Assembly: GCA_029974925.1 (NCBI GenBank)
Contig: JARKQH010000248.1
Location: 1 to 35,503, forward strand
DNA length: 35,503 bases
From: Verrucomicrobiota bacterium
GTDB taxonomy: Bacteria; Verrucomicrobiota; Verrucomicrobiia; Limisphaerales; UBA8199
Direction: 5' to 3'
Both the position numbers and the translations under genes were made by a program. Below the pieces are notes generated by a model. It had not been told where the DNA came from and searched no databases. It saw only the letters and a list, made by a program, of their open reading frames with translations. This document shows, piece after piece, positions 1 to 35,503 of this stretch; the stretch's first letter is position 1; every line of letters begins with the position of its first letter.

Positions 1-1782
1 CAGGTCATAGGCCTGGCGCTCGAGCGCGGCCAGGGCTTCAACCCCGTTGGCGGCCAAGTCGGCGCGATAGCCCATTTGCTGGAGGAGCCGCGACGCCACT
101 TTTTGATTTATTACGTTGTCGTCGCACAGCAGGATGCGCAAGGGCAGGCGGCCGGCGCACTCCGGGCCGGGCGTCTGCGGGCCCTGGCACCGGACCGGCG
201 CCGGCTGCGCTCCGGACAACAGGCCCTGCAGGGTCTCCCGCAGATGGGCGAGGCGAATGGGTTTGGTGACACAGCCGGCGAGCTTCACCCTCGCGGCTTC
301 GCTCGCGTCCGGATGATTCCCCAGGGGAGTCAACAGGACCAGAGGCAGGCTTTTGCCCCCTGGCAGAGTCCGCATCTGGGCGGCCCAAGTCAAACCGCTC
401 CGGTCCCCCAGCCGAAGGTCCACCAGTGCCAGATCGAAACCCGTGCCCCCCGCAAGCCACTCGAGCGCTTCGGCGGGCTGGCAGGTGCTGCGCGGCGAGA
501 GCCCCCAGGCAGCCAGTTGAGCCGCCAGGATGCGGCAGAGGGTGGGATTGTCATCCACAATGAGCACCCGCGCCGGCGGGGTGCCCGCGGGGAACGGACT
601 GTCCGGCTCGGAGTCGGCGCTGGGGGCCGCGCTCAACGGAAGAATGAAGTGAAACGTGGAACCCCGTTGGCACACACTTTCAACCCAGATTTTGCCGCCC
701 ATCAATTCGACAAGCCGCTTGCAAATGGCCAGCCCAAGCCCGGTCCCGCCATACTGCCGGGTCGTGGAGGCATCCGCCTGGCTGAAGGACTTGAACAGCC
801 GCGCCAGCCGGTCCACCGGTATCCCAATGCCGGTGTCCCGGACGCTGAAGTGGAGATGCCACGGTGCCCGGGCTTGGCCCGCCGGAGGCTGACGCAGAAC
901 CTTGACCTGGAGGATGACTTCGCCGGTGTGGGTGAATTTGATGCCATTGCTCAACAGGTTCACCAGCACCTGGCGCAATCGGGTGACGTCGCCCACCACG
1001 CATGCCGGGATGCCGCTTTCGATTTCGTAAGCCAGGTCCAGCTTCTTCTCGGCGGCTCGCGCGCCCAAAAGGTCAAGCGCCTCCTCAACACACGTGCGCA
1101 GGTCAAAGGGCGCCTGCTCCAGTTCCAGGCGGCCGGATTCGATCCGCGAGTAATCCAGGATGTCGTTCACGATGGTCAGGAGGGATTCACTGCTCGAGTA
1201 GATGGTTTCCACATACCCCTGCTGCTCGTTGTTCAAGGGCGTTTCCCGCAATAGACCGGCCATGGCGATAATCCCGTTCATCGGCGTGCGGATTTCATGA
1301 CTCATGCTCGCCAGGAAATCGGATTTCGCGCGGGCCGAGGCTTCCGCCGCAACCCGGGCGGCCAGCAGCTCCCGGTTGGCCTGGGTCAAGTCGTCCTGCA
1401 ACCGTTTCGTCTTCAACGCCGCCCGCACCCGGGCGCGAAGCTCCGCCGCGTCGAATGGCTTGGTGAGGTAATCCGCTGCGCCCAGCTCGAAACCCCGCAA
1501 TTTGTCGCTTGGACTGTTCCAGGCAGTCAGGACGATAACCGGCACGTGCTGCACTTCAGGCCGGGCTTTGATCTGCGTCAGGACCTCGAACCCGTTCATA
1601 TCCGGCAGACCGAGGTCCAGCAGCACCAAGTCACTGCGGGTTCGGATTACCGCCTCCGTGGCCTGGACTCCCTCTCGAACACCGTGAAGGCACACGTGGT
1701 CCTCCCGCAGGATTTCAGCGAGGACCTCATGCATCTGCGGGTCGTCTTCAACCAGCAAAACATTGAATTCCGCGGAACTCAT
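1..1782 (-). CDS. Hybrid sensor histidine kinase, receiver-HisKA-HATPase-receiver-receiver (3' end outside window)
   Basis: An uninterrupted minus-strand frame of 594 codons runs from an ATG at 1782 off the left edge. Domains in order: an N-terminal receiver (acidic pair around residues 12-14, phospho-acceptor Asp56 in [11 protein letters not shown], Lys108 in LTKPF); a short coiled linker; HisKA with the H-box [10 protein letters not shown] (His162); a HATPase_c domain with an N-box near 275 and DTGIGIP near 317; a second receiver starting RVLIVDDNP near 404; and a third starting RILLCDDN near 552, cut off just before its expected phospho-acceptor. No signal peptide or membrane segment is visible, so it is probably cytosolic and takes input through the N-terminal receiver from another kinase or a partner protein. 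The second receiver keeps [11 protein letters not shown]. It is divergent from the 2-oxo acid dehydrogenase operon. The family autophosphorylates on His and relays phosphate; the signal and output are unknown. Confidence 0.93.
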
Positions 1783-2101
1783 GGCGGTATCACTCGGGCG
1801 ACTCTGCTGCTCTGTGTCATGGACTCGACTAAAGGTCAGGGGCTTGGAAGCACTTTCGGCACCAACTCCAACTTAAAACACGGGAGATGCAAAATTCTTC
1901 GCGCCACAGCCCGCCCCGTGCAGGATAGGCACCCTTTTTCCCCAAGTCTTGGGGAGCGGAGTGTCTTGATTTGAGACACTCCTTTCTCGGAGACACCCCG
2001 CCACATCAAGACGTCGAAAAGCCGGTTGCTACGGCTGGCGCCGCGGGACGGTCTGCAAAGAATCATTGCCGAGCCGGCGGTCGCACGGATAAATTCTGCC
2101 C
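1783..2101. other. Divergent intergenic region with two stacked hairpins
   Basis: This 319-base spacer separates the divergent kinase gene and dehydrogenase operon, so it must hold both promoters, though no convincing -35/-10 pair stands out. A near-perfect palindrome lies at 1940-1954 (arms CCCCAAG and CTTGGGG around a single T). A second hairpin at 1958-1982 has perfect 9-base arms GGAGTGTCT and AGACACTCC around a 7-base loop, followed by TTTCTC. As neither flanking gene ends here, they are not ordinary gene-end terminators. A leader attenuator, an operator or a repeat relic are all possible. Confidence 0.6.
1958..1982 (+). promoter_or_regulatory. Hairpin upstream of the E1 alpha gene (attenuator, operator or repeat)
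   Basis: Perfect inverted repeat: 9-base arms 1958-1966 and 1974-1982 around the loop TGATTTG, then three T residues. It is 119 bases upstream of the E1 alpha ATG and immediately follows the palindrome at 1940-1954. The structure is seen directly; any regulatory role is inference. Confidence 0.4.
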
Positions 2102-3136
2102 ATGGCTCAAGCTCTGCTCAACCCGGAGACGGTTGACAAGGTTTCTGCGATTCGGGACGAGTACGTTAAGGCGTACCGCTATATGCTGCTTGCGAGAGTG
2201 CTGGACGACAAATACGCCAGCCTGTACCGCATGGGCAAGATTCATGGAGGCGTGTTTCTGGGGCGCGGACAGGAAGCGCTCAGTGTGGCGGTGGGATTGG
2301 CGCTGCGGAAAGGCGACGTGTTCGCGCCGCTCATCCGGGACGCGGCGGGCCGGCTGGCCTTCGGAGAAACCGTTCTGGACGCGGTGCGCACCTATCTGGG
2401 GTCCGCCTTGGGGCCGATGCGGGGCCGGGACGGAAATGTTCATCGCGGCCACCCGCAGGCGGGTTTGCTCCCCATGATCAGTCATTTGGGCGCCATGATT
2501 TCGGTGGTGAACGGGGTGTTGCTGGCCCATCGCTTTCAAAAGGTCGGGCAGACCGTCGGGGCGGCCTGCATCGGGGACGGGGCGACCTCGACCGGCGCCT
2601 TTCACGAGGCCCTCAATCAAGCTGCCGTGGAACGCCTGCCGCTCGTCGTGGTCATCGCCAACAACCAGTACGCCTACTCGACGCCGACTTCGCGCCAGTT
2701 CGCCTGCCGGTCCCTGGTCGAAAAAGCCGCCGGTTACGGGATGGCGGGCCACGAGGTGGATGGAACCGACCTGGGCGCGTGTCTGTCGGTCGTCGGCCAC
2801 GCGGTTCAGCAGGCCCGCTCCGGTGCCGGACCCCAAATGGTGGTGGCGGAGTTGTTGCGCCTGTGCGGCCATGGTGAACACGACGACGCCGGCTATGTGG
2901 ACCCGCGCTTGAAGAGCTCTCCCCTGGGGCGGGATTGCCTGAAAGTCGCGGAAGCCGAGCTGTTGCGAAGAGGCTGGGCGGACGCCGCCGGCCTGGCGTC
3001 GTGGCGCAGTGAAATGGTGCAGCTTGTGGAGGCGGCGGTGGCCCAGGTGCAGCGCGAGCCCGGCCCCGACCCTTACCGCGAAGATTGGTGCGCCCTGGCC
3101 TCCCGGCATCTGGCTGAGGGTCACACTTACTCCTAG
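2102..3136 (+). CDS. 2-oxo acid (probably pyruvate) dehydrogenase E1 component, alpha subunit
   Basis: 344-residue thiamine-diphosphate-dependent E1 alpha subunit, which with E1 beta decarboxylates a 2-oxo acid and reductively acylates the lipoyl arm of E2. The ThDP/Mg motif is clear: GDG at 158-160 with the downstream NN at 187-188 (IANNQYAYSTP), and a phosphorylation-loop-like segment RLCGHGEHDDAGYVDP near 253-268. The length is normal for a separate alpha subunit of an alpha2beta2 E1. The start is the ATG at 2102; an in-frame TAA sits just upstream at 2090-2092, and no strong Shine-Dalgarno sequence is seen. It is first in a tight operon with E1 beta (9-base gap) and E2 (2-base gap). Pyruvate is the likely substrate, but branched-chain 2-oxo acids or acetoin cannot be excluded from sequence alone. 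Confidence 0.93.
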   Translation: MAQALLNPETVDKVSAIRDEYVKAYRYMLLARVLDDKYASLYRMGKIHGGVFLGRGQEALSVAVGLALRKGDVFAPLIRDAAGRLAFGETVLDAVRTYLGSALGPMRGRDGNVHRGHPQAGLLPMISHLGAMISVVNGVLLAHRFQKVGQTVGAACIGDGATSTGAFHEALNQAAVERLPLVVVIANNQYAYSTPTSRQFACRSLVEKAAGYGMAGHEVDGTDLGACLSVVGHAVQQARSGAGPQMVVAELLRLCGHGEHDDAGYVDPRLKSSPLGRDCLKVAEAELLRRGWADAAGLASWRSEMVQLVEAAVAQVQREPGPDPYREDWCALASRHLAEGHTYS

Positions 3137-3145
3137 GAAACACCG

Positions 3146-4111
3146 GTGAGCATCACTTACCTCGAGGCCATCCGTGAGGCGCAGGCGCGGGCCCTGGCTG
3201 AAGACCCGCGGGTTTTCATCTACGGCCAGGATGTGGGCGCCTTCGGCGGCGCGTTCAAAGCAACCAAAAACCTGGCTCAGGAGTTCCCCGGGCGCGTAAT
3301 TGACTCGCCGATTAGCGAGGACGCCATGCTGGGTCTGGCCGTCGGGGCCGCGATTTCGGGCATGCGCCCCATCATCGAGTTGCAGTTCGCGGACTTTTCG
3401 ACCGTGGCCTTCAACCAGATTGTGAACCAGGCCGCGACGTTGCATTGGCGCACCAGGGTGCCTTGCCCCATCACCGTGCGGTTGCCAGGCGGGGGCACCT
3501 CCGGCAGCGGCCCCTTCCACAGCCAGAGTCTCGAGGCCGTCTATGCTCACTACCCGGGCCTGGTGGTGCTCACCCCCGCCACCGTCGAGGATGCCTACAG
3601 CATGCTGCTCGAGGCCGTTGCCATTGATGACCCGGTCATCTTCTGCGAGCACAAATACCTCTACTACCACTTGAAAGCCGAGGCCCTGCCCACCGAGGCC
3701 ATGCCCGTGGGCAAGGCCCGCATCGCGCGCACGGGGCGGGACCTGACCCTTGTCACCTATAGCGCCATGGTCCACGAGGCGCTGGCGGTGGCGGAGGAAC
3801 TGGCGCTGGAGGGTTTCGAGCTCGAGGTGGTGGATTTGCGCTCGGTCAAGCCGCTGGATACCGATACCGTCATGGCCTCCGTTGCCCGCACCGGCCGCCT
3901 GCTCGCCGTCGGCGAGGCCTGGCCGTGGGGCGGCGTCACCGCTGAGGTCATCGCCCGGGTCGCCAGCGAAGGCTTTGGTTTGCTGGATGCGCCTCCGCAA
4001 CGACTCAATGCCAAGGACACGCCGGTGCCTTACCACCCCAATCTCTGGGCAGTTCATCGGCCCACCGCTCACAGCATCGCCATCGCTGCCCGCAATCTGC
4101 TGCAACTTTAG
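3146..4111 (+). CDS. 2-oxo acid (probably pyruvate) dehydrogenase E1 component, beta subunit
   Basis: 321-residue E1 beta (transketolase-like) subunit. It begins MSITYLEAIREAQARAL, followed by the family's conserved early region (FIYGQDVGAFGGAFKAT) and RVIDSPISEDAMLGLAVGAA, where the acidic residue contacting the ThDP aminopyrimidine is expected. PCPITVRLPGG and SQSLEAVYAHYPGL are typical of the middle of the protein; the C-terminal transketolase_C domain (about 195-315) includes LEVVDLRSVKPLD. The start is a GTG at 3146, supported by AGGA at 3135-3138 about seven bases upstream and overlapping the end of the alpha gene. The spacing implies co-translation with both neighbours, giving stoichiometric E1 alpha, E1 beta and E2. 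Confidence 0.93.
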   Translation: MSITYLEAIREAQARALAEDPRVFIYGQDVGAFGGAFKATKNLAQEFPGRVIDSPISEDAMLGLAVGAAISGMRPIIELQFADFSTVAFNQIVNQAATLHWRTRVPCPITVRLPGGGTSGSGPFHSQSLEAVYAHYPGLVVLTPATVEDAYSMLLEAVAIDDPVIFCEHKYLYYHLKAEALPTEAMPVGKARIARTGRDLTLVTYSAMVHEALAVAEELALEGFELEVVDLRSVKPLDTDTVMASVARTGRLLAVGEAWPWGGVTAEVIARVASEGFGLLDAPPQRLNAKDTPVPYHPNLWAVHRPTAHSIAIAARNLLQL

Positions 4112-4113
4112 TC

Positions 4114-5319
4114 ATGCCCTCGATCCCCATCATCATGCCGCAGTTGGGCGAGTCCATCGCCGAAGCCACCATCGTCAGTTTCCTCGTTCAACCCGGCGAT
4201 GCAGTCAAAACCGACCAGGACCTCATCGAAGTCGAGACGAACAAAGCCACCATGAATGTGGCCTCCCCCTGCCCGGGCCGGGTCGAAAAGCTGCTGGCCG
4301 AGATTGGACAAAGTTATCCCGTCGGCGCGGTCTTGGGGTATCTCGCCGCCACAACCGAGGATGCGGCCCGCCTGGGGCTGGACACACCGGCGGCGCCCAC
4401 CGTGCCGGCTGACGTCGCCTCCGACAGTGCCGCCCCCGCGGAACCGGCCGCCCCCGCGCCGCGCAAAGTGCAGCCCACCGTTCGAGGACTGCCGGTTCCC
4501 GCGAATGCGGCCGGCGCGGGGTATATGTCCCCGCGGCTGAAGGCCCGCATGATCGAATTGGGATTGCATGCCGCCGACCTGGCGGGCGTGCCGGGCAGTG
4601 GCGCTGCCGGCCGGGTGACCATCAAGGATTTCGAGCGCTTCGTCGCCCAACTCGAGCAACACCGCCGAAGCCAGGCCTCCTCCATGCGCGTGGCGGTGGC
4701 CGATGCCATGCGGCGAAGCTGGACCCGGCCGCTGGCGACCGTGGCATTGCCGGTCTGTTTTGACGCCCTCCTGGCCCACCGCAAACAGTGTGATCCGAAA
4801 CCGGGCCCCGCCCTCTATGCGCTGCGCGCCCTGGCGCTCGCGCTGGCCGAAAACAGCGCCCCCGCCGGCCGCTTGATCGGCAATCAAATCGTCCATCCTT
4901 CGTCCATTGACGTGGGGTTTGCCGTCGAGGCCACCGAAGGGGTCCTCGTGCCCGTCATCCGCAACGCGGACAAACGGCCGCTGCGCGACTTGGTCGAGCC
5001 CTACAATCAGTTGATCGAACTGGCCCACCAGCGTAAACTCCCCGCCGAGGCGGTGGGCGGCTCCATCGCCACCGTGACCAACTTCGGCACCTTCGGCCTG
5101 ACTTGGGCCACCCCCATCCCCCTCCCGGAACAAACGTTGGTCCTGGGCATGGGCGCCGCGCGCCGCGCGCCAAGCTGGGACGAAACGCAGCAACGGTTCG
5201 TGCCGGTGATGGAAGCGAACCTGACCCTGAGTTTTGACCACCGCGTGTTGGATGGTGGCGCGGCAGGCCGGCTCCTGGCCCGGGTCGCCGGCCTGATGAT
5301 GCAGCCGGAGAACCTTTGA
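4114..5319 (+). CDS. Dihydrolipoamide acyltransferase (E2) of the 2-oxo acid dehydrogenase complex
   Basis: 401-residue E2 core. Residues 1-80 form a single lipoyl domain with the modified lysine at Lys44 in ETNKATMNV. An Ala/Pro-rich swinging linker (about 92-118) leads to a peripheral-subunit-binding domain at about 137-176 (MSPRLKARMIELGL through GRVTIKDFERF), which would hold E1 and/or E3. The acyltransferase domain ends with the catalytic motif SFDHRVLDGG, with His376 and Asp380 in the expected places. The ATG lies two bases after the E1 beta stop, so translation is probably coupled. No E3 follows: the gene converges, with a six-base gap, on the TIGR03790 gene. The E3 candidate in this window is at 9218-10639 on the opposite strand. 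Confidence 0.94.
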   Translation: MPSIPIIMPQLGESIAEATIVSFLVQPGDAVKTDQDLIEVETNKATMNVASPCPGRVEKLLAEIGQSYPVGAVLGYLAATTEDAARLGLDTPAAPTVPADVASDSAAPAEPAAPAPRKVQPTVRGLPVPANAAGAGYMSPRLKARMIELGLHAADLAGVPGSGAAGRVTIKDFERFVAQLEQHRRSQASSMRVAVADAMRRSWTRPLATVALPVCFDALLAHRKQCDPKPGPALYALRALALALAENSAPAGRLIGNQIVHPSSIDVGFAVEATEGVLVPVIRNADKRPLRDLVEPYNQLIELAHQRKLPAEAVGGSIATVTNFGTFGLTWATPIPLPEQTLVLGMGAARRAPSWDETQQRFVPVMEANLTLSFDHRVLDGGAAGRLLARVAGLMMQPENL

Positions 5320-5325
5320 CCCGCC

Positions 5326-7038
5326 TTATTGCCGGGCCGGAGCCGTGAGCCTGATCAGTTCCAGCTCGTATTTTTCAGCTTCCTCCTTCTTGTCCAACGC
5401 CTGCGCCAGCGGAATCAGCTTGCGGTAGATCGCGGCTTTGTCGGGGTAGGCCGGCTCGCTTTGCAGAAACTCCCGGTAAACCTCGTAGGCCTCGGCGGGC
5501 CGGTTCAGCGCCGCCAGACCCTCGCCCAGCTTCAAACGAAGGCGAATCGCCTGCTGCGGCGAAGGTTTCAGTTTGAGCGCTTGGGACAGCGTGTGCACGG
5601 CTGACGAGGGCTTGCCCTGAGTCTGGTACAGGTCGGCAAGCTTCTCGGACAACACCGCGCTTTTGCGGGTGAGGTCCAGTTGCTCCAGCAAGGCGACACA
5701 GTCGCCCACCGGCTTGGAATTGACCAGATTCAGATTCAGCAACCTCAGGAAGGACCACTCGAGCCACGGACTGTTCTGGAGCTGAAGCTCGTCGTGAAGC
5801 TGTTCCGGGCTTTTGCCGAAGGGGCGGTAAAGCGGGTCCCCGACAACCGTCGTTTGCCACGATAACACGCTTTGGCAGGCATAAGCGGCTTCACCGAAGG
5901 AAAAGCCGTTGAAGATCAGCCGGGCGGCAAATACCGCCAGGTCGGGGGTGCCGGCCAGGTAGGGCTCCGTGACCGAGCCCATGGTGATTGTCACCCCCTT
6001 GTCCAAAAACGGCCCCACCCAATGCCGGTTGGTCGCGCGCAGGCTCGCCGCGCTGTACGAATGCAAATGGTAGGCAAAAGCGCCCGGGTTGAACTCGACC
6101 ACCGGCTGGGCCAGCGGGCCGGCCACGTTCTCCGTGTACCAGCCCATGTAAAACGCAATCTGGCTCATCGGAAATCCCGGCTGAAACACGCTGGGCGTCT
6201 CCTCCACCACCGTCTCAAAACCCAGGCGGCGGCAAATCTCCGCCGCGTTGCTGATCCATTCCTCGCCCGCTTTCATGCCCTCTTCCGTGGGCTTCCTCAA
6301 ATCGAAATACGCGCGGCCCCACAGCCCAAAGGTCTCGGCCTCCAGCGCCTTGTCCACCAGCCCCCGCGCGACCGCCTCCGAGGGGCCGTCCAGGCGGCTG
6401 ACCAGCAGCACGCCGTTGGTCGGATGCAACACCGCCGGGTTGGTCGCGGTGTAAACGGGGTTGCGCAACGGACCGGCCAGCGGCACGTCTTGCTCGATCA
6501 GCGGAAGCAGGGCCAGCTCGTTTTCCACACACGCCTCGTTGCGCCGCATCTCCGGGCGCAGATTCTCGGTCCCGGGCTCCTTCAGGTTCGGATCGCTGTT
6601 GATTCGAAGCGGCACGCCATAACACAACACCGCGTAGCGGATTTTCGACTCGACCACCTTCCACTCGACCCGGCCGGGCTGGTTGTTTGTCGCGGGCACA
6701 ATCTGCGAGGCGATTCGCCAGAGCTTGTTTGTGGACAGCGCCCTGGCCAGCGGCTTCTGCAGATGCTCCCGGAAATCCACCCGGCTCATGTCCTCGCTGG
6801 TGGGAAGGTCGAAGCCGAAGACCTGATTGGTGGGCACCTGCCGCTTTTGGGCATAGTAAGCCGCCACGGTCCTGGATTCAGCCAGACGGTTGTTATACAC
6901 CACCACCACCTCGGCCCCCGAATCCCCCGCCCGCAGGAAATGCGTCGCGGTCAAAAACACGAGGATGACGGCCGCTTTATGGGTTCTGCCAAAATACCGA
7001 ATCATAGGTCCTGAGGTCGCGCGGAGTCGGGGGTTCAC
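5326..7038 (-). CDS. TIGR03790 family secreted protein with C-terminal TPR-like region
   Basis: 570 residues from a GTG at 7038. The segment [26 protein letters not shown] is the conserved opening of TIGR03790, a family of unknown function frequent in Verrucomicrobiota and related phyla. A signal peptide is evident ([20 protein letters not shown]). An ATG at residue 12 (7005) would place that signal peptide at the N-terminus and is a serious alternative start. GTG at 7038 is favoured by its four-base overlap (GTGA) with the stop of the upstream metallo-hydrolase gene. Residues about 455-565 look like helical TPR repeats ([20 protein letters not shown], then [20 protein letters not shown]), absent from the shortest family members. 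Probably exported; substrate and partners unknown. It forms a coupled pair with the upstream hydrolase. Confidence 0.88.
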
Positions 7039-7826
7039 ACCTTGCCGTTCAGATGCACCTGCAAACCATCGAATGCCAGCTCGACTCCCGGCGGCAGCTC
7101 GGCCTGGGCAATATCATGGTCATAATCGTGAGTCAGATGGGTAAAGACGGTGCGCCCGGCTTGAATCCGGCGGGCCGCGGTCAGGGCTTCGTCCAGACAC
7201 ATGTGGGTGGGGTGCGGCTCCCGCCGCAGCGCATCGAGCACCGCCATTTCCACGCCTTGAATTTGCGCGCTGATGTCAGGCGGCACTGCCTTGCAGTCGC
7301 TGAGATACGCCAGGCGCTTGTGCTGGTTTTGGATGAACAGGTAGCCGTTGGTGACCGTTCGCCCGTGGGGCAGCGGCAACGGCACAATCTCCAGGTCCCC
7401 GATCCGAAACGGCCCCTCGACGATCCGTGGGTCGGGGATGAAGTATCCCTTGGGCCAGGGACCGTCGTGGAACGCGTAAGCGAAAACCCGCCTGAGGTCT
7501 TTCATGGTCTCGGCGCTGGCATAGACGGGCAGGGCGCCCCCGCGCAAATCGCAGAACCGCCGGCAATCGTCCAGCCCCATGATGTGGTCCGCATGCGAAT
7601 GGGTGAACAGCACGGCATCCAGCCACCGAATCCCCTCGCGCAACACTTGCAGCCGGAACTCCGGCGTCGTGTCCACCACCAGCTTGACCGCCTCCGTCGC
7701 CACGTAAATCGAAGGCCGCGTCCGATGATTCTTCGGATTGGCCAAAAAAGCGGCCGGGTACTCCTTCCCAATGATGGGCACGCCTTGGGAGGTTCCCGAA
7801 CCCAAAAAAACAACTGAAAACGCCAT
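7035..7826 (-). CDS. Metallo-beta-lactamase-fold hydrolase (PhnP-like)
   Basis: 263 residues, no signal peptide. It opens with [11 protein letters not shown], the loop typical of the PhnP-like branch of the MBL fold, and has the metal-binding motif HSHADH (His76, His78, Asp80, His81) with further histidines at HGRT, SDCK and HLTHDYDHD. PhnP-type phosphodiesterases usually have a Cys cluster right after GTSQGVP; here that stretch is [16 protein letters not shown], with no cysteine, so the structural-zinc site is missing and the substrate may differ from the cyclic phosphates or nucleotide-like esters of the family. Its TGA overlaps the start of the TIGR03790 gene by four bases, implying coupling. 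It is divergent from the antiporter across a 256-base spacer. Confidence 0.88.
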
Positions 7827-8082
7827 GACAGCGCCAATCTATCAGTCTGGCGCCGGGCCGGCAAGGCGACGGCGGCCGACGCCCTTTGCTTTGCGAATCC
7901 GGCGCAGGGGCCTCTCTCGTCCCCGAAACGGTTCCCGTCGGCACGCCATCCTCCTTGTCCCTGCCGGGGGCCGAAGAGGGGCCGGGACCTCCCGCCCCCC
8001 TTTTCCACGGCCGTCGCCAAACCAAAGAAAAGGCTTTTGAGCCTGCTCGCGCCCCCTACAATCTCGCGCCGTCCGCGATCAG

Positions 8083-9210
8083 GTGAATAACATCGAAGTC
8101 ATCATTGTCTTGCTGCTGCTGGTCATGGCCGTCCCGGATTTCTGCCGAAAAATCCGGCGGCCGGCGCTGGCCTATTCGATCTTCGTTCTGTTCGGGATTC
8201 TGTTGGGAACGATGGTGAACGAAGAGGTGGCCACCATGTTGCAGCAGGCGGGTTATGTCGGCTTCCTGTTGCTGCTCTTTGAAGTGGGCCTGGAAATTGA
8301 CCTGCCCCCCTTTCGCGAGTTTCTTCCGCCGTTGCGTTATGCGGTCATCTGGGCGGCGGCCCAATTCCCCGTGGCCATCCTGCTGGGGCTTCAAGCCGGG
8401 CTGGAACCGGTCCAGGCCTGCCTGGGTGCCGCCGCGCTGGGGGGCTGTTCGGTGGGCATCGCGCACTCCGCTTGGAAGGTGTTCCCCCTCCAGCCCCCGA
8501 GCGTGCGTGAGCGCGTTCTGCACATCATGGTGGCGCTGGAGATGCTTTCGATCGTGACGCTGGCCTTGGGTACCGCCGTCATCCGCCAGGGGCTGACCGG
8601 CTGGATTCTCCTCCGCTTGCTGGGGATTGTCGCGGTGATTTACCTCATTACCCGGTTTGCCGTCCATCTGGCTCAGGGCTTTCAGCGCATCCTCACCATG
8701 ACGACTCACTGGCGTCTGCACTGGCTGGCGCTCCTGATCCTGGCGGTTTGCGCCGCGGGCAATCGCCTGGGCCTGGACTCGGCCAAGACCGCCTTTGTGC
8801 TGGGCCTCACCCTCAGCCGCACCCGCCATCACGGGATGAATCTGGAAAGCATCCTCGCCCCCATCAGCAGGCGTTTCCTCATCCCTTTGTTCTTCGTCTC
8901 CCTCGGCCTGCAATTGAAATGGACCATGCTCTGGGGGTTGCCGGCCCTGCTGGCATTGGGCACGGCGGGCTTGCTGTTTGGACTTCGCGAAATCCTGCAT
9001 CGCCGCTGGCTGCCCAGCGGCGCCGCCGGGCCGGTGTATCTCCTCTTTTGCCCCAACCTCACCCTCGTTGCCCTGGCGGCGACAGTGCTCCTGGAATACG
9101 CCCGGTCACCGCACGCCGCCGCCTGGCTGTTGGTCACCGGACTCTTGATGACGGTTCCCTCCGTCCTGCTCCTCCCCCCCGGCGAGGAAGCTGGGGGCGG
9201 CGAGCCATGA
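8083..9210 (+). CDS. CPA2-type cation:proton antiporter membrane domain protein
   Basis: 375 residues, almost entirely hydrophobic, with about a dozen predicted membrane segments. The early region (PALAYSIFVLFGILLGTMV, then GFLLLLFEVGLEIDLP) matches the first half of KefB/NapA-like sodium/proton exchangers, and GLDSAKTAFVLGLTLSRT with FLIPLFFVSLGLQLKW matches the second half. It lacks the C-terminal RCK/TrkA nucleotide-binding domains of Kef channels, so it is a membrane-domain-only transporter, presumably exchanging Na+ or K+ for H+. The ion-binding Asp pair typical of NapA is not obvious, so the ion is uncertain. The start is a GTG at 8083. It converges on the E3 gene with a seven-base gap and is divergent from the MBL-fold hydrolase. 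Confidence 0.85.
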   Translation: MNNIEVIIVLLLLVMAVPDFCRKIRRPALAYSIFVLFGILLGTMVNEEVATMLQQAGYVGFLLLLFEVGLEIDLPPFREFLPPLRYAVIWAAAQFPVAILLGLQAGLEPVQACLGAAALGGCSVGIAHSAWKVFPLQPPSVRERVLHIMVALEMLSIVTLALGTAVIRQGLTGWILLRLLGIVAVIYLITRFAVHLAQGFQRILTMTTHWRLHWLALLILAVCAAGNRLGLDSAKTAFVLGLTLSRTRHHGMNLESILAPISRRFLIPLFFVSLGLQLKWTMLWGLPALLALGTAGLLFGLREILHRRWLPSGAAGPVYLLFCPNLTLVALAATVLLEYARSPHAAAWLLVTGLLMTVPSVLLLPPGEEAGGGEP

Positions 9211-9217
9211 GAGGTTG

Positions 9218-10639
9218 TCAGCTTGGCGTTGCCCAGGCCGTGGCAGCGATTTGCCCGGCAATTTCCTCGGCGGGGTAGGTCCAGATTTCAGCGAGGGTGG
9301 GATGATAGTGGGGCAGGGTGGCCAGCTCCGCGGCGGTCATGCGCTTGTGCATGGCCGCGACAATTTCATGGATGAGTTCGCCCCCTTGCGGGCCGACGCA
9401 GCAGCCGCCGAGGATTTCGCCCGAAACCGGATCCGCCAGCAGTTTCACGAACCCGTCCTTCGCCTCCATGATCAGGGACTTGCCATGGTCGTTGAACGGG
9501 TAGCTCGCCTTGAGGAAGGCCCGGCCGGTTGCGGACGCCTGGCGTTCGGTCAGCCCCACGCAGGCGATTTGGGGTTCGGTGAACACCACTTCAATCAGCA
9601 ACCGGTAGTCCATTTCCCGCGGCTTCTGCGGGTGGGCGATGTTGTGCGCCGCGGTTTCGCCCTGCTGGATGGCAATGTGGACGATTTCGTGCAGCCCCGT
9701 GCAATCTCCCGCGGCGTAAATATGCGGCGCGCTGGTCTGCATGCGCGCGTTGGTCACAATGCGCCCGCGCTCCAACGCGACCCCGGCCCGCTCAAGACCA
9801 AGCCCCGCGACGTTCGGAACACGCCCCAAACCGAAGAACACTTCCTCGGCCTCGACCCGCACCGTCCTGCCCTCGTGCTCGAAGGTGATTTCCTTGCGGT
9901 TCCCCCGCCGCCGGGCATCCAGCAGCCGCGTGCCGGTATGGACGCGGATGCCTTCGCGCCGAAACACGTCCTCAATCACCCGCGCGGCATCCGGGTCGAA
10001 TCCGCGCAGAACCTGGGCGCTGCGCTGGACCAGCGTAACCTCGACGCCGAAGCGCGAGAAAAACTGGGCGAACTCGAGGGCGACGGCGCCGCCGCCAAGC
10101 ACAATGAGCGACCGCGGCAATCGTTCCAGCCGCAGCGCGGTGTCGCTCGTCAGGCACTCCAGCGCCTCCAACTGGGGCAGGGGACTGGGGGCCACCCGCG
10201 AGCCGGTCGCAACCACGAAATGACGGCCGGTGACCCGCCGGCCGCCGCTGAGCTCGACCGTGTGCGGGTCCACAAAAGTGGCCGTGGCCCGGATGAACTC
10301 GAAGCGTCCTTGGTTAAGTTGCTGCACGCGGTAGCTGGCAAAGTCCTGAATGAGAGAATCCTTGCGCGCCATGACCGCCTTGAAATCGAAGGACACCGGC
10401 CCCGCCTGAACGCCCCAGGTGGCGGCGTGACGGGTCAGGTGCATCACCTCGGCGGCGTAGAGCAGCGCCTTGGTGGGCATGCAGCCGCGCAGAATGCACA
10501 GACCGCCCACCTCCTCGCCGCCCTCAATGACGGCGGTCTTGAGCCCCTCGCCGGCCGCGGTGCGCGCCGCGGCGTATCCGCCGCTGCCGGCGCCAATGAT
10601 CACCACATCAAAATCAAACTGCCCTCGCGGGTCGTTCAT
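9218..10639 (-). CDS. Dihydrolipoyl dehydrogenase (E3)-like flavoprotein disulfide reductase
   Basis: 473 residues from the ATG at 10639; the frame stays open upstream to 10690, but the conserved fold begins at FDFDVVIIGAGSGGYAA, so the shorter start is preferred. An ATG at 10651 is also possible. FAD-binding GAGSGG near the N-terminus, the redox-active disulfide CILRGC (Cys48 and Cys53), NAD-binding GGGAVALEFAQFF, the second FAD motif YAAGDCTG, and a C-terminal His-Glu pair in HYHPTLAEIW (His446, Glu451) make this a class I pyridine nucleotide-disulfide oxidoreductase. The spacing fits dihydrolipoyl dehydrogenase, but GGLCILRGCMPTK differs from the usual GGTCLNVGCIPSK. It is the only E3 candidate here, 3.9 kb from the E1/E2 operon and on the other strand, so it may serve several complexes. 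It is co-directional with the helicase gene, 82 bases downstream of its stop. Confidence 0.85.
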   Translation of the reverse strand: MNDPRGQFDFDVVIIGAGSGGYAAARTAAGEGLKTAVIEGGEEVGGLCILRGCMPTKALLYAAEVMHLTRHAATWGVQAGPVSFDFKAVMARKDSLIQDFASYRVQQLNQGRFEFIRATATFVDPHTVELSGGRRVTGRHFVVATGSRVAPSPLPQLEALECLTSDTALRLERLPRSLIVLGGGAVALEFAQFFSRFGVEVTLVQRSAQVLRGFDPDAARVIEDVFRREGIRVHTGTRLLDARRRGNRKEITFEHEGRTVRVEAEEVFFGLGRVPNVAGLGLERAGVALERGRIVTNARMQTSAPHIYAAGDCTGLHEIVHIAIQQGETAAHNIAHPQKPREMDYRLLIEVVFTEPQIACVGLTERQASATGRAFLKASYPFNDHGKSLIMEAKDGFVKLLADPVSGEILGGCCVGPQGGELIHEIVAAMHKRMTAAELATLPHYHPTLAEIWTYPAEEIAGQIAATAWATPS

Positions 10640-10721
10640 GCCACCCAGCATGCAGGCGGATTCCCCCCGCGGCAAGGGCGCGGTGCTCAAAAGAGCGCGG
10701 CGCGCAGCGTGCCGCCGGCTC

Positions 10722-12779
10722 TCAGCCCAGCGAATCGCGCATCATCGCAAAAAGCTGTTTGCCGGACGCCGGCGGCACCGGCTGGCGCGATTGGGCGTCG
10801 GCGTGTTCGACCAGGTCCTCGGGGAGGTCCTTGAGAAACGAGGAGGGATGAGCCGGCACGATCTGGCCGTATTTCTTCCGCCCGGTGCAGTAACTGATCG
10901 TCAGCGTCTGCATGGCGCGGGTGATGGCGACGTAAAACAGCCGGCGCTCCTCATCCAGAGTCCCTTCGGTCTTGGAGCGCGAATGCGGCAGCAGCCCCTC
11001 CTCTAGCCCGACAATCGAGACATGGGGAAACTCCAGTCCCTTGCAACTGTGCATGGTGATCAACGTCACGGCGTTGCCGGCGTTTTCCTCCTCTTCCTCC
11101 CGCTCGGTGTCCAGCGTGATCTCTTCCAGGAAGCTCTGCAACCGCTCCGCCGGCGTTGTCCGGGGCGCTTCAGCCCCATCGAGCGAGCTCAACAGTTCCG
11201 TCAGGTTGCGAATGCGGCTGTCCGCCGTCTCCGGGTTCTTCTCCGACCGCCGCAATTCCGCAAAGTAGCCGATCTCGTCCAGGCAATGGTGACCCCATTT
11301 TTGCAGACCATGGGCGTCCCGCGCCAGCGCCTCGGATTGCAGCGCCGCCCGGGTCCGCTCAATGAAATGGACGAAGTTTTCAAGGCTTTGCCGGGTGCGG
11401 GCGGGGAACGTGGCGGTGACGGCGGGATTTTTCATCACGGCAAAGACGGGGCACTTGCGCTCCTGGCTGGCCCCGAGCAGCCGTTCCATCGTCGCGTCAC
11501 TCAACCCGCGTGCCGGCACGTTGGCGATGCGCAGCAGGCTGATGTCGTCGTTGGGATTCAGGAAAACCTTGAGGTAAGCGAGCAAATCGCGAACCTCGCG
11601 CCGGTCGAAAAAGCTTTGCCCGCCAATGAGGTGGTAACGGATACCCGCCTGCCGCAAGGCGGTCTCGAGCGGTCGCGACTGGACATTGGTCCGGAACAGA
11701 ATCGCCTGGTCCGACCAGGGGATGCGCCGAAACATGCGGTCGGCTTCAATTTTCTCGGTGATTCCCCGCGCCTCGGCTTCGTCCGTCTCGTAGGTGTGCA
11801 GCGTGATTTTCATTCCCGCCCCTTTTTGCGACCAGAGTTGTTTGCCCCGGCGCCGGGCGTTGTGGCGGATGACGGCGTTGGCCGCGTTTAGAATCGTGGT
11901 GGTGGACCGGTAGTTTTGCTCGAGCTTGATGACTTTGACTTCCGGATAGTGTTTTTCCATGTCGAGCAGGTTGGCGATTTCGGCCCCCCGCCACCCATAA
12001 ATGCTTTGGTCATCATCCCCCACGACGCAGAGGTTGCGGTGTTCGCAGGTCAGGGCGTGGACGAGCTGGAACTGGGCGGCGTTGGTATCCTGGTACTCGT
12101 CCACCATCACGTAGCGGTAAGTCGCCCGGCATGATTCCAGCGCCTGCGGATGCTCCTGGAACAGCCGCAACGTCAGCAGAATGAGATCGTCGAAGTCCAC
12201 CGCGTTGCAGGCCCGCAGCGCCGATTCATACCGCGACCGAAGATGATTCGCCAGCGCCCGGACGCCCGCGTCCCCGAACTGGGCCCGCTCCCCGCCGTTC
12301 TTGATGCGGCTGATCAGTCCCAGAATCTCCGCCGGGTCCGCTTTTTCGCCTTTGGCGGAGAGGTTCGCCAGAATTTTTTTCACCACCCCGATCTGCTCCG
12401 ATTCGTCGTAAATGACAAAATTGCGTTTGTAACCCAGTTTTTCAATGTGCTGGCGCAGAATCCGCACGCACAACGAATGAAACGTGCAGAGCGTGGGCTG
12501 CGTCGGGCCCTCCCCGGCGCCAGGACCCGCCGAAGGCCGGGCAAGCGCTTTCCTCGGGAGGAGCTGCCGCACCCGTTCCTGCATCTCCCGGGCGGCCTTG
12601 TTGGTAAAGGTCACTCCCAGGATGTTGCCGGGCGCAATCCCCCGCTCAATCATGTGCGCAATGCGGTAGGTGATGACTCGCGTTTTGCCCGTCCCCGCGC
12701 CGGCCAGAATGAGAACCGGGCCGCGGAGGGTCTCCACGGCCTGCCGTTGCTGCGGGTTTAACGAGCTCAGATTCAACAT
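10722..12779 (-). CDS. ATP-dependent DNA helicase of the UvrD/Rep/PcrA family (SF1A)
   Basis: 685 residues, the normal size for Rep/PcrA. Motifs in order: Q-motif LNPQQRQAVE (residues 7-16), Walker A AGAGTGKT (26-33), TFTNKAAREM (motif Ia), TFHSL, Walker B VDEYQDTN, motif III GDDDQSIYGWRGA, motif IV LEQNYRST, and near the C-terminus ITMHSCKGLEFPHV (motif V) and ERRLFYVAITRA (motif VI). The enzyme translocates 3'-5' on single-stranded DNA, in repair or replication restart. A proline/glycine-rich insertion (about residues 79-92) lies between motif Ia and TFHSL. No AddB or RecB-type nuclease domain is present. The ATG at 12779 is directly before the Q-motif region, so the start is well placed. 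Rep versus PcrA/UvrD cannot be assigned confidently, so no symbol is given. Confidence 0.95.
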   Translation of the reverse strand: MLNLSSLNPQQRQAVETLRGPVLILAGAGTGKTRVITYRIAHMIERGIAPGNILGVTFTNKAAREMQERVRQLLPRKALARPSAGPGAGEGPTQPTLCTFHSLCVRILRQHIEKLGYKRNFVIYDESEQIGVVKKILANLSAKGEKADPAEILGLISRIKNGGERAQFGDAGVRALANHLRSRYESALRACNAVDFDDLILLTLRLFQEHPQALESCRATYRYVMVDEYQDTNAAQFQLVHALTCEHRNLCVVGDDDQSIYGWRGAEIANLLDMEKHYPEVKVIKLEQNYRSTTTILNAANAVIRHNARRRGKQLWSQKGAGMKITLHTYETDEAEARGITEKIEADRMFRRIPWSDQAILFRTNVQSRPLETALRQAGIRYHLIGGQSFFDRREVRDLLAYLKVFLNPNDDISLLRIANVPARGLSDATMERLLGASQERKCPVFAVMKNPAVTATFPARTRQSLENFVHFIERTRAALQSEALARDAHGLQKWGHHCLDEIGYFAELRRSEKNPETADSRIRNLTELLSSLDGAEAPRTTPAERLQSFLEEITLDTEREEEEENAGNAVTLITMHSCKGLEFPHVSIVGLEEGLLPHSRSKTEGTLDEERRLFYVAITRAMQTLTISYCTGRKKYGQIVPAHPSSFLKDLPEDLVEHADAQSRQPVPPASGKQLFAMMRDSLG

Positions 12780-12945
12780 CGGGCGCGGAGAGTAGTGGCC
12801 GGTTCAAGGAACTCCAAGCTCATTTCGCAATTTCCTCGTTGCGGCCTCCGCACCGGCGTTCGCCCGTTGCCAGCCGCCGTCCAAGGAGCGGCCCCGCCGT
12901 GCTTTTTTGTCGCCGATCAGGCCGCCTCCATATCAAACTGGCCTG

Positions 12946-14133
12946 GTGAGAACCTTGCTTTTCTTGCTCCTCAGCGCGGCCGCCGTCATGGGCAGCGATT
13001 CGACTTCAATCGCCTGGCGGTCGAGAAAACCCTGGTCCGACCCCGCATTCTTCCCGCTGGCCGTGTGGCTGCAGTCTCCGGCCAACGCCGCCCGTTACAA
13101 AGCCGCTGGGATCAACTGCTATGTCGGCCTCTGGAAAGGTCCAACCCCGGAGCAACTTCGGCTGCTGAAGGAGGCGGACATGCCGGTGATCTGCGACCAG
13201 AACGACGTGGGTCTGGAACACCTGGACGACCCGCTGATCATCGGCTGGATGCATGGCGACGAGCCGGACAATGCCCAGTCTCTCGGCCAGGGCAAGGGCT
13301 GGGGGCCTCCCATCCCACCCGCGACAATCGTGGCGGATTATCATCGGCTGCGGAAAGCCGACCCCTCCCGGCCGGTGCTGCTTAACCTGGGCCAGGGGGT
13401 CGCCTGGGACGGCTACTATGGCCGCGGTACCCGCACCCGCCACCCGGAAGACTATCCCCAGTATATCGAAGGCTGCGACATCGTTTCCTTCGATATCTAC
13501 CCTGTCGTGCATGAGCGGGCGGAGGTCGCCGGGAAGCTGTGGTTGGTGCCTTATGGCGTCGAGCGCCTCGTCAAGTGGACCGGTGGTCGAAAACCGGTTT
13601 GGAACTGCCTCGAATGCACCCACATCAGCAACCCGGACAAAAAAGCGACGCCGCACCAGGTTCGCTGCGAGGCCTGGATGGCCCTCATCCACGGCTCCCA
13701 AGGCCTGATCTATTTCGTCCACCAGTTCAAACCCCGTTTCCGGGAGGCGGCGTTGCTGGATGACCCCGAAATGCTCGCCGCCGTTACGGCGTTGAACCGC
13801 CAGATTACACGCCTGGCTCCGGTTCTAAACTCTCCCACCCTTCAGGACGTGGCCACCGTCCGCCCGGCGAATCCGGACATTCCCGTGGCTGTGATGGCCA
13901 AACGCGACGCCAGGCACGGCTACCTCTTCGCCGTCGCCATGCGCGAGGGCCGCTCCGAGGCCACCTTCGACGTCAAGGACATGGCGGGAAACAGCGTCGA
14001 AGTCCTGGATGAAAACCGAACGCTCACCGCCACCGACGGCCGGTTCACGGACACCTTCGGTCCGTGGGACGTCCATCTCTACCGCTATTTGTCCCGCCGC
14101 TCCAGCACGGCGGGCGAGCTCAAATTGCCGTAA
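12946..14133 (+). CDS. Secreted glycosidase-like TIM-barrel protein, family not assigned
   Basis: 395 residues from the GTG at 12946, chosen because it starts directly at a signal peptide (VRTLLFLLLSAAAVMGSDS); the frame is open upstream to a TTG at 12907. The body reads like a (beta/alpha)8 clan GH-A-style hydrolase: FFPLAVWLQSP, AAGINCYVGLWKGPT, IIGWMHGDEPDN, SRPVLLNLGQGVAWDG, DIVSFDIYPV, KPVWNCLECTH, HGSQGLIYFVHQF. Glu106 in HGDEPDN and Glu223 in NCLECTH sit where the acid/base (strand 4) and nucleophile (strand 7) are expected, which is inference from order alone. A C-terminal beta domain (about 300-385) follows. I know similar proteins from Planctomycetota and Verrucomicrobiota annotated only as hypothetical. 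Its last 49 bases overlap the end of the convergent DUF187 gene. Confidence 0.82.
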   Translation: MRTLLFLLLSAAAVMGSDSTSIAWRSRKPWSDPAFFPLAVWLQSPANAARYKAAGINCYVGLWKGPTPEQLRLLKEADMPVICDQNDVGLEHLDDPLIIGWMHGDEPDNAQSLGQGKGWGPPIPPATIVADYHRLRKADPSRPVLLNLGQGVAWDGYYGRGTRTRHPEDYPQYIEGCDIVSFDIYPVVHERAEVAGKLWLVPYGVERLVKWTGGRKPVWNCLECTHISNPDKKATPHQVRCEAWMALIHGSQGLIYFVHQFKPRFREAALLDDPEMLAAVTALNRQITRLAPVLNSPTLQDVATVRPANPDIPVAVMAKRDARHGYLFAVAMREGRSEATFDVKDMAGNSVEVLDENRTLTATDGRFTDTFGPWDVHLYRYLSRRSSTAGELKLP

Positions 14134-15635
14134 CGGTCAACCGCGGAAAGCGCAACGGCCGACGGCGCTTTGGGATCCAGCTCGGCCCACCGGCTCGAGC
14201 CGGGAAGCACCCGGGCGCTCCACCGGGAACCGTCCCGCGTCTGAAGAAGCCAGAGGGCGGCTGGCTCGCTTCCCGAGCTTTCCCACGAGACGCGGGACGC
14301 GGCGGAGTTGATGCCAAGCCGGGGCTTGCCGGGAGGGGTCTGGTCCAGCCAGGGAGCGGCCGGAATCAGGGCGGGTTGAGCGTAAACTTCCTTCGCGAGG
14401 GCGTCGGCCAGCCGGCTGGCCCCAAGCAAACTTGACATATTCCAGTGGATGTGCCCGCTCGCGCCGGGCTGTTTTCGCGTGATCCGAATTTGATTCAGGA
14501 TTTCCTCCGGCTGCCAGCGCCGGCGCGTCTGGGTCGAATTCAGGCCGGGCACCAGGTGGCGGTGCCGGGCGTTTTGCTGCGCCCACCATTTCAACAGCAC
14601 CGGGTAACTCTGCTCCGGCGGCTCGATGGCCCAGTAGAGCTGCGGGGCAAAATAGTCCACCCACCCCTTTTCCAACCATTTCCGCGCGTCCGCGTACAGA
14701 CTCGCATAGGCGTCAAAACCTTTGATCTGCGGCGGATTGCCCGGCCGCCAGATGCCAAAGGGGCTCACCCCGAACTTGACCCACGGCTTGGCCGACTTCA
14801 CCGAGGAATACACCCGCTCGATGAACCGGTTCACATTCTCCCGGCGCCAATCGTCGCGGCTAAACCCGCTGTTTTTTCCGTAACGCTCCCAACTGGCGTC
14901 ATCCGGAAAGTCCAGTTCCTTGCCGTCCCGCCCGCGCTCCTTGTACGGATAAAAGTAATCATCAAAATGCACCCCGTCCACGTCGTATCGCCTCACCACG
15001 TCCATCACCACGCTTAACGAGTAGTCCTGCACCGCCTTCTCGCCCGGGTCCAGCCACAGGTAACGGCCATACTCCCGCACCAGACTCGGCCGGGTCTTGG
15101 AAACATGGTTGGGCGAGACGGGGGATTGGGCCGACGCGTGCCGCGCCCGGTAGGGATTGAACCACGCATGCAGCTCCAGTCCCCGCTTGTGCGCTTCGTC
15201 TATCGCAAACGCCAGCGGATCATAAAAAGGCTCCGGCGCCTTTCCCATTTCTCCGGTCAGGTATTCCGACCACGGTTCAATCGTCGAGGCATAAAGGGCG
15301 TCACAGCCCGGCCGCACCTGGAAAATGATCGCGTTGAGCTTGAGCTTGGCGGCACGATCCAAAATCGCTGTCAGTTCCGCTTTCTGTGCCGCCACGCTGA
15401 GACGGTTGCTCGACGGCCAGTCTATGTTCCCCACCGTCGCCACCCAAGCTGCGCGGTATTCGCGCGAAGGCGCCGGCGGACGCGTCACACTTGGAACATA
15501 GGAAGCAGCGTTTACTCCCAAACACCAAAGCGTCGCAAATGCCGAAAGCACAAGTACTTGTGTGATTGATGGAGCTCTGAAACCCCAGGACGAACGGGGG
15601 GGCTGAAATGCCGAGGTGCACATACGATGTTCCAT
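14085..15635 (-). CDS. Glycosyl hydrolase-like 10 (GHL10/DUF187, YngK-like) secreted protein
   Basis: About 516 residues from the ATG at 15635. The frame is open to another ATG at 15704, but that would put about 45 residues before the hydrophobic core (TQVLVLSAFATLWCLGVNA), too long for a signal peptide n-region; an ATG at 15623 is also possible. The family opening EYRAAWVATVGNIDWPS is textbook GHL10, followed by LKLNAIIFQVRPGCDALY, GLELHAWFNPYRAR, YDVDGVHFDDYFYPY, WVKFGVSPFGIW and DYFAPQLYWAIE. The protein is a TIM barrel expected in the periplasm or outside, acting on a polysaccharide or peptidoglycan-derived glycan; the substrate is not established for this family. A fibronectin-like C-terminal domain (last about 90 residues) follows. 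It is divergent from smc and overlaps the convergent glycosidase-like gene by 49 bases. Confidence 0.9.
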   Translation of the reverse strand: MEHRMCTSAFQPPRSSWGFRAPSITQVLVLSAFATLWCLGVNAASYVPSVTRPPAPSREYRAAWVATVGNIDWPSSNRLSVAAQKAELTAILDRAAKLKLNAIIFQVRPGCDALYASTIEPWSEYLTGEMGKAPEPFYDPLAFAIDEAHKRGLELHAWFNPYRARHASAQSPVSPNHVSKTRPSLVREYGRYLWLDPGEKAVQDYSLSVVMDVVRRYDVDGVHFDDYFYPYKERGRDGKELDFPDDASWERYGKNSGFSRDDWRRENVNRFIERVYSSVKSAKPWVKFGVSPFGIWRPGNPPQIKGFDAYASLYADARKWLEKGWVDYFAPQLYWAIEPPEQSYPVLLKWWAQQNARHRHLVPGLNSTQTRRRWQPEEILNQIRITRKQPGASGHIHWNMSSLLGASRLADALAKEVYAQPALIPAAPWLDQTPPGKPRLGINSAASRVSWESSGSEPAALWLLQTRDGSRWSARVLPGSSRWAELDPKAPSAVALSAVDRYGNLSSPAVLERRDK

Positions 15636-15874
15636 GAGACGTCCGGCCAGGCTGTTGAATTCGGCGAGGGGATGAAAAAAGCGCTTGAAAGGTGGCTTGA
15701 ACATGCTTAATTAAAGGCAAGACAGAAAGCGATTAGCAATAGATAAAGACGCTTAGCGGCACGGTCACATCTCGGTTCCTCACCCATTAGTTGTGCCGCG
15801 GGAAATGGCCTGTCCTGTATATTGTGGTTTTGCGCTTTACACGTACGGACGGCTTTGATTGTCTTGAACCAGTC

Positions 15875-18800
15875 ATGCATCTGAAGAGTTTAACTGTCCT
15901 GGGATTTAAATCCTTTGCGGACAAGACGACCCTGAATTTTCAACCGGGGGTGACGGCCATCGTCGGCCCCAATGGGTGTGGCAAGTCGAACGTGTCCGAC
16001 GCAATCCGTTGGGTACTGGGCGAGCAATCGGCCAAGGCGCTTCGCGGGGGCGAGATGGCCGATGTCATCTTCAACGGGACGGACGGCCGCAAGCCATTGG
16101 GGATGGCTGAGGTGTCCCTCACAATCGGTGGTATGGACACCGAACACCTCTCCGCCGCAGGTGTGGAAATTGCCTACAATGAGGTTACGATTACCCGGCG
16201 GGTGTTCCGGGACGGCGGCAGCGAGTATTTCATCAACAAGACTCCCTGCCGCTTGAAGGACATTCAGCAGTTGTTCATGGGCACGGGCGTGGGCCGGACC
16301 AGCTACAGCATCATGGCCCAAGGCAACATCACGCAGATTCTCTCGAGCAAACCCGAAGACCGGCGGATGATCTTCGAAGAAGCGGCGGGGATCACCAAGT
16401 ACAAGGCCCAGAAGAAAGAGGCTCTCCGCAAGCTGGAATACACCGAGCAGAACCTCCTGCGGGTGGCGGACTTGGTGCGGGAGGTGAAGCGGCAGATCGG
16501 ATCGCTGCAGCGGCAGGCGGGCAAGGCCCGGCGCTACAAGCAATTGGCCGCGGAGCTGCAGCACTTGGACACCCAGTTGGCCCGGCACCAGTTCGACGTC
16601 TTGCAGGCGGAAATCCAGGAGCGGCAGGCCGCCGCCGAACAACTGCGGACCGAGATTGAAAGCTGCTCCGCCGCCGTGCTCCAATCCGAAGACCAGATTA
16701 CCCAACTGCGCGACCGGTTGTCGGAGCTCGAGCACGACATCGCCGCCCGGCAGCAACAGGGCATGGAGCTGAAAGGCGAGATGGACCGCCTCGAGAGCCG
16801 CATCCAGTTCAACGAGGAACGGCTCAAAGAACTGGCCTCGCAGAACACGCAGGCGCTGGCCGACATCACCCAGGCCGAGGAACGGCGCGAAATCGCGCGG
16901 CAGGAACTGGCCGCGGTGACGGCCAACCTGGAAAACGCGCAGAGTTCCGTGGCGCGGCATCGCCAGGCCCTCGAGGAGAAACAGCAGGGCCTGCGGCAGG
17001 TCGAGGACGAGTTGCGCCGCGCGCAGGAGGCGTTGCGCCAGGCCCAGGCGGAGGCCTTCGCCGCGGCGCAGGATTTGTCCCGGGTGCGCAACGAAATCAC
17101 CGCGCTGGACCTCCAGAAGCAAGGCAATGTGGTCCGGCTCGAAAAACTCTCGGCCGAGAAAATTCAACTCGAGGAGGAGCGAACGCGCCTGGAAGCGCGG
17201 CTGCAGGAGTTTGCGGCCAGCGTCGAAGCGGAAAAACTTCATGCCCAGACCCAGCGGGGGAGCGTCGAGCAGCGGCAGGCCCGATTGCGCGCGCTCCAGG
17301 ATGAGCTGGCGCAGGCGGGCGCGGAGCTGGATGCCCTGTTGCGGGAGCAGGCCGGGAAACGGTCCCAGTTGAGCGTCATCCAACAGCTCGACGCCGGTCA
17401 CGAAGGTTTTAGCGAAGGTTCGCTGGCCGCCTTGAAACAATCCCAACATGTGCTCGGCTCGCTGGCGGATCGGATTCGCGTGCCGGACCCGTATGTCACG
17501 GCCATCGAAACCGCCCTGGGGCATCATTTGCAGTTGGTCTTGACCGAGCAGCCGGAATCAGCCCGCGAGATTCTGGCGGACCTGGCTTTGAAGCGGAAAG
17601 GGCGGGCGAGCATCGCTCCTCTGGCCTTCGTCCGCAACGGGCACGGCAGCGGCCCGGACCCCGACGCCCCGGCCGCCGCCGAACCGGCTGCTTCGGCCGC
17701 CGTGCCGGCGCCGGAATTGAACGGCGTGCCGCTCCCCGCGCTGGCCGTCGTCCAAAGCGACGTTTCGGTCCGCCCCTTGGTCGAGCGGCTGCTGGGCGAG
17801 ACGCGGATTGTCCGTGACCTCGAGGCGGCCAGCCAGGCCTGGCTCGAAAGCGGCGGCGCGTTCCACTTTGTGACCCTGGACGGCGCGGTGCTGAGCCGCC
17901 CCGGCATTTTTACCGGCGGCGACAATCGCGGCAACGGCGCGGGAAAAGCCGCCTCGATTCTCGGCCGGAAAAACCAGATTGCCGAGCTGGAGTCCGCCCT
18001 GGCGGCCTTGCAGGAACGGGTGGCCGAGGCGAGCCGGCGGAAGGGCGCCCTGCAAAGCGAGCAAACCGAACTGCAGGCCAGCCTCCAGCAGGCCCAAACG
18101 GAGCTGCGGGCGCGCGAGGTGGCCATCGCCACCCACCAGGGCGAGTTTAACGCCCTCGAGAATTCCCGCCGCCTGCTGCATCAGAAGATTGACACCGTGG
18201 TTTTCGAGGTGCAAAGCCTCGCCGAGCAGCAGCAGGAGGGCCTCGAAAAGCGCCAGGCCCTGCAGACCCGCGCGGGCGAACTCGAGGCCCGCGAACAGGC
18301 CTGTCAGGCTCGCGTGGCCGGGCTGAATTCAACTTTGGAGACGCTGCGGCTGCGCCGGGACCAGGCCACGACCGGCCTCACCGAGTGCAAGGTCGCCCTG
18401 GCCACCGAGGAGCAGATGCTGGCCGCCAGCCGCCAGCAGCGCCAGACCCTCGACCAGCGCGTGCGCGAACTCACCCAGGTCATCGAGCAGCGCCGCGGCG
18501 AGGTCGCCTCCTTCCTCGCCCGCAAAGAGCAGGCCGAGGCGGAGATCCAACAATCCCGCGCCCGGATCGAAACGCTCCAGCACGAACGCGAGCAGGTCAA
18601 TGCCCAGACCGCCGCCTTGCTGGCGCAGAAGCAGACCCAGGAGGCGGACATCAGCCAGCGCGAGGAATCCCTCCGCGAGCAGCGCCGCAAGCTGGCGGAA
18701 GCCCAGGCGCACCGCGGCACGCTCGAGGTCGAGCTCGCCCAGAAAAACATGGGCGTGCAAAACCTCCGCGAGCGCATTCAGCAGAAATACCATGTCAACC

Positions 18801-19684
18801 TCGACGACGTCCGCAGCGAATGCATCACCATCACGTTCGCCGACGAAGGCCCGGCCAAGGTGCATGTCCTGAGTCCCGAGGAAATGGCCGCGTCCGGCGC
18901 CGGGACGGACTGGACGGCGGTCGCGCAGCAGGTGGACGTGTTGCAGCAGCGGCTCGACGAAATGGGGCCGGTGAACCTGGTGGCCATCGAGGAATACGAG
19001 GAAACCGAGCAGCGTTACCAGTTTCTCAGCAAGCAGCATGAGGACCTGGTTCAGGCCAAGGCGCAGCTCCTCGAGGTCATCAACCGCATCAACACCCAGA
19101 CGCGCGAGATGTTCCGCACCACCTTCGAGCAGGTTCGCGAAAACTTCCGCCTCATGTTCACCGAGGTCTTCGGGGGCGGCAGAGCCGACCTCGTGCTGAT
19201 GGACGAAAATGACCTGCTCGAAAGCGGCATTGACATTGTCGCGCGGCCGCCGGGCAAGCAGCTCCAGACCATCTCCCTCCTCTCGGGCGGCGAACAAACC
19301 ATGACCGCCGTGGCCTTGCTGTTCTCGATTTACCAGGTCAAACCCAGCCCCTTCTGCGTGCTGGACGAGTTGGACGCGCCGCTGGACGAATCGAACATCA
19401 ACCGCTTCATCAAAGTGCTCCAGCGGTTCCTGGAACAATCGCAGTTCATCATCATCACCCACAACAAGCGCACCATCGGCATGGCCGACGTGCTCTACGG
19501 TGTCACGATGCAGGAGCAGGGCGTCAGCAAGATCGTCAGCGTCAAGTTCCACAAGGCGGACACGGCCGCAACCGATCCCCGCGCCACTTCGCTCGAAACG
19601 CCCGCGCCGGTCCCGGAGGCTGTCGTCGCCGAGGACCAACCGCACCGCAAAGAGGAGACCATCGAAGTCGTCATGGCCAAATAA
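15875..19684 (+). CDS. smc: Chromosome segregation protein SMC
   Basis: 1269 residues from the ATG at 15875 (MHLKSLTVLGFKSFADKT); an earlier in-frame codon at 15791 would add 28 residues unlike SMC. N-terminal ATPase head with Walker A GPNGCGKSN (31-39) and the Q-loop region, then a long coiled coil rich in Gln/Glu/Ala/Arg (about 165-490), the hinge (about 510-690), the returning coil (about 700-1010), and the C-terminal head with signature LLSGGEQTMTA (near 1137) and Walker B FCVLDELDAPLDESN (near 1160). The hinge carries an Ala/Pro-rich insertion near 589-620 (DAPAAAEPAASAAVPAPE), and a 40-residue acidic tail follows the head. The protein compacts and segregates chromosomes with ScpA/ScpB, whose genes are not nearby. 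It is divergent from the DUF187 gene and ends 27 bases from the convergent modular protein gene. Confidence 0.97.
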   Translation: MHLKSLTVLGFKSFADKTTLNFQPGVTAIVGPNGCGKSNVSDAIRWVLGEQSAKALRGGEMADVIFNGTDGRKPLGMAEVSLTIGGMDTEHLSAAGVEIAYNEVTITRRVFRDGGSEYFINKTPCRLKDIQQLFMGTGVGRTSYSIMAQGNITQILSSKPEDRRMIFEEAAGITKYKAQKKEALRKLEYTEQNLLRVADLVREVKRQIGSLQRQAGKARRYKQLAAELQHLDTQLARHQFDVLQAEIQERQAAAEQLRTEIESCSAAVLQSEDQITQLRDRLSELEHDIAARQQQGMELKGEMDRLESRIQFNEERLKELASQNTQALADITQAEERREIARQELAAVTANLENAQSSVARHRQALEEKQQGLRQVEDELRRAQEALRQAQAEAFAAAQDLSRVRNEITALDLQKQGNVVRLEKLSAEKIQLEEERTRLEARLQEFAASVEAEKLHAQTQRGSVEQRQARLRALQDELAQAGAELDALLREQAGKRSQLSVIQQLDAGHEGFSEGSLAALKQSQHVLGSLADRIRVPDPYVTAIETALGHHLQLVLTEQPESAREILADLALKRKGRASIAPLAFVRNGHGSGPDPDAPAAAEPAASAAVPAPELNGVPLPALAVVQSDVSVRPLVERLLGETRIVRDLEAASQAWLESGGAFHFVTLDGAVLSRPGIFTGGDNRGNGAGKAASILGRKNQIAELESALAALQERVAEASRRKGALQSEQTELQASLQQAQTELRAREVAIATHQGEFNALENSRRLLHQKIDTVVFEVQSLAEQQQEGLEKRQALQTRAGELEAREQACQARVAGLNSTLETLRLRRDQATTGLTECKVALATEEQMLAASRQQRQTLDQRVRELTQVIEQRRGEVASFLARKEQAEAEIQQSRARIETLQHEREQVNAQTAALLAQKQTQEADISQREESLREQRRKLAEAQAHRGTLEVELAQKNMGVQNLRERIQQKYHVNLDDVRSECITITFADEGPAKVHVLSPEEMAASGAGTDWTAVAQQVDVLQQRLDEMGPVNLVAIEEYEETEQRYQFLSKQHEDLVQAKAQLLEVINRINTQTREMFRTTFEQVRENFRLMFTEVFGGGRADLVLMDENDLLESGIDIVARPPGKQLQTISLLSGGEQTMTAVALLFSIYQVKPSPFCVLDELDAPLDESNINRFIKVLQRFLEQSQFIIITHNKRTIGMADVLYGVTMQEQGVSKIVSVKFHKADTAATDPRATSLETPAPVPEAVVAEDQPHRKEETIEVVMAK

Positions 19685-19711
19685 ACCGGCCGCGGTGTCC
19701 GGGGCCCCGCC

Positions 19712-22189
19712 TCAGTTCACCCGCAGAATGCGGCAAAAACGCCGCGGAACGCTTCCGACCGCGTTGGTCACCGATAGATTTGTTCCAACGGCCAGGAGGT
19801 CGCCGCCCCAGTTCAACCAGCCGGCATCCTCCAGGTTCGAACGATACTGGAGGCGGTAGGTTTTCCCCGGGTAGGTCTGCCAACGGAGCACGAGGCTCCC
19901 GTTCACCACCTCCGCCCCGGTGATCGTCGGCGGCGGCACCACCGGCTCGAGTTCAATCCCGCCGATCTTGGCCTCGTTGGCGGCCCCCTTGAGGAAGTCC
20001 ACCGTGATCCGGCAGGACGCGTTCACCCCCGCCTCGAAATCCCGGGCCACCGCTCTGAACTTCCCCCCCGCCGCCGCCACAATGTCAAAGTTGGTCAGGA
20101 CTTGCGTCCCGTTGATCCGGACGTGGAATCGCCGCCCCCCGATGCCGCTGACTGACGGTGAAATTTCGGCCCAATGCAACCGCAGGCGGCAGGTCGTTCC
20201 GGGCACCAGGGCGCTGAACGTGTACGTCGAATCCCCCCACCTTTCGGTCTGATACACTGCTTGGGGCGCCGCATTGGAAACCAACGCCGTCTCGATGAAA
20301 TCGGACACCGAATAGGTGTTGGCGCTGCCCGACCAATACGCATCGGCCGAAAACGCCCCCGCGGCCGCCCCGCCGCAATTAACCCCATACCGCGGCGCGT
20401 AAACGGTCAGGTTCGTCACGCTCACGTTGTTGTCCTCATTCGCCTCGGCAAACCGGTTGATGTCATCCACGTGCGCGACGACCGTGTGCGCCCCGGTCGT
20501 GGCGGCCCAGTAATTGACCCCGGCCGGCCCGCCATCGGCGCTCAGCGTGACCGACCCGCCTGCCGGCAGCGCCGACGCGTAGCCGCCGGCCCAGCTCACC
20601 AGCCCGCCGTCCACACTGAAACCCACCCCCAGGGTCACCCCCGCCGGCGTCGGCCCGCCGCCTTGGTTCCTCACTGTTGCGCGAAAAACCACGTTGCTCC
20701 CCGGCCCGGGCACTGCCGGGGTCCAGCTCACCGACGTCACGACCACATCCGGCAGCACATTCGTCGGCGTGGCGCTCACCTGGGCCGAATCCGGGCTCTC
20801 CCCGGCCGCGTTCACCGCCGAGACGCGGTAGTAGTAGGTGACGCCGGGGGTGAAGACCTGGTCATTCCAAAACGCACTGACCACGTTGCTGGCGATCACG
20901 GCATAGGGTCCCCCGTTGACCGTCGAACGTTTCACCCGGTAACTGCTCGCCAAAGGCGCCGGATTCCAATTAAGCGTTACTTTTCCGCTGCCAACCGTGG
21001 CTGTGAGGCCGGTGGGGGCGGGCGGGGGATTGGTCGCCGTCTGGTTCGTGGGCCAGCGATACTGCTTCGCCACCGCCGCGTCGAGGTCGCTCAGAATCTG
21101 CCCCTTGTACGGGTTGCTGGCCCCGTCTATGTTCCACCCGTCACAGTAACCGCACCAGCGGTAAAAGTTGACGCAACGAAAAATGGGCCGGCCGCTGGTC
21201 GCGGCGGATTGGTTGTGGCGGTTGAACTCGGCGAGAATCTCCTGCACCCAGCCCGGCTCATAGTGCCGCGTCGGGTCTTCTCCCGGTGGACCGCCGCCTT
21301 TCCAATAATACAGGCCGTTGCATTCGGTCACATACAGGGGCAGATGATACAGGGAAGGAGGGATGCCGTAATCAATCCAGTCCTTGTACACATAGAAACT
21401 GAAATACAGGTTTTGGCCGCCGGCGTTGACCCGGTTGGTGCTGTGGATGTCCGCATAGGTATAGCCGCGCGACCCAATATGCAGCGGAATGCCATCCAGC
21501 GGACCCGTCGCCTGAATGGCGGTGAGCATCTGGTTGAGGTATTGCACCCAGTTCAGCGGCATCCCATCGGCCGGGTGGCCGCTGCCGTTGAGGTTGGCCG
21601 TGCCGCCGTAAGGACCGCCCCACGGGGCCAGCGCTTGGGGCATGACCTTGTCGTTGGGCCGAACGGATTTGATGGCGTCGTACACCTTCCGGAAACAGAC
21701 CGCGTAATCCTGCGGCGAAAGGTAGTTGAACCGCTGATTCGCGGGGTCCAGCGGCCACTCGACGTTCAGATTGCTCTCATTCCCAATCAGCCAGAGACTG
21801 CATCCGCTCGAGTGGGCCACGAAATTCCGGCAGCGAATCGCAAAATCGTCCCACTTCGAAGCCACCGGGATCGTGCCGTCCGGAAAATAGCCGTAGTTGA
21901 TGCGGCAGATCACCGTATGCCCGGCGCTGGCCAGTGAACTGAAATCCGCCCCCGAGAGATCGTTGGGGTCCGCCCCCACCGCCACGGTGGCCGTGACCCA
22001 GCCCCCGCCCCCGCCCGTCCCGGCCTTGACCCGGTCCAGAAACTCCGTTGGCGCCGGTTCGTGGTCATGAATGCCGTAAAGGAAGGGAGACTCGCCCGCC
22101 CGGCCGGTCCCCGGCCCGGGCAGGAGCCACACCGTCAACACCCCAACAACCAGGCCAAAGGTCCGTAACTTCATGCGCAATGCCGCCAT
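19712..22189 (-). CDS. Large secreted modular protein: TIM-barrel-like, FN3, CARDB, malectin and C-terminal Ig-like module
   Basis: 825 residues from the ATG at 22189; an ATG at 22174 starts right at the signal peptide (MKLRTFGLVVGVLTVWLLPG) and is a close alternative. Modules: signal peptide (1-32); a glycosidase-like TIM-barrel region (about 33-370) with WLIGNESN (Glu138) and LYVTECNGLYYW (Glu289), a pair spaced like a clan GH-A acid/base and nucleophile; FN3 (about 390-478, starting PPAPTGLTATVGSGKVTLNW); CARDB (about 485-595, DVVVTSVSWTPAVPGPGSNV); a malectin-like carbohydrate-binding domain (about 600-752, YGVNCGGAAAGAFSADAYWS); and a C-terminal beta module (LVLRWQTYPGKTYRLQYRS) common at the ends of verrucomicrobial secreted proteins. 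Probably extracellular, binding and perhaps cleaving a polysaccharide; the GH family was not assigned. It converges on smc. Confidence 0.86.
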   Translation of the reverse strand: MAALRMKLRTFGLVVGVLTVWLLPGPGTGRAGESPFLYGIHDHEPAPTEFLDRVKAGTGGGGGWVTATVAVGADPNDLSGADFSSLASAGHTVICRINYGYFPDGTIPVASKWDDFAIRCRNFVAHSSGCSLWLIGNESNLNVEWPLDPANQRFNYLSPQDYAVCFRKVYDAIKSVRPNDKVMPQALAPWGGPYGGTANLNGSGHPADGMPLNWVQYLNQMLTAIQATGPLDGIPLHIGSRGYTYADIHSTNRVNAGGQNLYFSFYVYKDWIDYGIPPSLYHLPLYVTECNGLYYWKGGGPPGEDPTRHYEPGWVQEILAEFNRHNQSAATSGRPIFRCVNFYRWCGYCDGWNIDGASNPYKGQILSDLDAAVAKQYRWPTNQTATNPPPAPTGLTATVGSGKVTLNWNPAPLASSYRVKRSTVNGGPYAVIASNVVSAFWNDQVFTPGVTYYYRVSAVNAAGESPDSAQVSATPTNVLPDVVVTSVSWTPAVPGPGSNVVFRATVRNQGGGPTPAGVTLGVGFSVDGGLVSWAGGYASALPAGGSVTLSADGGPAGVNYWAATTGAHTVVAHVDDINRFAEANEDNNVSVTNLTVYAPRYGVNCGGAAAGAFSADAYWSGSANTYSVSDFIETALVSNAAPQAVYQTERWGDSTYTFSALVPGTTCRLRLHWAEISPSVSGIGGRRFHVRINGTQVLTNFDIVAAAGGKFRAVARDFEAGVNASCRITVDFLKGAANEAKIGGIELEPVVPPPTITGAEVVNGSLVLRWQTYPGKTYRLQYRSNLEDAGWLNWGGDLLAVGTNLSVTNAVGSVPRRFCRILRVN

Positions 22190-22480
22190 ACTATCCAATT
22201 GCTCCCCACCCGAATCAAGCCGGGTTTGGGCAAACCCATCCCGAGGGCAATCTCAGGCAACGGGCGCCACGGCACTGAGGGCACAATTCTGCGCGTCCCT
22301 CCCGGTCCCGGAGAGACAACCCACAATAACAGCCCGCCATTTCAACGCCGGGGTTCGGTTTCAGTCCGTCAGACCGACAAGTCCCGCAGGGCCGGCTGAA
22401 GTCGGGCGTGGGGGCGGAAATGGCCTGGCGTGCCATGCCGGAGCTCTGTGGCCCTTTGTGTCTCGGCGGTTCGACGGAGG

Positions 22481-22511
22481 GGCCCGCAGACCACGCAGAA
22501 CGACGCAGAAC
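22481..22511 (-). repeat. Dispersed intergenic repeat, copy A (partial)
   Basis: 31-base word beginning GGCCCGCAGACCACGC, matching copy B at 22665 in 29 of 31 positions by eye. Its reverse complement resembles the end of the longer copy C at 27001-27110 (TTCTGCGTC, then GCGTGGTCTGCG), so A and B appear to be inverted partial copies of the same family. Confidence 0.55.
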
Positions 22512-22664
22512 CGGGCGGGCGACTTCGCCCCGCCACCGAGAGCCCTGTGCGGCCTCTCCCATCCGTGAAATCCCTGGTCACTTCTTTACTCGGTCACGCG
22601 GAGGGCGCCCTCCTTGGCTCTGCGCGCCGCACCTCGACCTTCGGCCTTCGCGGTAGGAAGCGCA

Positions 22665-22696
22665 GGCCCGCAGACCACGCTGAAGGACGCAGAACT
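22665..22696 (-). repeat. Dispersed intergenic repeat, copy B (partial)
   Basis: Second copy of the word seen at 22481, in the same orientation and 184 bases away, differing at two positions over 31 bases. It ends in GACGCAGAAC like copy A. The palindrome at 22600-22613 lies between the two. Confidence 0.55.
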
Positions 22697-22844
22697 GGGC
22701 CGGTCTGCAGCTCGGCTTGCACAGACTCCCCTCGCCCGGGGGAGGCTCCCGCGTGAGCTTTCTTGCGACGCCGTGGTATCGCGGAACGTCGCGATTCATC
22801 GGAACTCACGGCTTGCGAAGACTCTGGGATGCCACCACCCCCAA

Positions 22845-22866
22845 CCCCCTCCGCAAGCGGAGGGGG
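22845..22866. repeat. GC-rich hairpin, shared with 27183-27200
   Basis: Perfect inverted repeat with 9-base arms CCCCCTCCG and CGGAGGGGG around CAAG. The same stem core (CCCTCCG and CGGAGGG) recurs at 27183-27200 with loop CTTA. No T-run follows, so it is not a standard intrinsic terminator. Confidence 0.55.
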
Positions 22867-22899
22867 CTGGACGTTTTGGGGGCGGGGGACCGGGGGTGG

Positions 22900-22950
22900 C
22901 GGCCTAACGGCCTTACCCCCGGCTACTGTCTGAAACCCTTTCAGGGTTTT
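22900..22950. repeat. REP-like element with AAACCCT/AGGGTTT hairpin
   Basis: A GC-rich lead (GGCCTAACGGCC palindrome, then ACCCCCGGCTACTGTCTG) ends in a hairpin with arms AAACCCT (22933-22939) and AGGGTTT (22943-22949). The arrangement resembles repetitive extragenic palindromes that spread through REP-associated transposases; no such transposase gene is in the window. The hairpin is seen; the REP assignment is inference. Confidence 0.4.
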
Positions 22951-23011
22951 GAAGACGGCTTGGGGAATGGGCGAGGAGGGAAGTGCCGAACTGATGACGG
23001 GCGTTGCGAGC

Positions 23012-23213
23012 GCGTGGGAGGTGTTGAGACGAGACGTCTCCACCCCCGAAGTCATTGCGGGTCTGGATGGGGGCTGGGACGTCCCGTTCCAGGTGGTGTT
23101 GGTTTCGAAGGCGTGGGAGGTGTGGAGACGAGACGTCTCCACCCCCCCCGAAGTCATTGAGGGTCTGGATGGGGGGCTGGGACGTCTCGTCCCAGAAAAA
23201 GTTTTGGGTTGCG
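23012..23213. repeat. Two-copy 99-base tandem repeat containing hairpins
   Basis: Copy 1 (23012-23110) and copy 2 (23111-about 23213) share a nearly identical first 75 bases (GCGTGGGAGGTGT, then GAGACGAGACGTCTCCACC, GAAGTCATTG, GGGTCTGGATGGGGG) and then diverge. Each copy has a first hairpin: in copy 2 GTGGAGAC (23122-23129) and GTCTCCAC (23135-23142) around GAGAC. Each also has a second palindrome: GGGACGTCCC in copy 1, and GGGACG/CGTCCC around TCT in copy 2. They are the only two long copies, so this is not a CRISPR array. Confidence 0.7.
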
Positions 23214-23225
23214 AGTGGAGGCCAC

Positions 23226-23242
23226 GGCGACGGGACGTCGCC
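23226..23242. repeat. Hairpin related to the tandem-repeat hairpins
   Basis: Arms GGCGACG (23226-23232) and CGTCGCC (23236-23242) around GGA, perfectly complementary, directly after tandem copy 2. It keeps the GACGTC-like core of the neighbouring hairpins but has a different outer stem, as if stem sequence changed while pairing was kept. Confidence 0.45.
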
Positions 23243-23383
23243 TCCCCAACAGGGTTTGCGGGTTTCGGGCGCGTGGGAAGTTGGAGGGCTACCGGGATGG
23301 TGGCCGTGGCCCGGGCAGTGGAGCCGCCCGTGGACGCCCACGTCCGCCGGGCGAGGGCCAGCAACGGGATTCTGAACCGTCGG

Positions 23384-24613
<1,230 letters not shown>

Positions 24614-24674
24614 TCAGTTGGCTGGTGTGTTTTTGATCTGCGGACTTGACGCTCAGGCTTTTACTGGGGGGGGG

Positions 24675-25976
24675 TCACTCTGAATCCTTTAACGCGCGGA
24701 GCAGACCGAGTTTGTACGGCAGCCTGCCGTAGTCGCCCCGGTTCTCGGCGTTGGCGATTCCCTGGTAAAGGAACAGGAGGTTGTCGGGATCGAGAATCAT
24801 GCGTTCATCATTGCCCTCGCGAACCATCTCGCCGTGGCTGACCTGGTCGGACCACGGCTCGACGCCCTCCTCAAAGGTCATGTTCCTGATGCCGGCGAAC
24901 GGTTGTTCGAACGTGTCCAGGCCTTCCACCGGGTACCATTCTCCATCCAGTCGGTCGGCCACGTAGGCGCGATAGAAACGGGTGGGCGACAGGGCCTCGA
25001 CGCAGGTCAGGTACTTGTCCGTCCCCTTGATTTTGTAAGTGAAGCTGCCCTCGAAAACCGTGTTGCGCGTGCCGCGCATGGCCACCACGGGATTGCTGAA
25101 GCCCTTGGGAAACTCGGCGTAGGAGGTTTTGCTGCGGTAGAAGTTGCCGTCGTCGCCCGTAAAGAACAGGTACATGTGTTCCCCGTCGCCGATGCAATGG
25201 TAGTCAATGGGCAGATTGGGGGTCCGGATGTCCGGCGTGAAGAACGGCTGCGGAGCGGTCCAGGACTTTGGATCATCCGGAGTTTCGCTGGTGCAATAGG
25301 CCGGGCGCTGCGTCTGGAAGATCAAGTACCATTTCTTTTGCGGGGCAAAGAAGAAGACCTCGGGCGCGCACTTGTAACCGTCGAATCCCGGCACGGTATC
25401 CATGTAGAAGAGCTTGGCGTTGGGCGCGTCCTTCCAATCGGCAAAGCTCAGATACACCATGCTCCAGCCTCCGCCGCCGCCGCGGCGCGGGCCTGCGGCA
25501 GGCGAGTTGGCGCCCGGATTCAAAAGCGCGGCCGCGGCCGGGCCGCTCACCATGAACGCAGTCGCGTAAACGTGCCACTTGTCCCGATACCGGAAAATGG
25601 TGGGGTCTTTGACCGAATAAAGGAAATGGGTGGGATCATTTTGCGGGCGAACCAGCACGCCGCTGGACTTCCATCGGAGGCGTTTGCCCAGCAGCCCCGG
25701 CAGCGTGTTCGGCACGGGCGCGTGGATTTCGGGAAGCGGTCCGAGGTCCGGGCCGCCGCGCCGGCCCTCGCGGGGCGCTGCCGCTGGCGCGGGGTTGGAC
25801 ACGGCCGCCGGTGTTGCCGGCGTTGCGATGGCGGCGGAGGACGCCGCCGGCGATGCCCCGCCATCAGCGGCGGCAGAAAGCGTGAGGGCGGTGCCTGCCA
25901 GCAGGCTTCCGAGGGCGAGTGAGGCTGGGATGGAGGTTTTCACAAAAGCTCCGGGGTTGGTTTTCTTTGCTGACAT
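24675..25976 (-). CDS. GH62-like alpha-L-arabinofuranosidase, secreted
   Basis: 433 residues from the ATG at 25976 (MSAKKTNPGAFVKTSIPASL); the frame is open upstream to 26147, but that extension is Arg/Pro-rich and unlike a leader. After a signal peptide (about 1-37) and an Ala/Pro linker (about 38-75), the domain shows GH62 landmarks in order: LRWKSSGVLV, YSVKDPTIFRYRDKWHVYAT (Asp124 as likely base), CAPEVFFFAPQKKWYLIFQT, LPIDYHCIGDGEHMYLFFTG (Asp258), TVFEGSFTYKIKG (Glu309 as likely acid) and DQVSHGEMVREGND. A Gly/Ala-rich loop (about 146-170) is an insertion. The family removes arabinose side chains from arabinoxylan, pairing logically with the esterase 67 bases downstream. GH62 is best known from fungi and Actinomycetota, so its presence here is notable. 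Catalytic assignments are by motif only. Confidence 0.87.
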   Translation of the reverse strand: MSAKKTNPGAFVKTSIPASLALGSLLAGTALTLSAAADGGASPAASSAAIATPATPAAVSNPAPAAAPREGRRGGPDLGPLPEIHAPVPNTLPGLLGKRLRWKSSGVLVRPQNDPTHFLYSVKDPTIFRYRDKWHVYATAFMVSGPAAAALLNPGANSPAAGPRRGGGGGWSMVYLSFADWKDAPNAKLFYMDTVPGFDGYKCAPEVFFFAPQKKWYLIFQTQRPAYCTSETPDDPKSWTAPQPFFTPDIRTPNLPIDYHCIGDGEHMYLFFTGDDGNFYRSKTSYAEFPKGFSNPVVAMRGTRNTVFEGSFTYKIKGTDKYLTCVEALSPTRFYRAYVADRLDGEWYPVEGLDTFEQPFAGIRNMTFEEGVEPWSDQVSHGEMVREGNDERMILDPDNLLFLYQGIANAENRGDYGRLPYKLGLLRALKDSE

Positions 25977-26056
25977 TGAGAATGGCGTGCCGCGTTGGGT
26001 TGGGTTGCGGTTGAGCGTCGAACAACTTCGCGCCCGCCGGCGCCCGATGCATCGGC

Positions 26057-26290
26057 TTAGAGAACGAACTCGACTGGAATCTTCTCCGCCAGCCGGCGCC
26101 GGCTTTCTCCGGGACGCGCATTGCGCCAAGGCATGGTTTCCGCGCAACGCGCCAAGGTGACTTGCGGATCGAGTCTTGGCGGGCGGGAGACGAACTCGGG
26201 TGCAATCGGGAATTCGAGGTCCGGCAAGGGCATGTCCTCCCCCAGGCCCCTGGCTTCAGTCGCTTGTGCAGGCGCGGACGACTTTTTCAT
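26057..26290 (-). CDS. Small protein overlapping the nucleotidyltransferase gene
   Basis: 77 residues from the ATG at 26290, preceded by GGAG with four bases between; an in-frame ATG at 26308 is a weaker alternative. It overlaps the last 35 bases of the nucleotidyltransferase gene in another frame, as expected for a translationally coupled partner. The N-terminus is polar (MKKSSAPAQATEARG); the C-terminus, TMPWRNARPGESRRRLAEKI followed by PVEFVL, looks like a genuine conserved end: I recall similar short proteins ending in EFVL or PFVL beside nucleotidyltransferase-like genes, but cannot verify it here. No domain is recognised. It lies 80 bases before the GH62 gene. It could be a chance open frame in GC-rich DNA. 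Confidence 0.5.
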   Translation of the reverse strand: MKKSSAPAQATEARGLGEDMPLPDLEFPIAPEFVSRPPRLDPQVTLARCAETMPWRNARPGESRRRLAEKIPVEFVL

Positions 26291-26792
26291 ATAGCTCCAT
26301 GTTGCCATATTTCAGGAACAACTCACGCACTTTTTCCGAACGCAGATCCATGCCACTGACCCGGACGAGGCCCTCGACGTCCTGGAAGTCTTTCAGGAAG
26401 CGATGGCCGCGGGTGTGTTTCAAGGCGTGGAGCTTCAGCGCCAGCAAATGCGTTACCGAGGGGATGCGAAGGCGCGCGCCATACATTTCCACCTCCCGGC
26501 TTTCGGCCAGCATGGGGGCAAATGTGGGCTCCCGAACCAGCATCAAATCCACCGGCCAACCTGCCTGCTGCGGCGGGGCAAATTGGGCAAAGCTTCCCCC
26601 GTCGTGCTCCAGGACGTAACCCAGCCGGGAAAGCAACTTCCCCCACGCCTGGCGGTCCGTTTGCCGAATCAAGAGGTCCAGGTCCGCCGTCTCCCGGGAA
26701 TAACCATAGAAGCTCACCGCCAGCCCGCCGATGACCAGGAAGTCCAAAGCCTGGTTTTGCGCCGCCTCAGTGAGCTGCTCGAATAAACCCAT
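26256..26792 (-). CDS. Nucleotidyltransferase-fold protein (AbiEii/DUF6036-like)
   Basis: 178 residues from the ATG at 26792, with a purine-rich AGAAGAG about 6-8 bases upstream. The N-terminal part has the minimal nucleotidyltransferase signature: FLVIGGLAVSFYGYSRETAD followed by LDLLI, giving the GG motif and the DxD metal ligands, with a later acidic residue in WPVDLML. The C-terminal helical part (LLALKLHALKHTRGHRFLKD) resembles DUF6036/AbiEii-like proteins, several of which are parts of toxin-antitoxin or abortive-infection systems, while others are uncharacterised. No HEPN gene is adjacent; the only partner candidate is the small overlapping ORF downstream. Expected in the cytosol. Function unproven. 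Confidence 0.85.
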   Translation of the reverse strand: MGLFEQLTEAAQNQALDFLVIGGLAVSFYGYSRETADLDLLIRQTDRQAWGKLLSRLGYVLEHDGGSFAQFAPPQQAGWPVDLMLVREPTFAPMLAESREVEMYGARLRIPSVTHLLALKLHALKHTRGHRFLKDFQDVEGLVRVSGMDLRSEKVRELFLKYGNMELYEKVVRACTSD

Positions 26793-27000
26793 TGCTGCTC
26801 TTCTTTCTGGCTCGTCCAGCAGGTGAGGTCAAGGACAATGGTTCCACGGCCCGCGAATACGAGGCGGCCGGCGGCAGGGGGGGAAGGTGTGAAGGTAGGA
26901 AAATGGGAAGGTGCGAAGGTGTGGCGTGAGGAGGTCAGAGCTCCACGCTCCGTCTCTGGGTCGCGTAGTTGTGCGATCTCGGAATCCTGCCCCTCCCTTT

Positions 27001-27110
27001 GTGCCGTCGCGCTCTTTGCCTGAGCTTCACCTCGCGATCGTAAGCCTGACGCCAAGGACGCAACGCGCGCCAAAGAAACTTCTGCGTCGGTCCGCGTGGT
27101 CTGCGAGCCT
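27001..27110 (+). repeat. Dispersed intergenic repeat, copy C
   Basis: Shares a recognisable series of words with copy D (35226-35327): GCGCTCTTTGC, GAGCTTCACC, ACGCCAAGGAC, CGCCA, then a CTTC-GCGT-TCTGCG end. The order and spacing are preserved but with many substitutions, so it is a degenerate dispersed element, not a recent insertion. Confidence 0.6.
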
Positions 27111-27182
27111 GCCATCTGGCGTTGAAACGCCGGCCGGTTCTCGCTTCTCCGTCCGCGACAAAGTTGGGCGCGCCGTCCAGAA

Positions 27183-27200
27183 CCCTCCGCTTACGGAGGG
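27183..27200. repeat. GC-rich hairpin, second copy of the 22845-22866 stem
   Basis: Perfect arms CCCTCCG (27183-27189) and CGGAGGG (27194-27200) around CTTA, followed by GGCTTTGGGC. The stem is the core of the 22845-22866 hairpin with a different loop. Confidence 0.5.
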
Positions 27201-27530
27201 GCTTTGGGCATGTTGGCTCCTCAGCAGGCTCGAACCATGTTTTGTTGCCGTTTTCATTCGTGGCCCAAAGGTTGCCGGGGTTGCCGCAGCCGGGGCCGTG
27301 GCGGTCTTCATCTTCATGCGCGGGGGGCAAGTTTGCGTTGGCCGTATGCAATGTGCCCAGGCGCAGCCGGGCAGCCATCGCCTTGATCGCCATGCACGCG
27401 ATTGGCACACTGATCTTGGCGTATGCAGTCGCGGAAAAACACCCATCCTAACGGCCGCATCGAGTACTCCGTCGGCGAGCGCCGTGCCTAAATTCCCAGC
27501 CGCTATCTGGCAGCAGGCCTTGACGGGCAG

Positions 27531-27827
27531 CTATTCTTGCAGCCGGCGGCGAATCCAAGCGGGCTCCCGGCGGCAATCCACCACCGCGTAGATCGTGACT
27601 TCGTCCGCCGTCTTGGTGTAGAAGACCGCGAAGGGAAAAGCCCGGCAAAGCATCCGGTGATAATCCTTGTGCTTGATCGGGTGAATCCCCGCCAGAAGGC
27701 GCAGGCTTTCGATGTCGGCCCTGACCGAGCCCAGGAAGCAATCCCCCACGCCTTCCGCTTGAGCTTCCTAAAACCTGTAGCCCTCATCCAGGTCCCTCCG
27801 GGCGGAGGCAAGAATCCGCAGCCTCAT
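27531..27827 (-). pseudogene. ParE/RelE-family toxin interrupted by an in-frame TAG
   Basis: From the ATG at 27827 the frame reads MRLRILASARRDLDEGYRF, then TAG (27770-27768), then continues unbroken as EAQAEGVGDCFLGSVRADIE to a stop at 27531. Downstream of the TAG are the family landmarks: LLAGIHPIKHKDYHRML, RAFPFAVFYTKTADEVTIYA, VVDCRREPAWIRRRL. The interrupted codon is where the family's FYE motif has Tyr, so a one-base change from TAC or TAT to TAG explains it. Everything else about the gene looks intact, including the four-base ATGA overlap with the antitoxin stop. An inactive toxin, a sequencing error or readthrough are the alternatives. Related toxins are ribosome-dependent mRNA endonucleases or gyrase poisons; which applies is not clear. 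Confidence 0.85.
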
Positions 27828-28039
27828 GTCCGAGGCGTTCCGAGGGAACTCTTGACCTGATCCCAATCCAGCACGGTCTCCCGCCCGTCCTCGACGGCCT
27901 TGCGCCGCGTGTCCAGGATCTCCTTTTGCCACTCCGGGACGGAATCCTCCTGGACGTGCGCGCGCAAATCCTCCCACAGCGCCTCCATGATCTGGAGCTT
28001 CTCATTCAGCGGCAGTCCGCGAATTTCAGCGATGCTCAT
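27824..28039 (-). CDS. Addiction-module antitoxin (TIGR02574-like)
   Basis: 71 residues from the ATG at 28039; the frame is open to 28075, but MSIAEIRGLPLNEKLQIMEA is the usual start of the family. The helical LNEKLQIMEALWEDL, the central VPEWQKEILDTRRKAVEDGR and the TVLDWDQVKSSL end match putative addiction-module components that pair with ParE/RelE-type toxins. Its TGA overlaps the toxin ATG by four bases, so antitoxin and toxin are coupled. The antitoxin is intact while its toxin frame is interrupted, so it may be a silent relic, or may still regulate its own promoter or protect against a related toxin elsewhere. Confidence 0.85.
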   Translation of the reverse strand: MSIAEIRGLPLNEKLQIMEALWEDLRAHVQEDSVPEWQKEILDTRRKAVEDGRETVLDWDQVKSSLGTPRT

Positions 28040-28269
28040 TGAGGCAAAGATACGGTACCGGCACCAATGGCGCAACCGCTCTCAGGCGCAACCCGCGAGC
28101 GCGAACGAAACCCCGAGCCTCACACCCTCGCCCGGTTCGCCCAACCGTGTCCGCCCCCTTGCCTACGTCGGGCCGGGACGCGACTTCAAGCCGGCTTTGA
28201 GATTGAGTCGCGGGCGGCCCCGTTCCATACTGCGCGCGAAATTTTGGATCATTACGCGATTGTTGCTTT

Positions 28270-29370
28270 ATGGAAACGCTCAAGATCAAACCCGCCGGCT
28301 CCTGCAAGTACGATCTGCTGGCCCTGGGCGAAATCATGCTGCGACTGGACCCGGGCGAGGGGCGGGTTCGCACCACCCGCGAGTTCAAAGTCTGGGAGGG
28401 GGGCGGCGAGTACAATGTGGCGCGCGGGTTGCGCCGCTGCTTCGGTTTGAAGACGGCGGTTTGCACCGCCTTTGCCGACAACGATATTGGGCGGTTGATC
28501 GAGGATTTCATCCTTCAGGGCGGGGTGGAAACCGAGTTCATCAAATGGGTCCCCTACGATGGAGTGGGACGGACCGTCCGGAATGGACTGAACTTTACCG
28601 AGCGCGGCTTTGGCGTGCGCGGGGCGGTGGGCATTCCGGATCGCGGCCACACCGCCGCCAGCCAGCTCAAGCCGGGCGATTTCGACTGGGAACACATCTT
28701 CGGCAGCCTCGGCGTGCGCTGGTTTCACACCGGCGGCATCTTTGCCGCGTTAAGCGAGACCACGCCCAAATTGGTGATCGAAGCGGTGCAGGCGGCGCGC
28801 CGGCACGGCACCATCGTTTCCTACGACCTGAATTACCGGCCGTCCCTGTGGAAAGGCATCGGCGGATTGCCGAAGGCGCAGGAGGTCAACCGCGAGATTG
28901 CCAAATACGTGGACGTGATGATCGGCAACGAGGAGGACTTCACCGCGTGCCTGGGATTCAAAGTCCCGGGCCTGGACGAGCACATCACCAAGATAGACGT
29001 CAGCTCGTTCAAGGCGATGATTCAGCAGGCGACGGCGGCGTATCCAAACTTCAAGGTCACGGCGACCACGTTGCGTGTGGTGAAGTCCGCCACCCGCAAT
29101 GATTGGGGCGCCATCTGCTGGGCGGACGGGCGCTTCTATGAAGCCCCGAACCGGGAGGATATGGAGATTCTGGACCGGGTCGGCGGCGGGGACAGTTTTG
29201 CCAGCGGTTTGATCTACGGTTTCCTGAAGTTCAATGATCCACAGAAGGCGGTTGAATACGGCGCGGCGCATGGCGCGCTGGCGATGACGACTCCCGGCGA
29301 CACCTCGATGGCGTCGCTCAAGGAAGTCGAGGCGCTGGTCAAGGGCGGCAGCGCCCGGGTTCAGCGATAA
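28270..29370 (+). CDS. PfkB-family sugar kinase (possibly 2-keto-3-deoxygluconate kinase-like)
   Basis: 366 residues. Ribokinase fold: N-terminal LLALGEIMLRLDPGEG, the substrate-binding WEGGGEYNVARGLRRC, VSYDLNYRPSLWK and the C-terminal active-site motif RVGGGDSFASGLIYG with catalytic Asp308. ATP-dependent phosphorylation of a sugar or sugar acid is expected. The combination of YDLNYRP and the long central region is reminiscent of 2-keto-3-deoxygluconate kinases, but the substrate cannot be fixed, and no aldolase or pectin-pathway gene is next to it. No clear Shine-Dalgarno sequence precedes the ATG at 28270. The last ten bases overlap the convergent membrane-protein gene. Confidence 0.9.
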   Translation: METLKIKPAGSCKYDLLALGEIMLRLDPGEGRVRTTREFKVWEGGGEYNVARGLRRCFGLKTAVCTAFADNDIGRLIEDFILQGGVETEFIKWVPYDGVGRTVRNGLNFTERGFGVRGAVGIPDRGHTAASQLKPGDFDWEHIFGSLGVRWFHTGGIFAALSETTPKLVIEAVQAARRHGTIVSYDLNYRPSLWKGIGGLPKAQEVNREIAKYVDVMIGNEEDFTACLGFKVPGLDEHITKIDVSSFKAMIQQATAAYPNFKVTATTLRVVKSATRNDWGAICWADGRFYEAPNREDMEILDRVGGGDSFASGLIYGFLKFNDPQKAVEYGAAHGALAMTTPGDTSMASLKEVEALVKGGSARVQR

Positions 29371-30539
29371 CCCGCTTTCCGGCTTGCTTCCATCCCGGAA
29401 TTTGCCGGCAGGTTCAGCGCCTGGCGCACCTCCGCGGCAATCCATTGCAGCTCCGCCTCGGTGCGTCCCGCCAGGGTTCCGACCTTTTTGCCGCCGGCGA
29501 GGAGCCATTGCAGTTCGAGCACCGGCACGTTGTTGATTTTCATGCCGCTGGCATCGGCCCGCACGGCCGCCAGCTCCGATTTGTCCCAAACCCAACTCTT
29601 CGAGCCGAAGGGGCCGTGCTGCTCGACCCGCACCCGGTCGCTTTCCACCTCGATGGTGAACCGCCGCCGCGCGAAGTTAATCGCCCCGAATACCATGCCC
29701 AGCCCAACGGCCCAGAACACCAACAAAAACAGCCACGTCGGCCACGGCGCGGACCGCGCCAGAAACGTGAACACGCCGATAAACAGGCACCAGAAAAGAC
29801 CAAAACCCAGCATGCTCCCCGGGTTGCCGCGGAACCCTTTGGGAGGCACCTCCACCCGCAGGCCGTTGACCTGGCGCGTGAGAACAATCCGGGTGCCCAC
29901 GGGCGGCCCGGCTTTTTCCTCGACCGGGACCGCCTCGCTTGAAGCTTGACCCTCAATTTTCCTCACCGCCACGGACGCGCCCTTGAGTTGCATCAATCCC
30001 GTGAGCTCCTCCGCCAGGGGCTCCAGCCAGTCCGACGGGTAGCCAATCAAAACCAGGCGCTGTTTGCCGTCTCGGAGCCGGGCGGTCAGCGTCGCAAATC
30101 GGGCCAGCGCGCCCGCCGCCTGCCGGGTCGCCTCTTCGCCCGAAAAGCCGCTCCGAAGTTCCAACCGGTCCACGTCCTCGAACCGCAGCTTGCGCGTATA
30201 ACGGAACGGACCGGCGAGTTCGGTGACCCGAATCCACTTGTCGTGGACGACCAGCCGGGTCCGGCCCGCCAGCATGAACAGTCCCAGCCCGAACGGAACG
30301 AGCGCCGCCAGAAGGAACAGCGACAGGAATGCCGCGAAGGCCAGCTCGGGGGCGCCGCCCTTGCCTTCGGCCAGGCGCTGCGCAAAGGAGAGCAGGCTCC
30401 GCACCGGCATCTGGGCGAACAGCACCGCAAAACCAATCGGCACCAGGCCGATCCAACGCAGCTTCCCAATGGGCCGCCGCGGCAAATCGTAGCGCGTCCG
30501 GTCCGGCCAGTGTTCGGTTTGGATTTCGCGAGGCAGCAT
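29361..30539 (-). CDS. Membrane protein with two repeats of a transmembrane hairpin plus PH-like domain
   Basis: 392 residues, cytoplasmic membrane. Two hydrophobic pairs are visible, at about 28-45 with 68-90 (AFLSLFLLAALVPFGLGLFM) and about 246-285 (FGLFWCLFIGVFTFLA, LFLLVFWAVGLGMVFG). Each pair is followed by a soluble beta-rich segment resembling a bacterial PH domain: TRLVVHDKWIRVTELAGPFR about 95-130, and FTIEVESDRVRVEQHGPFGS about 295-375. The duplication suggests an internal repeat. No enzymatic motif is present. It is 42 bases downstream of the purB stop, on the same strand, and overlaps the kinase gene end by ten bases. A role in sensing or scaffolding at the membrane is guesswork. 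Confidence 0.75.
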   Translation of the reverse strand: MLPREIQTEHWPDRTRYDLPRRPIGKLRWIGLVPIGFAVLFAQMPVRSLLSFAQRLAEGKGGAPELAFAAFLSLFLLAALVPFGLGLFMLAGRTRLVVHDKWIRVTELAGPFRYTRKLRFEDVDRLELRSGFSGEEATRQAAGALARFATLTARLRDGKQRLVLIGYPSDWLEPLAEELTGLMQLKGASVAVRKIEGQASSEAVPVEEKAGPPVGTRIVLTRQVNGLRVEVPPKGFRGNPGSMLGFGLFWCLFIGVFTFLARSAPWPTWLFLLVFWAVGLGMVFGAINFARRRFTIEVESDRVRVEQHGPFGSKSWVWDKSELAAVRADASGMKINNVPVLELQWLLAGGKKVGTLAGRTEAELQWIAAEVRQALNLPANSGMEASRKAGYR

Positions 30540-30581
30540 GGTGGAAGGGGTTGGCGGCGAGCGCGGTGAGCGCGGGCTCGC

Positions 30582-31919
30582 CTAACCCAGCCCGAGTTTC
30601 TTGAACCGATGGTTCACTTCCTTGAAGTGAAAGTCGAGCGAGCAGAGTTTCTCCAGCTCGCCTTTGCGGAAGTGGGCGGCAACCTCGGGGTCGGCCTGAA
30701 GCTGCGCCAGGAAATCGGCATCGTCGCGTCCCGCGTGTTTCACCGCCCAGGTTTGCATGGCGTTGCGCTGCACCAGCTCGTAAGCGCGCTCGCGGGTGAG
30801 CCCTTTTCGGATGAGGGCCAGCAGCACCGTTTGCGAGTTCCACATCCCCAGCGACAGGGCGAGGTTCTTCTTCATGTTTTCCGGATAGACCTTCAGGCCC
30901 GTCATCAGCCGGGTCAACAGGCTGAACATGTAATCCAGCAGCGTGCACGAGTCGGGGAAGATGATGCGCTCGACCGAGCTGTGGCTGATGTCGCGTTCGT
31001 GCCAGAGCGCGACGTTCTCCAGCGCGGCCAGGGCGTTCCCGCGCAGCACGCGGGCCAGGCCGGTCAGGCGCTCCCAGGTGATGGGATTGCGCTTGTGCGG
31101 CATGGCGCTGCTGCCTTTCTGCCCGGCGGTGAAGGGTTCCTCGGCCTCGAGCACCTCCGTGCGTTGCAGGTGGCGGAACTCGACCGCCCACCGTTCGATG
31201 CTCGCGCCGACCAGCGCGAGGACCGATTGGAACTCGGCGTGAATGTCGCGCTGCACGACCTGCGTGGCAATGGGCGCCGGGCGAAGCCCCAGCCGCCGGC
31301 AAACAAACGTCTCGACGCGGGGGCTCAAATGCGCGCTGGTGCCCACCGCCCCGGAAATCTTCCCCACCGCCGCCACCTCGCGGGCCCGTTCCAGCCGCTC
31401 CAGGGCGCGGCCAAACTCGTCATACATGAGCGCCAGCTTCAGCCCGAAGGTGGTCGGCTCGGCATGGATGCCATGGCTGCGGCCGATGCACGGCGTGAAC
31501 TTGTGCTCCCGCGCGCGGCGGGCAATGGCCTGCCGCGCCTCTTTCACGTCGCGAATCAGAAGGTCTGCGCTCTGCGCCATCTGCACGGCGTAGGCGGTGT
31601 CGCCCACATCGCTGCTGGTCAGGCCGAAATGGAACCAGCGGCTGGCGACATCGTTGATCTTCTCCGCCACCGCCGTCGTGAAGGCAATCACGTCGTGATT
31701 GAGAACCTTCTCCAGCTCCTTCTGGCGCGCCACCAACCCGGGCAGGTCGGCCAGCCACTTTTCGCAGCCGGCCTTGATTTTGGCAAAATCCTTCCGCGGC
31801 ACGACACCCTCTCGAACCAGGGCCTCGCTGGCCAGCAGCTCGATTTGCAGCCAGATGCGCAGCTTGTTCTCGTCGGTCCAGATCGCCCGCATCTCGGGCC
31901 GGGAATAACGTTGAATCAT
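30582..31919 (-). CDS. purB: Adenylosuccinate lyase
   Basis: 445 residues, typical length. Fumarase/aspartase superfamily: the signature [11 protein letters not shown] at about 268-278 is complete, ALVREGVVP and the helical core ([20 protein letters not shown] with Ser/Thr for substrate contact, and [18 protein letters not shown] with the catalytic His) are conserved, and the C-terminus carries the ADSL_C-like segment ([17 protein letters not shown]). The enzyme cleaves SAICAR to AICAR and adenylosuccinate to AMP. The ATG at 31919 begins [14 protein letters not shown], the standard opening. No other purine gene is nearby; the downstream membrane-protein gene is on the same strand. Confidence 0.96.
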
Positions 31920-32203
31920 GGGCCAACTCTACGGAGCGATGGCCGGCTTGTCGAGATGAGGGTTGGCGCCGCCTGCCTGGGTGCCGGCGGGAATTTGCGC
32001 GCTCCGGGCGCCGGCTTTTTCCATCCAAACCGCGCCTGGCTGAAAATGACGCGTTATGGCCGGGAGGAACTCAGTGGGAAAACGCCGCGTATTTTGCAGG
32101 GCAAACACACGGACAGCGCCGTGCTGAAAGAGTGGAAGGCCGCCAGAAGGGGCGCCTGATTTGCCCCCACTCGGCCTCGCGCCCGGCGACACGGGTCCCG
32201 AGC

Positions 32204-33883
32204 CTAGCCCGGTTGCAGCAACGCCCGGGCGTGCTTGCGCGCCGCCTCGCTCTGCCCGCCGAGCATGCGGGCCAGTTCGGTCACCCGTTCCTCCGGGTTC
32301 AATAACGTGATTTCCGAAATCGTCCGGCCGTTCCGGAGCTGCTTGGTGGCCAGGTAGTGGGCGGCGGCGGGAGCCGCGACCTGAGGCAGGTGCGTGATGC
32401 ACAGCACCTGGCGTTTGCGCGCAATCTGAAGCATTTTTTCGCCGACCACATTCGCCGTTTCACCCCCGACATTGGCGTCCACCTCGTCGAACACCAGCAC
32501 CGGAATCTGGTCTTCGGCGGCCAGAACCGTTTTGAGGGCGAGCATGACGCGCGCCAGCTCGCCCGAGGACGCAATCGCGCGCAGCGGCTTGGGCGGTTCA
32601 CCCGGATTGGGCGCGAAGAGAAACTCGACGGTGTCAAGCCCCGTGGAAGTCATGCGCGAGGGCGGGTCCTCGGGCGCCAGGCTCGTGAGCGCGGCCTCGA
32701 ACCGGCTTTGCTTGAACCCGAGGTCGGCCAACTGGCGGCTGACTGCCCGGGTGAGCTGGGGAATCACCTGCCGGCGCCTCTTCGACAGAGCCTGTCCCGC
32801 CTTCCACAACTGCGCCTGCAGTTGTTCGAGCTCGGCGTTGAGCCGCGCCAGCTCGGCGTCCCGCTGCTCGAGGCTTCGCAATTTCCGGGCGGCCTCCTCG
32901 CCAAAAGCCAGCACTTCGGCCACCGAGGCCCCATACTTGCGCTTGAGCGAATGAATCAGATTGAGGCGCTCCTCGAGTTCCTGCAACCGGGCCGGGTCCA
33001 ATTCCACTTTGTCCGCGTAATGCGACAGCGCCGTTTGGAGCTCGCCCAGGGCGGCCGCCGCCTGTTCGTGCAGTTCGGCCAGCGGCGCGGCCGTCGCATC
33101 CAGCCGGCACAACTCCTGCAACGTGCGGCCCAGCGCGCCGGCCTGAACCTGGAGGGAGTTCTCCTCGTTGGACAACAAGTCCAGCCCCGCCTGGCTCAAT
33201 TGCAACAGGCGCGCGGCGTTGCTGGCGCGGCGGTGTTCCGCTTCGAGCTGCTCGTCTTCCCCGGCTTGCAGCCGGGCCCCGGCAATCTCCGCCACTTGAA
33301 ATCGCAGCAAGTCCAACTGCCGGGCATAGGTTTTCTCGTCCACGACCAGCTCGGCTTTGGCGGTTTCAACCTCCTGCCGGCGGCGCAACAATGCGCCAAA
33401 GGCTTCGCGGTCCTCCTCGAGCTTGCCAAACGCGTCCAGGATGGCCAACTGCCGCGCGGGGTGGAGCAGGGACTGATGCTCATGCGGCCCGTGGATGTCC
33501 ACCAGCCCCTCGCCGACGGCGCGGAGGGCATTCAGGCTGGCGGGAGAACCGTTGATGAACTGGCGGTTGGCGCCGCCCGCCGTAAAGGACCGTTTCAGCA
33601 GGAGCTGCCGGTCTTCGCAAGGCTCCAGCCCGTTGTCCTCCAGCAGGCGATTGAGCGCGGGCGCCAGGGCGCCCACCTCGAACACCGCCTCCACCGAGCA
33701 GGTGTCGCACCCGGAGCGGATCAGGGAACGGTCGGCCCGCTCGCCCAGCACCAGGTTCAGCGCCCCAATGAGCATGGACTTGCCCGCGCCAGTCTCGCCG
33801 GTTATCACGTTGTAGCCGGGCTGGAACTGGACCGTCAGGTCCGCCACCAGCGCCAGGTTCTTGATGCGCAACGTCGTCAGCAT
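32204..33883 (-). CDS. recN: DNA repair protein RecN
   Basis: 559 residues from the ATG at 33883 (MLTTLRIKNLALV); the frame is open to 33931 but those residues are not RecN-like. SMC-like organisation: Walker A GETGAGKS (29-36), a central antiparallel coiled coil (about 150-370, with the hinge-like turn near 260), then RAIASSGELARVMLALK as the ABC signature and VLVFDEVDANVGGE (Walker B) near 460. RecN acts in recombinational repair of double-strand breaks. A 71-base spacer separates its start from the divergent SDR gene, which is a probable bidirectional promoter region; no LexA box was recognised. Downstream, 31920-32203 is a featureless spacer of 284 bases before purB. Confidence 0.96.
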   Translation of the reverse strand: MLTTLRIKNLALVADLTVQFQPGYNVITGETGAGKSMLIGALNLVLGERADRSLIRSGCDTCSVEAVFEVGALAPALNRLLEDNGLEPCEDRQLLLKRSFTAGGANRQFINGSPASLNALRAVGEGLVDIHGPHEHQSLLHPARQLAILDAFGKLEEDREAFGALLRRRQEVETAKAELVVDEKTYARQLDLLRFQVAEIAGARLQAGEDEQLEAEHRRASNAARLLQLSQAGLDLLSNEENSLQVQAGALGRTLQELCRLDATAAPLAELHEQAAAALGELQTALSHYADKVELDPARLQELEERLNLIHSLKRKYGASVAEVLAFGEEAARKLRSLEQRDAELARLNAELEQLQAQLWKAGQALSKRRRQVIPQLTRAVSRQLADLGFKQSRFEAALTSLAPEDPPSRMTSTGLDTVEFLFAPNPGEPPKPLRAIASSGELARVMLALKTVLAAEDQIPVLVFDEVDANVGGETANVVGEKMLQIARKRQVLCITHLPQVAAPAAAHYLATKQLRNGRTISEITLLNPEERVTELARMLGGQSEAARKHARALLQPG

Positions 33884-33954
33884 CGCATGAATGATTCGCC
33901 AAACTTTGGCCGAAAAACCGAAATTGACCAACCCTTTTGTAACCCCGACTCATC

Positions 33955-34950
33955 ATGACCATCCTCTTCCTGGGCGGAACCGGAAACATTTCCACCGAAT
34001 GCGCCGCCTTGCTCCACCGGCGCGGCCACCAGATTGTGATTCTCAGCCGCGGAAAAAGTCCGGTGCCGCCCGAATACCGGGCGGTCGTGGCCGACCGCAA
34101 GGACCCGGACAGCCTGCGCCGGGCGGTCGCCGGCTTGAAGGTTGATGTGGTGGCCAATTTCATCGGGTATGAGGTGGGGGACCTCGAAACCGACTATTCC
34201 GTCTGGCGGGGGGCCATCGGCCAGTATGTCTTCATCAGTTCCGCGACCGTCTATGCCAAGCCGGCTCCCCGCCTGCCCATTGCCGAGGATTCACCTCTGG
34301 GCAACGCCTGGTGGGATTACGCCCAAAAGAAACTCGCTTGCGAGGAATGGCTCCGCTGCCTGCCGCCCGGTTCGGAATTCCCCTGGACCATCGTCCGCCC
34401 CTCACACACTTACTCGAAGCGCTGGATTCCCAACGTGGTTTCCAGTTCCACCTATACCGTGGCCGCCCGCCTCGAACAGGGCCGCCCGGTCTTCGTCCCC
34501 GATGACGGGGAGAATCCGTGGACGCTGACGGCGGCCAGTGATTTCGCGGTGGGTTTTGCCGGCCTGGTGGGCAATCCGCGCGCCCTCGGGGAAGCCTTCC
34601 ACATCACCAGCGACGAGGTGCTTACGTGGAACCAAATTTATGCCCGCATCGCCGAGGCGGTCGGCGCCCCTGCACCCGTCATCGAGAGAATCCCGACCGA
34701 CTTCATCTGCGAAATCGCGCCACACCTGACCGGAACACTCAAAGGCGACAAGGCGCATCCCGGCATCTTCGACAACTCCAAAATCAAGCGGCTGGTTCCC
34801 GACTTCACCTGCCGCAAACCGTTTGCCGAGGGCATTCGTGAAGCGGTGGCCTGGCTGCGAGCTCATCCCGAACAGCAGAACCTCAATCCGCAAGTGGACC
34901 GCACCATTGACGACGTGATCAAGGCGTGGAAAAAACGCGCGGCCCCCTGA
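33955..34950 (+). CDS. NAD-dependent epimerase/dehydratase (extended SDR) family protein
   Basis: 331 residues. The Rossmann start MTILFLGGTGNISTEC has GxxGxI(S), where many family members have GxxGxxG. Nucleotide-sugar-epimerase-like landmarks are ISSATVYAKP (Ser95/Ser96) and the catalytic-type YAQKK (Tyr122 and Lys126, the YxxxK motif). Then come WTIVRPSHTYSKRW and EAFHITSDEVLTWNQI, a substrate-binding region similar to sugar-nucleotide or mRNA-binding SDR proteins. Cytosolic. The substrate is not recognisable; no sugar-nucleotide pathway gene adjoins. It is divergent from recN. The ATG at 33955 lies next to the fold's first strand, so the start is secure. Confidence 0.88.
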   Translation: MTILFLGGTGNISTECAALLHRRGHQIVILSRGKSPVPPEYRAVVADRKDPDSLRRAVAGLKVDVVANFIGYEVGDLETDYSVWRGAIGQYVFISSATVYAKPAPRLPIAEDSPLGNAWWDYAQKKLACEEWLRCLPPGSEFPWTIVRPSHTYSKRWIPNVVSSSTYTVAARLEQGRPVFVPDDGENPWTLTAASDFAVGFAGLVGNPRALGEAFHITSDEVLTWNQIYARIAEAVGAPAPVIERIPTDFICEIAPHLTGTLKGDKAHPGIFDNSKIKRLVPDFTCRKPFAEGIREAVAWLRAHPEQQNLNPQVDRTIDDVIKAWKKRAAP

Positions 34951-34986
34951 CCGCAGGACACGGAAGCGGAAGCCCTCTCCCGCCCC

Positions 34987-35048
34987 TCCGGGAGCCTCTC
35001 CCGGTGTTCCGGGAGATTCTCCCGGCGCGTCGGGAAATTTTCCCCTTA
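34987..35048. repeat. Three tandem palindromes with a 21-base period
   Basis: Three units of about 21 bases, each a near-palindrome: arms CCGGGAG and CTCCCGG around CCT (unit 1) and ATT (unit 2), then GGGAAA and TTTCCC in unit 3. The stem sequence differs among units while pairing is kept. They lie directly after the SDR gene stop at 34950. Transcription-terminator use is possible for unit 3, which ends in TTTTCCCC. Confidence 0.65.
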
Positions 35049-35225
35049 GAGGGAATAGAAGAGAAGAGATAGAGGGAGGGGAACGAACGGGGCGGGCGTT
35101 CCGGCATCCTGGCGGGAGGAATGTTTCGGCCCCCCCCACCCATGGAGGAGGGATGAAGGATGTAGGATGAGGGATGAGGTACGGCGTGGGTCACCACGCG
35201 ACTAAGGCTGATGGCTGCCGCTTCC

Positions 35226-35327
35226 CGTTGCACGGTGGCGCTCTTTGCGGGAGCTTCACCGCCCGACCGTTGGCCTCACGCCAAGGACCCAAAGCTCGCC
35301 AGGACCCTTCCGCGTGTTCTGCGGGTT
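35226..35327 (+). repeat. Dispersed intergenic repeat, copy D
   Basis: Colinear with copy C (27001-27110): GGCGCTCTTTGC, GAGCTTCACC, CTCACGCCAAGGAC, AAAGCTCGCCAGG and TTCCGCGTGTTCTGCGGG. It is degenerate but clearly homologous in order and spacing. Confidence 0.6.
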
Positions 35328-35365
35328 CTACGGGCCAGCCCTCCCCCCCCCGGAAAAAAGTTCAA

Positions 35366-35409
35366 AGTTGGACCGGAGTTGTCCGAGCTCGGACAGGGTT
35401 GGTCCAACT
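35366..35409. promoter_or_regulatory. 44-base dyad upstream of the right-end CDS (candidate operator)
   Basis: Symmetric about 35387/35388. Centre: perfect 14-base palindrome GTCCGAGCTCGGAC (35381-35394). Outer arms: AGTTGGACC (35366-35374) and GGTCCAACT (35401-35409), also perfect, with 6-base unpaired spacers (GGAGTT and AGGGTT) between. The whole is four half-sites of GGAC/GTCC type at regular spacing. It ends 17 bases before the ATG at 35427, a position typical of an operator or of a translation-controlling RNA structure. Confidence 0.6.
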
Positions 35410-35426
35410 ATATAGGGTAAAAACCT

Positions 35427-35503
35427 ATGAATGAGAGCAACATCACCTCAAACGGCGGGGCGACCGCCCCGGTGGACGTTCCGGTTTACCGCGTGGCCAA
35501 CTG
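35427..35503 (+). CDS. Start of a CDS cut by the right window edge (unidentified)
   Basis: An ATG at 35427 opens a frame that continues to the window end: MNESNITSNGGATAPVDVPV then YRVAN. Only 25 residues are visible, so no family can be assigned. A second ATG at 35431 in another frame gives an Arg/Pro-rich translation unlike a protein start and is less likely. No strong Shine-Dalgarno sequence is seen; AGGG at 35414-35417 is about nine bases upstream. Its position behind the 44-base dyad suggests a regulated gene. Confidence 0.5.
   Translation, partial: MNESNITSNGGATAPVDVPVYRVAN

Follow-up and report, generated by a model that had tools for sequence, protein, structure and literature searches.

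The window analysed here (35,503 nucleotides, the entire contig C268 of a 5.73-Mb genome) carries near its right end a 44-bp dyad (35366..35409, forward strand) just ahead of a truncated coding sequence, and the question raised by this locus is what such a regular array of GGAC and GTCC half-sites does there. The initial annotation preferred the operator of a multimeric regulator, or a recombination or replication site, to a terminator. Recurrence of the site ahead of genes supports the first of these, with protein binding as the putative step: the dyad is probably the operator plus promoter of a dispersed set of phage-derived genes, through which one regulator would act on scattered loci.

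Structure of the dyad and its conserved core

The dyad is composed of a left arm AGTTGGACC (35366-35374), the spacer GGAGTT, a central palindrome GTCCGAGCTCGGAC (35381-35394) that has no second occurrence within the window, the spacer AGGGTT, and a right arm GGTCCAACT (35401-35409). The perfect 14-base palindrome, the 9-base arms, the 6-base spacers and the 17-base gap before the ATG at 35427 are all as originally described, and the 44-base symmetry is real in the window, but the perfect 9-bp outer arms are peculiar to the window copy among the aligned copies. In the alignment of 16 copies from six genomes, the conserved entity is a pair of tandem 15-bp inverted repeats ((G)GACA-N5-TGTC(C)), followed by TATANAGGGTG and then by the start codon. 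Both repeats have the form GGAC-N7-GTCC in the window, where unit 1 (GGACCGGAGTTGTCC, 35370..35384, forward strand, aligned in all 16 copies) is followed 21 bp later by unit 2 (GGACAGGGTTGGTCC, 35391..35405, forward strand); the spacing is 22 bp in a genome of another genus, UBA6082 (G009). What is conserved is therefore a 21-bp tandem and not a nested 44-base palindrome. Unit 2 reads GTTTGTCC in five of the six remaining copies of the source genome (G000), and five of these six have TTTGTCC where the window copy has TTGGTCC and the C292 copy TGTGTCC.

The conserved stretch continues past the dyad through TATATAGGGTA (35409-35419) and ends close to the ATG. It includes a conserved TATATA (35409..35414, forward strand), a candidate -10 element; no sigma-70 -35 was found at the usual distance from it, nor any consensus sigma-70 promoter. 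The overlapping AGGGTA (35414..35419, forward strand), which is AGGGTG in most copies and is conserved as far as other genera, may be either a ribosome-binding or a promoter element.

Two other repeats were observed nearby. A second dispersed element lies some 340 bp before the dyad (34972-35153; 88% identical to positions 4030-4210 of L036 on C418). It consists of three palindromes, namely GGGAG-N3-CTCCC twice followed by GGGAAATTTTCCC, and its period is likewise 21 bp. Intergenic repeats around GGGACGTCTCGTCCC recur between loci of the source genome, occurring at L187 and L188 in the first 320 bp past the 3' end of the window gene and also upstream at C411 and C159.

Recurrence and the genes behind the site

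The strict 16-base motif GGAC-N7-GTCC-N6-GGAC-N7-GTCC has seven matches in the genome (C159, C268, C292, C411, C418, C448 and C469) against 0.007 expected from base composition, in an assembly that is fragmented (487 contigs, 4.4% contamination) and places five of the seven copies near contig ends; the reversed pattern, used as a control, has no strict match and one at two or fewer mismatches. The downstream half, TTTGTCCAACTATATAGGGTG, was found with up to three mismatches at six of the seven loci and at no others, and an eighth copy (C195) is decayed, with two mismatches and without an intact gene. All seven copies have the same polarity, each a short distance ahead of an ATG, and none of the cassettes has a partner site closing its other end. 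The strict motif is absent from all 12 family relatives, and a strict dyad search of named genome contigs gave no match. A loose 16-base pattern retrieved 39 contigs from IMG/VR, mostly unrelated phages or coding sequence, which are not counted as support.

The C448 site precedes genes for a small membrane-type protein, a protein in the TerS position, the terminase large subunit (TerL), a portal and a connector, and the C469 site precedes genes for an S78 prohead protease and an HK97-type major capsid protein (MCP). Both cassettes are flanked by host genes (KsgA, GAPDH, PyrF and others), and their annotated flanks yielded no recognisable tail or integrase gene; the same genome has a prophage encoding a tape-measure-like protein on C481, a possible source of tails. 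On C268, C418 and C411 the site is followed by a copy of the truncated window gene, and on C159 by just a 5' remnant of it. Recurrence upstream of paralogues, proposed at the outset as a check, was thus borne out, three of the seven genomic copies standing before window-gene paralogues and two before phage head operons.

The coding sequence in the window (MNESNITSNGGATAPVDVPVYRVAN..., 35427..35503, forward strand) is, as had been supposed, truncated, and this by the contig end alone, the window being the whole of C268. Its product is identical at 25 of 25 residues to a 276-aa full copy on C418, the C-terminal half of which shares 36% identity with a protein of G083; phage replication initiation families match the N-terminus of that G083 protein. 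Judged from these similarities, the window gene resembles a phage replication initiator; no relatives of it were found in the viral contigs or phage records searched, and the predicted structure of the 276-aa copy has a mean pLDDT of 47, too low for a structural comparison. Near-identical flanks of C268 and C418 reflect a recent duplication: the region upstream of the dyad (35254..35365, forward strand) has further copies at C418 (96% identity over a 249-bp match), C411 and C159. Such duplication would explain some of the likeness of the three window-gene copies to one another; it leaves the agreement between the terminase and protease loci unexplained.

Several of the loci have restriction- or defence-type genes as neighbours, namely those for an XhoI-type endonuclease accompanied by a methyltransferase, for a pair of AAA_21 and DUF4276 proteins, and for an Eco57I-type methylase (L034, 177-1918; L036, 4713-6531; L154, 2549-3826).

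Relatives, selection and competing readings

Relatives of TerL occur in 33 of 196 genomes of the order and relatives of the MCP in 7 of 13 genomes of the family. UBA6082 has the same split, with terminase-portal-connector and protease-capsid genes on separate contigs and each half preceded by its own version of the site. In UBA693 (G010) and Loclat_bin-04207 (G011), the cassette is unsplit and the site stands ahead of TerL; G010 has three more sites, of which one precedes a TerS-TerL pair and two precede remnants. In three other genomes, diverged versions therefore stand ahead of the orthologous head operons, the conservation that the initial annotation had asked for. Identity between sites is 79-98% within G000, 85% within G009 and 81-96% within G010, whereas between genomes it is mostly 51-75%, with a maximum of 83% (G010 versus G002), the pattern to be expected were each set to follow a regulator of its own. 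Seven head and packaging genes compared between G000 and G009 have dN/dS of about 0.20-0.43 and no stops; TerL and MCP, although at separate loci, have the same nearest neighbours in gene-to-gene comparison, two genomes of the same genus pairing; and the derived split, in which the protease-capsid genes no longer lie between portal and connector, is common to two genera. Together these observations argue that the scattered operons have been kept as one system, with sites that would follow a shared regulator.

Among named phages, the closest TerL matches (43-45% identity) come from Sinorhizobium phages, a Leptolyngbya phage and Pseudomonas phage B3, which is a transposable phage, and the relatives in IMG/VR have a transposase family upstream. 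Related temperate phages of Verrucomicrobia type (L080, L089, L095 and L102) resemble the window in having GGACA-N5-TGTCC (GGACAnnGGCTGTCC) at or near the early/late boundary, but theirs is a single unit where there are two here, and their contigs have the phage operons in sequence. This comparison points to an origin of the site in a phage late-promoter element, with doubling in the scattered cassettes.

At other IMG/VR loci (L117, L124, L133, L134 and others), GGACA-N5-TGTCC units likewise repeat in tandem every 21 bp, some of them intergenic, and at L111, L114, L126 and L145 such units lie within coding sequence, in differing reading frames. At L130 (about 8715-8775) and L138 (about 9074-9134), three units immediately precede, or lie at the beginning of, a small open reading frame that resembles, by eye, Arc-type ribbon-helix-helix proteins. 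L241 (IMG/VR 3300013308_001014) has portal and capsid genes from this lineage with apparently host genes between them, a further hint of dispersed head cassettes.

A possible but rather doubtful alternative to an operator is that the sites mark fragments of decaying mobile elements (satellites or transposable prophages), their sequence being shared through recent copying with no present function in trans. Gene-less decayed copies (C159 and C195 in G000, C37 and C116 in G010) do make the set look like mobile debris as well, its units multiplying and dying, and the MCP fragments in G003 and G002, the repeated TerL copies in G008 and G030, and the affinities to B3 and to transposase-bearing viral contigs point the same way. 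Mere debris would not readily account for head genes that are intact with low dN/dS, for a derived split common to two genera with a site ahead of each half, or for the agreement, within genomes, of sites that precede non-homologous operons.

An improbable reading is that of a replication or recombination site, in which the repeats would be iterons of the adjacent replication-initiator-like protein, or the end of a mobile unit. The tandem 21-bp repeats are iteron-like, the window gene is akin, in its C-terminal half, to a phage replication initiation protein, and copies lie at the edges of duplicated segments; but the site also precedes the terminase and protease operons, there are just seven strict copies, and the conserved TATANAGGGTG suits a start of transcription or translation. 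This part of the initial proposal has become less likely because the polarity is constant, a start codon is always near and no partner site stands at the other end of a cassette. A plasmid origin was rejected, there being no plasmid match.

It is very unlikely that the dyad acts as a hairpin in a leader RNA, such as a terminator or translational switch. The window copy does form by far the strongest hairpin (-32 kcal/mol, z -5.6), and the copies in G011 and G002 fold moderately (z -2.7 and -2.5), but a strong fold is lacking before the intact head operons, where folding is at best slightly better than in shuffled sequence (z -1.4 at C448, -1.0 in G009 and +0.6 in G010), and with no T run, no predicted terminator and no Rfam match a hairpin or terminator was rejected, in keeping with the original judgement that this is not a terminator. 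The restriction of perfect outer arms to the window copy, together with the weak folding ahead of intact head operons, would favour binding to duplex DNA rather than an RNA element, and a pair of adjacent dimers rather than one long palindrome. Prophage operons are often under SOS control, but a LexA box that drives phage genes after DNA damage is the least credible reading and was rejected, since GACA-N5-TGTC is absent upstream of lexA in G000 (where GGACA and TGTCC occur 20 bp apart), lexA of G010 has a CTGT-N8-ACAG-type box, and the genome-wide pattern comprises the seven loci alone.

Proposed function and known systems

As operator and promoter, the site would hold two dimers of one DNA-binding protein side by side on its two GGAC-N7-GTCC units, the spacing of 21 bp corresponding to two helical turns, just upstream of the TATA-like -10 element without a consensus -35. 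A phage-type activator may recruit or activate RNA polymerase there, in the manner of protein C at the late promoters of Mu, and transcription would then begin just ahead of the ATG. Control by activation seems the most likely form, with repression by a phage-type repressor as the main variant. A protein with two HTH domains seen in related phages is a candidate for the activator; its first domain has weak excisionase- or BldC-like matches (none by Foldseek at E 0.001 or better, and VIA Z up to 4.9). Possession of a common site would allow the terminase-portal-connector, protease-capsid and replication-initiator-like genes to be switched on jointly.

More speculatively, the set may belong to a gene transfer agent, or a capsid system that borrows tails, of the Limisphaerales, in which the head genes have been split into single-operon units and dispersed, each with a co-evolving tandem operator, a former late operon having become a host-wide regulon. 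To our knowledge, known gene transfer agents keep most of their structural genes together, and the co-regulation of phage-derived systems at multiple loci is poorly known. Searches of open-licence papers turned up no account of such a system in Verrucomicrobia. Here a short DNA signature links separate capsid and packaging loci, its copies drifting together within each genome, and offers a handle for finding the remaining parts of the system and its regulator.

Capsid-forming PICIs (cf-PICIs) have their own capsid and packaging genes and no tail genes, and form an integrated island in which integrase and regulators lie in a single block. Their use of tails has been reported (PMC13345588). The cassettes described here have terminase, portal, protease, capsid and connector genes of their own, with no tail gene recognised at their flanks; unlike cf-PICIs, they are distributed over two or more loci (C448 and C469), and the neighbours examined are host genes, with no integrase or island regulator seen beside them.

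Gene transfer agents are recognised by caudoviricete-derived proteins that are endogenized in the host genome, often at multiple loci, by mostly vertical inheritance and co-diversification with the host, and by the packaging and delivery of mostly random host DNA, their own genome being one that they cannot package (PMC9662315). As in RcGTA, BaGTA and BhGTA, head genes of caudoviricete derivation (matches for TerL, portal, connector, protease and MCP) are fixed at several host loci, as read here from the genes; the host-flanked C448 and C469 cassettes and the split shared with G009 place them as endogenized. Purifying selection and matching relationships of separate loci are further points of likeness, whereas the absence of visible tail genes beside the head genes and the splitting of the head operon are points of difference.

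A close model for the site is provided by the Mu late promoters (Plys, PI, PP and Pmom), which are activated by protein C through one dimer site ahead of several operons and have non-consensus -10 and -35 elements (PMC4461284). The site described here differs in being a tandem of two dyads of other sequence, before operons scattered over the chromosome, but as in Mu a shared dyad stands before several late operons without a consensus -35, and the TerL encoded behind it is related to that of a transposable phage.
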